From the NCBI GenBank assembly GCA_018064885.1, contig JAGHUI010000040.1, positions 1 to 52,117 of the forward strand: a stretch of 52,117 nt of DNA, given 5' to 3'. Each line of letters starts with the position of its first letter. Positions within the stretch are counted from its first letter, which is position 1. The notes below the pieces were generated by a model. That model was not told the DNA's origin. It searched no databases and saw only the letters and a list, made by a program, of their open reading frames with translations. Positions 1 through 52,117 of this stretch are shown one piece after another. The stretch comes from Candidatus Minthosoma equi (GTDB lineage Bacteria; Bacteroidota; Bacteroidia; Bacteroidales; Bacteroidaceae). The position numbers and the translations under genes are program-made.

Positions 1-2948
1 AGACCACCGTAACCGATATCGTAAGAAGCACCGTCACCACCGATGATCCACTGTGAACGCTTAACGAGGTAGTGAGAGAGCTCAGAAAGCTGCTTGCAGA
101 TTGGGCAACCAGCCTCACGACCAGCCTGGATAGCAGGAGCGAGCTTAGCAGCTGCAGCCTTAGAAGCCTCTGCGTTGTCCTTGCCAGCGATCCACTCTTC
201 AGCAGCTGCCTTGAACTCAGCTGGAGTGTCATCCTTAGCCATAGCCTCCTGGAGGAGAGCTACGATGCGCATACGCATCTTCTTGTTTGCGATAGCCATA
301 CCAAGACCGAACTCACAGAAGTCCTCGAAGAGAGAGTTAGCCCATGCTGGACCCTGACCCTTCTCGTTCTTAGTGTATGGAGTTGATGGGATAGAACCAG
401 AGTAGATTGAAGAACAACCTGTTGCGTTAGCAACCATCTCACGATCACCGAAGAGCTGAGAGATAAGCTTAACGTATGGAGTCTCACCACAACCAGAGCA
501 AGCGCCAGAGAACTCGAAGAGAGGAGTAGCGAACTGGCTGAGACGTGGGTTAGACTTGATGTCAACGAGATCCTGCTTAGAAGAAACATTCTTAACGCAG
601 TATTCCCAGTTAGCAGCTTCCTTAACCATTGCAGCATCAGATGGATCGTAAGCAACCATCTTGAGAGCCTTAACGCCCTTAGTGCCAAGACAAACATCAA
701 CACAGTTACCGCAACCGAGACAGTCCTTAACGCCAACCTGGATGCGGAACTTCATGCCCTTAAGCTGTGCTGGAGCCTTGATTTCGAGCTGTGCAGCATC
801 GAGGCCTGCAGCTTCCTTCTCATCCATAGCAAATGGACGGATACAAGAGTGAGGACAAACGAATGCACACTTGTTACACTGGCAGCAAGTGTCAGCATCC
901 CATTCTGGAACGAATGCAGATACACCACGCTTCTCGTATGCAGCTGTACCCTGTGGCCACATACCGTCCTCGATTCCCTTGTATGCAGATACTGGGAGGA
1001 GGTCACCGTTCTGAGCGTTGATTGGACGAACGAGGTTAGTGATGTAATCTGGCTCATCGTATGTTGGCTCAGCATCAGCTGGGAGGTTAGCCCATGCTGG
1101 ATCCACAGGGAGAACCTTGTACTCACCACCACGGTCAACAGCAGCGTAGTTCATGTTGACAACGTCTTCACCCTTCTTACCGTAAGACTTAACGATAGCT
1201 TCCTTCATCTTAGTGATAGCAAGGTCAGCTGGGATAACTTCTGTGATACGGAAGAATGCAGACTGGAGGATAGTATTTGTACGGTTGCCAAGACCAATTT
1301 CCTGAGCAATCTTAGTAGCGTTGATGTAGTAAACAGTAATGTTCTTCTCTGCGAAGTACTTCTTCACGTTGTTTGGAAGGAAGTTAACAAGTTCCTCGCC
1401 TTCGAAGATTGTGTTGAGAAGGAACTGACCGTTCTGACGGAGACCACGGAGCACATCGTACATGCGGAGGTAAGCCTGAACGTGGCATGCAACGAAGTTA
1501 GGAGTCTTGATCTGGTATGTAGAACGGATTGGGTTGTTGCCGAAACGGAGGTGTGAACATGTGAAACCACCAGACTTCTTAGAGTCGTAAGAGAAGTATG
1601 CCTGGCAGTACATGTCTGTATTATCACCGATGATCTTTACAGAGTTCTTGTTAGCACCTACAGTACCATCAGCACCGAGACCGAAGAACTTACACTCCTT
1701 GTTAGATGGGTCACCGAGAGCCTGCTCCTCGTCGAGTGGAAGAGACTTGAATGTAACGTCATCAACGATACCGAGAGTGAAGTGATCCTTTGGCTGTGGA
1801 AGCTCAAGATTCTTGTAAACAGAAAGAATCATTGTTGGAGTAACGTCTGAAGAACCGAGACCATAACGACCGCCAATGATAAGTGGAGCGTTCTCCTGTC
1901 CGTAGAATGCATCCTTAACATCAAGATAAAGTGGTTCGCCGTTAGCACCTGGCTCCTTAGTACGGTCAAGAACAGCGATGCGCTTGCAAGTTGCAGGAAC
2001 AGCAGCAAGGAGACGCTCTACAGAGAATGGACGGTAGAGGTGAACAGATACCATACCATACTTCTTACCGTTAGCGTTAGCATAGTCGATAGCCTCGCGA
2101 GCAGCCTCAGTTGCAGAACCCATGAGAATGATAACGTCCTCAGCATCAGCAGCTCCATAGTAAGAGAATGGCTTGTACTCACGACCAGTGATCTTAGAGA
2201 TAGCCTCCATATACTTTTCAACAGCAGCTGGAACTGAATCATAAAATGGGTTGCAAGACTCGCGGTGAGCGAAGAATGTCTCAGGGTTTTCAGCCATACC
2301 CTTAGCCTCTGGATGCTCTGGAGTGAGTGCGCGGCTGCGGAACTCAGTAACCTTATCCATTGGTACGAGTGGGCGGATATCCTCCATGTCCATGAGCTCA
2401 ACCTTGTTGTACTCGTGAGAAGTACGGAAACCGTCGAAGAAGTTGATGAATGGAACACGAGTCTCAAGAGCTGCGAGGTGAGCAACTGCAGAGAGGTCCA
2501 TAACTTCCTGAACAGAGCCTTCGCAAAGCATTGCGAAACCTGTCTGGCGGCAAGCCATAACGTCGCCGTGGTCACCGAAGATACAGAGAGAGTGGCTGGC
2601 AACTGTACGGGCAGATACGTGGAATACAGATGGAAGGAGCTCACCAGCAATCTTATACATGTTAGGGATCATAAGGAGAAGACCCTGTGATGCTGTGAAT
2701 GTTGAAGTGAGGGCACCAGCCTGAAGAGAACCGTGAACAGCACCTGCTGCACCTGCCTCAGACTGCATTTCCTGAACGAGAACTGTGTCGCCGAAAAGGT
2801 TCTTGCGACCCTGAACTGCCCACTCATCTACGTGCTCAGCCATTGGAGACGATGGAGTGATAGGATAGATGGCAGCAACCTCTGAGAACATGTAAGCAAC
2901 ATGTGCAGCAGCGGTATTACCATCACAAGTAATAAATTTCTTTGCCAT
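1..2948 (-). CDS. nifJ: Pyruvate:ferredoxin (flavodoxin) oxidoreductase, 3' end cut by window
   Basis: Cytoplasmic enzyme that converts pyruvate and CoA to acetyl-CoA and CO2 and reduces ferredoxin or flavodoxin. I translated about 982 codons from the ATG at 2946-2948 with no stop. The family is about 1180-1190 aa, so roughly 200 C-terminal residues lie outside the window. Visible landmarks are YPITPSSPMAEHVDEW at residues 29-44, which includes the substrate-loop Thr31; a two-cluster ferredoxin insert with CCQCNKCAFVCPHSC near residue 683 and CLGCGNCVDVC near 745; CSGCGE near 814 with a further Cys in NATGCSS for the proximal cluster; and the thiamine-diphosphate motif GGDGASYDIGYGG at the window edge. 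Codon choice is strongly biased, as expected of a highly expressed central-metabolism gene. I found no clear TAnnTTTG promoter in the 57 bp upstream, so it may be co-transcribed with the ATPase gene or use another promoter type. Confidence 0.96.
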   Translation of the reverse strand, partial: MAKKFITCDGNTAAAHVAYMFSEVAAIYPITPSSPMAEHVDEWAVQGRKNLFGDTVLVQEMQSEAGAAGAVHGSLQAGALTSTFTASQGLLLMIPNMYKIAGELLPSVFHVSARTVASHSLCIFGDHGDVMACRQTGFAMLCEGSVQEVMDLSAVAHLAALETRVPFINFFDGFRTSHEYNKVELMDMEDIRPLVPMDKVTEFRSRALTPEHPEAKGMAENPETFFAHRESCNPFYDSVPAAVEKYMEAISKITGREYKPFSYYGAADAEDVIILMGSATEAAREAIDYANANGKKYGMVSVHLYRPFSVERLLAAVPATCKRIAVLDRTKEPGANGEPLYLDVKDAFYGQENAPLIIGGRYGLGSSDVTPTMILSVYKNLELPQPKDHFTLGIVDDVTFKSLPLDEEQALGDPSNKECKFFGLGADGTVGANKNSVKIIGDNTDMYCQAYFSYDSKKSGGFTCSHLRFGNNPIRSTYQIKTPNFVACHVQAYLRMYDVLRGLRQNGQFLLNTIFEGEELVNFLPNNVKKYFAEKNITVYYINATKIAQEIGLGNRTNTILQSAFFRITEVIPADLAITKMKEAIVKSYGKKGEDVVNMNYAAVDRGGEYKVLPVDPAWANLPADAEPTYDEPDYITNLVRPINAQNGDLLPVSAYKGIEDGMWPQGTAAYEKRGVSAFVPEWDADTCCQCNKCAFVCPHSCIRPFAMDEKEAAGLDAAQLEIKAPAQLKGMKFRIQVGVKDCLGCGNCVDVCLGTKGVKALKMVAYDPSDAAMVKEAANWEYCVKNVSSKQDLVDIKSNPRLSQFATPLFEFSGACSGCGETPYVKLISQLFGDREMVANATGCSSIYSGSIPSTPYTKNEKGQGPAWANSLFEDFCEFGLGMAIANKKMRMRIVALLQEAMAKDDTPAEFKAAAEEWIAGKDNAEASKAAAAKLAPAIQAGREAGCPICKQLSELSHYLVKRSQWIIGGDGASYDIGYGG

Positions 2949-3005
2949 AAAATGCTTAAATTATAATATTATATATAATGTGTCGATTATAAATCTGCTT
3001 TGTCC

Positions 3006-4187
3006 TTAGTAAAGGAAACCGAAGATCCACAAAGGAATCTGGTTGCCCTCGCCTATGTCACACTGGTTGACAGCAAAAAGCGTCTTAGCCTTGCTCTTCA
3101 GCTTAGTGCTATGCTCAGCAATCTTGAACTCAATCTGACCGTCAATGAGGAAAGAGCAGAGATTACCATGCTTGTTAACCACATGATCCTTCCAAAGCGT
3201 GTTGCAGAAGAATGTCTCCAAAACGTCATGCTCATCGAAGCAGCGTGGATAGAAACTATACATGAGGTTTGAGTTGTGAAGAAGCACGCGAGCAGGCTTC
3301 TTTGGGAACTCATCGCCCTTGCTGTAGATCATATTCACAAGACGAGCCTCCATGAGGTACTTGATGTAGTGCATAACCGTTGCACGGCTCATGCCAAGTT
3401 CCTGAGCAAGCTGGCTCACGTTTGGCACGCTGCTTCCGCTTGTAGTAAGCAGATAGAACAACTGTTTGATCTTTGCAAGATACTTAAGTTCAATCTGTTT
3501 GATGAGAAGTATATCCACTTCAATCATCATGTTCATATTCTTGAGAAGATTCTCAGAATAGTTTGCCTTATCCAAGAAGAATGGATAGAAGCCATGATGC
3601 AAGTAAGCCTGGAAATATTCGCGAGGATTTACTTTTGTATAGATTTCTGTGGCAATTTCCTTGTGGTTAGAAATAATTTCCTCTAAAGTGTAAGGGCGAA
3701 GCTGCAGACCTGTAGAAAGGTTGAGGAACTCACGGAATGAGAAACCACGTAAATTGTATGACTTGACGATGCCGTTAAGCTCAGGATTTTCTTCCTTCAA
3801 ACGCATCACAGGAGAGCCTGTGAACACAATCTTGAGTCCTGGGTATCTGTCGTAGCATTCACGCAGCTGCTGACTCCAATCCGGCTGTTTATAAACCTGA
3901 TCAATGAGCAGCACCTTGCCACCACTGTGGTAAAACTCACCGGCAAACTCAGAGATGCCGATGTTCTGTACGTAAAAGTTGTTAGTGTTAATGTAAAGGC
4001 AAGAATGGTCGTATGGAGAAAAATGCTCCTTGGCATACTGAAGCAAGAAAGTTGTCTTTCCCACGCCACGGGCACCTTTAATGCCAATCATTCTGTCCTT
4101 CCAATTGATCTCGTCCATCAGGTCACGACGCACGGGAGCCTTCAAGTGCTCAATCAAAAACGCATGTGTACGGAAAAAAGATTCCAT
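3006..4187 (-). CDS. AAA-type ATPase with C-terminal winged-helix region (COG1373/DUF4143-like)
   Basis: A 393-aa single-chain ATPase. Walker A is GARGVGKTT at residues 38-46. The Walker B-like strand is VLLIDQVYK at 92-100, followed by a sensor-1-like FTGSP. In this family the residue after the Walker B Asp is normally Glu; here it is Gln (codon CAG), so hydrolysis may be impaired. The C-terminal half has a helix-turn-helix-like stretch, VSQLAQELGMSRATVMHYI, then a DUF4143-type tail. Bacteroidales genomes carry many paralogues, and no substrate is firmly known. It has its own near-consensus promoter at 4269-4299 and ends 57 bp before nifJ. The cellular role is unknown to me. The alternative of an active toxin- or nuclease-linked ATPase cannot be tested from the sequence. 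Confidence 0.85.
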   Translation of the reverse strand: MESFFRTHAFLIEHLKAPVRRDLMDEINWKDRMIGIKGARGVGKTTFLLQYAKEHFSPYDHSCLYINTNNFYVQNIGISEFAGEFYHSGGKVLLIDQVYKQPDWSQQLRECYDRYPGLKIVFTGSPVMRLKEENPELNGIVKSYNLRGFSFREFLNLSTGLQLRPYTLEEIISNHKEIATEIYTKVNPREYFQAYLHHGFYPFFLDKANYSENLLKNMNMMIEVDILLIKQIELKYLAKIKQLFYLLTTSGSSVPNVSQLAQELGMSRATVMHYIKYLMEARLVNMIYSKGDEFPKKPARVLLHNSNLMYSFYPRCFDEHDVLETFFCNTLWKDHVVNKHGNLCSFLIDGQIEFKIAEHSTKLKSKAKTLFAVNQCDIGEGNQIPLWIFGFLY

Positions 4188-4268
4188 AAATTCCTTTTGG
4201 TTATAAGTTTGTCATTCGCGAATAACAGCTATTAACAGAAAAAATCATTAAAGCTGCTAATTTGGGTA

Positions 4269-4299
4269 CAAAATTACGAAAAATTACCCGAAATGCAAA
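4269..4299 (-). promoter_or_regulatory. Bacteroidetes primary-sigma promoter for the ATPase gene
   Basis: On the minus strand, TTTG (4296-4299) is followed after exactly 19 bases by TAATTTTG (4269-4276), a full match to the -33/-7 consensus. Transcription would start near 4260, giving a leader of about 70 nt. The bases just after the -7 box (14 nt, 4259-4272) are repeated in inverted orientation at the efflux-operon promoter (4782-4795). Confidence 0.75.
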
Positions 4300-4502
4300 C
4301 TCTACTTTGCAAAATTTACACTCATTTTTAAATAATAACAAGAAAAAGCTTTTTTTGTTCCGATATATGACAATATCATGGAATTTCGAAACTTTAGGCT
4401 TTTCCAAAAACACGTCATTTTGTGCAAAAAAGCATAGGCAACAACACGCAACAAAGTCCGGACAAATTTCAGTTCACAAATCACCCTTTTTCATTCAAAA
4501 AA

Positions 4503-4534
4503 CTTGACAATATCAATAATTTTTCGTATATTTG
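4503..4534 (+). promoter_or_regulatory. Promoter of repeat-RNA unit, copy 1
   Basis: CTTG (4503-4506), a 20-base spacer, then TATATTTG (4527-4534). The other copy of the unit (39531-39562, minus strand) has CTTG, a 20-base spacer and TAACTTTG, with nearly the same spacer (GACAATnTCAATnATTTTTCG). Conservation of the promoter along with the transcribed part supports real transcription. Confidence 0.65.
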
Positions 4535-4540
4535 CATTGC

Positions 4541-4664
4541 AAATCTCTGAAAGAGAAACAAAATCATACAAACCAGTCAAAGCTTTTGTCTAATGAGCCA
4601 AAAGCTTTGTCCAACGAGTCAAAAGCTTTGTCGCATGAGCCAAAGCTTTTGTCTCGTTTTTTTT
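4541..4664 (+). ncRNA. Putative small RNA of four 21-nt repeats with intrinsic terminator, copy 1
   Basis: The predicted transcript starts about 7 nt after the -7 box and ends in eight T's at 4657-4664. Its body is four 21-nt units (4575-4595, 4596-4616, 4617-4637, 4638-4656), each centred on a near-palindromic CAAAGCTTTTG or CAAAAGCTTTG core. The last unit folds into a short hairpin (GAG, CAAA / TTTG, CTC) directly before the T8, the layout of a rho-independent terminator. A second copy with the same order of parts lies at 39345-39524 on the minus strand. No credible peptide is encoded. Function is unknown. The RNA call is inference from promoter, terminator and duplication. The alternative is an untranscribed repeat, or a leader and attenuator of the efflux operon downstream. 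Confidence 0.5.
4575..4656 (+). repeat. Four tandem 21-nt units with AAGCTT cores
   Basis: Units alternate AGTCAAAGCTTTTGTCTAATG-like and AGCCAAAAGCTTTGTCCAACG-like versions, with exact 21-nt spacing. The same unit is found four times at 39355-39438 on the other strand. Confidence 0.85.
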
Positions 4665-4732
4665 ACGGGCATTTACATGATGATAATACGAGTGTTTGCA
4701 CGTCGCAAATACGGGCATTTGCATACAGAAAT
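4665..4732 (+). repeat. Three tandem units of about 23 nt after the T8 run
   Basis: Units begin ACGGGCATTTACA (4665), ACGAGTGTTTGCA (4688) and ACGGGCATTTGCA (4711), each ending AAT. The copy at 39.3 kb also has 23-nt units after its T8 run, so this second array belongs to the same composite element. Confidence 0.7.
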
Positions 4733-4777
4733 ATCAGTATTAGCGGTTTTTGCAATTCAGTTGCAAGAATTATTCAA

Positions 4778-4795
4778 TAACTTTGTACCCAAATT
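4778..4795 (+). promoter_or_regulatory. -7 box of the efflux operon promoter plus shared 14-bp motif
   Basis: TAACTTTG at 4778-4785 fits the -7 box, though no good -33 lies at the usual distance. The 14 bases TTTGTACCCAAATT (4782-4795) recur inverted at 4259-4272, at the same place relative to the ATPase promoter. The motif could be an operator shared by both promoters or a preferred initial transcribed sequence. Confidence 0.5.
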
Positions 4796-4815
4796 GCACA
4801 TTTCAGAACAATAAC

Positions 4816-5949
4816 ATGAAACGATACTTAATCCATTCACTTCTACTCTCAGCATTGCTCGTCAGCTGCGGAGGACATTCCGAAAAGGAAGAACACCACG
4901 ATGCTGACAACCATGCACATGGAGATGAAATCGTACTCGAGCCAGAGAAAGCAAAGGCTGCTGGCGTTATGGTCGAAACCGTCAAGCCGGGAACTTTCCA
5001 CGGCGTTATCCACACAAGCGGAAAAGTCATGTCGGCATCATGCGACGAGACAACCGTCGTGGCAACCATCAACGGTCGTGTGAGCTACAAGGACCACATC
5101 AGCGAAGGCTTGAAAATCAGCTCCGGAGCCATGCTGTTCACCATCACATCGGGAGACATGCAGGTGGCTGATGGCGATCCTGTTCAGAGGGCAAAGATTG
5201 AGTTTGAGAAGGCTGAACGCGACTACACCCGCGCCAAACTTCTTGTCGAGGATAAGATTATCAGCGAAAAAGACCTTGCCGTTGCAAAAGCTGAGTATGA
5301 AGCTGCACGCCTTTCCTACACCAGCATGCAGAAGACTCGCAGCGCAGGCGGTGTCGTTGTGTCCGCTCCGAGAGGCGGTTTCATCAAGCAATGCCTTGTC
5401 AACGAAGGCGACTATGTTGATGCAGGTCAGCCACTTGCCATCATCACGCAGAACCAGCACCTCTATCTTCGTGCCGAGGTTCCAGAGCGCCGTTTCAACG
5501 AATTGCAGAAAATCCGCTGTGCTAAGTTCCGCACAAGCTACAGCGACCGCCTTTATGACATCACAGACATGGGCGGTCACATCCAGTCCTACGGCCGTTC
5601 AGCAGAGGTCAACAATTCCTACCTGCCTGTCATATTCGAATTCAACAACACAGGCGACGTCGTTCAGGGCTCATACGCAGAAATTTATCTCATCACCGGC
5701 GATCGTGAAAACGTGATTAGCGTGCCGCTTTCTGCCCTCACAGAAGAGCAAGGCATACATTATTTATATATAAGAGTGGATGAAGAAGGCTATCGCAAGC
5801 AGGAGGTGACTCTTGGAGAAAGCGATGGCGAAAGAGTTGAGATTCTCTCAGGCATAAAGAAAGGAGATGATGTTGTTGTAAAAGGTGCCATGCAAATCAA
5901 GCTCGCCTCTGCCAGCAATGCCATTCCAGCGCATAATCACGAACACTAA
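4816..5949 (+). CDS. RND efflux periplasmic adaptor (HlyD/CzcB-CusB type), lipoprotein
   Basis: A 377-aa membrane-fusion subunit that bridges the inner-membrane pump and the outer-membrane channel. I chose the ATG at 4816, not the upstream in-frame one at 4750, because it starts a lipoprotein signal peptide with lipobox LVSC (Cys18) and lies downstream of the predicted transcription start. Residues 19-40 are rich in His and acidic residues, and the protein ends AHNHEH, both suggesting metal capture. The usual order follows: barrel-sandwich half (about 65-110), alpha-hairpin coiled coil (about 120-175, KIEFEKAERDYTRAKLL), lipoyl/barrel half with SAPRGGFI, beta-barrel, and membrane-proximal region. 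First gene of a three-gene operon, 27 bp before the pump. Substrate inferred as divalent or monovalent heavy metal from the His tracts and the pump subtype. Confidence 0.9.
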   Translation: MKRYLIHSLLLSALLVSCGGHSEKEEHHDADNHAHGDEIVLEPEKAKAAGVMVETVKPGTFHGVIHTSGKVMSASCDETTVVATINGRVSYKDHISEGLKISSGAMLFTITSGDMQVADGDPVQRAKIEFEKAERDYTRAKLLVEDKIISEKDLAVAKAEYEAARLSYTSMQKTRSAGGVVVSAPRGGFIKQCLVNEGDYVDAGQPLAIITQNQHLYLRAEVPERRFNELQKIRCAKFRTSYSDRLYDITDMGGHIQSYGRSAEVNNSYLPVIFEFNNTGDVVQGSYAEIYLITGDRENVISVPLSALTEEQGIHYLYIRVDEEGYRKQEVTLGESDGERVEILSGIKKGDDVVVKGAMQIKLASASNAIPAHNHEH

Positions 5950-5976
5950 TTCCATTAACATTCAACATCTTAGCAA

Positions 5977-8900
5977 ATGCTAAATCGCATCATACGCTTC
6001 TCACTTGAGAACAGAATAATCATACTCGTAGCCACGGCTCTGCTGGTCATTGCAGGAATCTACGCCACTTCAAAAACCGAGGTGGACGTGTTTCCTGACC
6101 TCAATGCACCTACCGTTGTTGTAATGACAGAGGCTGGCGGAATGGCAGCCGAGGAAGTCGAACAGCTCGTCACCTTCCCTATCGAGACAACTGTGAACGG
6201 CAGCACAGGCGTTCGCCGCGTTCGCTCTCAATCCACCAATGGGTTCTCTGTCGTATGGGTGGAATTTGACTGGGGAACAGACATTTACCTTGCCCGTCAG
6301 ATTGTCAGCGAAAAGCTTGCCGGCATTTCCGAACAGATGCCCGACGGAGTGAGCATCCCTGTTCTCGGTCCTCAGTCGTCCATTCTTGGAGAAGTGCTGA
6401 TTGTCAGCCTTACAAGCGACTCCACATCCTTGCAGGACCTTCGCACCTATGCCGACTGGGTGCTTCGCCCTCGTCTTCTATCCACAGGCGGCGTAGCACA
6501 GGTCAGCGTTCAGGGCGGAGACATCAAAGAATACCAGATTCGCATCTCACCTGCCAAGATGAAGCATTTTGGCGTTACCCTCGATGACGTCATGACCAGC
6601 ACACGAGGCATGAACAAGAACACCAATGGCGGCGTGAGATATGAGTATGGAAATGAATACATTGTGCGTGGCATAACATCCACAAACGACATTGACCAGA
6701 TACAAGCATGCATAGTCAAGAAGGATGGCGAAAGCGTCATCACACTTGCCGACATTGCTGATGTTTGCGTCGGCAGCCAGTCGCCAAAGTTGGGCGTTGC
6801 AAGCGAGAAGGGACATCCTGCCGTACTGCTCACCGTGACCAAGCAGCCTTCAACAGGCACCATCGAACTCACGCAACAGTTAGACAAGGAAATCGCAGAC
6901 TTGCGCACCACCCTTCCCCATGACGTGCATGTTTCTACCGACATCTTCCGCCAGTCGGATTTCATAGAAAGCAGTATTGACAATGTGAAGAAATCGCTTA
7001 TCGAAGGCGCTGTTTTTGTGGTAATTATCCTGATGCTGTTCCTTGCCAATGTTCGCACAACAGTAATCTCGCTTGTCACCATTCCGCTTTCCTTCCTTGT
7101 GGCAATGATAGTGCTGAACCTTTCTGGCATCGGCATAAACACCATGACGTTAGGCGGTCTTGCCATTGCCATCGGCTCGCTTGTCGATGATGCCATTGTC
7201 GATGTGGAAAATGTATTCAAGCACATAAGGCTAAATCAAGAAAAACCAGAAGACGAGCGTACTCCACTTATCAAGCTGATTTACAACGCATCGAAGGAGG
7301 TGAGAATGCCGATTCTCAATTCCACACTTATCATCGTTGTCAGCTTTGCCCCACTCTTCTTCCTCAGCGGCATGGAAGGCAGAATGCTCATTCCGCTTGG
7401 CATAGCTTTCATCACCGCACTTTTCGCTTCAACATTGGTAGCATTGACACTCACGCCTGTGCTATGCAGCTATCTGCTGGGAGATAATAAACAAGGTATC
7501 AAAGGCGGTAAAGTTCTTGATTCTAAAGACACTAACTCTCCTCATGAGCCTTTTATTTCCCGTTGGATGAAAAAACACTATAATTCAGCACTCACATGGG
7601 CATTGCAGCATAGCAAGGGAATCATCATTTCAACATTTGCCCTTTTCATTGTGGCAGTTGCTGTTTTCTGCACTCGTGGCAGCAGCTTCCTGCCTAAGTT
7701 CAACGAAGGTTCTTTCACCATCAACATCTCTTCGCTTCCAGGCATCTCGCTTGAAGAGAGCGACAGCATTGGTGTGAGAGCAGAGCGGCTTCTTTTGCAG
7801 ATTCCAGAAATAAAGACCGTTGCAAGAAAGACTGGTCGCGCTGAGCTTGACGAGCATGCTCTTGGCGTGAATGTCAGCGAGATAGAAGCACCATTCGTGC
7901 TGGACGAGCGCAGCCATGAGGAGGTGCTGAACGATGTGCGCGAGAAACTTTCCATCCTTGCTGGTGCCAACATTGAGATTGGGCAGCCTATCTCCCATCG
8001 TATTGACGCCATGCTTTCTGGCACACAGGCAAGCATTGCTATCAAGCTCTTTGGCACGGATCTCAACAAAATGTTCACCATTGGCAACCAGATCAAGGAG
8101 GCCATTGAGGACGTTGACGGCATTGCAGATCTGAATGTGGAACAGCAGATTGAGCGACCAGAACTGAAGATTGTGCCTCGCCGCGAACTGCTTGTGCGCA
8201 ATGGTATTTCGTTGCCTGAGTTCAGCGAATTTCTTGCTGTAAGCTTGCAGGGCGAGACCGTTTCGCAGGTTTATGAAGGCGGCAGAGCTTTCAATCTCGT
8301 TGTCAAGGCTGAGCATGCTGAAGACATAAAAGACCTCATCATCGACACACAGGACGGACGCAAGATTCCTCTCAGCGATGTTGCTGATATTGTGTCAACT
8401 GCAGGTCCCAACACCATCAATCGCGAGAATGTTCAGCGAAAGATTGTCATTTCTGCCAACACCAGCGGACGCGCCTTGAGCAGCGTTGTTGCCGACATAC
8501 GAAATACTGTTGATAAGAGCATTCAACTGCCTGAAGGCTACCGCATTGAATATGGCGGACAGTTTGAGAGTCAGGAAAGCGCCAGCCGTGTGCTTTACGC
8601 CGTATCGGGCATAGCCATCCTCGTTATTCTCTTGTTGCTGTTCATGCAATTCCACGATATCAAGGAAGCAGGCGCTGTGCTTCTCAACCTGCCGTTGGCA
8701 CTCATTGGCGGCGTATTCGCCTTGCTCATTACGAATGCGGAGGTCAGCATTCCTGCTGTCATCGGATTCATCTCGCTTTTCGGAATTGCCACACGCAACG
8801 GCATGCTGCTCATAACAGAATACAAGCGTCTTCGCAGCGAATGTGGCATGTCTGTCAGGGAAGCAATCATAGAGGGATCACTCTCTCGTCTCAACCCCAT

Positions 8901-18500: not shown

Positions 18501-21500
18501 GTCACGATAGCCAGTCACGAATGCCTTGAGCGAGTTAGCTTCATAATAGTAGTCATTGAGCTTCACAGAGAAATTCATATAGCGGAGAGCATCCTCTTCT
18601 GTCTGGCTGAATGTAGTGTTGCCAGCCTGGAACACAATAGTTGCCATACCCAAAGAGTCAAGTTCATACTCCTCCTTAGCATTGTTGCTGAGCAAACCGT
18701 TTTGAACAATGAGAGTGCCACCATCAAGATGGACCTCATCCAAAACGTTAGTCTCTTCATTATTATAGTAATAATCCTCGTGTGCTCTTACTTGGAAGGT
18801 ATATTTATTGCCTTGAGAGAACACAGGATAACCGAACAGATAGTCAACAGTTTTTGTATCCTTATCATATTTCGCAATAGTTGCTTCCACAGCCTTACCT
18901 TCAAGATTCATCTCGACAATTTTCTCATCGCCAAGGAATCCTGTCTTCTGACCATATCTATACTGCTCGTATGTGACAGTGGCAGGCTTATGATATGCAC
19001 GCACATAGCTCGCATTGAGATCTATGCTTTGGTTAGAACCTGACAGAGTTCTTGTTATTGTTCGAGTAGCGATACTATCCGTAAGGTCAACAACATCAAA
19101 GCCTTCGCCATCACTGTAGAGAGTGCTGTAACCTTCTGCTGAGAGCTGAGTTACTTTATATTTCGTTGGGAAAAGATCTACAAAGAACTCACCTGTCACA
19201 GAGTCAGGCTGGATAATGATACGCTTGCGCTGATAGCTGATAGAAGTCTTTGCCTCATGATCAGGATATAAACCCTTGTGTGGATGCGTCACACTATCTT
19301 CTCTTTCTGTAATTTCTGGATGTTTAACATCATAGACAAGAAGTGAACTATTGTCACCCTCAAGCTGAAGCACAATAGTGGCATTGTCACCAAGGTTGTT
19401 CTTTGAAAGACCGAAGCCAAGAGGCTTTCTTGCCTCCACATTACCACCGCTGAGACGGCCAACGAGACGAGTTTTTGTATTGTCATAATAAACACCGTCC
19501 TCGTATGAACCTCCATCTTGAAGCTTCTCAGGAGCATCAGCAGTACCAACGATATATCCGTCATTATCAAAAGCATGACCATCCTTCTGCATCTGCACTC
19601 GTACCTCGTTCTTGTATGGCACAAGGATAGCAAAGTAACCGTTAGCATCAGTCTTTAATGGTTCGCCATCATCGTTCTTGAATTTGGTTGTTACACCATC
19701 AAATGTGAGATTGAATGTTACATCACGCACAGGAACTGTAGATTTCTGGTAATAGACATTTCCCGAAACACGCTTGTAGCTTGAACATACAAACTTGATG
19801 CCAGTCTTCTCTGGCTGACTATTGCTCAGAGATATATTAGCAGCTTCATGCTTTCCAGCATACTCGAATTCATTGCCACCATAGTTTACGTTGATTACAT
19901 ACTTAGTGTTGACACTATCCACACAGCTGAAAAGCACATCGTTAAGTTCAAATGCACCAGTCTCGTCTGTTGTGATAATCCTGCTGAACGAAGTGGTGTC
20001 GGCACTAATCTGTTCAGACGTTGCTTCTGCATTTCGTCTTTGAGGAGCATCTGCAATAATGCCTTCCTGAACGCCCTTCATCACAAGATTGCCCTCACCA
20101 TCATACACATCTTCTATATATATATATTGTGGAGACTCACGATTAATCACAACCTTAGCACCCGCAATACCTACGCCATTAGGCATAACAACACGACCTG
20201 CCAGCTTTCCTCTATAGGAAGGATAACCCAAAGCAGTTTTCTTATATGAATATGTCTTTTGACGATAAACGTATGTTGCCGTGAGTTGGTATTCCCAAAC
20301 ATGGCCCGGCTGAGCCAAAAGGTCATTGTACTCCTCGTCGGCATTAGCAATTTTCACTTTCTCCCAAACGTTTTTGCCATCTTGGGAATATTCTCTGCGT
20401 TCCAGAGTGAGAGAGCTCATCTCGCCTGCACCTAAAGTCCAGTGAACATTGACTTTTCCGACAAGGTCACGCGATGCAACAAAATTGCTGATAAGCGCAG
20501 CCTTCTCTGTGTAGCTCAGGTTTGCTTCTTCCTCAGTTGTTGACAGAGGCTCGTTGAGGGTACTCTCCATAAATTCAGAGTCTGTGCCATCCACCTTTGC
20601 ACTATAATAATAATGAGTGTATGGCAAAGATTGGCAGTCCTGAATTTCAGCATAGTAAACACCCTTTTCTGCATCCCATAGCACATCGTTGCCTCTTACG
20701 GTGAATGTGCGGGCAATTGCATCCTTGCCTTCGTTGTATTCGATTTCAGGACTGTATCTCGAAATCACTACCTCTGCATTCTCATCCCAGCGGTAACGGC
20801 GATAATCCAGATTATTCTCCTTTGCAAACTTGTGTATAGCAGCAGAATCAGCCCTCATATTATATTCCCAAGGATAAGGGTTCTGCAATTCCACTCGGAC
20901 AGTCACATTCTTGTCCTCTGACCAGTAATTTCCCTGAGTCACATTTATCTTTGTCACAATAGGGAGTGTGGAATTTGTAGCAAGAGAATCTTCAACAATA
21001 AACTTGCCTCGGTGGGATGGCCACATAGACTGTGTCAGACCACGATATACCTGATAGTAGTATTTCTTTGAAGGATGAGAATAGAAACCCTTCAAAGCAG
21101 TCTTGTCAAAATCGTCCAGATAAGTGGCACTGTCTATCTGCTGCTCTATTCTGCTGTCAATAGTAAGTTCCTTATTGCCTGATCCCAGTTCCAGCTGACT
21201 TTCTTCCATGTCGTCAATCACAGAGAACCAACCAATGGTAGTTCCGTCTCTACGCTTCATCTTTTTCATATTAGAATCATCCAGATATGCAGAGCCAATA
21301 GCCTCATACTGGAAGAAGTCAGGAGTTGTGGAACGAATGACAACAAATGGGTCTGCACTCTGAATATCTTCATCATCAGGATTCTCAATATACCACTTCA
21401 CTTCTGTTTGAGGATGCTTGATGCCTACAGAGTCAGGATTGCCTATCTCGTTGACAGTAAGTCCCTTGATAGAGTGGTATGGCTTGTATGAGAAATGAGA

Positions 21501-22571
21501 AACAGCAAATTCAGCATCCTTGTATGATCCAGAATCGTCACTCTTCTGCACAATCAGTTTAGTCACCAAAGCAAGGTTAACGGTCTTTTCTGAATGAGGG
21601 AGCGAAATTTCCAATCCGTTACTTGGCGAAGCAGAGTTGTCTGTATAGTTGTAGAGCTGATTTGTGTCATCGCCCTTATTTATGAGCCAGCTCTGACAAA
21701 TCTGATTGGCAGAACTTGCATAAACCTTCACATTACCCACATCGCAAAGGTCTGCCTGAACATCGAGATATGGTTCGATAACATTCAATCCCAAGTCTTC
21801 CTTCTGAGTCAATGAATTATCAATATCAAGCACCTTATTACATGTGAGACAGTGAGCTTTAAGTACGCCATCTACCTCAACAATTTCCATATACTTATGG
21901 TCTTCACACTGTTCATAATGTCCAATAGGAGATTCTTTTGTAAGCATCTTATTGTTGTCAGCAAAATCCATCAGAGTGTAATTTGTACCAGAAGGCTTCT
22001 TATATGGATGATAATCATGCTTCAATATATTATCTTCGTATATCTGACAGCTGTAAATGTCAATACATGAATATGCTGAGGATTCTTTGTTGTCTTGGTA
22101 CCGGACGGTGCCTATAGCAAAAGGTATTGATGTTGACATAGAGGTACCTCCAACTGTCAGCACCTGATCATGATAATCGGGCAGTTTCTCATAATCCTTA
22201 TCGACAATGAATTGATCCTTGTCGAGAGTAAGAACGTATATAGCACCATCCTGCAGCTTAACTTTGTCTGCTATGAATTTTGTGTCGCCATAAGTTGCTG
22301 TAAGCACACCACTTGATACTCTAAACTGGAATCTCTGCTTGCTATCATTCTGGTGCCATGAACCAAACAAATCCTTATCAGCACCGTCAGTTGGTTTATG
22401 ATACTTGAAATGCAACTTCACTCTGGTACTCAGTTTTGGAGCATAGCCCGTGTCGAAATACAAGTTATTTTTTGAATCTACATAACCTGCTCTCACATAG
22501 TTACGATCCTGAGCTGCCATCTGCAGCACAGTTGTGATAAGCACAAGCACAAATATACTTAATCGTCGCAT
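12585..22571 (-). CDS. Giant secreted multidomain surface protein, 3328 aa
   Basis: Signal peptide MRRLSIFVLVLITTVLQMAA, then: a concanavalin-like domain (about 28-190); a Cys-His-Cys-Cys module (C222, H225, C241, C244); fibronectin-III-like segments (about 690-780, VNVHWTLGAG); a carboxypeptidase-regulatory/transthyretin-like domain (about 787-890, RGKLAGRVVMPNGVGIAGAK); beta-rich regions; a Gly/Ser-rich amphipathic stretch near 1400-1480 (GWGASATSLVGAWTGMGAGA, then alternating Ser/Thr strands) of unknown fold; a bacterial Ig-like segment (about 2130); two LamG-like domains (about 2190-2590); a BACON-like segment (about 2733-2820); and a tail DVYDINGIKYE...KGVFIIDGKKKM like many Prevotella secreted proteins. 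Probably exported and displayed on the cell surface or released. Large adhesins of this kind bind host or plant glycans, but no ligand can be assigned. Second gene of the surface operon. Confidence 0.82.
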   Translation of the reverse strand: MRRLSIFVLVLITTVLQMAAQDRNYVRAGYVDSKNNLYFDTGYAPKLSTRVKLHFKYHKPTDGADKDLFGSWHQNDSKQRFQFRVSSGVLTATYGDTKFIADKVKLQDGAIYVLTLDKDQFIVDKDYEKLPDYHDQVLTVGGTSMSTSIPFAIGTVRYQDNKESSAYSCIDIYSCQIYEDNILKHDYHPYKKPSGTNYTLMDFADNNKMLTKESPIGHYEQCEDHKYMEIVEVDGVLKAHCLTCNKVLDIDNSLTQKEDLGLNVIEPYLDVQADLCDVGNVKVYASSANQICQSWLINKGDDTNQLYNYTDNSASPSNGLEISLPHSEKTVNLALVTKLIVQKSDDSGSYKDAEFAVSHFSYKPYHSIKGLTVNEIGNPDSVGIKHPQTEVKWYIENPDDEDIQSADPFVVIRSTTPDFFQYEAIGSAYLDDSNMKKMKRRDGTTIGWFSVIDDMEESQLELGSGNKELTIDSRIEQQIDSATYLDDFDKTALKGFYSHPSKKYYYQVYRGLTQSMWPSHRGKFIVEDSLATNSTLPIVTKINVTQGNYWSEDKNVTVRVELQNPYPWEYNMRADSAAIHKFAKENNLDYRRYRWDENAEVVISRYSPEIEYNEGKDAIARTFTVRGNDVLWDAEKGVYYAEIQDCQSLPYTHYYYSAKVDGTDSEFMESTLNEPLSTTEEEANLSYTEKAALISNFVASRDLVGKVNVHWTLGAGEMSSLTLERREYSQDGKNVWEKVKIANADEEYNDLLAQPGHVWEYQLTATYVYRQKTYSYKKTALGYPSYRGKLAGRVVMPNGVGIAGAKVVINRESPQYIYIEDVYDGEGNLVMKGVQEGIIADAPQRRNAEATSEQISADTTSFSRIITTDETGAFELNDVLFSCVDSVNTKYVINVNYGGNEFEYAGKHEAANISLSNSQPEKTGIKFVCSSYKRVSGNVYYQKSTVPVRDVTFNLTFDGVTTKFKNDDGEPLKTDANGYFAILVPYKNEVRVQMQKDGHAFDNDGYIVGTADAPEKLQDGGSYEDGVYYDNTKTRLVGRLSGGNVEARKPLGFGLSKNNLGDNATIVLQLEGDNSSLLVYDVKHPEITEREDSVTHPHKGLYPDHEAKTSISYQRKRIIIQPDSVTGEFFVDLFPTKYKVTQLSAEGYSTLYSDGEGFDVVDLTDSIATRTITRTLSGSNQSIDLNASYVRAYHKPATVTYEQYRYGQKTGFLGDEKIVEMNLEGKAVEATIAKYDKDTKTVDYLFGYPVFSQGNKYTFQVRAHEDYYYNNEETNVLDEVHLDGGTLIVQNGLLSNNAKEEYELDSLGMATIVFQAGNTTFSQTEEDALRYMNFSVKLNDYYYEANSLKAFVTGYRDKGTDVVTFDNDIDVVDVLRDPYGAGSYSWIESGTSYEWSHDFKVSLGLNVTLTPGWGASATSLVGAWTGMGAGAFFGQEISTSSSFKISSTIPIINGGYTHNATYSMTTNQKISTSSDPLDVGAMADVYIGTVNTAKINTAETFSVIDQTTYEAVEGAINRGTIRVVKDGVDDEGERFYLVVAEKVHLNIDDSKRQFAYSQKYILGTLIPNLIDTRDNLLIYAPDSTVIEEMSKNANEPKYWSRVKADDPRFGLKGYYKMYNSSQKQVVDEVQRLNIMIAKWTEIIKDNEQTKINHMGDSGEGVIKYSIAGTSVEYSENFTSYYASKPIVVAAGYNVLNGNFSYGANASGSPTDQKYSSNSKDYANKVNDAIETYKAFPKQNIDFGTRAPGMNFSFKVAPSVDFNLTNNNACPKVNSAGRGYYIDTNDESYFDIDVVKVPNIGYSDKYLMDQDEIDFATSAKQDVAKKSKFSDFLFYLKGGAVRNPYFPADSTFFAGEDGKSVKLGNDPLKMDNPKIYVEQPIVNNLPEDEKAIFTVHLTNESELGQNVQYLRPSHFMLYVEDSTNPYGAKFTMDGEPLTEGRDFIIGPGESIVKTIEVERGNGYDFTNLQLVFRDSYAKLADIANVSINYLPMASKVNISSPTDKWVMNTFSAMDEKGRYYIPVNIDGFNVHSDGFHHVELQYKKQTEGDSQWVTVTSFYNDSTLFAQATGNKEMIPLSGKISNVKFYGEKDPMEMKYDLRAVAFRALGTGYATRASNVMSGTKDTRSPEVFGMPKPADGVFRFDDVISIPFNEPIAYNYLNKTSNFQVVGYLNDNNTTYSTSLRLENGLSFMTGTISIPTSKVYRNLTDNDFTIDMMVKIEPDSLWNSNYLYVMVDTLSSTDKHASSSYLAYVYENDRFYVSINDITFKSDSVNIASLRGNLTHVGMAFKQKGKNNGPEVTFFLGDTTIKTVAITNANDSVITDPENINIGAIKGIVMLGAVMNGAMTDARLWNKALSLSEFMSKKSKILRRNEPSLYAYWPIDEGKGNILFDKVNGCDLYCTAPTWQIPDGQHSLKLSGKPVMFDDAAVERLGCSNYDDFTLSFWYKVNDETFGSGSNSSSVTLFKAGDVADSEYFRLGLHNQSLMLTSGKKSYKISDADTFSNEWHNVIVIVNKSQNMSSFYYDGQLASSLPCEDIAGLQNHAVQFGDEGFYGNFDNFTFWNLAFPANSIGQIYNYAPTGYEMGLECFLPFEMDDTENGNHQPVFSPYNMKFNEEKVNGEPTGNRVLDRTDMFKLSEEEIKNVDDETLYCPVYPATGMTNIPFSWTAADNELQINIKKADRDINHQTLTITVRNVEDLQGNVLANPQMMMVYVDRNVLVWDDKHLKLDVNYGEGETDYIWFQNLSGRTVPYSIVENCSWMSIDVTQGVIDPLGENEIVMRISPDLAPGEYETMLYLIDDNGLSSSLPISINVKAREPEWSVTEDEDYKYTMNIMGQVELANSGGKKYIDTNESDIVAAFYNNVCVGMANITKDESGIPYIYLTVKGNENMLPKTYDGTTTYKEISFMLWNSQTNQVSILNPFKRLDSENVKSTRINFTNNGVVGCPPNYPIIFTPSNEIMQNIAFSHGWNWMSFNITPKNNTGINGLFQNNSAFTPGDRIVYVNKNGGRVSSEFLIDANGQQKWSSDIDDIDNKKHHVYQLYAQNPGTLTVFGYHIPESDRWVELYPNTSNPSKGLWNELAYLLEVDQPIQTAMSDYSAGKSVVGTVIKNLTLFAVADREGKWVGSLKAMHPGQGYYTKYISQDDNPEPIKINYTNTVIDRSARTRAMSISSKLSTQTFDLDLVLSEPTEYNANMPVIATLGEGVEYEEGDEIIAYANGVIAGRAKVTDLDNGEQLFFISVNAEEGASVRFALVHDDKVKGKSMNGLMYDSDVVCGSLDVPFAIDFTNSESGDVYDINGIKYEKPEDIKARKGVFIIDGKKKMKNEN

Positions 22572-22623
22572 ATATATATTAAGTTTTTATGTTTTTGAGT
22601 TTTTGAGTTCTTAATTACCCGGA

Positions 22624-22672
22624 TGGCATTTCTCCCCCTCTACGGGGGAGGTGGCATTTATGCCGGAGAGGG
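22624..22672. repeat. Dispersed-type double-hairpin repeat in operon spacer
   Basis: CTCCCCC-TCTAC-GGGGGAG followed by GGCAT-TT-ATGCC and GGAGAGGG. The sequence forms two adjacent hairpins, and this kind of G/C-block repeat is frequent in Bacteroidetes intergenic DNA. It lies between the 1952-aa and 3328-aa genes and could attenuate or process their shared mRNA. The rest of the 106-bp spacer on the minus strand is AACTCAAA-type 8-nt repeats leading to the giant's ATG. Confidence 0.65.
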
Positions 22673-22677
22673 TCTTT

Positions 22678-25600
22678 TTACTTCCTTATTTTTCTCGTTG
22701 TTCCATTCTTGAACTTGACAATGTTGATGCCATTCTGTGGTGCGTTCAATCTCACACCGCTTGGAGTATAGAACTCAGCACCGTTCAAGTCTTGGAGTTT
22801 ACCATCATCCATTATTGCTATGCCTGTAGCATCGTCACCGAAATTGAGGAAATAACGCTCAGGAGCCTCCGTAGAAGTAGGATTGCTCATGATATAGGCA
22901 TGGTATGGACGGACAGAGAGCGATGATGTAATACGGAAGAAGGTGTCACCCTGGATAGCATATATTGTCGCTTCTGAGACATCCTTAATATCAATGTTCA
23001 CTTTAGTAAATGATCCATTCAATGTCAGTCCCTCAGAAATATTCACGCTTGCTTCAACTGGCACAATATCAGAACCTTCATGTGTAATGTAGAGTGTATC
23101 AGAAGCTTCTTTCATCTTGAATATGCATGGAATTCCAGCTTCGACAGCATCCACTTGCTGAAGATTGATGAACGAATTATCATTCTCTTTATTTGTCACA
23201 TTCTTAGCAACATAGAGATCAAAATCTGGATGCTCATCTGCTTTGATTGCAAATGGCAGACAGATTGTTCCATACATTGTGCCTGGGGTGAGAGTGCGAG
23301 AGTAGCTAAAGCTCTTTCCTTGGAATGCATTAGCTGAAGCGAATCCATTGATGCCATCATCCACAATGTTGATTGCGGAGGTGTTCTCATCGTTGATTGC
23401 AAGAGTGTCGCCATTGCATGTGAAAGCATCTGTCCACTGAGCCACGAGAACCGTTGTATCTGGATGGTTTTCAGGTACGGTCATCGTTGCGCCGTCACTA
23501 ATGAGTTCACCAAACGTGCCATCAGCTTTCTTCTCGCGCCATCCGCTGAATATGCTAAGAGGCTTTGTGAACGTGCAAGGCTTAAGAGTGTCAGAAACAA
23601 CAATTCGCTGAATGCCCATGTGTCCTTTTACGCTTTCGTCTTTCTCAAATTTCACATCAGTATAATAACCAATACCTTCTTTATGATCGCAGATGTAGCA
23701 ATGCTTCATCACTTTGCCATTTTCAAATGTTTCCATGTAATACTTATGGGCGCATTTGTTTTTATCTATCTGAACTGTAGCATTTTTGACTGGAACATAT
23801 TCATTTGCCACAACATCGTAAATTCCAGCAGATTTATTGAAATAGGCAGGCATGAAATAGTGTCTCAATGCACCTTCTTGCATGATAGCATATTCGTATA
23901 TCAATGAACTTTCGTTCAAGTCAGGATACTTGGCATCTATATGCTGAACAGGCTTGCTGTCTTTTTCCATATCTATATATATAATGTGTTTCTTATTCTC
24001 TGGCTGAACTGCTTTGAGATCGTCAGCAGATTTCACACTCAGAGCATTGAGAGGGTCAGTGACAACATCGCAGATGCAGCAATGCTTTCTGTATTTGCCA
24101 TCTGAATTCTTTTCCAACTTATAGTACTTATGGTACTGACATTCTGGAATATAGTATGACTGTACTTGTCCTTCAAATTCCTCAAATGTACCAGTCACAG
24201 CATCGTACATTCTCACCTTGCCTTCAAAATGGCTTGGGAAATAGTTGTGAATAAGCTTACCTTCGCTATTATAGACTGGGGTATTCTTCACATCAGTATT
24301 TGTTTCATAATCAATCGTTCCGAGCGTAATGGTCTTATCGGCATTGACAAAGCGTGATGTGCCGTTGGTGCGGATGAAACCTTCTGCCAGCTCTTCGTCA
24401 GTCAGCGGAACATATTCATCGCAAACCCAGCATAGCTTCTGCCATTTCCCGTCTTTCTGTACGATGTCGCAGTACTTATGTTCCTCACATTTCTTCACAT
24501 AGCCGATCAAATTCTCGCTTTCAGAATAGATATATTTACAATGAACAAGGTCGAGGAATCCCAAACGATTGTCTTTCTTGGCAGGAACGTATTTGCGCAC
24601 ACAATCATCTCCTTGGTATATATCCAAGAAATAGTAGTGGAATGGGAATGATGCCCAACTATAGTCGAGATTACCATTATTCACATTTGAAAAACTTATA
24701 GTCGTTTTTCCTGTATATTCTTTGATGTTTGGACGTGTTGAATGATATACGGATGCCTTCATTTCTGGAGATTTATACACATATAGTTCATTCTTCTTGA
24801 AACTTATGTATTCGTCCACATGTCCCCTGCTCGCATATCCATCGTCGCTATCAGTCCATTTGTAGTTGTACTGTTTTTTATCTTTATCTTTGCTGAGTTC
24901 GAGATAGTAGGAACCATCAGCCGTAAGACCATCTTCAGAATTGTTAGCCTGTCCAAACAGATAGTTGAAAGATTTATTCTCTAAATCATTTGTGTTGAAG
25001 CCAACGCGCACGTTTGTATTGATGTCGGGCGTGATTCCTGTGTTAAATATTTTATCGTCAACAGCAATATAGTTGCGATTGTCTGTGTATTCTTCATCAC
25101 AAATGGCACACTTGAACTGGCGTGTCTTGTCATCGTTTATCTTGAACAATACTCCATATTTATGCTCCTTGCATGGAACGATGTGTACCATGCTTTCGTC
25201 ATAGCTGACTGATGACTGGCGTTTGATTGGTTGCAAGGTTTTGCCATATATGACATCAAACAGGCAAGGTGACATATTACCATCAACAGTCTTCTTTATA
25301 GGAAGATACCTTCTGACAAGATTGTTTCCATCATAAATATCCATCTTGTAGAAAGTCATATTGCCGCACCAAAGACTTTCCTGCTTTGTGTCGTTGAAGA
25401 TATACAAATCATTTGAAATATCCCATTGATTATTTTTATTAGCTTCTGTTTTATAATCAGATAGAATATTTCCAACTACATCACATAACTTTATATATAT
25501 GTTTTTATCATCACGACTGACTGTGAGGGAATAAATTTCTCCCTTTTCGAGATGTCTTGGAAGAGTGTATGTAATATTATTCTTACCATGAAGAAACAGA

Positions 25601-28536
25601 GTATATTTACCTGACTGATTAGGAACCTCTTTTATACTTGCTGAAATTTGTTTGCTATTGTCATAACAGCCAAACAAATGATTGCCAGAAACGTTAGTAG
25701 CATCATAGCCATCAATGCGGAAGCGCATTTCTATCTTCGTGTTATTGTTAATCCTAACATCGCTCTGGAAGTAATACTTCTGCTGAGTACTGATGCTACC
25801 TTCTTTGTCCTCAATCTCGAACGGTGCTTTTGCATCCTTACCTTTCATGGCGTGGAAGACACTGTCAATAGTGTCAAAAAAGCCATAAACTCCACATTTT
25901 GTAGAAGGTAGGAACTTGTGGAGCAATTTTCCGCTTTCGTAGATTTCGTACGAGAAAAGCTTATAGTTGGAAAGACAATCGCCCAAGCCTGTAGCAGTTG
26001 ATGTTAAGTGAACGGCACCAACCAGAAGCGTCAAGGTGCTATCTGGCTGATAGTTAGAGGACGAGTAGCTATAGTCAACCAGATTCTCGCTGTAATCTGA
26101 ATTGCGGCTGATGACGAGGTTCTTCATGCTCATCTTGAGATAATACTCATTCGATGGAGTGAGTCCATAGCCGTATGCCTCCCTCAAGTTTGAGTTGCCT
26201 TTCTCTGTTCCTACTGGCTGAGGATAACATACGGTAATGCGGTCAGTTCTATCATCTAATGCAAACTCTGACTGTGGATTATCATAACTAATTCCGAAGA
26301 AGTTCTGAACTGAACGTACCTTAGCTTCCTGATGGATGAAGTGCATGCGAATTTCGGTCTTGTTGTTTGGCACATATCCTGTGTCGAAGTAAGACGTTCC
26401 ATTGAAGTCAATGTATGGTTCGTCGTCAGCATTGTAATTGAAAGTCTTGCCGCAGATGATACACTCACGATTGTTCGACTTATTGAAGAAGTAGCCATAA
26501 TGCTGGTCATTCTTGCACGAAGCCACCTGACCTTCAAACCATTCTGAATTTCTTGGCTTTATATCACTTGCACTATGCTTTTCGTACAGACATATCGCAT
26601 CCTTGCTATCTTTATTTCTATATACTGGCACAATGTCTTTGATCAGATTGCCCTTCTCCCAGACCTTCACGAAGCAGATATTCATGTCGGCGATGCAGTC
26701 CTCTGACAACGAGCCAATTTTACCTACTTCCATATTAACGGAATTCGCATGGAAAGGATATACAGCAAAATCATGGTGATAGTAGTCCTGTCCTTCCTTT
26801 GCATTTGGAATGGAGTCGATGACGATGTGTCCATTCTTTAATGTAATATAATATGTATTGTCAGGCTTGGCAATACCTGCAGGCGACTGCAATTCTTTGC
26901 ATCCTGTAGCAAAATGGAAACTATTGTCGGAAGCATCCACCCATACACCAAACACGTCATTGCGTGACAACGCGGCAGTACCTCCTGACGATGCAGAACC
27001 GAAGATGGCGTTTATACCTTTCTTGATGCTGTTCAGCTTCACACATATCTGCACCTCGGTGTTTTCTGTTGCCAAAGAGTTGAGAGAGAAGTAATTGACA
27101 GGCTTACCATCATCGTTGGCAGTCTTCACGAATGAAGGGATATCAGCTAAGCCATGATTTACCATATAGTAATAGCCTGGTATTTCTGTGCTGTTTGAGA
27201 CGGAACAATTGGCATCAACAGTCACATTTTTCGATTTGCTTGGATCTTCAACATAATATCCGCCATATATTGTTATGCCAGGATATGTTTCTTGAGAATC
27301 ATTAAGCGCTTTGACAAACGTTTTAATTCCATAAACATCTATCTTGCCATCTACACGATTGCAGACAATGTTAAAGTATTCACCACTTTCTATAATAATG
27401 TGGTTGTTGAAGGATAAGAGATCCTTGAGAACCTTTACGTTGCTCAGTTTCACAATACTGTTATCCGAACGGTTTGTTGCAAAATCCATTATAGTACCAT
27501 TCTGAACCAGTACAGCGTCTTGGATGGTATTCACCAAAGATACTTTACTAAGCGTATGACCATTAAGGTTGAAATTGAGAGGCTTATCGATGGTAATTTC
27601 TGATTCCAAGTCCTCCATCACCGTTATCTCATCTTTAGCATTGGCATCATTTATAGCTGCCTGCAAATCAGCGTAAGACTTTCCTGTATTCTTATTCACA
27701 GCTTTTGCTTTTTGCCAGATAGCGTAAAGTGTTGGATAGTTCTGTTCGAAATCATCGCCTTTAACTTCAACCTGATCCACAAACGACTTGCCATTGCCGT
27801 CAGATTGCGTATTCCATTTATCAAAAATATAATCTTTTCTACTGAATTTCTCGCTCGGCAGATTGCCTTTATCCACAAAGGCGTATGGCGACATTGTGCC
27901 TGATCCGCCATTAGAGTTAAAGTTTATTTTCACAAACTTACCTTTGTAGTATTTTACATTAAAATATATGTATTTGCCACCTGCACCCTCATTCATATCC
28001 GCATTAGGACTCAACTCTCCATCCTTGTACTTGCTGACATAGTCAGTGGAATTTTGGGAATTGTCAAACCACTCTACGCTGATGGATGTCATCAAGCCAT
28101 TGACCTCAGGTTTGCCTTTGGTGTAAAAAAGAAACAGATCCTTACTGCCGCTGTGACCTCTGTTCATGTCACCGTTAAAATCGCTGCTGTTGCGTGGCGC
28201 CAGATTATAAGTGCAGTTATTATAGATTTTGGGAGAATTTGCGTCATACGCAACAAACATTCCTGTTATAGCCTCTGCAGGATTATCCGTTTTCTTATAA
28301 CCTAAATAGATGTACCATCCTCTGGCACCCTTATTCAGGTCTTTGTCTATCACTTCGTAGCCATTCTTTTTCAGCCATTCCTGGGCATTGCCACCACCAG
28401 CAACAGCCACATCGCTGATGTATTTCTGAGCCATACACTGAGAAATGCTAACAAAAGGTGCAACAGCAAACAGCGTTGCTGCAATAAGCATGCGCACAAT
28501 AAATAATCTTTGTAAATATTTCATATTTTCATTCAT
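22678..28536 (-). CDS. Secreted multidomain protein, 1952 aa, with MABP-like beta-prism and repeated C-H-C-C modules
   Basis: Signal peptide through CMAQ (about 37); the ATG at 28524 (MKYLQRLF) is an equally good start. Residues 38-195 look like an MABP-type beta-prism: ISDVAVAGGG, then DLNKGARG (66), DMNRGHSG (123) and DMNEGAGG (180), exactly 57 residues apart, each followed by an aromatic strand. An InlB B-repeat/Flg_new domain follows (about 202-274, ending LYAIWQ). Then come a beta-helix-like region (about 285-480, FNLNGHTL), and several concanavalin-like domains, each followed by a Cys-x(2-3)-His ... Cys-x2-Cys module (near 672, 1117, 1346, 1463, 1592). A second InlB-like segment (about 1625-1705) and a typical Prevotella tail (FYTPSGVRLNAPQNG, NIVKFKNG) end the protein. 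First gene of the surface operon. Function is inferred to be surface binding; no catalytic motif seen. Confidence 0.82.
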   Translation of the reverse strand: MNENMKYLQRLFIVRMLIAATLFAVAPFVSISQCMAQKYISDVAVAGGGNAQEWLKKNGYEVIDKDLNKGARGWYIYLGYKKTDNPAEAITGMFVAYDANSPKIYNNCTYNLAPRNSSDFNGDMNRGHSGSKDLFLFYTKGKPEVNGLMTSISVEWFDNSQNSTDYVSKYKDGELSPNADMNEGAGGKYIYFNVKYYKGKFVKINFNSNGGSGTMSPYAFVDKGNLPSEKFSRKDYIFDKWNTQSDGNGKSFVDQVEVKGDDFEQNYPTLYAIWQKAKAVNKNTGKSYADLQAAINDANAKDEITVMEDLESEITIDKPLNFNLNGHTLSKVSLVNTIQDAVLVQNGTIMDFATNRSDNSIVKLSNVKVLKDLLSFNNHIIIESGEYFNIVCNRVDGKIDVYGIKTFVKALNDSQETYPGITIYGGYYVEDPSKSKNVTVDANCSVSNSTEIPGYYYMVNHGLADIPSFVKTANDDGKPVNYFSLNSLATENTEVQICVKLNSIKKGINAIFGSASSGGTAALSRNDVFGVWVDASDNSFHFATGCKELQSPAGIAKPDNTYYITLKNGHIVIDSIPNAKEGQDYYHHDFAVYPFHANSVNMEVGKIGSLSEDCIADMNICFVKVWEKGNLIKDIVPVYRNKDSKDAICLYEKHSASDIKPRNSEWFEGQVASCKNDQHYGYFFNKSNNRECIICGKTFNYNADDEPYIDFNGTSYFDTGYVPNNKTEIRMHFIHQEAKVRSVQNFFGISYDNPQSEFALDDRTDRITVCYPQPVGTEKGNSNLREAYGYGLTPSNEYYLKMSMKNLVISRNSDYSENLVDYSYSSSNYQPDSTLTLLVGAVHLTSTATGLGDCLSNYKLFSYEIYESGKLLHKFLPSTKCGVYGFFDTIDSVFHAMKGKDAKAPFEIEDKEGSISTQQKYYFQSDVRINNNTKIEMRFRIDGYDATNVSGNHLFGCYDNSKQISASIKEVPNQSGKYTLFLHGKNNITYTLPRHLEKGEIYSLTVSRDDKNIYIKLCDVVGNILSDYKTEANKNNQWDISNDLYIFNDTKQESLWCGNMTFYKMDIYDGNNLVRRYLPIKKTVDGNMSPCLFDVIYGKTLQPIKRQSSVSYDESMVHIVPCKEHKYGVLFKINDDKTRQFKCAICDEEYTDNRNYIAVDDKIFNTGITPDINTNVRVGFNTNDLENKSFNYLFGQANNSEDGLTADGSYYLELSKDKDKKQYNYKWTDSDDGYASRGHVDEYISFKKNELYVYKSPEMKASVYHSTRPNIKEYTGKTTISFSNVNNGNLDYSWASFPFHYYFLDIYQGDDCVRKYVPAKKDNRLGFLDLVHCKYIYSESENLIGYVKKCEEHKYCDIVQKDGKWQKLCWVCDEYVPLTDEELAEGFIRTNGTSRFVNADKTITLGTIDYETNTDVKNTPVYNSEGKLIHNYFPSHFEGKVRMYDAVTGTFEEFEGQVQSYYIPECQYHKYYKLEKNSDGKYRKHCCICDVVTDPLNALSVKSADDLKAVQPENKKHIIYIDMEKDSKPVQHIDAKYPDLNESSLIYEYAIMQEGALRHYFMPAYFNKSAGIYDVVANEYVPVKNATVQIDKNKCAHKYYMETFENGKVMKHCYICDHKEGIGYYTDVKFEKDESVKGHMGIQRIVVSDTLKPCTFTKPLSIFSGWREKKADGTFGELISDGATMTVPENHPDTTVLVAQWTDAFTCNGDTLAINDENTSAINIVDDGINGFASANAFQGKSFSYSRTLTPGTMYGTICLPFAIKADEHPDFDLYVAKNVTNKENDNSFINLQQVDAVEAGIPCIFKMKEASDTLYITHEGSDIVPVEASVNISEGLTLNGSFTKVNIDIKDVSEATIYAIQGDTFFRITSSLSVRPYHAYIMSNPTSTEAPERYFLNFGDDATGIAIMDDGKLQDLNGAEFYTPSGVRLNAPQNGINIVKFKNGTTRKIRK

Positions 28537-28564
28537 TTACATATAATACTCAATAAATAAGGTC

Positions 28565-28572
28565 CAAATATA
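28565..28572 (-). promoter_or_regulatory. -7 box upstream of the surface operon
   Basis: TATATTTG on the minus strand, about 30 nt before the ATG at 28536. No TTTG at the usual 19-base distance, so a weaker or activated promoter is possible. Confidence 0.45.
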
Positions 28573-28721
28573 GACACTTTGTCGCAAATGGCAATAAAAT
28601 AATGCTATTTTTTGTTCAAATAACACTATTTTTTTGCCATTTCTATCATAATTATCATAAAACTCATAGAATATGGCGCAATAAACAGTAAATTATTGAA
28701 GTATAACAGACATTGTTTTCG

Positions 28722-28729
28722 TATCTTTG
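28722..28729 (+). promoter_or_regulatory. -7 box of a short plus-strand unit
   Basis: TATCTTTG followed by C, a strong match to the -7 consensus, pointing right into a region without a normal gene. It is the only obvious signal that the 24-nt repeats at 28801-28872 are transcribed. Confidence 0.5.
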
Positions 28730-28749
28730 CAAAGATCAATGACAAACAG

Positions 28750-28776
28750 ATGAAGAAACGTTCTATTATAATGTGA
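28750..28776 (+). other. Eight-codon mini-ORF in a possible leader or small RNA
   Basis: ATG at 28750 and TGA at 28774-28776 encode MKKRSIIM. It begins about 13 nt after the predicted transcription start and lies just before the 24-nt repeats. No clear ribosome site. It may be chance; listed because nothing else explains the promoter at 28722. Confidence 0.25.
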
Positions 28777-28800
28777 AGAAAGCGAAAGATCTAGAAAATC

Positions 28801-28872
28801 GGTGTGAGTCACACCACCTACATAGGTGTGAGTCAGAGCACCTATACCGATGTGAGTCACACCACTTTCGTG
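28801..28872 (+). repeat. Three tandem 24-nt units with GGTGTGAGTCACACC palindrome
   Basis: Units start at 28801, 28825 and 28849. The first contains the palindrome GGTGTGA-G-TCACACC, the third keeps all but one base of it, and the middle one has a compensating longer inverted repeat TAGGTG...CACCTA. The exact 24-nt period and dyads suggest a protein-binding array or a stem-loop RNA. Confidence 0.75.
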
Positions 28873-28919
28873 ATTATTACGTAAAGGATGGAGTACAATC
28901 CAAATGATGGAAAATGAAA

Positions 28920-28964
28920 ACTCCTTTGCATAGCAATGCGAGGTGCATTACTGCGCAAAGGAGT
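28920..28964 (-). terminator. Rho-independent terminator of the aldolase operon
   Basis: ACTCCTTTGC pairs with GCAAAGGAGT, with an inner partly paired AGCAATGC/GCATTACT stem. Read on the minus strand the right arm is followed by TTTCATTTT. It lies 36 bp after the aldolase stop. Confidence 0.7.
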
Positions 28965-28999
28965 ATGGTATATAAACGGTAGAAATTGTATAAGCGAAA

Positions 29000-29968
29000 T
29001 TACACTTCTTTGTTCTTGACAACTGACTCGTAGTATGCGAGATAGTCGTCTTTCTGGTCGCTTGCCATCCATGCCATTGCTGAACGTGGGTGGTCATTCT
29101 GCGAACCTGTGATCATATATGGGATGAAGTAGCCCCAGTCGATTTCCTTCTGCAATGGATGTATCTGATCCTGAATGCACTTGATGACTGGCTCAAGCTT
29201 GTACTTTGGATTCTTGAGGAATGAGAGAAGCAGCTCCATAGGGCAGTTGCCTGCTCCACGACCGATGCCGAGCATTGTGGCATCGAGCATGCGTGCGCCT
29301 GTGCGAATACATTCAATAGTGTTGGCAAAGGCAAGCTGTGTGTTGTTGTGGCCATGGAAACCGATGGTCTTGCCTGGGAGTGCCTCGATGTATTTATTCA
29401 CCAATCCGTGGATATCCTCGGAATAGAGACTGCCGAAGCTATCGACGAGGTAGAATGTGCCGACACGTGACTGCGCTACGTCTTCGAGCACCTGATCAAG
29501 GACGCGCTCACCTACTTTTGACACTGCCATGAGGTTGATTGTTGCCTCATAGCCTTTGTCCATAACGTGATGTGCAAGCTCAATAGCTTTGTCAATCTGA
29601 TAGTCATAGCATGCCACACGGAAAAGATCGACTACGCTTTCTGACTTTGGGCGTATTTCGTCGAACTTGATACGGCCTATGTCTGCCATTACAGAAAGTT
29701 TTGTGCCTGTATTGTTCTCGCCAACAATTTCGCGAAGCTCATCTTCAGCACAGAATTTCCATGGTCCGTACTCGTTGCGAGGGAACTGGTCTTCGCTGCT
29801 GATGTAGCCTATTTCCATATAATCAATACCTGCATCAACACATGAGGTATATACCTGCTTTACAAATTCTTTGCTGAACTGCCATTTGTTCATGAGTCCG
29901 CCATCGCGAACGGTGCAATCCAGTACTTTAAGATCTTCTTTAAACATAGTTGGATGTTTTTTATACAT
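29000..29968 (-). CDS. DRE-TIM family aldolase (HMGL-like; 4-hydroxy-2-oxovalerate aldolase-related)
   Basis: A 322-aa (or 315-aa from the ATG at 29947) TIM-barrel enzyme. The first strand carries LDCTVRDGG, the DxTxRDGG metal and substrate motif of HMGL-like lyases; GFHGHNN supplies the two metal-binding His; and GIGRGAGNCPMELLL is the C-terminal phosphate/Cys motif. Members catalyse divalent-metal-dependent aldol or Claisen cleavage of 2-oxo acids. The start at 29968 overlaps the preceding gene by 8 bp (ATGTATAA), a typical coupling arrangement. There is no acetaldehyde dehydrogenase partner nearby, so the classic catabolic role is unlikely. Pairing with a PchB-like enzyme, which releases pyruvate, suggests the two act on linked substrates; this is inference. 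Confidence 0.85.
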   Translation of the reverse strand: MYKKHPTMFKEDLKVLDCTVRDGGLMNKWQFSKEFVKQVYTSCVDAGIDYMEIGYISSEDQFPRNEYGPWKFCAEDELREIVGENNTGTKLSVMADIGRIKFDEIRPKSESVVDLFRVACYDYQIDKAIELAHHVMDKGYEATINLMAVSKVGERVLDQVLEDVAQSRVGTFYLVDSFGSLYSEDIHGLVNKYIEALPGKTIGFHGHNNTQLAFANTIECIRTGARMLDATMLGIGRGAGNCPMELLLSFLKNPKYKLEPVIKCIQDQIHPLQKEIDWGYFIPYMITGSQNDHPRSAMAWMASDQKDDYLAYYESVVKNKEV

Positions 29969-30272
29969 TTATGATTTTCTTTTCTTCTTCTATGAAATAC
30001 TCTATAAGGCGATTGTAGATGTCTTCCACAACATCTGGATTCAAACCTCCGTCGGATGCCCACTCACGACGGCTGCTGAGCACGGCGGCACGGCGGCCTG
30101 ATGCCTCTACGCCGCTGGGGGTATTTTCTTTGTACTTCACAACCTCGCGGACATAGCCAAGGCGGTTGGAGAGCAACTGGATGATTACACGGTCTATGCT
30201 GTCAATTTCCTTGCGCACTTCTGAGATATTTGTACACTCTAAAGGCGCTTTTTCGTTAATGCTGCTAATCAC
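29961..30272 (-). CDS. Chorismate mutase type II family protein, PchB (isochorismate pyruvate-lyase)-like
   Basis: A 103-aa AroQ-fold protein. It can be aligned by eye over nearly its full length with PchB: N-terminal P-x-x-CT, VRKEIDSIDR, a second-helix NRLGYV, VVKYK, then RREWA...GLNPD-VE-IY and a final LIEYFIEEE helix. These features (the CT motif, REWA and GL-P) are more like PchB than AroQ mutases. PchB splits isochorismate to salicylate and pyruvate and has weak mutase activity. The active-site Arg/Lys positions of the first two helices are present. It is short, cytoplasmic, and coupled to the aldolase gene. Activity (mutase or lyase) cannot be fixed from sequence alone. Confidence 0.78.
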   Translation of the reverse strand: MISSINEKAPLECTNISEVRKEIDSIDRVIIQLLSNRLGYVREVVKYKENTPSGVEASGRRAAVLSSRREWASDGGLNPDVVEDIYNRLIEYFIEEEKKIINV

Positions 30273-30645
30273 TTTATGAATTGTTGATTGTTAATAATCC
30301 TCAAAAACGAGTGCAAATTTATAATTTTATTAAGTAAATATGGTCAAAAATGTCTTTTTTATCATTACGCTATGTAAAAATGGTTTTTTTCATAAGGAAA
30401 AACGTGATAAATTATTGCATATTGTCATGATAATGAAAGAAAATCATTACATCTGTATTTCATTTGAGCAAAAGAATAATATGGATGAAATTCTTAAAGA
30501 ACCTTTGGCATAGCAATGGCAAGCATAGTGATTAACGACATTGTGGATAAAAAATAGTCCACATTATACATATTATTGACTTTTTATTTGTAACTTTGCC
30601 GAAAATTGATTCTTTTCAAAAAAGTAAACAACGCTCAATATAATA
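30273..30645. promoter_or_regulatory. 373-bp spacer with divergent promoters
   Basis: On the minus strand TAAATTTG (30314-30321) lies about 40 nt before the PchB-like gene. On the plus strand TAACTTTG (30591-30598) lies about 48 nt before the ABC-F gene. Neither has a clear TTTG at 19 bases. Between them are a short hairpin (GTGGA...TCCAC, around 30542-30562) and otherwise A/T-rich DNA without a recognisable gene. Confidence 0.5.
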
Positions 30646-32301
30646 ATGGTATCAGTTGACGGACTTGCTGTAGAGTTTGGCGGTGAAACCCTCTTCAGCA
30701 ATATCAGTTTCACAATAAACGACGGCGACCGCATTGCCCTCATGGGTAAGAACGGTGCTGGGAAATCTACTCTTCTGAAGATTCTTGCCGGTGTGCGCAA
30801 CGCCACACGCGGTTCTGTGTCTGCTCCTAAAGACACCGTTATCGCTTATCTTCCTCAGCATCTGATGACTGAGGATGGGCGCACAGTCTTCGAAGAGACA
30901 TCACAGGCTTTTGCTCACCTTAAAGAGATGGAGGCTGAGATTGACAAGATAAACAATGAGCTTGCCACTCGCACGGACTATGAGAGCGAGGAGTATATGG
31001 CTCTCATTGAGAAGGTGGCAATGATGGGAGAGAAATTCTATGCCATCGACATGACTCATTTTGAGGAAGATGTGGAAAAGACACTTCTCGGTCTTGGCTT
31101 TGAGCGCAGCGACTTTGAGAGACAAACAAGCGAGTTTTCTGGCGGATGGCGCATGCGTATTGAATTGGCGAAGCTGCTGCTGAAAAATCCTGACGTTTTG
31201 CTGCTTGATGAGCCTACGAACCACCTTGACATTGAATCCATTGGATGGCTGGAAGAATTCCTCGTGAAGAATGGCAAGGCTGTCGTCGTTATTTCCCATG
31301 ACCGCAAGTTTGTTGACAACATTACGACTCGCACCATCGAGGTTACAATGGGACGCATCTATGACTACAAAGTGCCTTATTCCCAGTATCTTGAGCTTCG
31401 TAAGGAGCGCAGAGAACAACAGCAGAAACAATATGATGAGCAGCAGAAAATGATTCAGGAGACTCGTGACTTCATTGAGCGCTTCAAAGGCACATATTCC
31501 AAGACATTCCAGGTGCAAAGTAAGGTGAAAATGCTGGAAAAGCTTGAAATTGTTGAGGTTGACGAGGAAGACACTTCACGCCTCCGACTGAAGTTCCCTC
31601 CTGCCCCACGCTCCGGCACATATCCTGTTATCATGGATGGTGTGGGCAAGACTTTCCCTTCTCGCATTGACCCAAGCATTACAAAGACTATTTTCAAGAA
31701 CTGCTCGCTGACCATCGAGCGTGGCGACAAGGTAGCTTTTGTAGGAAGAAACGGCGAAGGTAAATCTACGCTGGTTAAGTGCATAATGGGTGAGCTTGAG
31801 CATGAAGGAACTATTCAGCTTGGCCATAATGTGCAGATTGGCTACTTCGCTCAGAATCAGGCAGCATTGCTGGATGAGACTCTCTCTGTCTTCGAAACTA
31901 TTGATAACATTGCCAAGGGTGAGATTCGCAAGAAAATTACAGATTTGCTCGGTGCTTTCATGTTTGGAGGCGAGGCATCTACAAAGAAAGTCAAGGTATT
32001 GAGCGGTGGCGAGAAAACACGACTTGCCATACTCAAGCTTCTCTTGGAACCAGTAAACCTGCTTATTCTAGATGAACCGACCAACCATCTGGATATCAAG
32101 ACAAAGGATGTGCTGAAACAAGCTCTGCAAGACTTTGACGGCACACTCATCTGTGTAAGCCACGACCGTGATTTCCTCGATGGTCTCTGTACCAAAGTGT
32201 ATGAGTTTGGCAATCAGAGAGTGCGCGAACACCTCTGCGGCGTTTACGAATTCCTTGAGACAAAGAAGATGGAAAGCTTGCAGGAATTGGAAAGAAAATA
32301 A
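30646..32301 (+). CDS. ABC-F family ATPase
   Basis: A 551-aa soluble protein with two ABC domains and no membrane segments. Walker A motifs are GKNGAGKS (34-41) and GRNGEGKS (about 366). Signatures are SGGWRMR (about 164) and LSGGEKTR (about 451). Walker B segments are VLLLDEPTNHLDIES (about 185) and LLILDEPTNHLDIKT (about 471). Between them a charged helical linker rich in Gln/Glu (about 240-310, REQQQKQYDEQQK) matches the P-site tRNA interaction motif of ABC-F proteins. Such proteins act on the ribosome, easing stalled translation or protecting against antibiotics. Whether this is a housekeeping (EttA/Uup/YbiT-like) or resistance type is not decidable here; its standard signatures favour housekeeping. 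The following operon spacer is entirely 9-nt repeats. Confidence 0.92.
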   Translation: MVSVDGLAVEFGGETLFSNISFTINDGDRIALMGKNGAGKSTLLKILAGVRNATRGSVSAPKDTVIAYLPQHLMTEDGRTVFEETSQAFAHLKEMEAEIDKINNELATRTDYESEEYMALIEKVAMMGEKFYAIDMTHFEEDVEKTLLGLGFERSDFERQTSEFSGGWRMRIELAKLLLKNPDVLLLDEPTNHLDIESIGWLEEFLVKNGKAVVVISHDRKFVDNITTRTIEVTMGRIYDYKVPYSQYLELRKERREQQQKQYDEQQKMIQETRDFIERFKGTYSKTFQVQSKVKMLEKLEIVEVDEEDTSRLRLKFPPAPRSGTYPVIMDGVGKTFPSRIDPSITKTIFKNCSLTIERGDKVAFVGRNGEGKSTLVKCIMGELEHEGTIQLGHNVQIGYFAQNQAALLDETLSVFETIDNIAKGEIRKKITDLLGAFMFGGEASTKKVKVLSGGEKTRLAILKLLLEPVNLLILDEPTNHLDIKTKDVLKQALQDFDGTLICVSHDRDFLDGLCTKVYEFGNQRVREHLCGVYEFLETKKMESLQELERK

Positions 32302-32310
32302 ATACCTACA

Positions 32311-32427
32311 AGTCTCATAAGCCCAATAAGCCCCATAAGACTCATTAGACCCATAAGACTCATTAGACTCATTAGACTCATTAGACTCATAAGACTCATA
32401 AGACCAATAACTCCAAAAACTCATTAA
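32311..32427 (+). repeat. Thirteen 9-nt AGACTCATT/AGACTCATA units
   Basis: A continuous array between the ABC-F stop and the GH43 start: variants of AGACTCATT (five exact or near-exact copies in a row around 32338-32382), diverging at both edges to AGCCCCATA and ACTCATTAA. It fills the 131-bp spacer almost completely and ends six bases before the GH43 ATG. No promoter box inside. Confidence 0.85.
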
Positions 32428-32432
32428 ATAAT

Positions 32433-33752
32433 ATGAAATTGAAATCTAAGCTATTATCATTACTGCTGTGCAGCGCCATCGGGGCAAACGCACAGAATCC
32501 TTTTGTGCAGACATGGTTCACAACTGACCCTGCACCTATGGTACACAACGACCGCCTCTATGTTTATACTGGACATGATGAGGACAATGCCGACTTCTTC
32601 TGGATGCAGGAGTGGCGCATCTATTCTACTGCCGACATGGTAAACTGGCGCGACCACGGTTCTCCACTCGCCATCGAGTCTTTCAAATGGGGCGATGACC
32701 GCGCGTGGGCTCCTCAGTGCATAGAGCGCAACGGCAAGTTCTATTTCTATGTGCCTCTACATTGCAAGGACTCTGGCACAATGGCAATAGGTGTTGCTGT
32801 GGGCAAGACACCTGTAGGCCCATTCGTCGATCCTATTGGCAAGCCTCTTGCCGATGGCTCTTGGGACTATATCGACCCAACAGTTTTCATCGACGACGAT
32901 GGTCAGGCATGGCTCTACTGGGGCAATCCAAAGCTCTACTATGCTAAATTGAACGATGACATGATTTCCTTCAAGGATGGTGTTCATAAAATGGATATGG
33001 AAGGTCTGAAAGGATATACTGAAGGTCCATGGATTCAGAAGCGCAACGGCAAGTATTATATGATGTATGCTGCCGATGGCATTCCAGAGAACATTGCATA
33101 CGCCATGGGTGATTCACCTGTCGGTCCTTGGACTTATAAGGGCATCATCATGGAGAAAAATCAGCAAGCCTCTTTCACTAACCACTCTGGTCTTGCCGAC
33201 TTCAAGGGACACTCATATTTCTTCTATCACACAGGATGGCTTCCTGGTGGCGGCGGTTTCGGCAGAAGTGTTGCTGCCAAGGAATTCACATACAATGCTG
33301 ATGGAACTATACCTTCTCTTACTGCTGATCATGAAGGAGTTGCACCAATCGGCACATTCAATCCTTTCGGTTATCATGAGGCAGAGGAAATGGCATTCAG
33401 CAAAGGCATTCACACTCAGCCAAACGGTCACAACAATGTGTATATCTCCGACATCCACAATGGTGACTGGATGAAGATTCGTGAGGTTGACTTTGCTAAT
33501 CGCGCAGCAACATCATTGACAGTATCTGCTTCAAGCGCTCTTCGCGGCGGAACAATCGAGATGCATGCTGACAGCGTGAAGGGTGCGCTCATCGCTGCTA
33601 TTCAGATTCCTACAACTGGCGGATGGGAGAAGTTCAAGAAGTTCACTACTAAGGACGTAAAGACGCCACAAGGCAAGCACGACATTTACTTCGTGTTCAA
33701 GGGACGCAAGGGTCCTGAGCTCTATACATTCGACTGGTGGGAAATGAAATAA
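32433..33752 (+). CDS. Secreted GH43 glycosidase with C-terminal CBM6-like domain
   Basis: A 439-aa exported enzyme with signal peptide MKLKSKLLSLLLCSAIGANA. The five-bladed propeller has the GH43 catalytic acids: general base Asp32 (TTDPAPM), modulating Asp148 (DYIDPTVF) and general acid Glu197 (GYTEGPW). After about 310 a beta-sandwich with HAEEMAFSKGI, WMKIREVDF and FDWWEMK resembles CBM6. Likely activities are beta-xylosidase, alpha-L-arabinofuranosidase or related; the subfamily cannot be set by eye. It is followed 42 bp later by a secreted aldose 1-epimerase, so the pair probably trims plant hemicellulose outside the cytoplasm and equilibrates the released sugar anomers. Confidence 0.9.
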   Translation: MKLKSKLLSLLLCSAIGANAQNPFVQTWFTTDPAPMVHNDRLYVYTGHDEDNADFFWMQEWRIYSTADMVNWRDHGSPLAIESFKWGDDRAWAPQCIERNGKFYFYVPLHCKDSGTMAIGVAVGKTPVGPFVDPIGKPLADGSWDYIDPTVFIDDDGQAWLYWGNPKLYYAKLNDDMISFKDGVHKMDMEGLKGYTEGPWIQKRNGKYYMMYAADGIPENIAYAMGDSPVGPWTYKGIIMEKNQQASFTNHSGLADFKGHSYFFYHTGWLPGGGGFGRSVAAKEFTYNADGTIPSLTADHEGVAPIGTFNPFGYHEAEEMAFSKGIHTQPNGHNNVYISDIHNGDWMKIREVDFANRAATSLTVSASSALRGGTIEMHADSVKGALIAAIQIPTTGGWEKFKKFTTKDVKTPQGKHDIYFVFKGRKGPELYTFDWWEMK

Positions 33753-33794
33753 AGCTTCATTGTAGTTTTCTACAGGAACACATATTATATTATA

Positions 33795-34853
33795 ATGATT
33801 AAAGCTCTAACATTCATGTCTGTGCTGTTATGCTCAATTGGCGTAACAGCACAGACAAAATATAACGATTCCATTTTTGTCAGCACAATAAAAAATGGCA
33901 AGATGGAGATGACTGCCATCAACTACGGAGCACGTATTCAGGCGCTCAAGGTTGGCGGGCAAGATGTTGTGCTCGGCTTTGATTCATTAGAAAACTATAC
34001 AACAAAGAAACAGAATTTCGGTGCTGCAGTCGGCAGATACATAGGACGCATACTTGGCGGTCATCTCTCCATAGATGGAAAAGACTACCAGCTTCAGACA
34101 GGCAGCAATGGCGATTGCTCGCATGGAGGCACACCAAGCTTTTCTCAGCGCTATTGGCAGATAACAAGTGTTGCTGACACAACAATGACTATGCGATATG
34201 TGTCTCCTGATGGCGAAAACGGTTTCCCTGGAGAGCTAGCTCTTGATGTGAAGTACACTTTAAGTTCTGATGCCTTGAGAATTGATTATGAAGCGACTAC
34301 AACAAAGCCAACGGTATTGAACCCATCTAACCATTCTTTCTTCAATCTTACTGGCGATCTTGGCAGAGATGTTCTGGACGAAATTCTCTGGGTGAATGGC
34401 GACAGTATTGCCCTGTATGACAATAACAAAAGAGTGACAGGAGAATTGGGCAACGTCTCTGGCACTCCTTTTGATTTCCTTGAACCAACAGAAATTGGCA
34501 AGCGCATTGATGAACCTAACGACCAGCTGCTTGTAACAAAGGGATATGACCATTGCTATAAGCTTCGCAGCGGAAGCGACATCAGCATTCCATGTGCTGC
34601 TCTATATGATAAAGAAAGAAATCTGACCATGCATGTTTACACAACAGAGCCTGCAATGCAGATTTACACAGCCAATGGACATAACGGTTCACTCATCGGC
34701 AAAGACGGCAAGCCCTACATTCGCCGCAATGCCATCTGCTTCGAAACCATGCATTTCCCTGATTCTCCAAACAAGCCTCATTGGCATTCCACTCGACTTA
34801 ATCCAGGAGAAACATTCCGAAGCACTACGATATTTAAGTTTTCCAGTTTTTAA
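33795..34853 (+). CDS. galM: Aldose 1-epimerase (mutarotase), secreted
   Basis: A 352-aa enzyme interconverting alpha and beta anomers of aldoses. A signal peptide (MIKALTFMSVLLCSIGVTAQ) makes it periplasmic, unlike the cytoplasmic E. coli enzyme. Catalytic residues are visible: His110 (CSHGG), general acid His180 (NPSNHSFFNL) and general base Glu317 (CFETMHFPDSPN), plus GYDHCY for sugar binding. NYGARI near the N-terminus and FRNPxT-like LNPGETF at the end also fit. Located directly after the GH43 gene in the same direction, and convergent with an AraC regulator. Confidence 0.93.
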   Translation: MIKALTFMSVLLCSIGVTAQTKYNDSIFVSTIKNGKMEMTAINYGARIQALKVGGQDVVLGFDSLENYTTKKQNFGAAVGRYIGRILGGHLSIDGKDYQLQTGSNGDCSHGGTPSFSQRYWQITSVADTTMTMRYVSPDGENGFPGELALDVKYTLSSDALRIDYEATTTKPTVLNPSNHSFFNLTGDLGRDVLDEILWVNGDSIALYDNNKRVTGELGNVSGTPFDFLEPTEIGKRIDEPNDQLLVTKGYDHCYKLRSGSDISIPCAALYDKERNLTMHVYTTEPAMQIYTANGHNGSLIGKDGKPYIRRNAICFETMHFPDSPNKPHWHSTRLNPGETFRSTTIFKFSSF

Positions 34854-34925
34854 CTCAAATTTCAAGATTGTAAAGACTTCCTCATTTTATAGTACTTATC
34901 GGAAGCATAAACATTATGAGCCATT

Positions 34926-35822
34926 TCACTTTCTCATCTTTCTATACTGCAACGGAGTTTTGCCTGTAGCATTTCTGAACATCCTTGTGAAATGATTCGA
35001 ATAGGCAAAGCCCAGTTCTTCAGCAATTTCGCTTACTGACATATCGGTTGTTTGCAAAAGATGCTTGGCAAAGAACAGAATCTTGTCTTGAACAAACTCC
35101 TTTGCCGACACATGCAATTCCTTCTTCACCAAGTCACCAAAATAGTTTGGAGACAAATTGAACTGTGCTGCACACCATGCAACGGTTGGCATTCCCTGCT
35201 GTGCAGACGAGCCCGAACTCAGATAATGCGTAAGCAGCTGATCCAGTTTCATCCTCAGGTCGCTTTCTCTCACTACCCTTTCGGAATACTGGCGTTCAAA
35301 GAATCGCTTATAGCAACTCAGCAGATGACCAATGCCAAGACGAATCATGTGGTCGGTCAGATGATCGGTAGGTGTTATCAACTCCGCGAAGATATTTGCA
35401 AAACTGTTAACAATTATGGCACGTTCTTGATGAGACAATTCAAGAGCATTATCTACGTCATGATTGAAGAAGTCGAACATATAGAAATCACGTCCCAAAC
35501 CGCACTTCTGCAGCAGCTCCTTGCGAAATGCAAGCATCCAGCCTTTCGGACGAACCGTATAATTCAGATTCATGTGTACCTCCTGCCCCGGACGAAGCGA
35601 AAACAGAGTGCCTGCTTTGTAATTTATAGACCTATTGCCCTTCACCAATTCGCCAAACTCCGAATCCATCAGCACAATACAATACATGTTGAAGTCCAAA
35701 ACATCGAAAAGAGACATTTCTGCTCTTGACAAATCGCCAACAGCCACTAACGGATGATCTGTTGGTTGGTGGAAATATTTGTTAAATTCTTCTATTCCGG
35801 AAACTATGTGTGCCATATTCAT
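34926..35822 (-). CDS. AraC family transcriptional regulator
   Basis: A 298-aa regulator with an N-terminal cupin-like sensing region (about 20-150) and a C-terminal pair of helix-turn-helices (about 195-298): ILFFAKHLLQTTDMSVSEIA, ELGFAYSNHFTRMFRNATG, TPLQYR. The sensing domain includes GTLFSLRPGQEVHMN, typical of the cupin barrel. An alternative start is ATG at 35816. It is divergent from the tyrosine phenol-lyase-like gene and convergent with galM, so either neighbour could be its target; divergence makes the lyase-like gene the first candidate. The upstream region carries two -7-like boxes. Confidence 0.9.
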   Translation of the reverse strand: MNMAHIVSGIEEFNKYFHQPTDHPLVAVGDLSRAEMSLFDVLDFNMYCIVLMDSEFGELVKGNRSINYKAGTLFSLRPGQEVHMNLNYTVRPKGWMLAFRKELLQKCGLGRDFYMFDFFNHDVDNALELSHQERAIIVNSFANIFAELITPTDHLTDHMIRLGIGHLLSCYKRFFERQYSERVVRESDLRMKLDQLLTHYLSSGSSAQQGMPTVAWCAAQFNLSPNYFGDLVKKELHVSAKEFVQDKILFFAKHLLQTTDMSVSEIAEELGFAYSNHFTRMFRNATGKTPLQYRKMRK

Positions 35823-35836
35823 TAAATTTTATGGTA

Positions 35837-35971
35837 CAAATTTAGGTACAAATATACAGGTATATGTATTCATGGTAGGTAAAATAGGTAAGCAACATGC
35901 AATTATGTTATTTTGGTACTACATTTCCGTTAAAATGATATGTCTAATTTACATATACTATTATAATTTTG
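35837..35971. promoter_or_regulatory. Divergent promoter region between araC-type gene and lyase-like gene
   Basis: Minus-strand -7 candidates are TAAATTTG (35837-35844) and TATATTTG (35849-35856), 15-30 nt before the regulator ATG. The plus-strand -7 candidate is TAATTTTG (35964-35971), leaving a leader of about 65 nt before the lyase-like ATG. The -33 elements are not convincing. The 220-bp spacer holds no gene. Confidence 0.45.
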
Positions 35972-36042
35972 CAATCGTTTTGCGAAACGCTAAACTATTA
36001 TACAAAATAATTTACCAAAACAACAATAAAAAATACTAACCT

Positions 36043-37491
36043 ATGGCAGTTAAATTTTACCAGAGCGAGAACCAAGTTCCACTCGAAATGCACAAAGTGC
36101 GCATGATTCAGAAGCTTTCTCTTCTTCCTGTTGAGGAACGTCTCAAGAAGATTCAAGAAGCAGGTAACAACACATTCCTTCTCCAGAACAAGGATGTATA
36201 TCTCGACATGTTGACAGACTCAGGTGTTAACTGTATGTCAGACAACCAGTTCGCAGCTTCTTTCCAGGCTGACGACTCATATGCAGGCTCTGCTACATTC
36301 CTTCGCGTGAAGAAAGCTATCAAGGACGTATTCGGATGCGACAATGTGCTTCCTGTTCACCAGGGACGTGCTGCTGAGAACATCCTTGCAGAGGCTTTCT
36401 GTGCTCCAGGCAAGGTCGCCATCATGAACTTCCACTTCACTACCACCAAGGCTCACGCCACTCGTTGTGGTGCAACCGTAGAAGAACTCGTACAACCAAA
36501 GGGACTCATTCCTCAGAGCAACGATCCATTCAAAGGCGACTACGACCTTGACCTCCTCAAGAAGCGCATCGACGAAATCGGCAGCGACAATGTTGCATAC
36601 GTTCGCGTGGAGGCTGGCACAAACCTCATCGGTGGCCAGCCTGTATCTCTCGAAAATATGCTTGCCGTTACTGACATCTGCCACGACAAGGGTGTGAAAT
36701 CAGTGCTCGACGCATCACTCCTTCAGGATAACATCTACTTCATGAAGACTCGTGAGGCTCGTTGCAAGTACATGGAGGTAGGCGACATCTACAAGCTCCT
36801 CGCTGATCACTTCGACATCATCTACTTCTCTGCTCGCAAGCTCTCATTCTCAAAGGGTGGTATCATCTGCTCTAAGGACGAGAAGTGGACAAAGCAGCTC
36901 ATGGAGTTCATCCCACTCTACGAAGGCTTCCTCACATACGGTGGTATCGACGTGCGCACAATGGAATCTATGGCAGTAGGTCTCTACGAGTCACTCGACA
37001 TGGATTACATCTCACACGGTCCAGAGTTCATCAACTATCTTGCTAAGGAACTCGATGCATACGGTGTGCCAGTCATCCTCCCTCCAGGCGGTCTTGGATG
37101 TCACCTCAACGCAGGCGCATTCGTTCCAGACATGCCACACAATCAATATCCTGCAGCCGCTGTTGGTGCAGCCCTCTTCATTGCCGGCGGTATTCGTGGT
37201 ATGGAGCGTGGTACTGTATCAGAGCAGCGTGAGCCAGACGGCACAGAACGCTACGCAGAGCTTGAACTTCAGCGCCTTGCAGTTCCTCGCCGTGTATATA
37301 CCCTCTCACAGCTCAAGTACGTTGCCGACCGTGTTAAGTGGCTTTGGGACAATCGCAACCTCATCGGCGGTCTCGAATGGACAGAAGAGCCAGCAGTTCT
37401 CCGCTTCTTCTTCGGCCGCATGAAGGAGATCGGTTACTGGCAGGAAGAACTCGCAGAAAAGTTCCGCAAGGACTTCGGTGACAGCCTCTAA
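36043..37491 (+). CDS. Tyrosine phenol-lyase/tryptophanase-family PLP protein with altered active site
   Basis: A 482-aa beta-eliminating-lyase homologue, aligned by eye with tyrosine phenol-lyase (RLKKIQEAGNNTFLL, DVYLDMLTDSG, DSYAGS, PVHQGRAAEN, FTTTKAH, GGQPVS, YGGIDVRTMESMAVGL, RLAVPRRVYT). The PLP lysine is kept (SARKLSF), as are the DSYAGS tyrosine and MERG. But the DATR/DSAR motif, whose Arg contacts the PLP 3'-oxygen, reads DASL (VLDASLLQDN), the GGHA histidine has become Leu (GGLGCHLNA), and the SGKKD/SAKKD context is SARKL. Standard tryptophanase or phenol-lyase activity is therefore doubtful and a different PLP reaction is likely. Codon use is as biased as in nifJ, suggesting high expression. 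Single-gene unit with its own promoter region and a strong terminator. Confidence 0.8.
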   Translation: MAVKFYQSENQVPLEMHKVRMIQKLSLLPVEERLKKIQEAGNNTFLLQNKDVYLDMLTDSGVNCMSDNQFAASFQADDSYAGSATFLRVKKAIKDVFGCDNVLPVHQGRAAENILAEAFCAPGKVAIMNFHFTTTKAHATRCGATVEELVQPKGLIPQSNDPFKGDYDLDLLKKRIDEIGSDNVAYVRVEAGTNLIGGQPVSLENMLAVTDICHDKGVKSVLDASLLQDNIYFMKTREARCKYMEVGDIYKLLADHFDIIYFSARKLSFSKGGIICSKDEKWTKQLMEFIPLYEGFLTYGGIDVRTMESMAVGLYESLDMDYISHGPEFINYLAKELDAYGVPVILPPGGLGCHLNAGAFVPDMPHNQYPAAAVGAALFIAGGIRGMERGTVSEQREPDGTERYAELELQRLAVPRRVYTLSQLKYVADRVKWLWDNRNLIGGLEWTEEPAVLRFFFGRMKEIGYWQEELAEKFRKDFGDSL

Positions 37492-37533
37492 ACCAATCAA
37501 TAACATTTCATTTTTATATAACGAAAGCAACGG

Positions 37534-37564
37534 GGGAGCATACCATGCGATATGGTGTGCTCCC
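37534..37564 (+). terminator. Intrinsic terminator after the lyase-like gene
   Basis: GGGAGCATACCAT pairs with ATGGTGTGCTCCC (one G-T wobble-type position) around a 5-nt loop, followed by TAATTTTGTTT. It lies 43 bp after the stop. Confidence 0.85.
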
Positions 37565-37780
37565 TAATTTTGTTTGTTATGTAAAATCGTGAAGCAAATG
37601 CAGAATCTTTACAACATAACATGTGGGAACAATACAATGATTGGCATCCTTGACTCATTTTCGTACATTCAAAGGCATGGTTCGTACAGTGAGCAGTTTT
37701 ACATTTTTTATGATAAATCATAGTCCTTAAATTTGCAGCGTCAAAAAAAGGTATATGTGTAATATTCAAAAAAAGATAGA

Positions 37781-39079
37781 ATGAAAGGGATGAAGTTATT
37801 GCCAATATTGGCAATCTGTGTGCTTGCAATGGGAATCTGCGGTGCTGTTTTTCTCGCAAAAATGCAGGAGGATGGCAATACCGAAAGCCAAAGATCTGAG
37901 GTCAAAGGTCAAAAGGCGAAGGGAGAAGCAGATGATGAGGATACAGCTCAGGAACAGGCAAATGCCAGTTCCTGGGTGTGTCCGCCCATACCTAAGTTTC
38001 TGGAAAAATACTTCGGGAAAGCAGAAGTTTATGCCGACACTATTTGCGTTGCTGATGGGAAAGCATATTACTTTGGATATGATGAACATTACAGAACCAA
38101 CGTGATTTACACTTTGGACGATGTGCTGTGCGAAGAGCCTTCGCTGACATACGACACGCTTAATTCCTCGTCCAAGACGAAGTTCATCATCACCACATCA
38201 CACCACTCCATAACTGTAGATTTTTCAGATAGAAAGAGCATTGCGCATCTTGCAGACCTAATGCCTGAGTTTGGCACAACAAAGCGTTTCTGCAAGGATT
38301 ATTATTCCAGCAAATTGAATGCCCTATATCATTTTGAGATAGATTTCCCGAAACAAAACAATTCCCTCAACGACAATATCTGCAAATGGTTGATTTGGAT
38401 TGTAAACGAATCTTTGGATTATGGAGCAAACACAACTTCCCCAAATAGATTGCACGAAAGCTTCAAGAAAATAAAATACAATGCACAGGAATATCGTGGA
38501 GACATTCGCAATGTCAAGGCATTGGGACGATACGCATCCAACGCATATTTCGAGCATATAAGAAAGTACTGCGACACAGACTTTCCCGAAGGCTTCCCCA
38601 TCGCGCATAGCAATCTCAGTCTCAGGCTTGTAAGCACAAACGGCAAATACTATTCCTACCAGAAATGCACCTACGATTACGCAGGAGGCATACACGGCTA
38701 TCCCACACAAGAGATCAGAAGCTTCGCCCCGCAGCAGAACGAAGAAATTGACTGGGACTATCTATTCATGGACTGTTGCAGCGAATATATTCTCGCCCTA
38801 TTCTACAAGACCGTTCTTGCCGACAAAAAGTATCAGCGATGGAGCGATGCAAGCACCGTGAAAGAAATCAAAGAAATATTTGAGAGGAACAGCGAAGACA
38901 TGGCATACGGAAACGACCTACTTCCTACACCAGGTTTGACCGACAAAGGAGTGACATTCTCCTTCCAGCCATACTACCTCAGTTGTTTTGCCGCAGGCTG
39001 TTTCCATTTCACCATTCCATACGAGGATTTGAAGCCTTACATGACAACAAAGGCAAAGAAATTGTTAAACTTGAAATAA
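37781..39079 (+). CDS. Membrane-anchored or secreted DUF3298/RsiV-like domain protein
   Basis: A 432-aa protein with an uncleaved or SPI-type N-terminal hydrophobic segment (LLPILAICVLAMGICGAVFLA). Residues about 34-50 (RSEVKGQKAKGE) are encoded by AGGTCAAA short repeats and look like a repeat-derived linker. The C-terminal two-thirds has the DUF3298/PdaC pattern: FEIDFPKQN near 180, YYSYQKCTYDYAGGIHGYP near 290, IDWDYLF, and a final FSFQPYYLSCFAAGCFHFTI strand pair. Related domains occur in RsiV, which binds lysozyme; function here is unknown. A 52-aa gene follows after 19 bp. No clear -7 box was identified upstream. Confidence 0.72.
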   Translation: MKGMKLLPILAICVLAMGICGAVFLAKMQEDGNTESQRSEVKGQKAKGEADDEDTAQEQANASSWVCPPIPKFLEKYFGKAEVYADTICVADGKAYYFGYDEHYRTNVIYTLDDVLCEEPSLTYDTLNSSSKTKFIITTSHHSITVDFSDRKSIAHLADLMPEFGTTKRFCKDYYSSKLNALYHFEIDFPKQNNSLNDNICKWLIWIVNESLDYGANTTSPNRLHESFKKIKYNAQEYRGDIRNVKALGRYASNAYFEHIRKYCDTDFPEGFPIAHSNLSLRLVSTNGKYYSYQKCTYDYAGGIHGYPTQEIRSFAPQQNEEIDWDYLFMDCCSEYILALFYKTVLADKKYQRWSDASTVKEIKEIFERNSEDMAYGNDLLPTPGLTDKGVTFSFQPYYLSCFAAGCFHFTIPYEDLKPYMTTKAKKLLNLK

Positions 39080-39098
39080 ATTAAGTCACAGACTCGTT

Positions 39099-39257
39099 AT
39101 GCAACAGAAAATATATCGTGTATGGGGAGAAGACACGTTTGCCCATGAGACATTCGTTGTGGCATCATACGCTAATAAAGAAGCAGCTGAAGCGAAAGTA
39201 ATGGAATGTCGCAATTCAGTACTTGACCAGCCAGAGGAATTGCGAGACACATTCTAG
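39099..39257 (+). CDS. Small 52-aa protein, unknown function
   Basis: Found by hand: ATG at 39099, TAG at 39255-39257. It begins MQQKIYRVWGEDTFAHE and ends QPEELRDTF, with an acidic helical middle (ANKEAAEAKVMECRN). It has no signal peptide and starts 19 bp after the preceding stop, so it is probably co-transcribed. Composition is that of a soluble alpha/beta mini-protein. I do not recognise the family. Confidence 0.5.
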   Translation: MQQKIYRVWGEDTFAHETFVVASYANKEAAEAKVMECRNSVLDQPEELRDTF

Positions 39258-39352
39258 ATAGGGGAATACCATTGTGATGAGTGAAAGAGAACACTCGTAT
39301 TTCCAACATGCATTTACCCGCATTATCAACTTATAAATGCCCATAAAAAAAA

Positions 39353-39373
39353 CGGGACATAAGTTTTGTCCCG
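39353..39373 (-). terminator. Terminator hairpin of repeat-RNA copy 2
   Basis: Seven perfect pairs (CGGGACA/TGTCCCG) around a seven-base loop, followed on the minus strand by eight T's. This is a textbook intrinsic terminator. Confidence 0.8.
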
Positions 39374-39438
39374 TTAGACAAAGCTTTTGGCTCATTAGAC
39401 AAAAGCTTTGATTCATTAGCCATAAGTTTTGATTTGTT
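39355..39438 (-). repeat. Four tandem 21-nt units, second locus
   Basis: Plus-strand starts at 39355, 39376, 39397 and 39418; units carry AAAGCTTTTG, AAAAGCTTTG or ATAAGTTTTG cores. Same unit and copy number as 4575-4656. Confidence 0.85.
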
Positions 39439-39530
39439 TGTATGTTTCTTAACCGTTGCGGAAAAACAATACTATGTAACAGATAAGAAACACATATATA
39501 ATATATGTTAGCGAACTTGCATTACGAGTA

Positions 39531-39562
39531 CAAAGTTACGAAAAATAATTGAGATTGTCAAG
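39531..39562 (-). promoter_or_regulatory. Promoter of repeat-RNA unit, copy 2
   Basis: Minus strand: CTTG (39559-39562), 20-base spacer, TAACTTTG (39531-39538). Same spacing and nearly the same spacer sequence as copy 1. Confidence 0.65.
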
Positions 39563-39673
39563 AATCTTTCATAATTTCTATAACAACTTTGCAATATTAT
39601 CATAACACTCTCATAACACAGTCGTAACAGTTTTGTCACAATAAGCACCTACCTTTGCATCGTCATTCAGAAA

Positions 39674-39910
39674 ATGATTATGTTTATGGTAAAAAGATTT
39701 TATTTATTTGCCTGCCTCGTGTGGATACAGTTAGTTTCATTGGCAGGAGTTGTGACAGGATCGGTAAAGGATGCCGAGAATGGCGCAAGCTTCTCTGATG
39801 CACGTCTTCAGTCATGGTTTGATAAGGTGACATACGTAGGAGCGTTCCCCAACAATGACAATTGGCTGCGTGGTTGGACAGAGTTTGACCCACAGAACGC
39901 AGATTACTAA
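39674..39910 (+). CDS. Short secreted protein of 78 aa, probable remnant
   Basis: It has a signal peptide (VKRFYLFACLVWIQLVSLAG) followed by VTGSVKDAENGASF and then VTYVGAFPNNDNWLRGWTEFDPQNADY. The 'GAF...NW..GW..FDPQN..Y' ending is, as I recall it, the close of much larger Bacteroidetes secreted beta-helix-type proteins, so this may be a signal peptide joined to a C-terminal end by internal deletion. The alternative is a real short exported protein. A -7-like TACCTTTG lies at 39650-39657 and a good terminator follows at 39960, so it may still be expressed. Possible starts: 39674, 39680 or 39686. Confidence 0.5.
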   Translation: MIMFMVKRFYLFACLVWIQLVSLAGVVTGSVKDAENGASFSDARLQSWFDKVTYVGAFPNNDNWLRGWTEFDPQNADY

Positions 39911-39959
39911 ACAACACTTCTCTTCTCGTAAGAACATATAATACCGTTAAAGAATTGTG

Positions 39960-39998
39960 GCGCAGCCAGACAGTACGACTGGTTGCGCTGCTTTTTTT
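39960..39998 (+). terminator. Intrinsic terminator
   Basis: GCGCAGCCAG pairs with CTGGTTGCGC (one G-T pair) around ACAGTACGA; seven T's follow at 39992-39998. It ends the 78-aa unit before the glycan locus. Confidence 0.85.
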
Positions 39999-40031
39999 CT
40001 GGAAAATGTTTGCTGTTTCTTTTATTATTTC

Positions 40032-40039
40032 TACCTTTG
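40032..40039 (+). promoter_or_regulatory. -7 box of the plus-strand glycan operon
   Basis: TACCTTTG followed by T. Transcription would start about 15 nt before the GTG start at 40061. No clear -33 element. Confidence 0.5.
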
Positions 40040-40060
40040 TATTGTAAAACTTAAATTTCT

Positions 40061-40894
40061 GTGACATTTCATTATTCCATCATAATACCGCACAGAGGGC
40101 CTAGGGAGCTTCTGCAAAGGTGTCTTGACTCCATGCCTCAACGTGAGGATGTGGAGATTGTTGTTGTTGAAGACTCAGAGGGACGTGGTGCTGGATGGGC
40201 TAGAAATCAAGGTTTGAAGAAGGCACAGGGCGAGTATCTGCTGTTTGCCGACAGCGACGATTATTTCCTTCCCAATATAAACGATGTATTGGACAGGGTG
40301 CTGGAGCTTCGCAATGGGGAAGATCCTGATTTAGTATTCTTTGGAGCAACATCCGACTCATGGCGCTCGGCCCATCTTGGATGGATAATGGCACAAGAAG
40401 GAGAAAAAAGAGAATTTCTGCTACGCCACACGTTCAATGAGCCATGGTGTCATATAGTGAAGCGTGCATTGGTGGAGGAGCATCGGATAAGATTCTCGGA
40501 AACAAGAATCTTGAACGACATTATGTTCACGAAACAAGTTGGGTATTTTGCCAAGAGCGTGGCTGTCATCGAGAAAAAAGCCTACTATATTGACAACTTT
40601 TCGAATAGCGTGGCAAAACGCAGGAGTGATGGCAATTTGGTGACATACAGCACGGTGCTTGCCGAGGCAAACGTGTTCAACAAACGGCATGGTATTGACT
40701 CATACTATGCTAACGCTCTGCGTCCTGTCTTTATGTGCTTGTTCACAGGAAAATGGAAGGTGATGCAACTTTGTCTGCAGGGCATTCAAAAAGCAGGTTG
40801 CTCAAAATGGGAAATATGCAGGCAGATGATGTACTACCCTTGGCATGTTGTGGGATGGATGTGGCGCAGGCATAAATACTCAAAATACAGATAA
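40061..40894 (+). CDS. Glycosyltransferase family 2
   Basis: A 277-aa GT-A fold enzyme that transfers a sugar from a nucleotide donor, cytoplasmic and probably membrane-associated. It starts with GTG (40061): the frame gives HYSIIIPHRGPRELLQRCLD, the usual GT2 beginning. VVVEDSEGRGAGWARNQGL and the metal/donor motif FADSDDYF (DxD) follow. The later part has WCHIVKRALVEEHRIRF and NDIMFTKQVGYFAK, typical of polysaccharide GT2s. It is separated from the next gene only by 7-nt repeats. Confidence 0.88.
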   Translation: MTFHYSIIIPHRGPRELLQRCLDSMPQREDVEIVVVEDSEGRGAGWARNQGLKKAQGEYLLFADSDDYFLPNINDVLDRVLELRNGEDPDLVFFGATSDSWRSAHLGWIMAQEGEKREFLLRHTFNEPWCHIVKRALVEEHRIRFSETRILNDIMFTKQVGYFAKSVAVIEKKAYYIDNFSNSVAKRRSDGNLVTYSTVLAEANVFNKRHGIDSYYANALRPVFMCLFTGKWKVMQLCLQGIQKAGCSKWEICRQMMYYPWHVVGWMWRRHKYSKYR

Positions 40895-40921
40895 AGGTCG
40901 AAGGTCAAAGGTCAAAGGAGG
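40894..40921 (+). repeat. 7-nt AAGGTCA repeats supplying the next ribosome site
   Basis: AAGGTCG, AAGGTCA, AAGGTCA, AAGGAGG: four units filling the 33-bp spacer. The last variant is a perfect Shine-Dalgarno sequence six bases before the ATG at 40928, unusual for Bacteroidetes, where such sites are weak. Confidence 0.75.
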
Positions 40922-40927
40922 AGAGGC

Positions 40928-41926
40928 ATGAGGATTGTATATTGCATAGAGCGCATAACGGGTACTGGCGGTTTGCAGCACATACTGATTGACAAGATGA
41001 ACTATCTTGCCGATCATACTTGTCATGAGATTATCCTAATGACTGTGTGGCACAACGAGAAGCCTCTTGCCTACCCTCTCAGCAACAATGTGAGGCGAGT
41101 GGAGCTGAATGTGCCTAAGCATCTGTATCCTATGGCAATGCACAGGTTCAACAGTATGATGAAGAAGCTGAATCCAGAGGTGTGCATCGTGTTCCGTGCT
41201 GTCGGAGCGTTTCTTGCTTCCTTCACTTCATGGAAAGGCAGAATTATATACGAATCGCACCAGCCTTTGGAGACGATGAATCACAGATGGGTGTATCCTT
41301 TGATGATGAACAAGATAGACACCGCTGTATGCCTGACTCATGGCGATGCGAGAAATTTCCCAAAGGTTAAGCATGTGGAGGTAATTCCAAATTTCACGGA
41401 GATAAAGGCTGATAGGCTGCCAGATTATAGCGCCAAGAATGTTGTGTTTGTAGGCAGAGATTGTCCAGAGAAGGATATTCCTCGCCTCCATCGTATCTGG
41501 GACGAAATCCAGAAAACTCACCCTGATTGGAAACTATCCATTCATCACAACACAAAAGACATTGTCAAGGCATACCTAGAGGGAAGCATACTCGTAATGA
41601 CTTCAAAAGCAGAAGGTTTCCCTTTAGTTCTGATAGAAGCAATGAGTTGTGGTCTTCCTTGCATAGCATTCAACTGTCCGTATGGTCCATCGGAGATAAT
41701 AGAAGATGGAAAAACAGGCTACCTTATTCCTTACGATGACGACAATGCTTTCATAGATAAACTATCAGCACTTATGGACAATCCTGAAGAGAGAGAGAGA
41801 ATGGGTAAAGAGGGACAAAATTGCGCTAAAAGGTTCAACAAGAGTGAGATAATGAATAAGTTTCTGAGGGTTTTTGGAGGTCAAAGGGTAAAGGTCAAAT
41901 GTCAAAGGTCGGAGGTTAGAGGTTAG
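40928..41926 (+). CDS. Glycosyltransferase family 4
   Basis: A 332-aa GT-B enzyme. The N-terminal acceptor domain starts MRIVYCIERITGTGGLQHIL; the C-terminal donor domain has NVVFVGRDCPEKDI and the EX7E motif EGFPLVLIE with AMSCGLPCIAF. The last 16 residues (GGQRVKVKCQRSEVRG) are encoded by AAAGGTC-type repeats running past the stop, so the native C-terminus probably was about residue 316 and has been extended by repeat growth. Part of the plus-strand glycan operon. Confidence 0.88.
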   Translation: MRIVYCIERITGTGGLQHILIDKMNYLADHTCHEIILMTVWHNEKPLAYPLSNNVRRVELNVPKHLYPMAMHRFNSMMKKLNPEVCIVFRAVGAFLASFTSWKGRIIYESHQPLETMNHRWVYPLMMNKIDTAVCLTHGDARNFPKVKHVEVIPNFTEIKADRLPDYSAKNVVFVGRDCPEKDIPRLHRIWDEIQKTHPDWKLSIHHNTKDIVKAYLEGSILVMTSKAEGFPLVLIEAMSCGLPCIAFNCPYGPSEIIEDGKTGYLIPYDDDNAFIDKLSALMDNPEERERMGKEGQNCAKRFNKSEIMNKFLRVFGGQRVKVKCQRSEVRG

Positions 41927-41962
41927 GGGAGGCGTTTTCGTTTTAGTTTTCGTTTTAGTTAT
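41875..41962 (+). repeat. Mixed 7-nt AAAGGTC and CGTTTTAGTTTT repeats across a gene end
   Basis: AGGTCAAAGGGTAAAGGTCAAATGTC-type copies cover the last codons of the GT4 gene, then GGTTAGAGGTTAGG, then CGTTTTAGTTTTCGTTTTAG (the complement of the AACGAAAACTAA unit). Together they fill the spacer to the next gene. Confidence 0.75.
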
Positions 41963-41972
41963 TTAGAATTAT

Positions 41973-43112
41973 ATGCACATACTTGAAATTCCATCTTTTT
42001 TCCCTCCTCATGGCGGACTTTTTTGCCTTGAGCAAGCAAAGGCTTTGGCTGGATTAGGTCATGAAGTGAGGATTGTGTCGTGTACTCAACTGGGCACTTC
42101 CATTGATGGGAATTTTTTCTTTTCCGCACCTGTTGGAAGAGAATGGATAGAGATGGACGGCGTGGAATGTTACCGCACTTTCCTGCACGGAATACCCAAG
42201 ACGGTAAAGCCAAACTATCTGCGTTGGGTGCATACGGTAAAAAGCATGTACAGGGAGTATAAGAAGAGGTATGGCAAACCTGATATTCTTCATGCTCATT
42301 GTGCAAAATGGGCAGGAATAGCTGCAATGGAAATTGCTGAAAGAGAGAACATTCCATATTTCATCACAGAACACTTTTCTTATGGAATGTACGAAGCAGA
42401 TTTCGGCAAAGGATGGACAAAAAATGTTTGGGCAAAGGAAAAGATGAAGGAAGCATATCATAATGCAAAATGTGTCATTCCTGTTGCAAAAGAGCTTATA
42501 GATAGTGTGGAAAACTTCTTTGGGAAAGATTTTAATTATCGTGAGATTTCCAATATCACAGATACAGATTTCTTCATCACAAAGAAACGAGAGCCTCTAT
42601 CAGCCAGACCATTCCGTTTCTGCTGCATCGGTTTTCCAAACATATTCGTGAAAGGATATGATGTGCTTGCAGAAGCCATGAAAGGCATTCAAAACATTGA
42701 ATTACACATAGCTGGCGTGTCTAAGGATAATAAAAAAGTTCCTCCTTTGTTTGCAGATTACAGCAATGTGTATTTTCATGGAAAATTGAATAAAGCAGGT
42801 GTGAGAGATTTATTGTATCATTGCGACGCCTTGGTGCTTGCCTCAAGAAGTGAGGTTCAACCGCTTGTATTGCTCGAAGCAATGAGCACAGGAATACCTG
42901 TAATATCCACCGAAGTGGTGCCGCAATCAGAACGAATAGAAAATGCTTGTACCATTATTCCAACAGGTGATTCTGCTGCTCTTCATGAAGGTATGAAACA
43001 ATTGATTCTCAGAGGACATGATTATGATGGAGAGAGCTTCCACAAAGCAGTAGAAAATCTTTCTTCGCCAATGATTGTTGCTAAAAAACTGGAAGAGTTG
43101 TTTTCATCTTAA
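41973..43112 (+). CDS. Glycosyltransferase family 4
   Basis: A 379-aa GT-B enzyme. The N-terminal domain begins MHILEIPSFFPPHGGLFCLE and has ILHAHCAKWAG; the donor domain has FCCIGFPNIFVKGYDVL and EX7E in SEVQPLVLLEAMSTGIPVIS. The C-terminal end overlaps the convergent GT2 gene by 32 bp. It belongs to the surface-glycan assembly set; donor and acceptor sugars unknown. Confidence 0.88.
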   Translation: MHILEIPSFFPPHGGLFCLEQAKALAGLGHEVRIVSCTQLGTSIDGNFFFSAPVGREWIEMDGVECYRTFLHGIPKTVKPNYLRWVHTVKSMYREYKKRYGKPDILHAHCAKWAGIAAMEIAERENIPYFITEHFSYGMYEADFGKGWTKNVWAKEKMKEAYHNAKCVIPVAKELIDSVENFFGKDFNYREISNITDTDFFITKKREPLSARPFRFCCIGFPNIFVKGYDVLAEAMKGIQNIELHIAGVSKDNKKVPPLFADYSNVYFHGKLNKAGVRDLLYHCDALVLASRSEVQPLVLLEAMSTGIPVISTEVVPQSERIENACTIIPTGDSAALHEGMKQLILRGHDYDGESFHKAVENLSSPMIVAKKLEELFSS

Positions 43113-44115
43113 GATAGAGCCTGCGCAATCCCAAGGCAAGGTTCCACGTCACTTCATTAGACATGATGAAATGAGTCATACTGTATTTCCACCATCCGCC
43201 AGCATTAAGAATTTTTGCAAAGGCAAAAGCATCATCACGAAGGTCCTTGGCATGAATGCGGAAAGCATGCATCAGCATCACATATATATAATATGTATAT
43301 GCAGAGCGCATCTCATCGTGTGAAATGCCTAATGCTTCTGACAGATCATGGCGAAGCTGAGTACAATTTTTCACCACAGCATATCGTTTGCGGTCATTTG
43401 GTGTCTGATAGATTGAATCGCCATCAGTTGTGTAGTAATATGTTTGTGCAGGAGTGAAATAAACATCGCCTAAAGAGCCTATAAGAACTGCCAATTGAAG
43501 ATCCTCAACACGATATTCTCTGCCGTAGAAGAATTGAGGATATTTCTCCATGAGTTGCAGCATCTTCTCTGTGCGAGTCATTGCATAATATCCTGGCAGA
43601 GCTCCTCGTGCATTCAGAAAGGCAAGAGAGTTTTCATGTCCAGAAACAACGCCTTCATTAGTATAAGTTGCTGTGCATGTTGCCTTTACATCTGTATTTG
43701 AATAATATTGATATAAATCCGTAAGCACTTGAACCACATTATGGTGCTTTTCCATAATGTCAAGACAAAGGTTAATTCTACCCTCGCACCAAACATCATC
43801 GCCTCCACATTCCATAATATACTTGCCCCTTGCTTCACGAACACATGAATAATAGTTGTCGAGCACTCCCCTATTCTCTTTCCATGAAAAAAGACGTACA
43901 GAAACCTTCGGATCTGGTTCACCGTCCTTGGCTATAGGATATTTTTCCACATACTGCTGACACACCTTCGCCGTTCCATCCGTAGAGCAATCATCACCAA
44001 TAATCACCTCAAATGGCAAACGAGATTCCTGCTTGACAATAGCCTCGATGGTCTTGCCAACAGTATCTTCTTGATTGAAGGTGCAAATGATTATGGAAAC
44101 AATATCTTTAAGCAT
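43081..44115 (-). CDS. Glycosyltransferase family 2
   Basis: About 344 aa from the ATG at 44115 (MLKDIVSIIICTFNQEDTVG). An upstream in-frame TTG at 44139 would overlap the preceding gene, so the ATG is preferred. VIIGDDCSTDGTAKVC and the MECGGDDVW motif (DD of DxD) are standard GT2 features. ARGALPGYYAMTRTEKM and YREYRVEDLQL-type motifs follow. Last gene of the minus-strand glycan operon, 7 bp after the ATP-grasp gene; tail-to-tail overlap with the GT4 gene. Confidence 0.87.
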   Translation of the reverse strand: MLKDIVSIIICTFNQEDTVGKTIEAIVKQESRLPFEVIIGDDCSTDGTAKVCQQYVEKYPIAKDGEPDPKVSVRLFSWKENRGVLDNYYSCVREARGKYIMECGGDDVWCEGRINLCLDIMEKHHNVVQVLTDLYQYYSNTDVKATCTATYTNEGVVSGHENSLAFLNARGALPGYYAMTRTEKMLQLMEKYPQFFYGREYRVEDLQLAVLIGSLGDVYFTPAQTYYYTTDGDSIYQTPNDRKRYAVVKNCTQLRHDLSEALGISHDEMRSAYTYYIYVMLMHAFRIHAKDLRDDAFAFAKILNAGGWWKYSMTHFIMSNEVTWNLALGLRRLYLKMKTTLPVF

Positions 44116-44122
44116 GAAAATG

Positions 44123-45322
44123 TCAATTCTTTTTGTCAATCAGCAGTTTATAATCAACCTTCATATCCTCTCTCCTATCGAAACGTGCTATCACGATGCC
44201 GACGGAACAGTTAGTGCCAGAATATGGCAGAACATCGTCACCTTGTTTCAAGTAAAGATCACAACTCACAAGATTTTTCTCCTGAAAATCCTTATCGAAC
44301 TCAACGCCTTGGAAAATGCCTGATGTATTGCTATGAAGTATGCAGCTGCACCAATATCCCTTGCAAGGAGTGTCAGCAATATGACTGCAATCTTCGCCAA
44401 GAGCTGCAAGAATGGTTGCTTCAATCAGATCGTTACCTGTTGCCATACTCACGATAAGCGGATGAGCATTACCGCCATTTCGTGGAGCCACTTCCATGAG
44501 ATAAATACTTCCGTCGGCTGTTATACGCACCTCAATGTTATATCCATTTGTCTGCATGTTAAGAAGTTCCAGCAAACGCTGCACCTCTGCATCAAGCCTC
44601 TTCAACAATGGTGTTGGAGTCTTAGACGGATAGCAGAACATAGTTGGTGTGGTGCTGTTAGGAGCATCTGGATCAGCAATGCAATCTGACCATGCGTGAG
44701 CCGTAAACTTGCCATTTACCGAGAAGCCATCCCCTTCTATCGGAGCACCCATAGGCTCAATGAACTGCTCAATGATAATCTCACCGAAACGTGAACATTC
44801 CATGGCAAAATCAATGGCAGCTTGAAGTTCTTCTGCTTTATCAACACGAGAAAAACCACGGCTTCCCCAAAGGTCTGCAGGCTTTACAACTACAGGATAT
44901 TCTATGCAGACATCAGGATTCTTTACATCTTCCAGAGTATAAACCTTTGGCACGCAGAAACCATTATCTTTCAAGAATTTACGGAAAAGTATTTTATTGG
45001 AAAGGATCCTTACTGACTCGTATGGACTTGTGGGTTTACCTAATTGTTGCTGAGCGTATGCCGCCGCCTCGACACCAGCTTCAAGAGAATAGCAGACAAC
45101 GGCATCAACTTGCAGTTCTTTAGCAAGTTGCAACACAGCATCCTTATTGGTAATGCTCACATTATAATAAGCATCAGCATACTTATGTCCAGGATTGTCA
45201 GGACGATTATCGCAAGTGATAACGTACAATCCCATATCCTTTGCTTTCTTGATGGCAACTATCTGTTCCTCAATGCCACCAAGCATAAGAATGCTTTTCT
45301 TTATTTTATCTTGTAGTACCAT
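44123..45322 (-). CDS. ATP-grasp enzyme of carboxylate-amine ligase type
   Basis: A 399-aa cytosolic ligase. An N-terminal Rossmann-like preATP-grasp domain (SILMLGGIEEQIVAIKKAK, VITCDNRP) is followed by the central domain (SNKILFRKFLKDNGFCVPK, YPVVVKPADLWGSRGF) and metal/ATP residues in IEVRITADGSIYLMEVAPRNGG. Such enzymes activate a carboxylate with ATP and couple it to an amine or other nucleophile. In a glycan locus beside a FemAB-like transferase this suggests amino-acid or amide decoration of the polymer; that is inference. The start overlaps the flippase end by 22 bp. Confidence 0.86.
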   Translation of the reverse strand: MVLQDKIKKSILMLGGIEEQIVAIKKAKDMGLYVITCDNRPDNPGHKYADAYYNVSITNKDAVLQLAKELQVDAVVCYSLEAGVEAAAYAQQQLGKPTSPYESVRILSNKILFRKFLKDNGFCVPKVYTLEDVKNPDVCIEYPVVVKPADLWGSRGFSRVDKAEELQAAIDFAMECSRFGEIIIEQFIEPMGAPIEGDGFSVNGKFTAHAWSDCIADPDAPNSTTPTMFCYPSKTPTPLLKRLDAEVQRLLELLNMQTNGYNIEVRITADGSIYLMEVAPRNGGNAHPLIVSMATGNDLIEATILAALGEDCSHIADTPCKGYWCSCILHSNTSGIFQGVEFDKDFQEKNLVSCDLYLKQGDDVLPYSGTNCSVGIVIARFDRREDMKVDYKLLIDKKN

Positions 45323-46608
45323 CGAGCAACAGCAATTGAGATCAACATATCAAGGAAATTCTGCGCTGTCAAAGCAATTCCCATACCGAAAAGACCTCCA
45401 TAAATGTAACCTGGTATGACAACAAGAACATCAAGCGCACCTATGAGGTTCAAAAGGAAATATATCTTCGAATCACCCATTGCCAAAGGAAGATAATTCA
45501 CAGCAAGCACAACTGCCCTGAACAGCAAACCTACAGCAGCCACCTGAGCCATAGGAATGATGGCATTGAACTTTGCCTCAAGCAAAAGAGGCACAAGATA
45601 AGGCATGAGAACAACAAACAAGACGAGTAGAGGAATGATGAGCAGAACCATCACCTTAATCTGCGATTTGACAATCAGGTTTCGACCCTGAACATTATCC
45701 TTCATTCCAGAAAGTCTTGGAAAATAATCAGTTGCCATTGCTGCAAACACCATACTTCCGTACGTCATTGTCAAAGTATAACCTGCACTATACAAACCCA
45801 CCATCTCTGTAGAAGCCACATTGTTGAGGTAAGACTGAACAGCAAGAGTGACCAGATGTCCTACACCTTCACTTATCACGACAACAGCACCAATGCCAAG
45901 CATTATGTTGCCAGCTTTCAAGCGCTTAGGCTTATAAGTAATGGAAATCCCATGATTCTTAATCCCATAAATGATCGTAATGATCATCGATACAAAAGTG
46001 TATGCAAGAATAGCAAGAAGAATGCCATCCAACCTATAGAAATAGAATATCGGAACAGTAACAACAAGTGCAGCAATGACATTAATAAGCGACACCTGAG
46101 CCAATGCCTTTATCTTTCTCAAACCTTTCAGCACAGCCATTTCGCCACAACCTATTGTAGAGAAACCTACAGCAGGCGCAAGTTTCACAAAATCCCATAC
46201 ATGATCATAGTCACCAAAAGAAAACAAAGATAGCGGAGTTGCCAGAATAGCACAAACCAATGTTCCAAACAATGCCAGCAGCAACACCCAAGAACGCAGC
46301 AACGTAACCTGTTCGCAAAGCGCATCCCATAACTCTCCACTCTCGCACTTCACCAACCCCGACCTTTGACTTTCAACCTTCTCATACGCTTGGGATATTC
46401 CTCTCACACCGCTCACATCAAGTCCCAAGTTAGTTGTTGTATGAATCAACTCACGAGCCTCATTGAAGATGGAGTTGAGTCCAACACCCGAAGGTCCCAA
46501 AAGAACAGCAACGAGTTTAGTGCGCGCAAGGTTGATGAGAATATTCACCCCCTGAACGCTGCCAAATATCGTTGTGGCTTTTAATATCTGTTTATATACT
46601 GAGTTCAT
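45301..46608 (-). CDS. Oligosaccharide flippase, Wzx/MATE-like (PST family)
   Basis: About 435 aa from the ATG at 46608 (MNSVYKQILKATTIFGSVQG), which has the usual Wzx beginning; a longer non-ATG start at 46656 would overlap the upstream gene by more. Around 12 membrane helices are visible as alternating hydrophobic blocks. ARTKLVAVLLGPSGVGL is the family's first-loop motif. It would move lipid-linked oligosaccharide across the inner membrane. An AAAGGTC repeat trace occurs in the loop VESQRSGLVKCES (plus-strand about 46355-46375). Coupled by overlaps to genes on both sides. Confidence 0.88.
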   Translation of the reverse strand: MNSVYKQILKATTIFGSVQGVNILINLARTKLVAVLLGPSGVGLNSIFNEARELIHTTTNLGLDVSGVRGISQAYEKVESQRSGLVKCESGELWDALCEQVTLLRSWVLLLALFGTLVCAILATPLSLFSFGDYDHVWDFVKLAPAVGFSTIGCGEMAVLKGLRKIKALAQVSLINVIAALVVTVPIFYFYRLDGILLAILAYTFVSMIITIIYGIKNHGISITYKPKRLKAGNIMLGIGAVVVISEGVGHLVTLAVQSYLNNVASTEMVGLYSAGYTLTMTYGSMVFAAMATDYFPRLSGMKDNVQGRNLIVKSQIKVMVLLIIPLLVLFVVLMPYLVPLLLEAKFNAIIPMAQVAAVGLLFRAVVLAVNYLPLAMGDSKIYFLLNLIGALDVLVVIPGYIYGGLFGMGIALTAQNFLDMLISIAVARWYYKIK

Positions 46609-47638
46609 ATCGTTTATAAGCAATTCCCCTGCCGCCAAAACCTTCCTTTTGAGCAATCAGGTTCTCATTAAGATACCAGCCACCCTGCTCGTTGCTATTG
46701 CCGAAATCAAGATAGCAGTAACCATCATCTTTATATTTATCAATTAGATGAAGGTAAAGCAAGTCAAGCGCACCAGCTTTCTTTCCCTCTGGCGTGGCAT
46801 GACCATACTGAATGTGTACGCAGGCATCGTTGGCAATATATACAATGCAACCTGCAAGCCACCTCTTCTCAAACCCATCAACTCCATCAACTTCCTCAAC
46901 CCCATCAACTCCTTCAACTGACTCAACTCCATCAACTCCTTCAACTTCCTCAACTCCTTCAACCATAAAGCACTTAATCTTATCAGGAAAACGGCTTTGC
47001 AAAAGCCTCATCTCGTCTAACGTATGCACAGGCACTACAGAATAGCGACTCATGAGGTTATCTTCCATAATAGGCCAGAACTCTGCCAAATCGCCATCTT
47101 CCACAATGCGCAATCCTGCCTCTTTCGCCCTCCTTGCACCACGAAGCCTTCTGCGCTCCACCTCTGGAAATAGCTTTGCTCCATTAAGAGGTATAGCAGT
47201 AGAAATCAAGCAACTATCCATTATGGCATTATGTCGCCACAATGCATACTCATCCTCCTCTGCAGGACAACGATGATACACCGAAGGCATCTGCTTGTAG
47301 TACCACAGCTTGAAGCCGAGCTCACGCAAATAGCTTATTGTACAGTCGAAAAGCTCCATGACAAATGCCGAGCCAGTGGTTTCGCCAAGAACAAAACCGC
47401 CATAGGTTAAGCCCTGATGCGAATACAGGCACAGCCCTCTTTCGTCTCCCTTTTCGTTAGCAGGAAGCACAGAAAGCAGCATTCCCTTTTCGCTATAGAA
47501 CATAAGGGAATGATCAGCAAACCTGTCGCTATGATAATCCATATATCCACGCAAAAAGAGGAAGGTTCCATTCTTAGAACCTTCCACAAAGTTGTCCCAC
47601 TCCGTTCTTCTTTCTGCCGAATATCTGATTATCTGCAT
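46592..47638 (-). CDS. FemAB/GNAT-like acyltransferase with a tandem-repeat insertion
   Basis: About 348 aa from the ATG at 47638 (MQIIRYSAERRTEWDNFV); an upstream start at 47680 would run into the preceding gene. The fold is of the FemABX/BioF2-like GNAT type: NGTFLFLRGYMDYH near the start, QGLTYGGFVLG, a central RRLRGARRAKEAGL, and a final LLYLHLIDKYKDDGY, YLDFGNSNEQGG. Between KIKCFMV and RWLAGCIVYI lies VEGVEEVEGVDGVESVEGVD and more, about 30 residues encoded by ten 9-nt repeats, in what should be a tight beta-turn. Relatives transfer amino acids or acyl groups to cell-envelope substrates; here it could decorate the surface glycan. Confidence 0.78.
   Translation of the reverse strand: MQIIRYSAERRTEWDNFVEGSKNGTFLFLRGYMDYHSDRFADHSLMFYSEKGMLLSVLPANEKGDERGLCLYSHQGLTYGGFVLGETTGSAFVMELFDCTISYLRELGFKLWYYKQMPSVYHRCPAEEDEYALWRHNAIMDSCLISTAIPLNGAKLFPEVERRRLRGARRAKEAGLRIVEDGDLAEFWPIMEDNLMSRYSVVPVHTLDEMRLLQSRFPDKIKCFMVEGVEEVEGVDGVESVEGVDGVEEVDGVDGFEKRWLAGCIVYIANDACVHIQYGHATPEGKKAGALDLLYLHLIDKYKDDGYCYLDFGNSNEQGGWYLNENLIAQKEGFGGRGIAYKRYELSI
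46873..46962 (-). repeat. Ten in-frame 9-nt repeats inside the FemAB-like gene
   Basis: Plus-strand units are variants of CTCCATCAA, CTCCTTCAA and CTTCCTCAA, exactly nine bases apart from 46873 to 46962. On the coding strand they encode V-E/D-G/E tripeptides. Because 9 is a multiple of 3, unit gain or loss keeps the frame. Confidence 0.88.
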
Positions 47639-47658
47639 TTTCTGACGAATTGAAAGAG

Positions 47659-48597
47659 TTACTTCTTTTTCAAATAGCAAGTAACTATTTTCGAGTCATA
47701 TTCCTCATCAACCTTAGTCACAACAGTACCGTCATAAGAGATAACAGTAGAGCCATTCTTGATCATACGATTTTCATTGTCATACTCATTCTCGTAACCG
47801 ATTTCCTCCTTGCCATCTTCATAGATATGAGTGCGGAGAATCTTATTGTACTTGCCATTAGGAAGGTAATCAGTCTTGAATCTCACCTCACTCTTTCTCT
47901 CCGAACCATCCTCATTATAGCTGATCCAAGTTTCCGTATCAACATTATCCTTATATTCATGGCGCATGATAGACGACAGCTTACCATCATCATACGACCT
48001 GTATTCCTTCAGCAAGCCATTCTCATCATACTCATTTTCCCATGCAAGAGGACCATTGTTGGAAACAAAACTTCTTTCCAAAACAATATGCTGGTAGGTA
48101 TCGTCCGTGTATGTTATCTCCGAACGGCAGAACCCATCGTCCATGCGAGTCAACCCATCCCACTTGTAATGAGTTTCATAGTCGCCATCCTTCACAAGAA
48201 TCAGTCGTCCTTTATTGTCATACTTGTATGTCTTTTCCGTCTCCCACTCACCGTACATGCACACCGTCTTCACCAGCTTGCCGTCAGCGTCGTACGAGTT
48301 CACCTCCTTGCACCAATACATGTCACCACCTTCTTCGCCCTGCTGCTGATAGCGGTGAACAATCAAGCGTCCCTCGTCATCGTATGTGTTCACCTCAGTC
48401 GTGTCACCATCTACCACATTATAAACAATTCTGTCGTAGTCAATATAGGCATCGCCATCTGGCTTTGTATCATCCTCGCCTTGTGAAACACTATCAGCCG
48501 AAGCCTCAATAGAATCAGTACCCTTGCCTGAACCATTGCAAGCAGAGTTCAGAAGCATCACCGATGCAAATAACAATGTAAAAAATTTAATCTTCAT
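47659..48597 (-). CDS. Lipoprotein with YD-type repeats
   Basis: 312 aa from the ATG at 48597, chosen because it begins MKIKFFTLLFASVMLLNSAC, a lipoprotein signal with Cys20; an in-frame start at 48663 precedes the promoter. The body has repeated YDDEGRLIVHRY, YDADGKLVKTV, YDNKGRLILVKD, YDENGLLKEY, YDNENRMIK motifs, like RHS/YD beta-hairpin repeats but degenerate. Predicted outer-membrane-anchored; function unknown. It is divergent from the lipoprotein gene at 48732. The FemAB-like gene follows after 20 bp, so it may head that operon. Confidence 0.78.
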   Translation of the reverse strand: MKIKFFTLLFASVMLLNSACNGSGKGTDSIEASADSVSQGEDDTKPDGDAYIDYDRIVYNVVDGDTTEVNTYDDEGRLIVHRYQQQGEEGGDMYWCKEVNSYDADGKLVKTVCMYGEWETEKTYKYDNKGRLILVKDGDYETHYKWDGLTRMDDGFCRSEITYTDDTYQHIVLERSFVSNNGPLAWENEYDENGLLKEYRSYDDGKLSSIMRHEYKDNVDTETWISYNEDGSERKSEVRFKTDYLPNGKYNKILRTHIYEDGKEEIGYENEYDNENRMIKNGSTVISYDGTVVTKVDEEYDSKIVTCYLKKK

Positions 48598-48619
48598 GAT
48601 TTTTGGAATATATTTTTGG

Positions 48620-48679
48620 CAAAGATACGCATTAATTCTTGAAAAATTTGTTTGAAACATCAAAAATCACATATCTTTG
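48620..48679. promoter_or_regulatory. Divergent promoters between lipoprotein genes
   Basis: Minus strand: TATCTTTG (48620-48627), about 23 nt before the ATG at 48597. Plus strand: TATCTTTG (48672-48679) with TTTGTTTG at 48647-48654 upstream (spacers of 17 or 21). The two -7 boxes are identical and face away from each other. Confidence 0.65.
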
Positions 48680-48731
48680 TACGAAAAGAAACAAAAACGT
48701 AAACGAAAACGAAAAAAAGAAAACTGAAAAC

Positions 48732-49238
48732 ATGAAAAAAATATTCCTAATAGCATCATTAATCATGTCAATTTTTGTACTATCATGCACAGCAGCAAGC
48801 GACAAAAATCCTAAAGGCAAACAACTCACCTGCTATTCATACAGTCATCATGGCACAGTGGCACAACCATTCGAAGACATTGAAGTGAGGAAGACTGACA
48901 GCTGCTGCACCGCTTGCGTCTTCACTTCTGGAGACGACGACTTTACCTACAAAACCTATGCCGTTGGCGAAGACCTTTTGGACAGCATACAGAACGTCAT
49001 CATCAACCACAAGATGTATAAGTACAAGAATCACTATGAGCCAATTTTCGAAGTTCTTGACGGTGACTCATGGCACTACGAGGCTGTATATTCCGACCGA
49101 ACCATTCTCAGCAGCGGCGGTCACTGTGCCGGTCCTAAGGATGATGGAACGACCGTAATCAACAACATCATCAAAAACTATGTCAAGAAGTGTGAAGTAA
49201 TAAAATCAGAAACTTGGGAAGAAAGAGTAGGACGATAA
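48732..49238 (+). CDS. Small lipoprotein, unknown function
   Basis: 168 aa from the ATG at 48732: MKKIFLIASLIMSIFVLSC (Cys19) is a lipoprotein signal; an in-frame ATG at 48639 lies before the promoter and is rejected. The body has TCYSYSHHGTVAQPFEDIEV, YKTYAVGEDLLDSIQNVI, and YSDRTILSSGGHCAG. No catalytic motif recognised. First of three consecutive lipoprotein genes that share a GAAAACATGAAAAAAAT start region. The leader (48680-48731) is degenerate AACGAAAAC repeats. Its stop codon lies inside the next repeat array. Confidence 0.7.
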   Translation: MKKIFLIASLIMSIFVLSCTAASDKNPKGKQLTCYSYSHHGTVAQPFEDIEVRKTDSCCTACVFTSGDDDFTYKTYAVGEDLLDSIQNVIINHKMYKYKNHYEPIFEVLDGDSWHYEAVYSDRTILSSGGHCAGPKDDGTTVINNIIKNYVKKCEVIKSETWEERVGR

Positions 49239-49287
49239 CGAAAACGATAACGAAAACGATAACGAAAACTATAACGAAAACTATAAC
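49234..49287 (+). repeat. 12-nt GATAACGAAAAC/TATAACGAAAAC repeats in lipoprotein spacer
   Basis: Four units from 49234, with the upstream gene's TAA stop in the first. They run to TATAACTGAAAAC directly before the next ATG. The whole spacer is repeat, and the extended reading frame across it would give TITKTITK, an artefact. Confidence 0.85.
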
Positions 49288-49294
49288 TGAAAAC

Positions 49295-50413
49295 ATGAAA
49301 AAAATTCTCACATTGGCATTTGCAAGCATAGCACTATGGGCATGCAATGGAACGAATGCCTCCACAGCAGACGGAGAAGTGTCTGACTCCACAGGAATAG
49401 TAATCAACGAAGACGGAGAGGAAGTCAAGAGTGACCTCCCTTGCACCTTAGACGAACTGCTCTACGCATGGTATAGCACATTCAACGCACCAGGATTCGA
49501 GACATGCTACCCAGATGAGTATCTCCTGACTGATGTTGACGAAGACGGCATACCGGAAATCTTTGTTCAGCAAACCGATGGAGACCATCAGTCACTCGTA
49601 CTTGAATGGAAGGACAACACATTGAAAACCTTGGACATGTGCTTTGACGGCTATCAGACACCAGGCATTGCTAAAGGAGGCTTTATCGTAGTAGAATATG
49701 ACTACCACGACGGCCCAGAAGTTCGTCATTACGAATACTCATGGCTGAAGCGCAAGAACGGAGAAACCGTCAGCTCAGGTTCTAATTCTATGATTATTGA
49801 CAACCGCGAGCCTGAAGATATCGACGAAGAGGAAGAGCCTGAATATCATCTTGAAGACAACCCTTATTGCGATGCCGACACATACTATAAGGTTGCCCCA
49901 AAGGTGGAAGACATGACCTTCGCCTACGATATGAAGGGATGGAAGAAAATTCCTAAAATAGACTTCACTTTCCGCACCAGATACAAGGCTTTCATTCAGG
50001 ACGCTACTGGCACACCAACAAATGTGCGTACATCACCAAATGGCGAAGTCGTTGCACAGCTTCACAACAGCAATGTCATACAAGTAGATAGCTGTGCCAA
50101 CGGATGGTTCCATATTGCCACAAACACATTTGCCGACTACGACGATCCTTCTAAAACACAGAAGATTACTAGCAAGCCAGCAAAAGACCTCTGGGTACAC
50201 AAATCAGTCATCATGATGCAATGGGACAGCACCGACGGCGTAAGCTTCGCCATGTTCAGCAAGCCAGACACCGACTCCCCTATCATCTATCAGAGCGAAT
50301 GTATCAACGAAGCCATCATGGGAGTCATCGACATCAAAGGCCAGCTCGTCAAGGTGAAGCTCAGCAACGATAAAGTTGGATGGATATACCACACACTCAT
50401 CAATGGATATTAA
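49295..50413 (+). CDS. Lipoprotein with C-terminal SH3-like domain
   Basis: 372 aa from the ATG at 49295 (MKKILTLAFASIALWACNG, Cys17); the longer frame from 49214 only translates the repeat spacer. The middle has an EF-like stretch, LTDVDEDGIPEIFVQ, often seen in Bacteroidetes lipoproteins that resemble FG-GAP/VCBS calcium loops. Residues about 255-370 look like a bacterial SH3 domain: TPTNVRTSPNGEVVAQL, GWFHIA, WVHKSVI, and GWIYHTLING at the end. Such domains bind peptidoglycan or other cell-wall ligands. Second of the three-lipoprotein set. Confidence 0.75.
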   Translation: MKKILTLAFASIALWACNGTNASTADGEVSDSTGIVINEDGEEVKSDLPCTLDELLYAWYSTFNAPGFETCYPDEYLLTDVDEDGIPEIFVQQTDGDHQSLVLEWKDNTLKTLDMCFDGYQTPGIAKGGFIVVEYDYHDGPEVRHYEYSWLKRKNGETVSSGSNSMIIDNREPEDIDEEEEPEYHLEDNPYCDADTYYKVAPKVEDMTFAYDMKGWKKIPKIDFTFRTRYKAFIQDATGTPTNVRTSPNGEVVAQLHNSNVIQVDSCANGWFHIATNTFADYDDPSKTQKITSKPAKDLWVHKSVIMMQWDSTDGVSFAMFSKPDTDSPIIYQSECINEAIMGVIDIKGQLVKVKLSNDKVGWIYHTLINGY

Positions 50414-50492
50414 CGAAAAAAAACGATAACGAAAACGAAAACTATAACGAAAACTATAACGAAAACTATAACGAAAACTATAACGAAAACTG
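50411..50492 (+). repeat. 12-nt TATAACGAAAAC repeats in lipoprotein spacer
   Basis: About six units from the upstream stop (TAACGAAAA) to ACTGAAAACATG. The final four units are exact copies of ACTATAACGAAA. The spacer contains nothing else. Confidence 0.85.
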
Positions 50493-50497
50493 AAAAC

Positions 50498-50980
50498 ATG
50501 AAAAAAATTCTTTTATTAGCATCAGCAGTGGCTATGGCTACTATTCTATTCCCTGCATGCAACGAAATCAAGGGAATTGCAAGCGCAATGGATTCATTAG
50601 CAAATGATTCGGCAGCAAATATTGAAGCAAGCATAGAGGATGAAGATTCACTCCAAGCAGAAGAAGCAGCCGAGGAAGATGCTATGGACATCGAATATGC
50701 CACAGAAGAAGATGGCGATGTATGGACATTAATCAGCGGAACCTATTTCTTCTGGGATAGCGAAAACTCTCAGAGCATCACTGTAAGCAGTTTCAAGGGC
50801 GAGAACAGCATGACCATGGGAGAAGATGAATACAGCATCACTATTGACAATTCTGGAGAAATCGTTGCACGCAACGACAATGGCAAAGTCGTATTCTACG
50901 GAGCCATGTACGATGGTGGCAACACCCTCCGTGGTGTGCTGAAGGGAAAGAAAGTTGCCTTCTATGGATCAGGCGACTAA
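50498..50980 (+). CDS. Small acidic lipoprotein, unknown function
   Basis: 160 aa: MKKILLLASAVAMATILFPAC is the lipoprotein signal (Cys21). A strongly acidic linker follows (EDEDSLQAEEAAEEDAMD, about 45-65), then a small beta-barrel-like domain with WTLISGTYFFWDSENSQSI, VSSFKGENSMTMG and VVFYGAMYDGG. No known motif. Last of the three-lipoprotein set; a hairpin follows at 50986. Confidence 0.72.
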   Translation: MKKILLLASAVAMATILFPACNEIKGIASAMDSLANDSAANIEASIEDEDSLQAEEAAEEDAMDIEYATEEDGDVWTLISGTYFFWDSENSQSITVSSFKGENSMTMGEDEYSITIDNSGEIVARNDNGKVVFYGAMYDGGNTLRGVLKGKKVAFYGSGD

Positions 50981-50985
50981 TCAAG

Positions 50986-51005
50986 GGGCAGGGACACCCC
51001 TGCCC
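50986..51005. terminator. GC-rich hairpin between convergent genes
   Basis: GGGCAGGG pairs perfectly with CCCTGCCC around a 4-base loop. No long T run follows on either strand, so it is a weaker intrinsic-terminator candidate, but it sits between two convergent genes where a terminator is expected. Confidence 0.55.
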
Positions 51006-51104
51006 TAAAACCTTACTATCTTGTTTCCTTTTTATATATATGTGTCCTTTTTGCATAACGGAAACACGTTGACCATTCAAATTGTATATTGCCTCAGAAG
51101 CTCG

Positions 51105-51945
51105 CTAAGCAGCATGAGGAGCGATTGAGCTTGGAAGTTTGCCAGCCAATGCGTCATCTATCAATCCCCACGCATTGTTTCTATCATCAACACTTGCTGC
51201 AGTGATGCATGCTGAGTGGTTCTGAGCAGAAAGAATGACCTTAAAGGTGTTGATGCCGTTGTAACACTCGTCAGGCAATGCGCCGCCTGTCCATGCATCA
51301 TCACCCCCATACAAGAAGATGATTGGCTTCTGAGCATTCTTTGTTGCATCCACTACTTTCTCGCGCAAACTGCCATCGTACTTCAATGATTTCAAGTAAG
51401 TTTCTGTGAAACACGCCGAACCGCCAGACTTGCTCCATTCCTCATTGAGAGCCTCACCCTTGTCAGCATCCTCCTCGTCAGTACAATACTCCATGCGCTC
51501 ATAGCATCTCTCAGGACACGACTTGCCGAAATAACGATGTTCAAGCGAAAGGACATTAGCACCAATATGTTCTGCAATTTCAAAAAATCAGAATCCTTGC
51601 TGCCCTCACCAACATAATACGACGGATTATCCCAATTATATTCGTGGATATGATAACCTGAAATGAAACACTGCATAGGTCTGAGTGTAGTCGAAGCCCC
51701 CTGTCTCACCACAAGAGTGGCACGCAACTGGAACTGCTCACCATCAGGCTCAGAATGTGCCAGAGGTTGATGATAATATATGTGGTATGAATACATCTTA
51801 AGATAACCAGCCCACCCCTTGTCCTCTTTTGCAACAACAACAGAGTCAATTATATCCTCATTCCTAAGTTTTGAAAGCCATGTCTGAGCCTCTGCCGTGA
51901 GGGCAAGGCAAAGCATCACGATAAAAGATAATACTGTTTTTTCAT
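51105..51945 (-). pseudogene. Broken S37/S28-type serine peptidase (tripeptidyl aminopeptidase-like)
   Basis: Two overlapping reading frames join into one protein. Read with one extra base at the A6 tract after ATG 51945 (plus T6, 51937-51942), the N-terminus becomes MKKTVLSFIVMLCLALTAEA, a perfect signal peptide. A second single-base change at a T6 tract (plus A6, 51583-51588) joins YYVGEGSKDSDF to EIAEHIGANVLSLEHRYFGK. The restored protein has the EHRYFG motif of S37/S28 peptidases, then jumps to the C-terminal part (IIFLYGGDDAWTGGAL) with no GxSxGG nucleophile motif, so a large internal piece with the catalytic Ser is also missing. Two homopolymer lesions could be sequencing error, but the internal loss would still inactivate it. 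An intact-looking promoter remains upstream. Confidence 0.7.
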
Positions 51946-51966
51946 TTCATTTTTACTTTTTATTTG

Positions 51967-51997
51967 CAAATTTACCACTTTATGCTCTAATGGCAAA
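51967..51997 (-). promoter_or_regulatory. Consensus promoter of the broken peptidase gene
   Basis: Minus strand: TTTG (51994-51997), 19-base spacer, TAAATTTG (51967-51974), a full consensus match. The start would be near 51960, about 15 nt before the original ATG. The last 120 bp of the window (51998-52117) show no further feature I can support. Confidence 0.7.
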
Positions 51998-52117
51998 AAG
52001 ATAAGCAGATTATAACAATCAATAGTTCGTTAAAAATTTGAATAATCACGCAGCGTCCGAGACGCCATAATATAATAGTTCTTTGAAATCGTTGGTATTT
52101 AATAGCCTGTGTGGGCG

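Follow-up and report, generated by a model that had tools for sequence, protein, structure and literature searches.

The stretch of DNA analysed here (the window: 52,117 nt of contig JAGHUI010000040.1, Candidatus Minthosoma equi) carries two copies of one repeat-bearing unit, copy 1 at 4.5 kb on the forward strand and copy 2 at 39.5 kb on the reverse strand (Table 1). The duplication, reported in an initial annotation of the sequence, is confirmed, and the family is larger than first noted. The order of parts is identical in the two copies, as that annotation had claimed: TTG-N20-TAnnTTTG, a leader, four 21-nt units, a hairpin, and eight T's that are followed in both by 23-nt units. Other parts of the description hold for one copy only. 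The AAGCTT cores assigned to all units are found in four of four units in copy 1, and in copy 2 only in the middle two of four. A terminator hairpin made from the last unit is predicted in copy 2, where unit 4 folds on itself, whereas in copy 1 it takes units 3 and 4, and units 1 and 2 make another hairpin. The leader of copy 2 is much longer than that of copy 1. The 89-nt repeat body has a fold z-score of -8.2 in copy 1 and -6.0 in copy 2 (0 of 200 shuffles each).

Table 1. Parts of the two copies of the unit in the window
Feature	Position	Strand	Basis or remark
Copy 1, -33 element TTG	4504..4506	+	Unvarying in 19 of 19 aligned own-genome copies; genome-wide spacing peak
Copy 1, -7 element TATATTTG (TAnnTTTG)	4527..4534	+	31-nt promoter span, as in 30 of 31 copies
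Copy 1, leader	4541..4575	+	Putative start about 7 nt past the -7 box; A-rich linker kept, 5′ part variable
Copy 1, hairpin 1 (21-nt units 1 and 2)	4576..4611	+	Predicted fold
Copy 1, hairpin 2, terminator stem (21-nt units 3 and 4)	4613..4658	+	Predicted fold; both-side changes in the family at 3 of 18 pairs
Copy 1, T8 tract	4657..4664	+	Sequence and alignment
Copy 1, tail of three 23-nt units (ACGRGY...)	4665..4733	+	In 23-nt phase with T8
Copy 2, -33 element TTG	39559..39561	-	Sequence pattern
Copy 2, -7 element TAACTTTG	39531..39538	-	Sequence pattern
Copy 2, type 2 (long) leader	39434..39524	-	Predicted hairpins; putative start site
Copy 2, four 21-nt units	39353..39433	-	Units 2 and 3 pair, unit 4 self-folds (predicted)
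Copy 2, T8 tract	39345..39352	-	Sequence
Copy 2, tail of 23-nt units, decaying	39276..39344	-	Sequence

Elsewhere, the window holds two very long minus-strand open reading frames, at 12585-22571 and 22678-28536 (3328 and 1952 aa, respectively), and 12-nt tandem repeats of the type TAACGAAAACTA / TTTTAGTTTTCG at 12547-12596, 41934-41960, 49232-49304 and 50411-50491. A 23/24-nt palindromic repeat, GGTRTGAGTCACACCACC, is common to positions 28801-28865 and to another locus of the same genome (L164:16169-16232), and may represent a further dispersed repeat family.

Copy number, promoter and predicted structure

BLAST of copy 1 against its own genome (3.51 Mb, 114 contigs) places the unit at 23 sites with 22 different upstream flanks, with E values that run from 2.4e-117 for copy 1 itself down to 1.2e-24 for the weakest separate locus. 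The same 23 places are recovered by R1, a covariance model built from 27 copies that span three genomes, 19 of them from this genome. The copy on contig C19 lacks its 5′ part, as the contig ends inside the unit, and the contigs of C111, C59, C11, C53 and C36b also end within the unit or at its T-tract. Six of 45 genomes of the same genus (own included) give a BLAST match; the unit itself is present only in the own genome and in G001, and in the remaining four the promoter stretch alone matches. R1 finds eight places in G001 and weak matches (E 0.001-0.007) in three further genomes of the genus. A single copy occurs in Candidatus Prevotella equi, the sole genome found by one pattern scan of genome contigs, a scan that may leave out near relatives of the own genome. 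The copy on C68 and the one on contig C112 of G001 are the same locus (3 kb, 92.8%); since G001 is listed as 5% contaminated, C112 may not be its own. Collections of phages and plasmids gave no blastn match to the unit, and viral contigs gave none to one exact pattern of it; on these searches we rejected a phage or plasmid origin.

The span from TTG to the end of TAnnTTTG is exactly 31 nt in each of the 22 own-genome copies whose upstream side is present (found by alignment in C79, which has TTGG, and by pattern in the other 21), in seven of eight G001 copies and in the one equi copy; the other G001 copy has no promoter. TAnnTTTG at -7 and TTTG near -33 form the consensus of the Bacteroidota housekeeping sigma factor as given in passages of PMC7366714. 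Across 13 type-1 copies (those with a short leader), identity is 100% at the nine core promoter positions, 72% in the spacer, 55% in the 5′ leader, 89% in the linker and 93.5% in the repeat body. C79 has another sequence in place of the upstream promoter half, yet its TTG stands at the unchanged distance. In 881,330 bases (both strands of 440,665) of the own genome, the commonest gap between TTG and TAnnTTTG is 20 (38 matches, part of which are members of this family), with 28 matches at 19, 15 at 21 and 4-18 at the remaining gaps from 14 to 27. Given that the core letters do not vary while spacer and 5′ leader have diverged, and that C79 keeps its TTG distance, the simplest reading is that selection acts on promoter geometry. 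By eye, the promoter of C79 (L028, G000:C79:26599-26732) is like that of the next downstream gene, as if the copy lay behind a duplicated gene promoter.

Two leader types precede the repeats. Among the 22 own-genome copies with 5′ DNA, 17 are type 1, with a short, A-rich leader (C9 is an outlier whose leader is 11 nt longer), and five are type 2, with a long one (C67b, which is copy 2, C81, C45, C26 and C65); G001 has six of type 2, one of type 1 and the promoterless copy. Ten of the 11 type-2 copies keep a distance of 186-189 nt between -7 box and T-tract, even though few letters are shared in the first half. All 11 type-2 leaders are predicted to fold more stably than their shuffles do on average (z -1.7 to -6.6). 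Their first hairpin is variable and in several copies not significant alone, and the second has a GTTGC/GCAAC stem, the lower part of which changes on both sides. Type-1 leaders are mostly unpaired (z below -2 in just 3 of 13). A type-2 model run against 399 genomes of the family gave, outside the own genome, only weak matches (E 1e-4 to 0.008) in four genomes, all of which have R1 array matches.

The repeat body aligns over 89 columns in 27 copies from three genomes with no indels. In most copies the four 21-nt units are predicted to form two tandem hairpins, with 93.3% of cells paired in the terminator helix (helix 2) and 86.5% in helix 1; the helix of units 1 and 2 is weak in type-2 copies. 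Changes on both sides occur at 5 of 31 pairs, namely 42/79, 44/77 and 52/69 in the terminator helix and 7/30 and 2/35 in hairpin 1. Cells with both-side changes number 17, against 7.4 in shuffles, and the covariation score is 0.087, against 0.064 when shuffled (0 of 500 shuffles reach either value). Two of five measures do not beat the shuffles (5 pairs against 4.1; 13 pair types against 13.1), and sliding the alignment by +1 gives a slightly higher score (0.091 against 0.087). Covariation support is moderate and the controls are mixed. For 25 of 27 copies (all but C65 and G001 C5) the best fold places a hairpin immediately ahead of the T-tract, which is the hairpin-then-U-tract feature of a small-RNA gene with an intrinsic terminator. 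T8 is perfect in 13 of 27 copies and interrupted by at least one other letter in the other 14, and thus some of the terminators may be weak. At the gathering score none of the 4227 families of Rfam 15 matches in the window, and lax searches gave sub-threshold matches only; membership of an Rfam family was rejected.

The 21-nt period equals seven codons, and one frame reads as [ST]KxL[SA]NE repeats, which raises the question of a small repetitive protein. The body is open in frame 1 in 25 of 27 copies and in frame 2 in 26 of 27, and the absence of indels would suit a coding sequence. However, open frames can happen as a consequence of the 21-nt period itself, frame 1 has an in-frame TAG in two copies and no conserved start, and the frame 2 ATG, present in 21 of 27 copies, is lost in six from G001. 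We therefore rejected protein coding, which we consider very improbable.

Given the conservation of both promoter and terminator, we suspect that the unit is transcribed. Copy number, promoter geometry, predicted structure, the absence of indels and the lack of a conserved start codon were all computed here, and together they make it probable that the family is a multicopy, independently transcribed small RNA. In this scenario, RNA polymerase with the Bacteroidota housekeeping sigma factor would start at TTG-N20-TAnnTTTG and read a leader that in type 1 is about 35 nt, A-rich and mostly unpaired, and in type 2 about 90 nt with predicted hairpins, one of them GTTGC/GCAAC. The four near-palindromic units would then fold, mostly into two tandem hairpins, and transcription would stop at the U-tract behind the second. 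What results would be a structured, non-coding RNA, about 124 nt long with a type 1 leader and about 180 nt long with a type 2 leader, to which at least 22 loci would contribute simultaneously. Such a molecule would likely act as a multicopy regulatory RNA, with the conserved A-rich linker as a contact site, while the hairpins would stabilise and terminate it. A scan of 307 sampled translation starts, covering part of the genome, with six RNA segments and 30 letter shuffles each, found no excess complementarity; the result is a weak one.

The small-RNA family proposed in the initial annotation is thus supported at the level of sequence, with TTG-N20-TAnnTTTG in 30 of 31 testable copies, and the predicted lengths agree with the transcript of 120-180 nt guessed there. 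Its expectation of a conserved promoter and compensatory stem changes across copies is largely borne out, as the terminator helix is mostly paired with both-side changes at 3 of its 18 pairs, tempered by the mixed covariation controls. Repeats that lack promoter and T8, which it had named as speaking against an RNA, are absent from the 22 own-genome copies with upstream DNA, and occur in one of eight G001 copies and in related but different array families. Its suggestion of several identical target or protein sites, as in a sponge, is not supported. The units form pairs among themselves (strongly so in type-1 copies) and hence are not four free, identical sites, and neither a target nor a protein was found. 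A sponge role is possible mainly for a protein, or by way of unpaired units in type 2.

Surroundings of the unit and the wider array design

All but one of the 23 copies (22 of 23) lie outside open stretches of 150 codons or more. The exception, C19 (L034, G000:C19:12125-12215, at a contig end), runs into an open reading frame whose match to Glyco_hydro_3 is confined to the middle of the profile (83-256 of 316); a 5′-truncated glycoside hydrolase 3 gene thus adjoins the copy, as might be left by an insertion or a rearrangement. Together with a copy number of 23 against 8 and 1 in relatives, the restricted distribution and the many contigs that end inside the unit, this arrangement is what a MITE-like mobile element, such as BrickBuilt, might produce if a transposase acted in trans and transcription were incidental. 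However, we saw no terminal inverted repeats: 19 copies, of which two lack a right flank, gave 6 shared inverted 9-mers where 3.4 are expected. On that count we rejected a MITE with such repeats. Nor is the right end of the unit fixed: past the T-tract, recognisable 23-nt units (ACGRGY...) follow at distances divisible by 23, if stray motif matches in C19 are set aside. We regard a mobile element of this kind as rather doubtful.

For empty sites, the flanks of copy 1, copy 2 and C4b were compared with 45 genomes of the same genus (own included). The matches were to single flanking genes (copy 1 and C4b) or short stretches (copy 2), and no conserved neighbour pair was found among the matches listed, which leaves the insertion ends undefined.

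According to a simple ORF caller, 13 of 22 copies have upstream of them a gene on the same strand that stops 4-91 nt short of TTG (at 4, 8, 12, 13, 14, 17, 25, 32, 37, 45, 57, 81 and 91 nt; within 25 nt in seven), and the unit could accordingly be imagined as a cis-acting insulator that ends transcription of the gene just upstream. The other nine copies lie behind a divergent gene or farther off, with no co-directional gene within 100 nt upstream, and a terminator would require neither a promoter nor a conserved leader. We judge this role unlikely. Downstream, copies with DNA on that side have no constant neighbour gene. Type III toxin-antitoxin RNAs also combine a promoter, tandem repeats and a terminator, and the unit shares this layout, but a ToxI-like array would stand before a toxin gene. 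Given the lack of any such constant downstream gene, we find this origin scarcely credible. A ToxN search gave no match in the own genome, and likewise none in control genomes.

The repeat design extends beyond the family. Among 399 genomes of the taxonomic family, R1 matches nine others, in seven of which the match proves, by eye, to be an array of 21-nt near-palindromes, four in number (five in G326), with neither promoter nor T-tract; in G051, G078 and G326 the array has mirrored 22/23-nt units on both sides, and the matches in G151 and G293 are not such arrays. As R1 is built on CAAAGCTTTG cores, some likeness of core letters among its matches is expected. In 400 kb of G051, stretches partly picked for holding R1 matches, Tandem Repeats Finder reports 22 arrays of 21-nt CAAAACTTTTG-type units as well as 22-nt families, and a regular expression finds 18 arrays, 17 of them outside open reading frames of at least 100 aa, with no clear strand bias. 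We also noted three families of short arrays in G051 (L141-L160): four 21-nt CAAAACTTTTG units with mirrored 22-nt flanks, three 22-nt units of TTGTAAGTGCCACTTACAA, in which GTCTT...AAGAC bounds three of six copies read, and about three 22-nt units of AAAACATTGTATG.

The own genome (440 kb sampled) has two arrays that lack their own promoter and use a different core, TTTCAAACAATGAAA (L164:5258-5400 and L166:4826-4908), the former followed by ACGRGC 23-nt units and the latter by a diverged version. At L168:13850-14400 of the same genome, ACGRGC 23-nt units lie behind a gene with no recognised 21-nt core. Counts of repeat periods from 15 to 30, in which one array may give two rows and for which all genomes scanned are Prevotella-like, peak sharply in G051 (28 at 21, 23 at 22, at most 2 elsewhere), in G326 (8 and 8 at the peak, at most 1 elsewhere) and in G029 (3 at 21, 7 at 23, at most 1 elsewhere), the last in a stretch that was not picked for an R1 match. 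The own genome is less sharp (17 at 21 and 8 at 23, but also 8 at 15 and 18, and 7 at 24), G113 has a weak excess (5 at 21, 3 at 20 and 24), and in G151 the numbers are too low (2, 1, 1). Inspection by eye shows 21-nt cores in sets of four in G029 and G151 too, different again in sequence.

These arrays bear on the possibility that the unit is a DNA-level dispersed repeat, similar to BIMEs or PINSR, whose phased near-palindromes bind a protein or shape the DNA, with promoter and terminator as passengers. The same design, a 21-nt near-palindromic core of usually four units beside 22/23-nt units, is present without a promoter both in the own genome and in other genera, the G051 arrays have no clear strand preference, and the tail units keep their 23-nt phase past the terminator. 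Passenger status would not explain, however, why the promoter core is unvarying next to a diverged spacer, or why promoter and leader replace the left-hand flank units of G051, G078 and G326. We consider this a minority possibility, though one to be taken seriously. Related arrays exist with neither promoter nor T-tract, so some other reason must account for the presence of the array part by itself.

Since promoterless arrays of this design, with different letters, turn up both in related genera and in the own genome, the small-RNA gene seems to rest on a wider class of DNA arrays. The simplest account is that an array-type repeat, in one lineage's version with promoter, leader and U-tract, may have been kept and multiplied as a small-RNA gene, which would have spread by copying of the repeat and left the 23-nt tail behind the terminator. 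More tentatively, and with somewhat less than even confidence, we suggest that Prevotella-like genomes may hold a widespread, undescribed class of DNA element that keeps its geometry and not its letters: 21-nt near-palindromes, usually four and each of two helical turns, beside 22/23-nt units that in several genomes are mirror images. Each lineage would have its own core, with about 20 arrays per 400 kb in one genome, and in the lineage of the window one array half would have acquired a promoter, a leader and a U-tract and so become a multicopy small-RNA gene.

Relation to known repeats and small-RNA families

Among the matches listed, no description of the element was found in the open-licence PMC literature. 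BIME/REP elements of enterobacteria are dispersed mosaics of short palindromic units. The present arrays are likewise dispersed and made of short palindromic units, and differ in their period of 21-23 nt and usually four core units. The array-rich G051 has no match to Y1 transposase, and there are two weak matches in G000 (one over the cut-off) and one below it in G001, with no array units within 1.5 kb. One of these weak matches is a 452-aa open reading frame (L237, G000:C35:8615-8764), which we take to be of the REP-associated type.

PINSR, a 188-bp repeat of Prevotella intermedia and P. nigrescens, is in the passages describing it (PMC4755523) dispersed, intergenic, lineage-specific and free of terminal inverted repeats, and all of this applies to the present unit, judging by its position outside long open stretches in 22 of 23 copies. 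PINSR is also overlapped by small, probably spurious coding sequences, which recalls the open frames found here. It has 177-184 copies, and those passages, on which the comparison rests, describe no promoter, terminator or 21/23-nt structure. BrickBuilt, a MITE of Porphyromonas gingivalis, resembles the unit in its 23-nt tandem units beside a leader, its 19 intergenic copies and its promoter activity, and differs in repeat sequence, in a variable repeat number of up to 22.8 and in having terminal inverted repeats; a core of four 21-nt units is not described in the text consulted (PMC4596501). The BrickBuilt unit, AGAYCATARTATCCTCTCRTRTG, has no match in the window with three mismatches allowed, and its terminal inverted repeats, GAGACCTTYGCA, are not at the element; the window has two one-mismatch matches in other places, a number reached by 11 of 100 shuffles. 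Membership of BrickBuilt fails on both, and the same two results count against a mobile element of that kind.

The nearest working example, by analogy, is FopS (the GibS family) of Bacteroides thetaiotaomicron, which in the sections of PMC11697453 available comprises 14 paralogous small RNAs that repress susC-like mRNAs at their starts and are antagonised by RbpB, an RRM protein. Like FopS, the present family appears, by sequence, to be multicopy and dispersed, with a housekeeping sigma promoter and an intrinsic terminator hairpin behind an unpaired 5′ stretch. FopS RNAs are described there as about 65-70 nt long, with a single-stranded 5′ stretch and one terminator hairpin, whereas here about 124 or 180 nt and two or more hairpins are predicted; the four 21-nt units, two leader types and 23-nt tail also set the present family apart from FopS as that text presents it. 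RRM_1 has no match in the own genome (97.6% complete) and was found in 2 of 14 control genomes, one a Bacteroides. Membership of FopS thus fails on length and single hairpin and on the RRM_1 partner. If transcribed, the present family, with 22 or more loci, would be a paralogous small-RNA family larger than the 14-member FopS family as reported in those sections, in a genome in which the search for the RRM partner of FopS found nothing. The connection to a repeat design of constant period and usually constant unit number, but changing letters, would make the origin of multicopy small RNAs testable, and with it the role of the abundant intergenic repeats of Prevotella.
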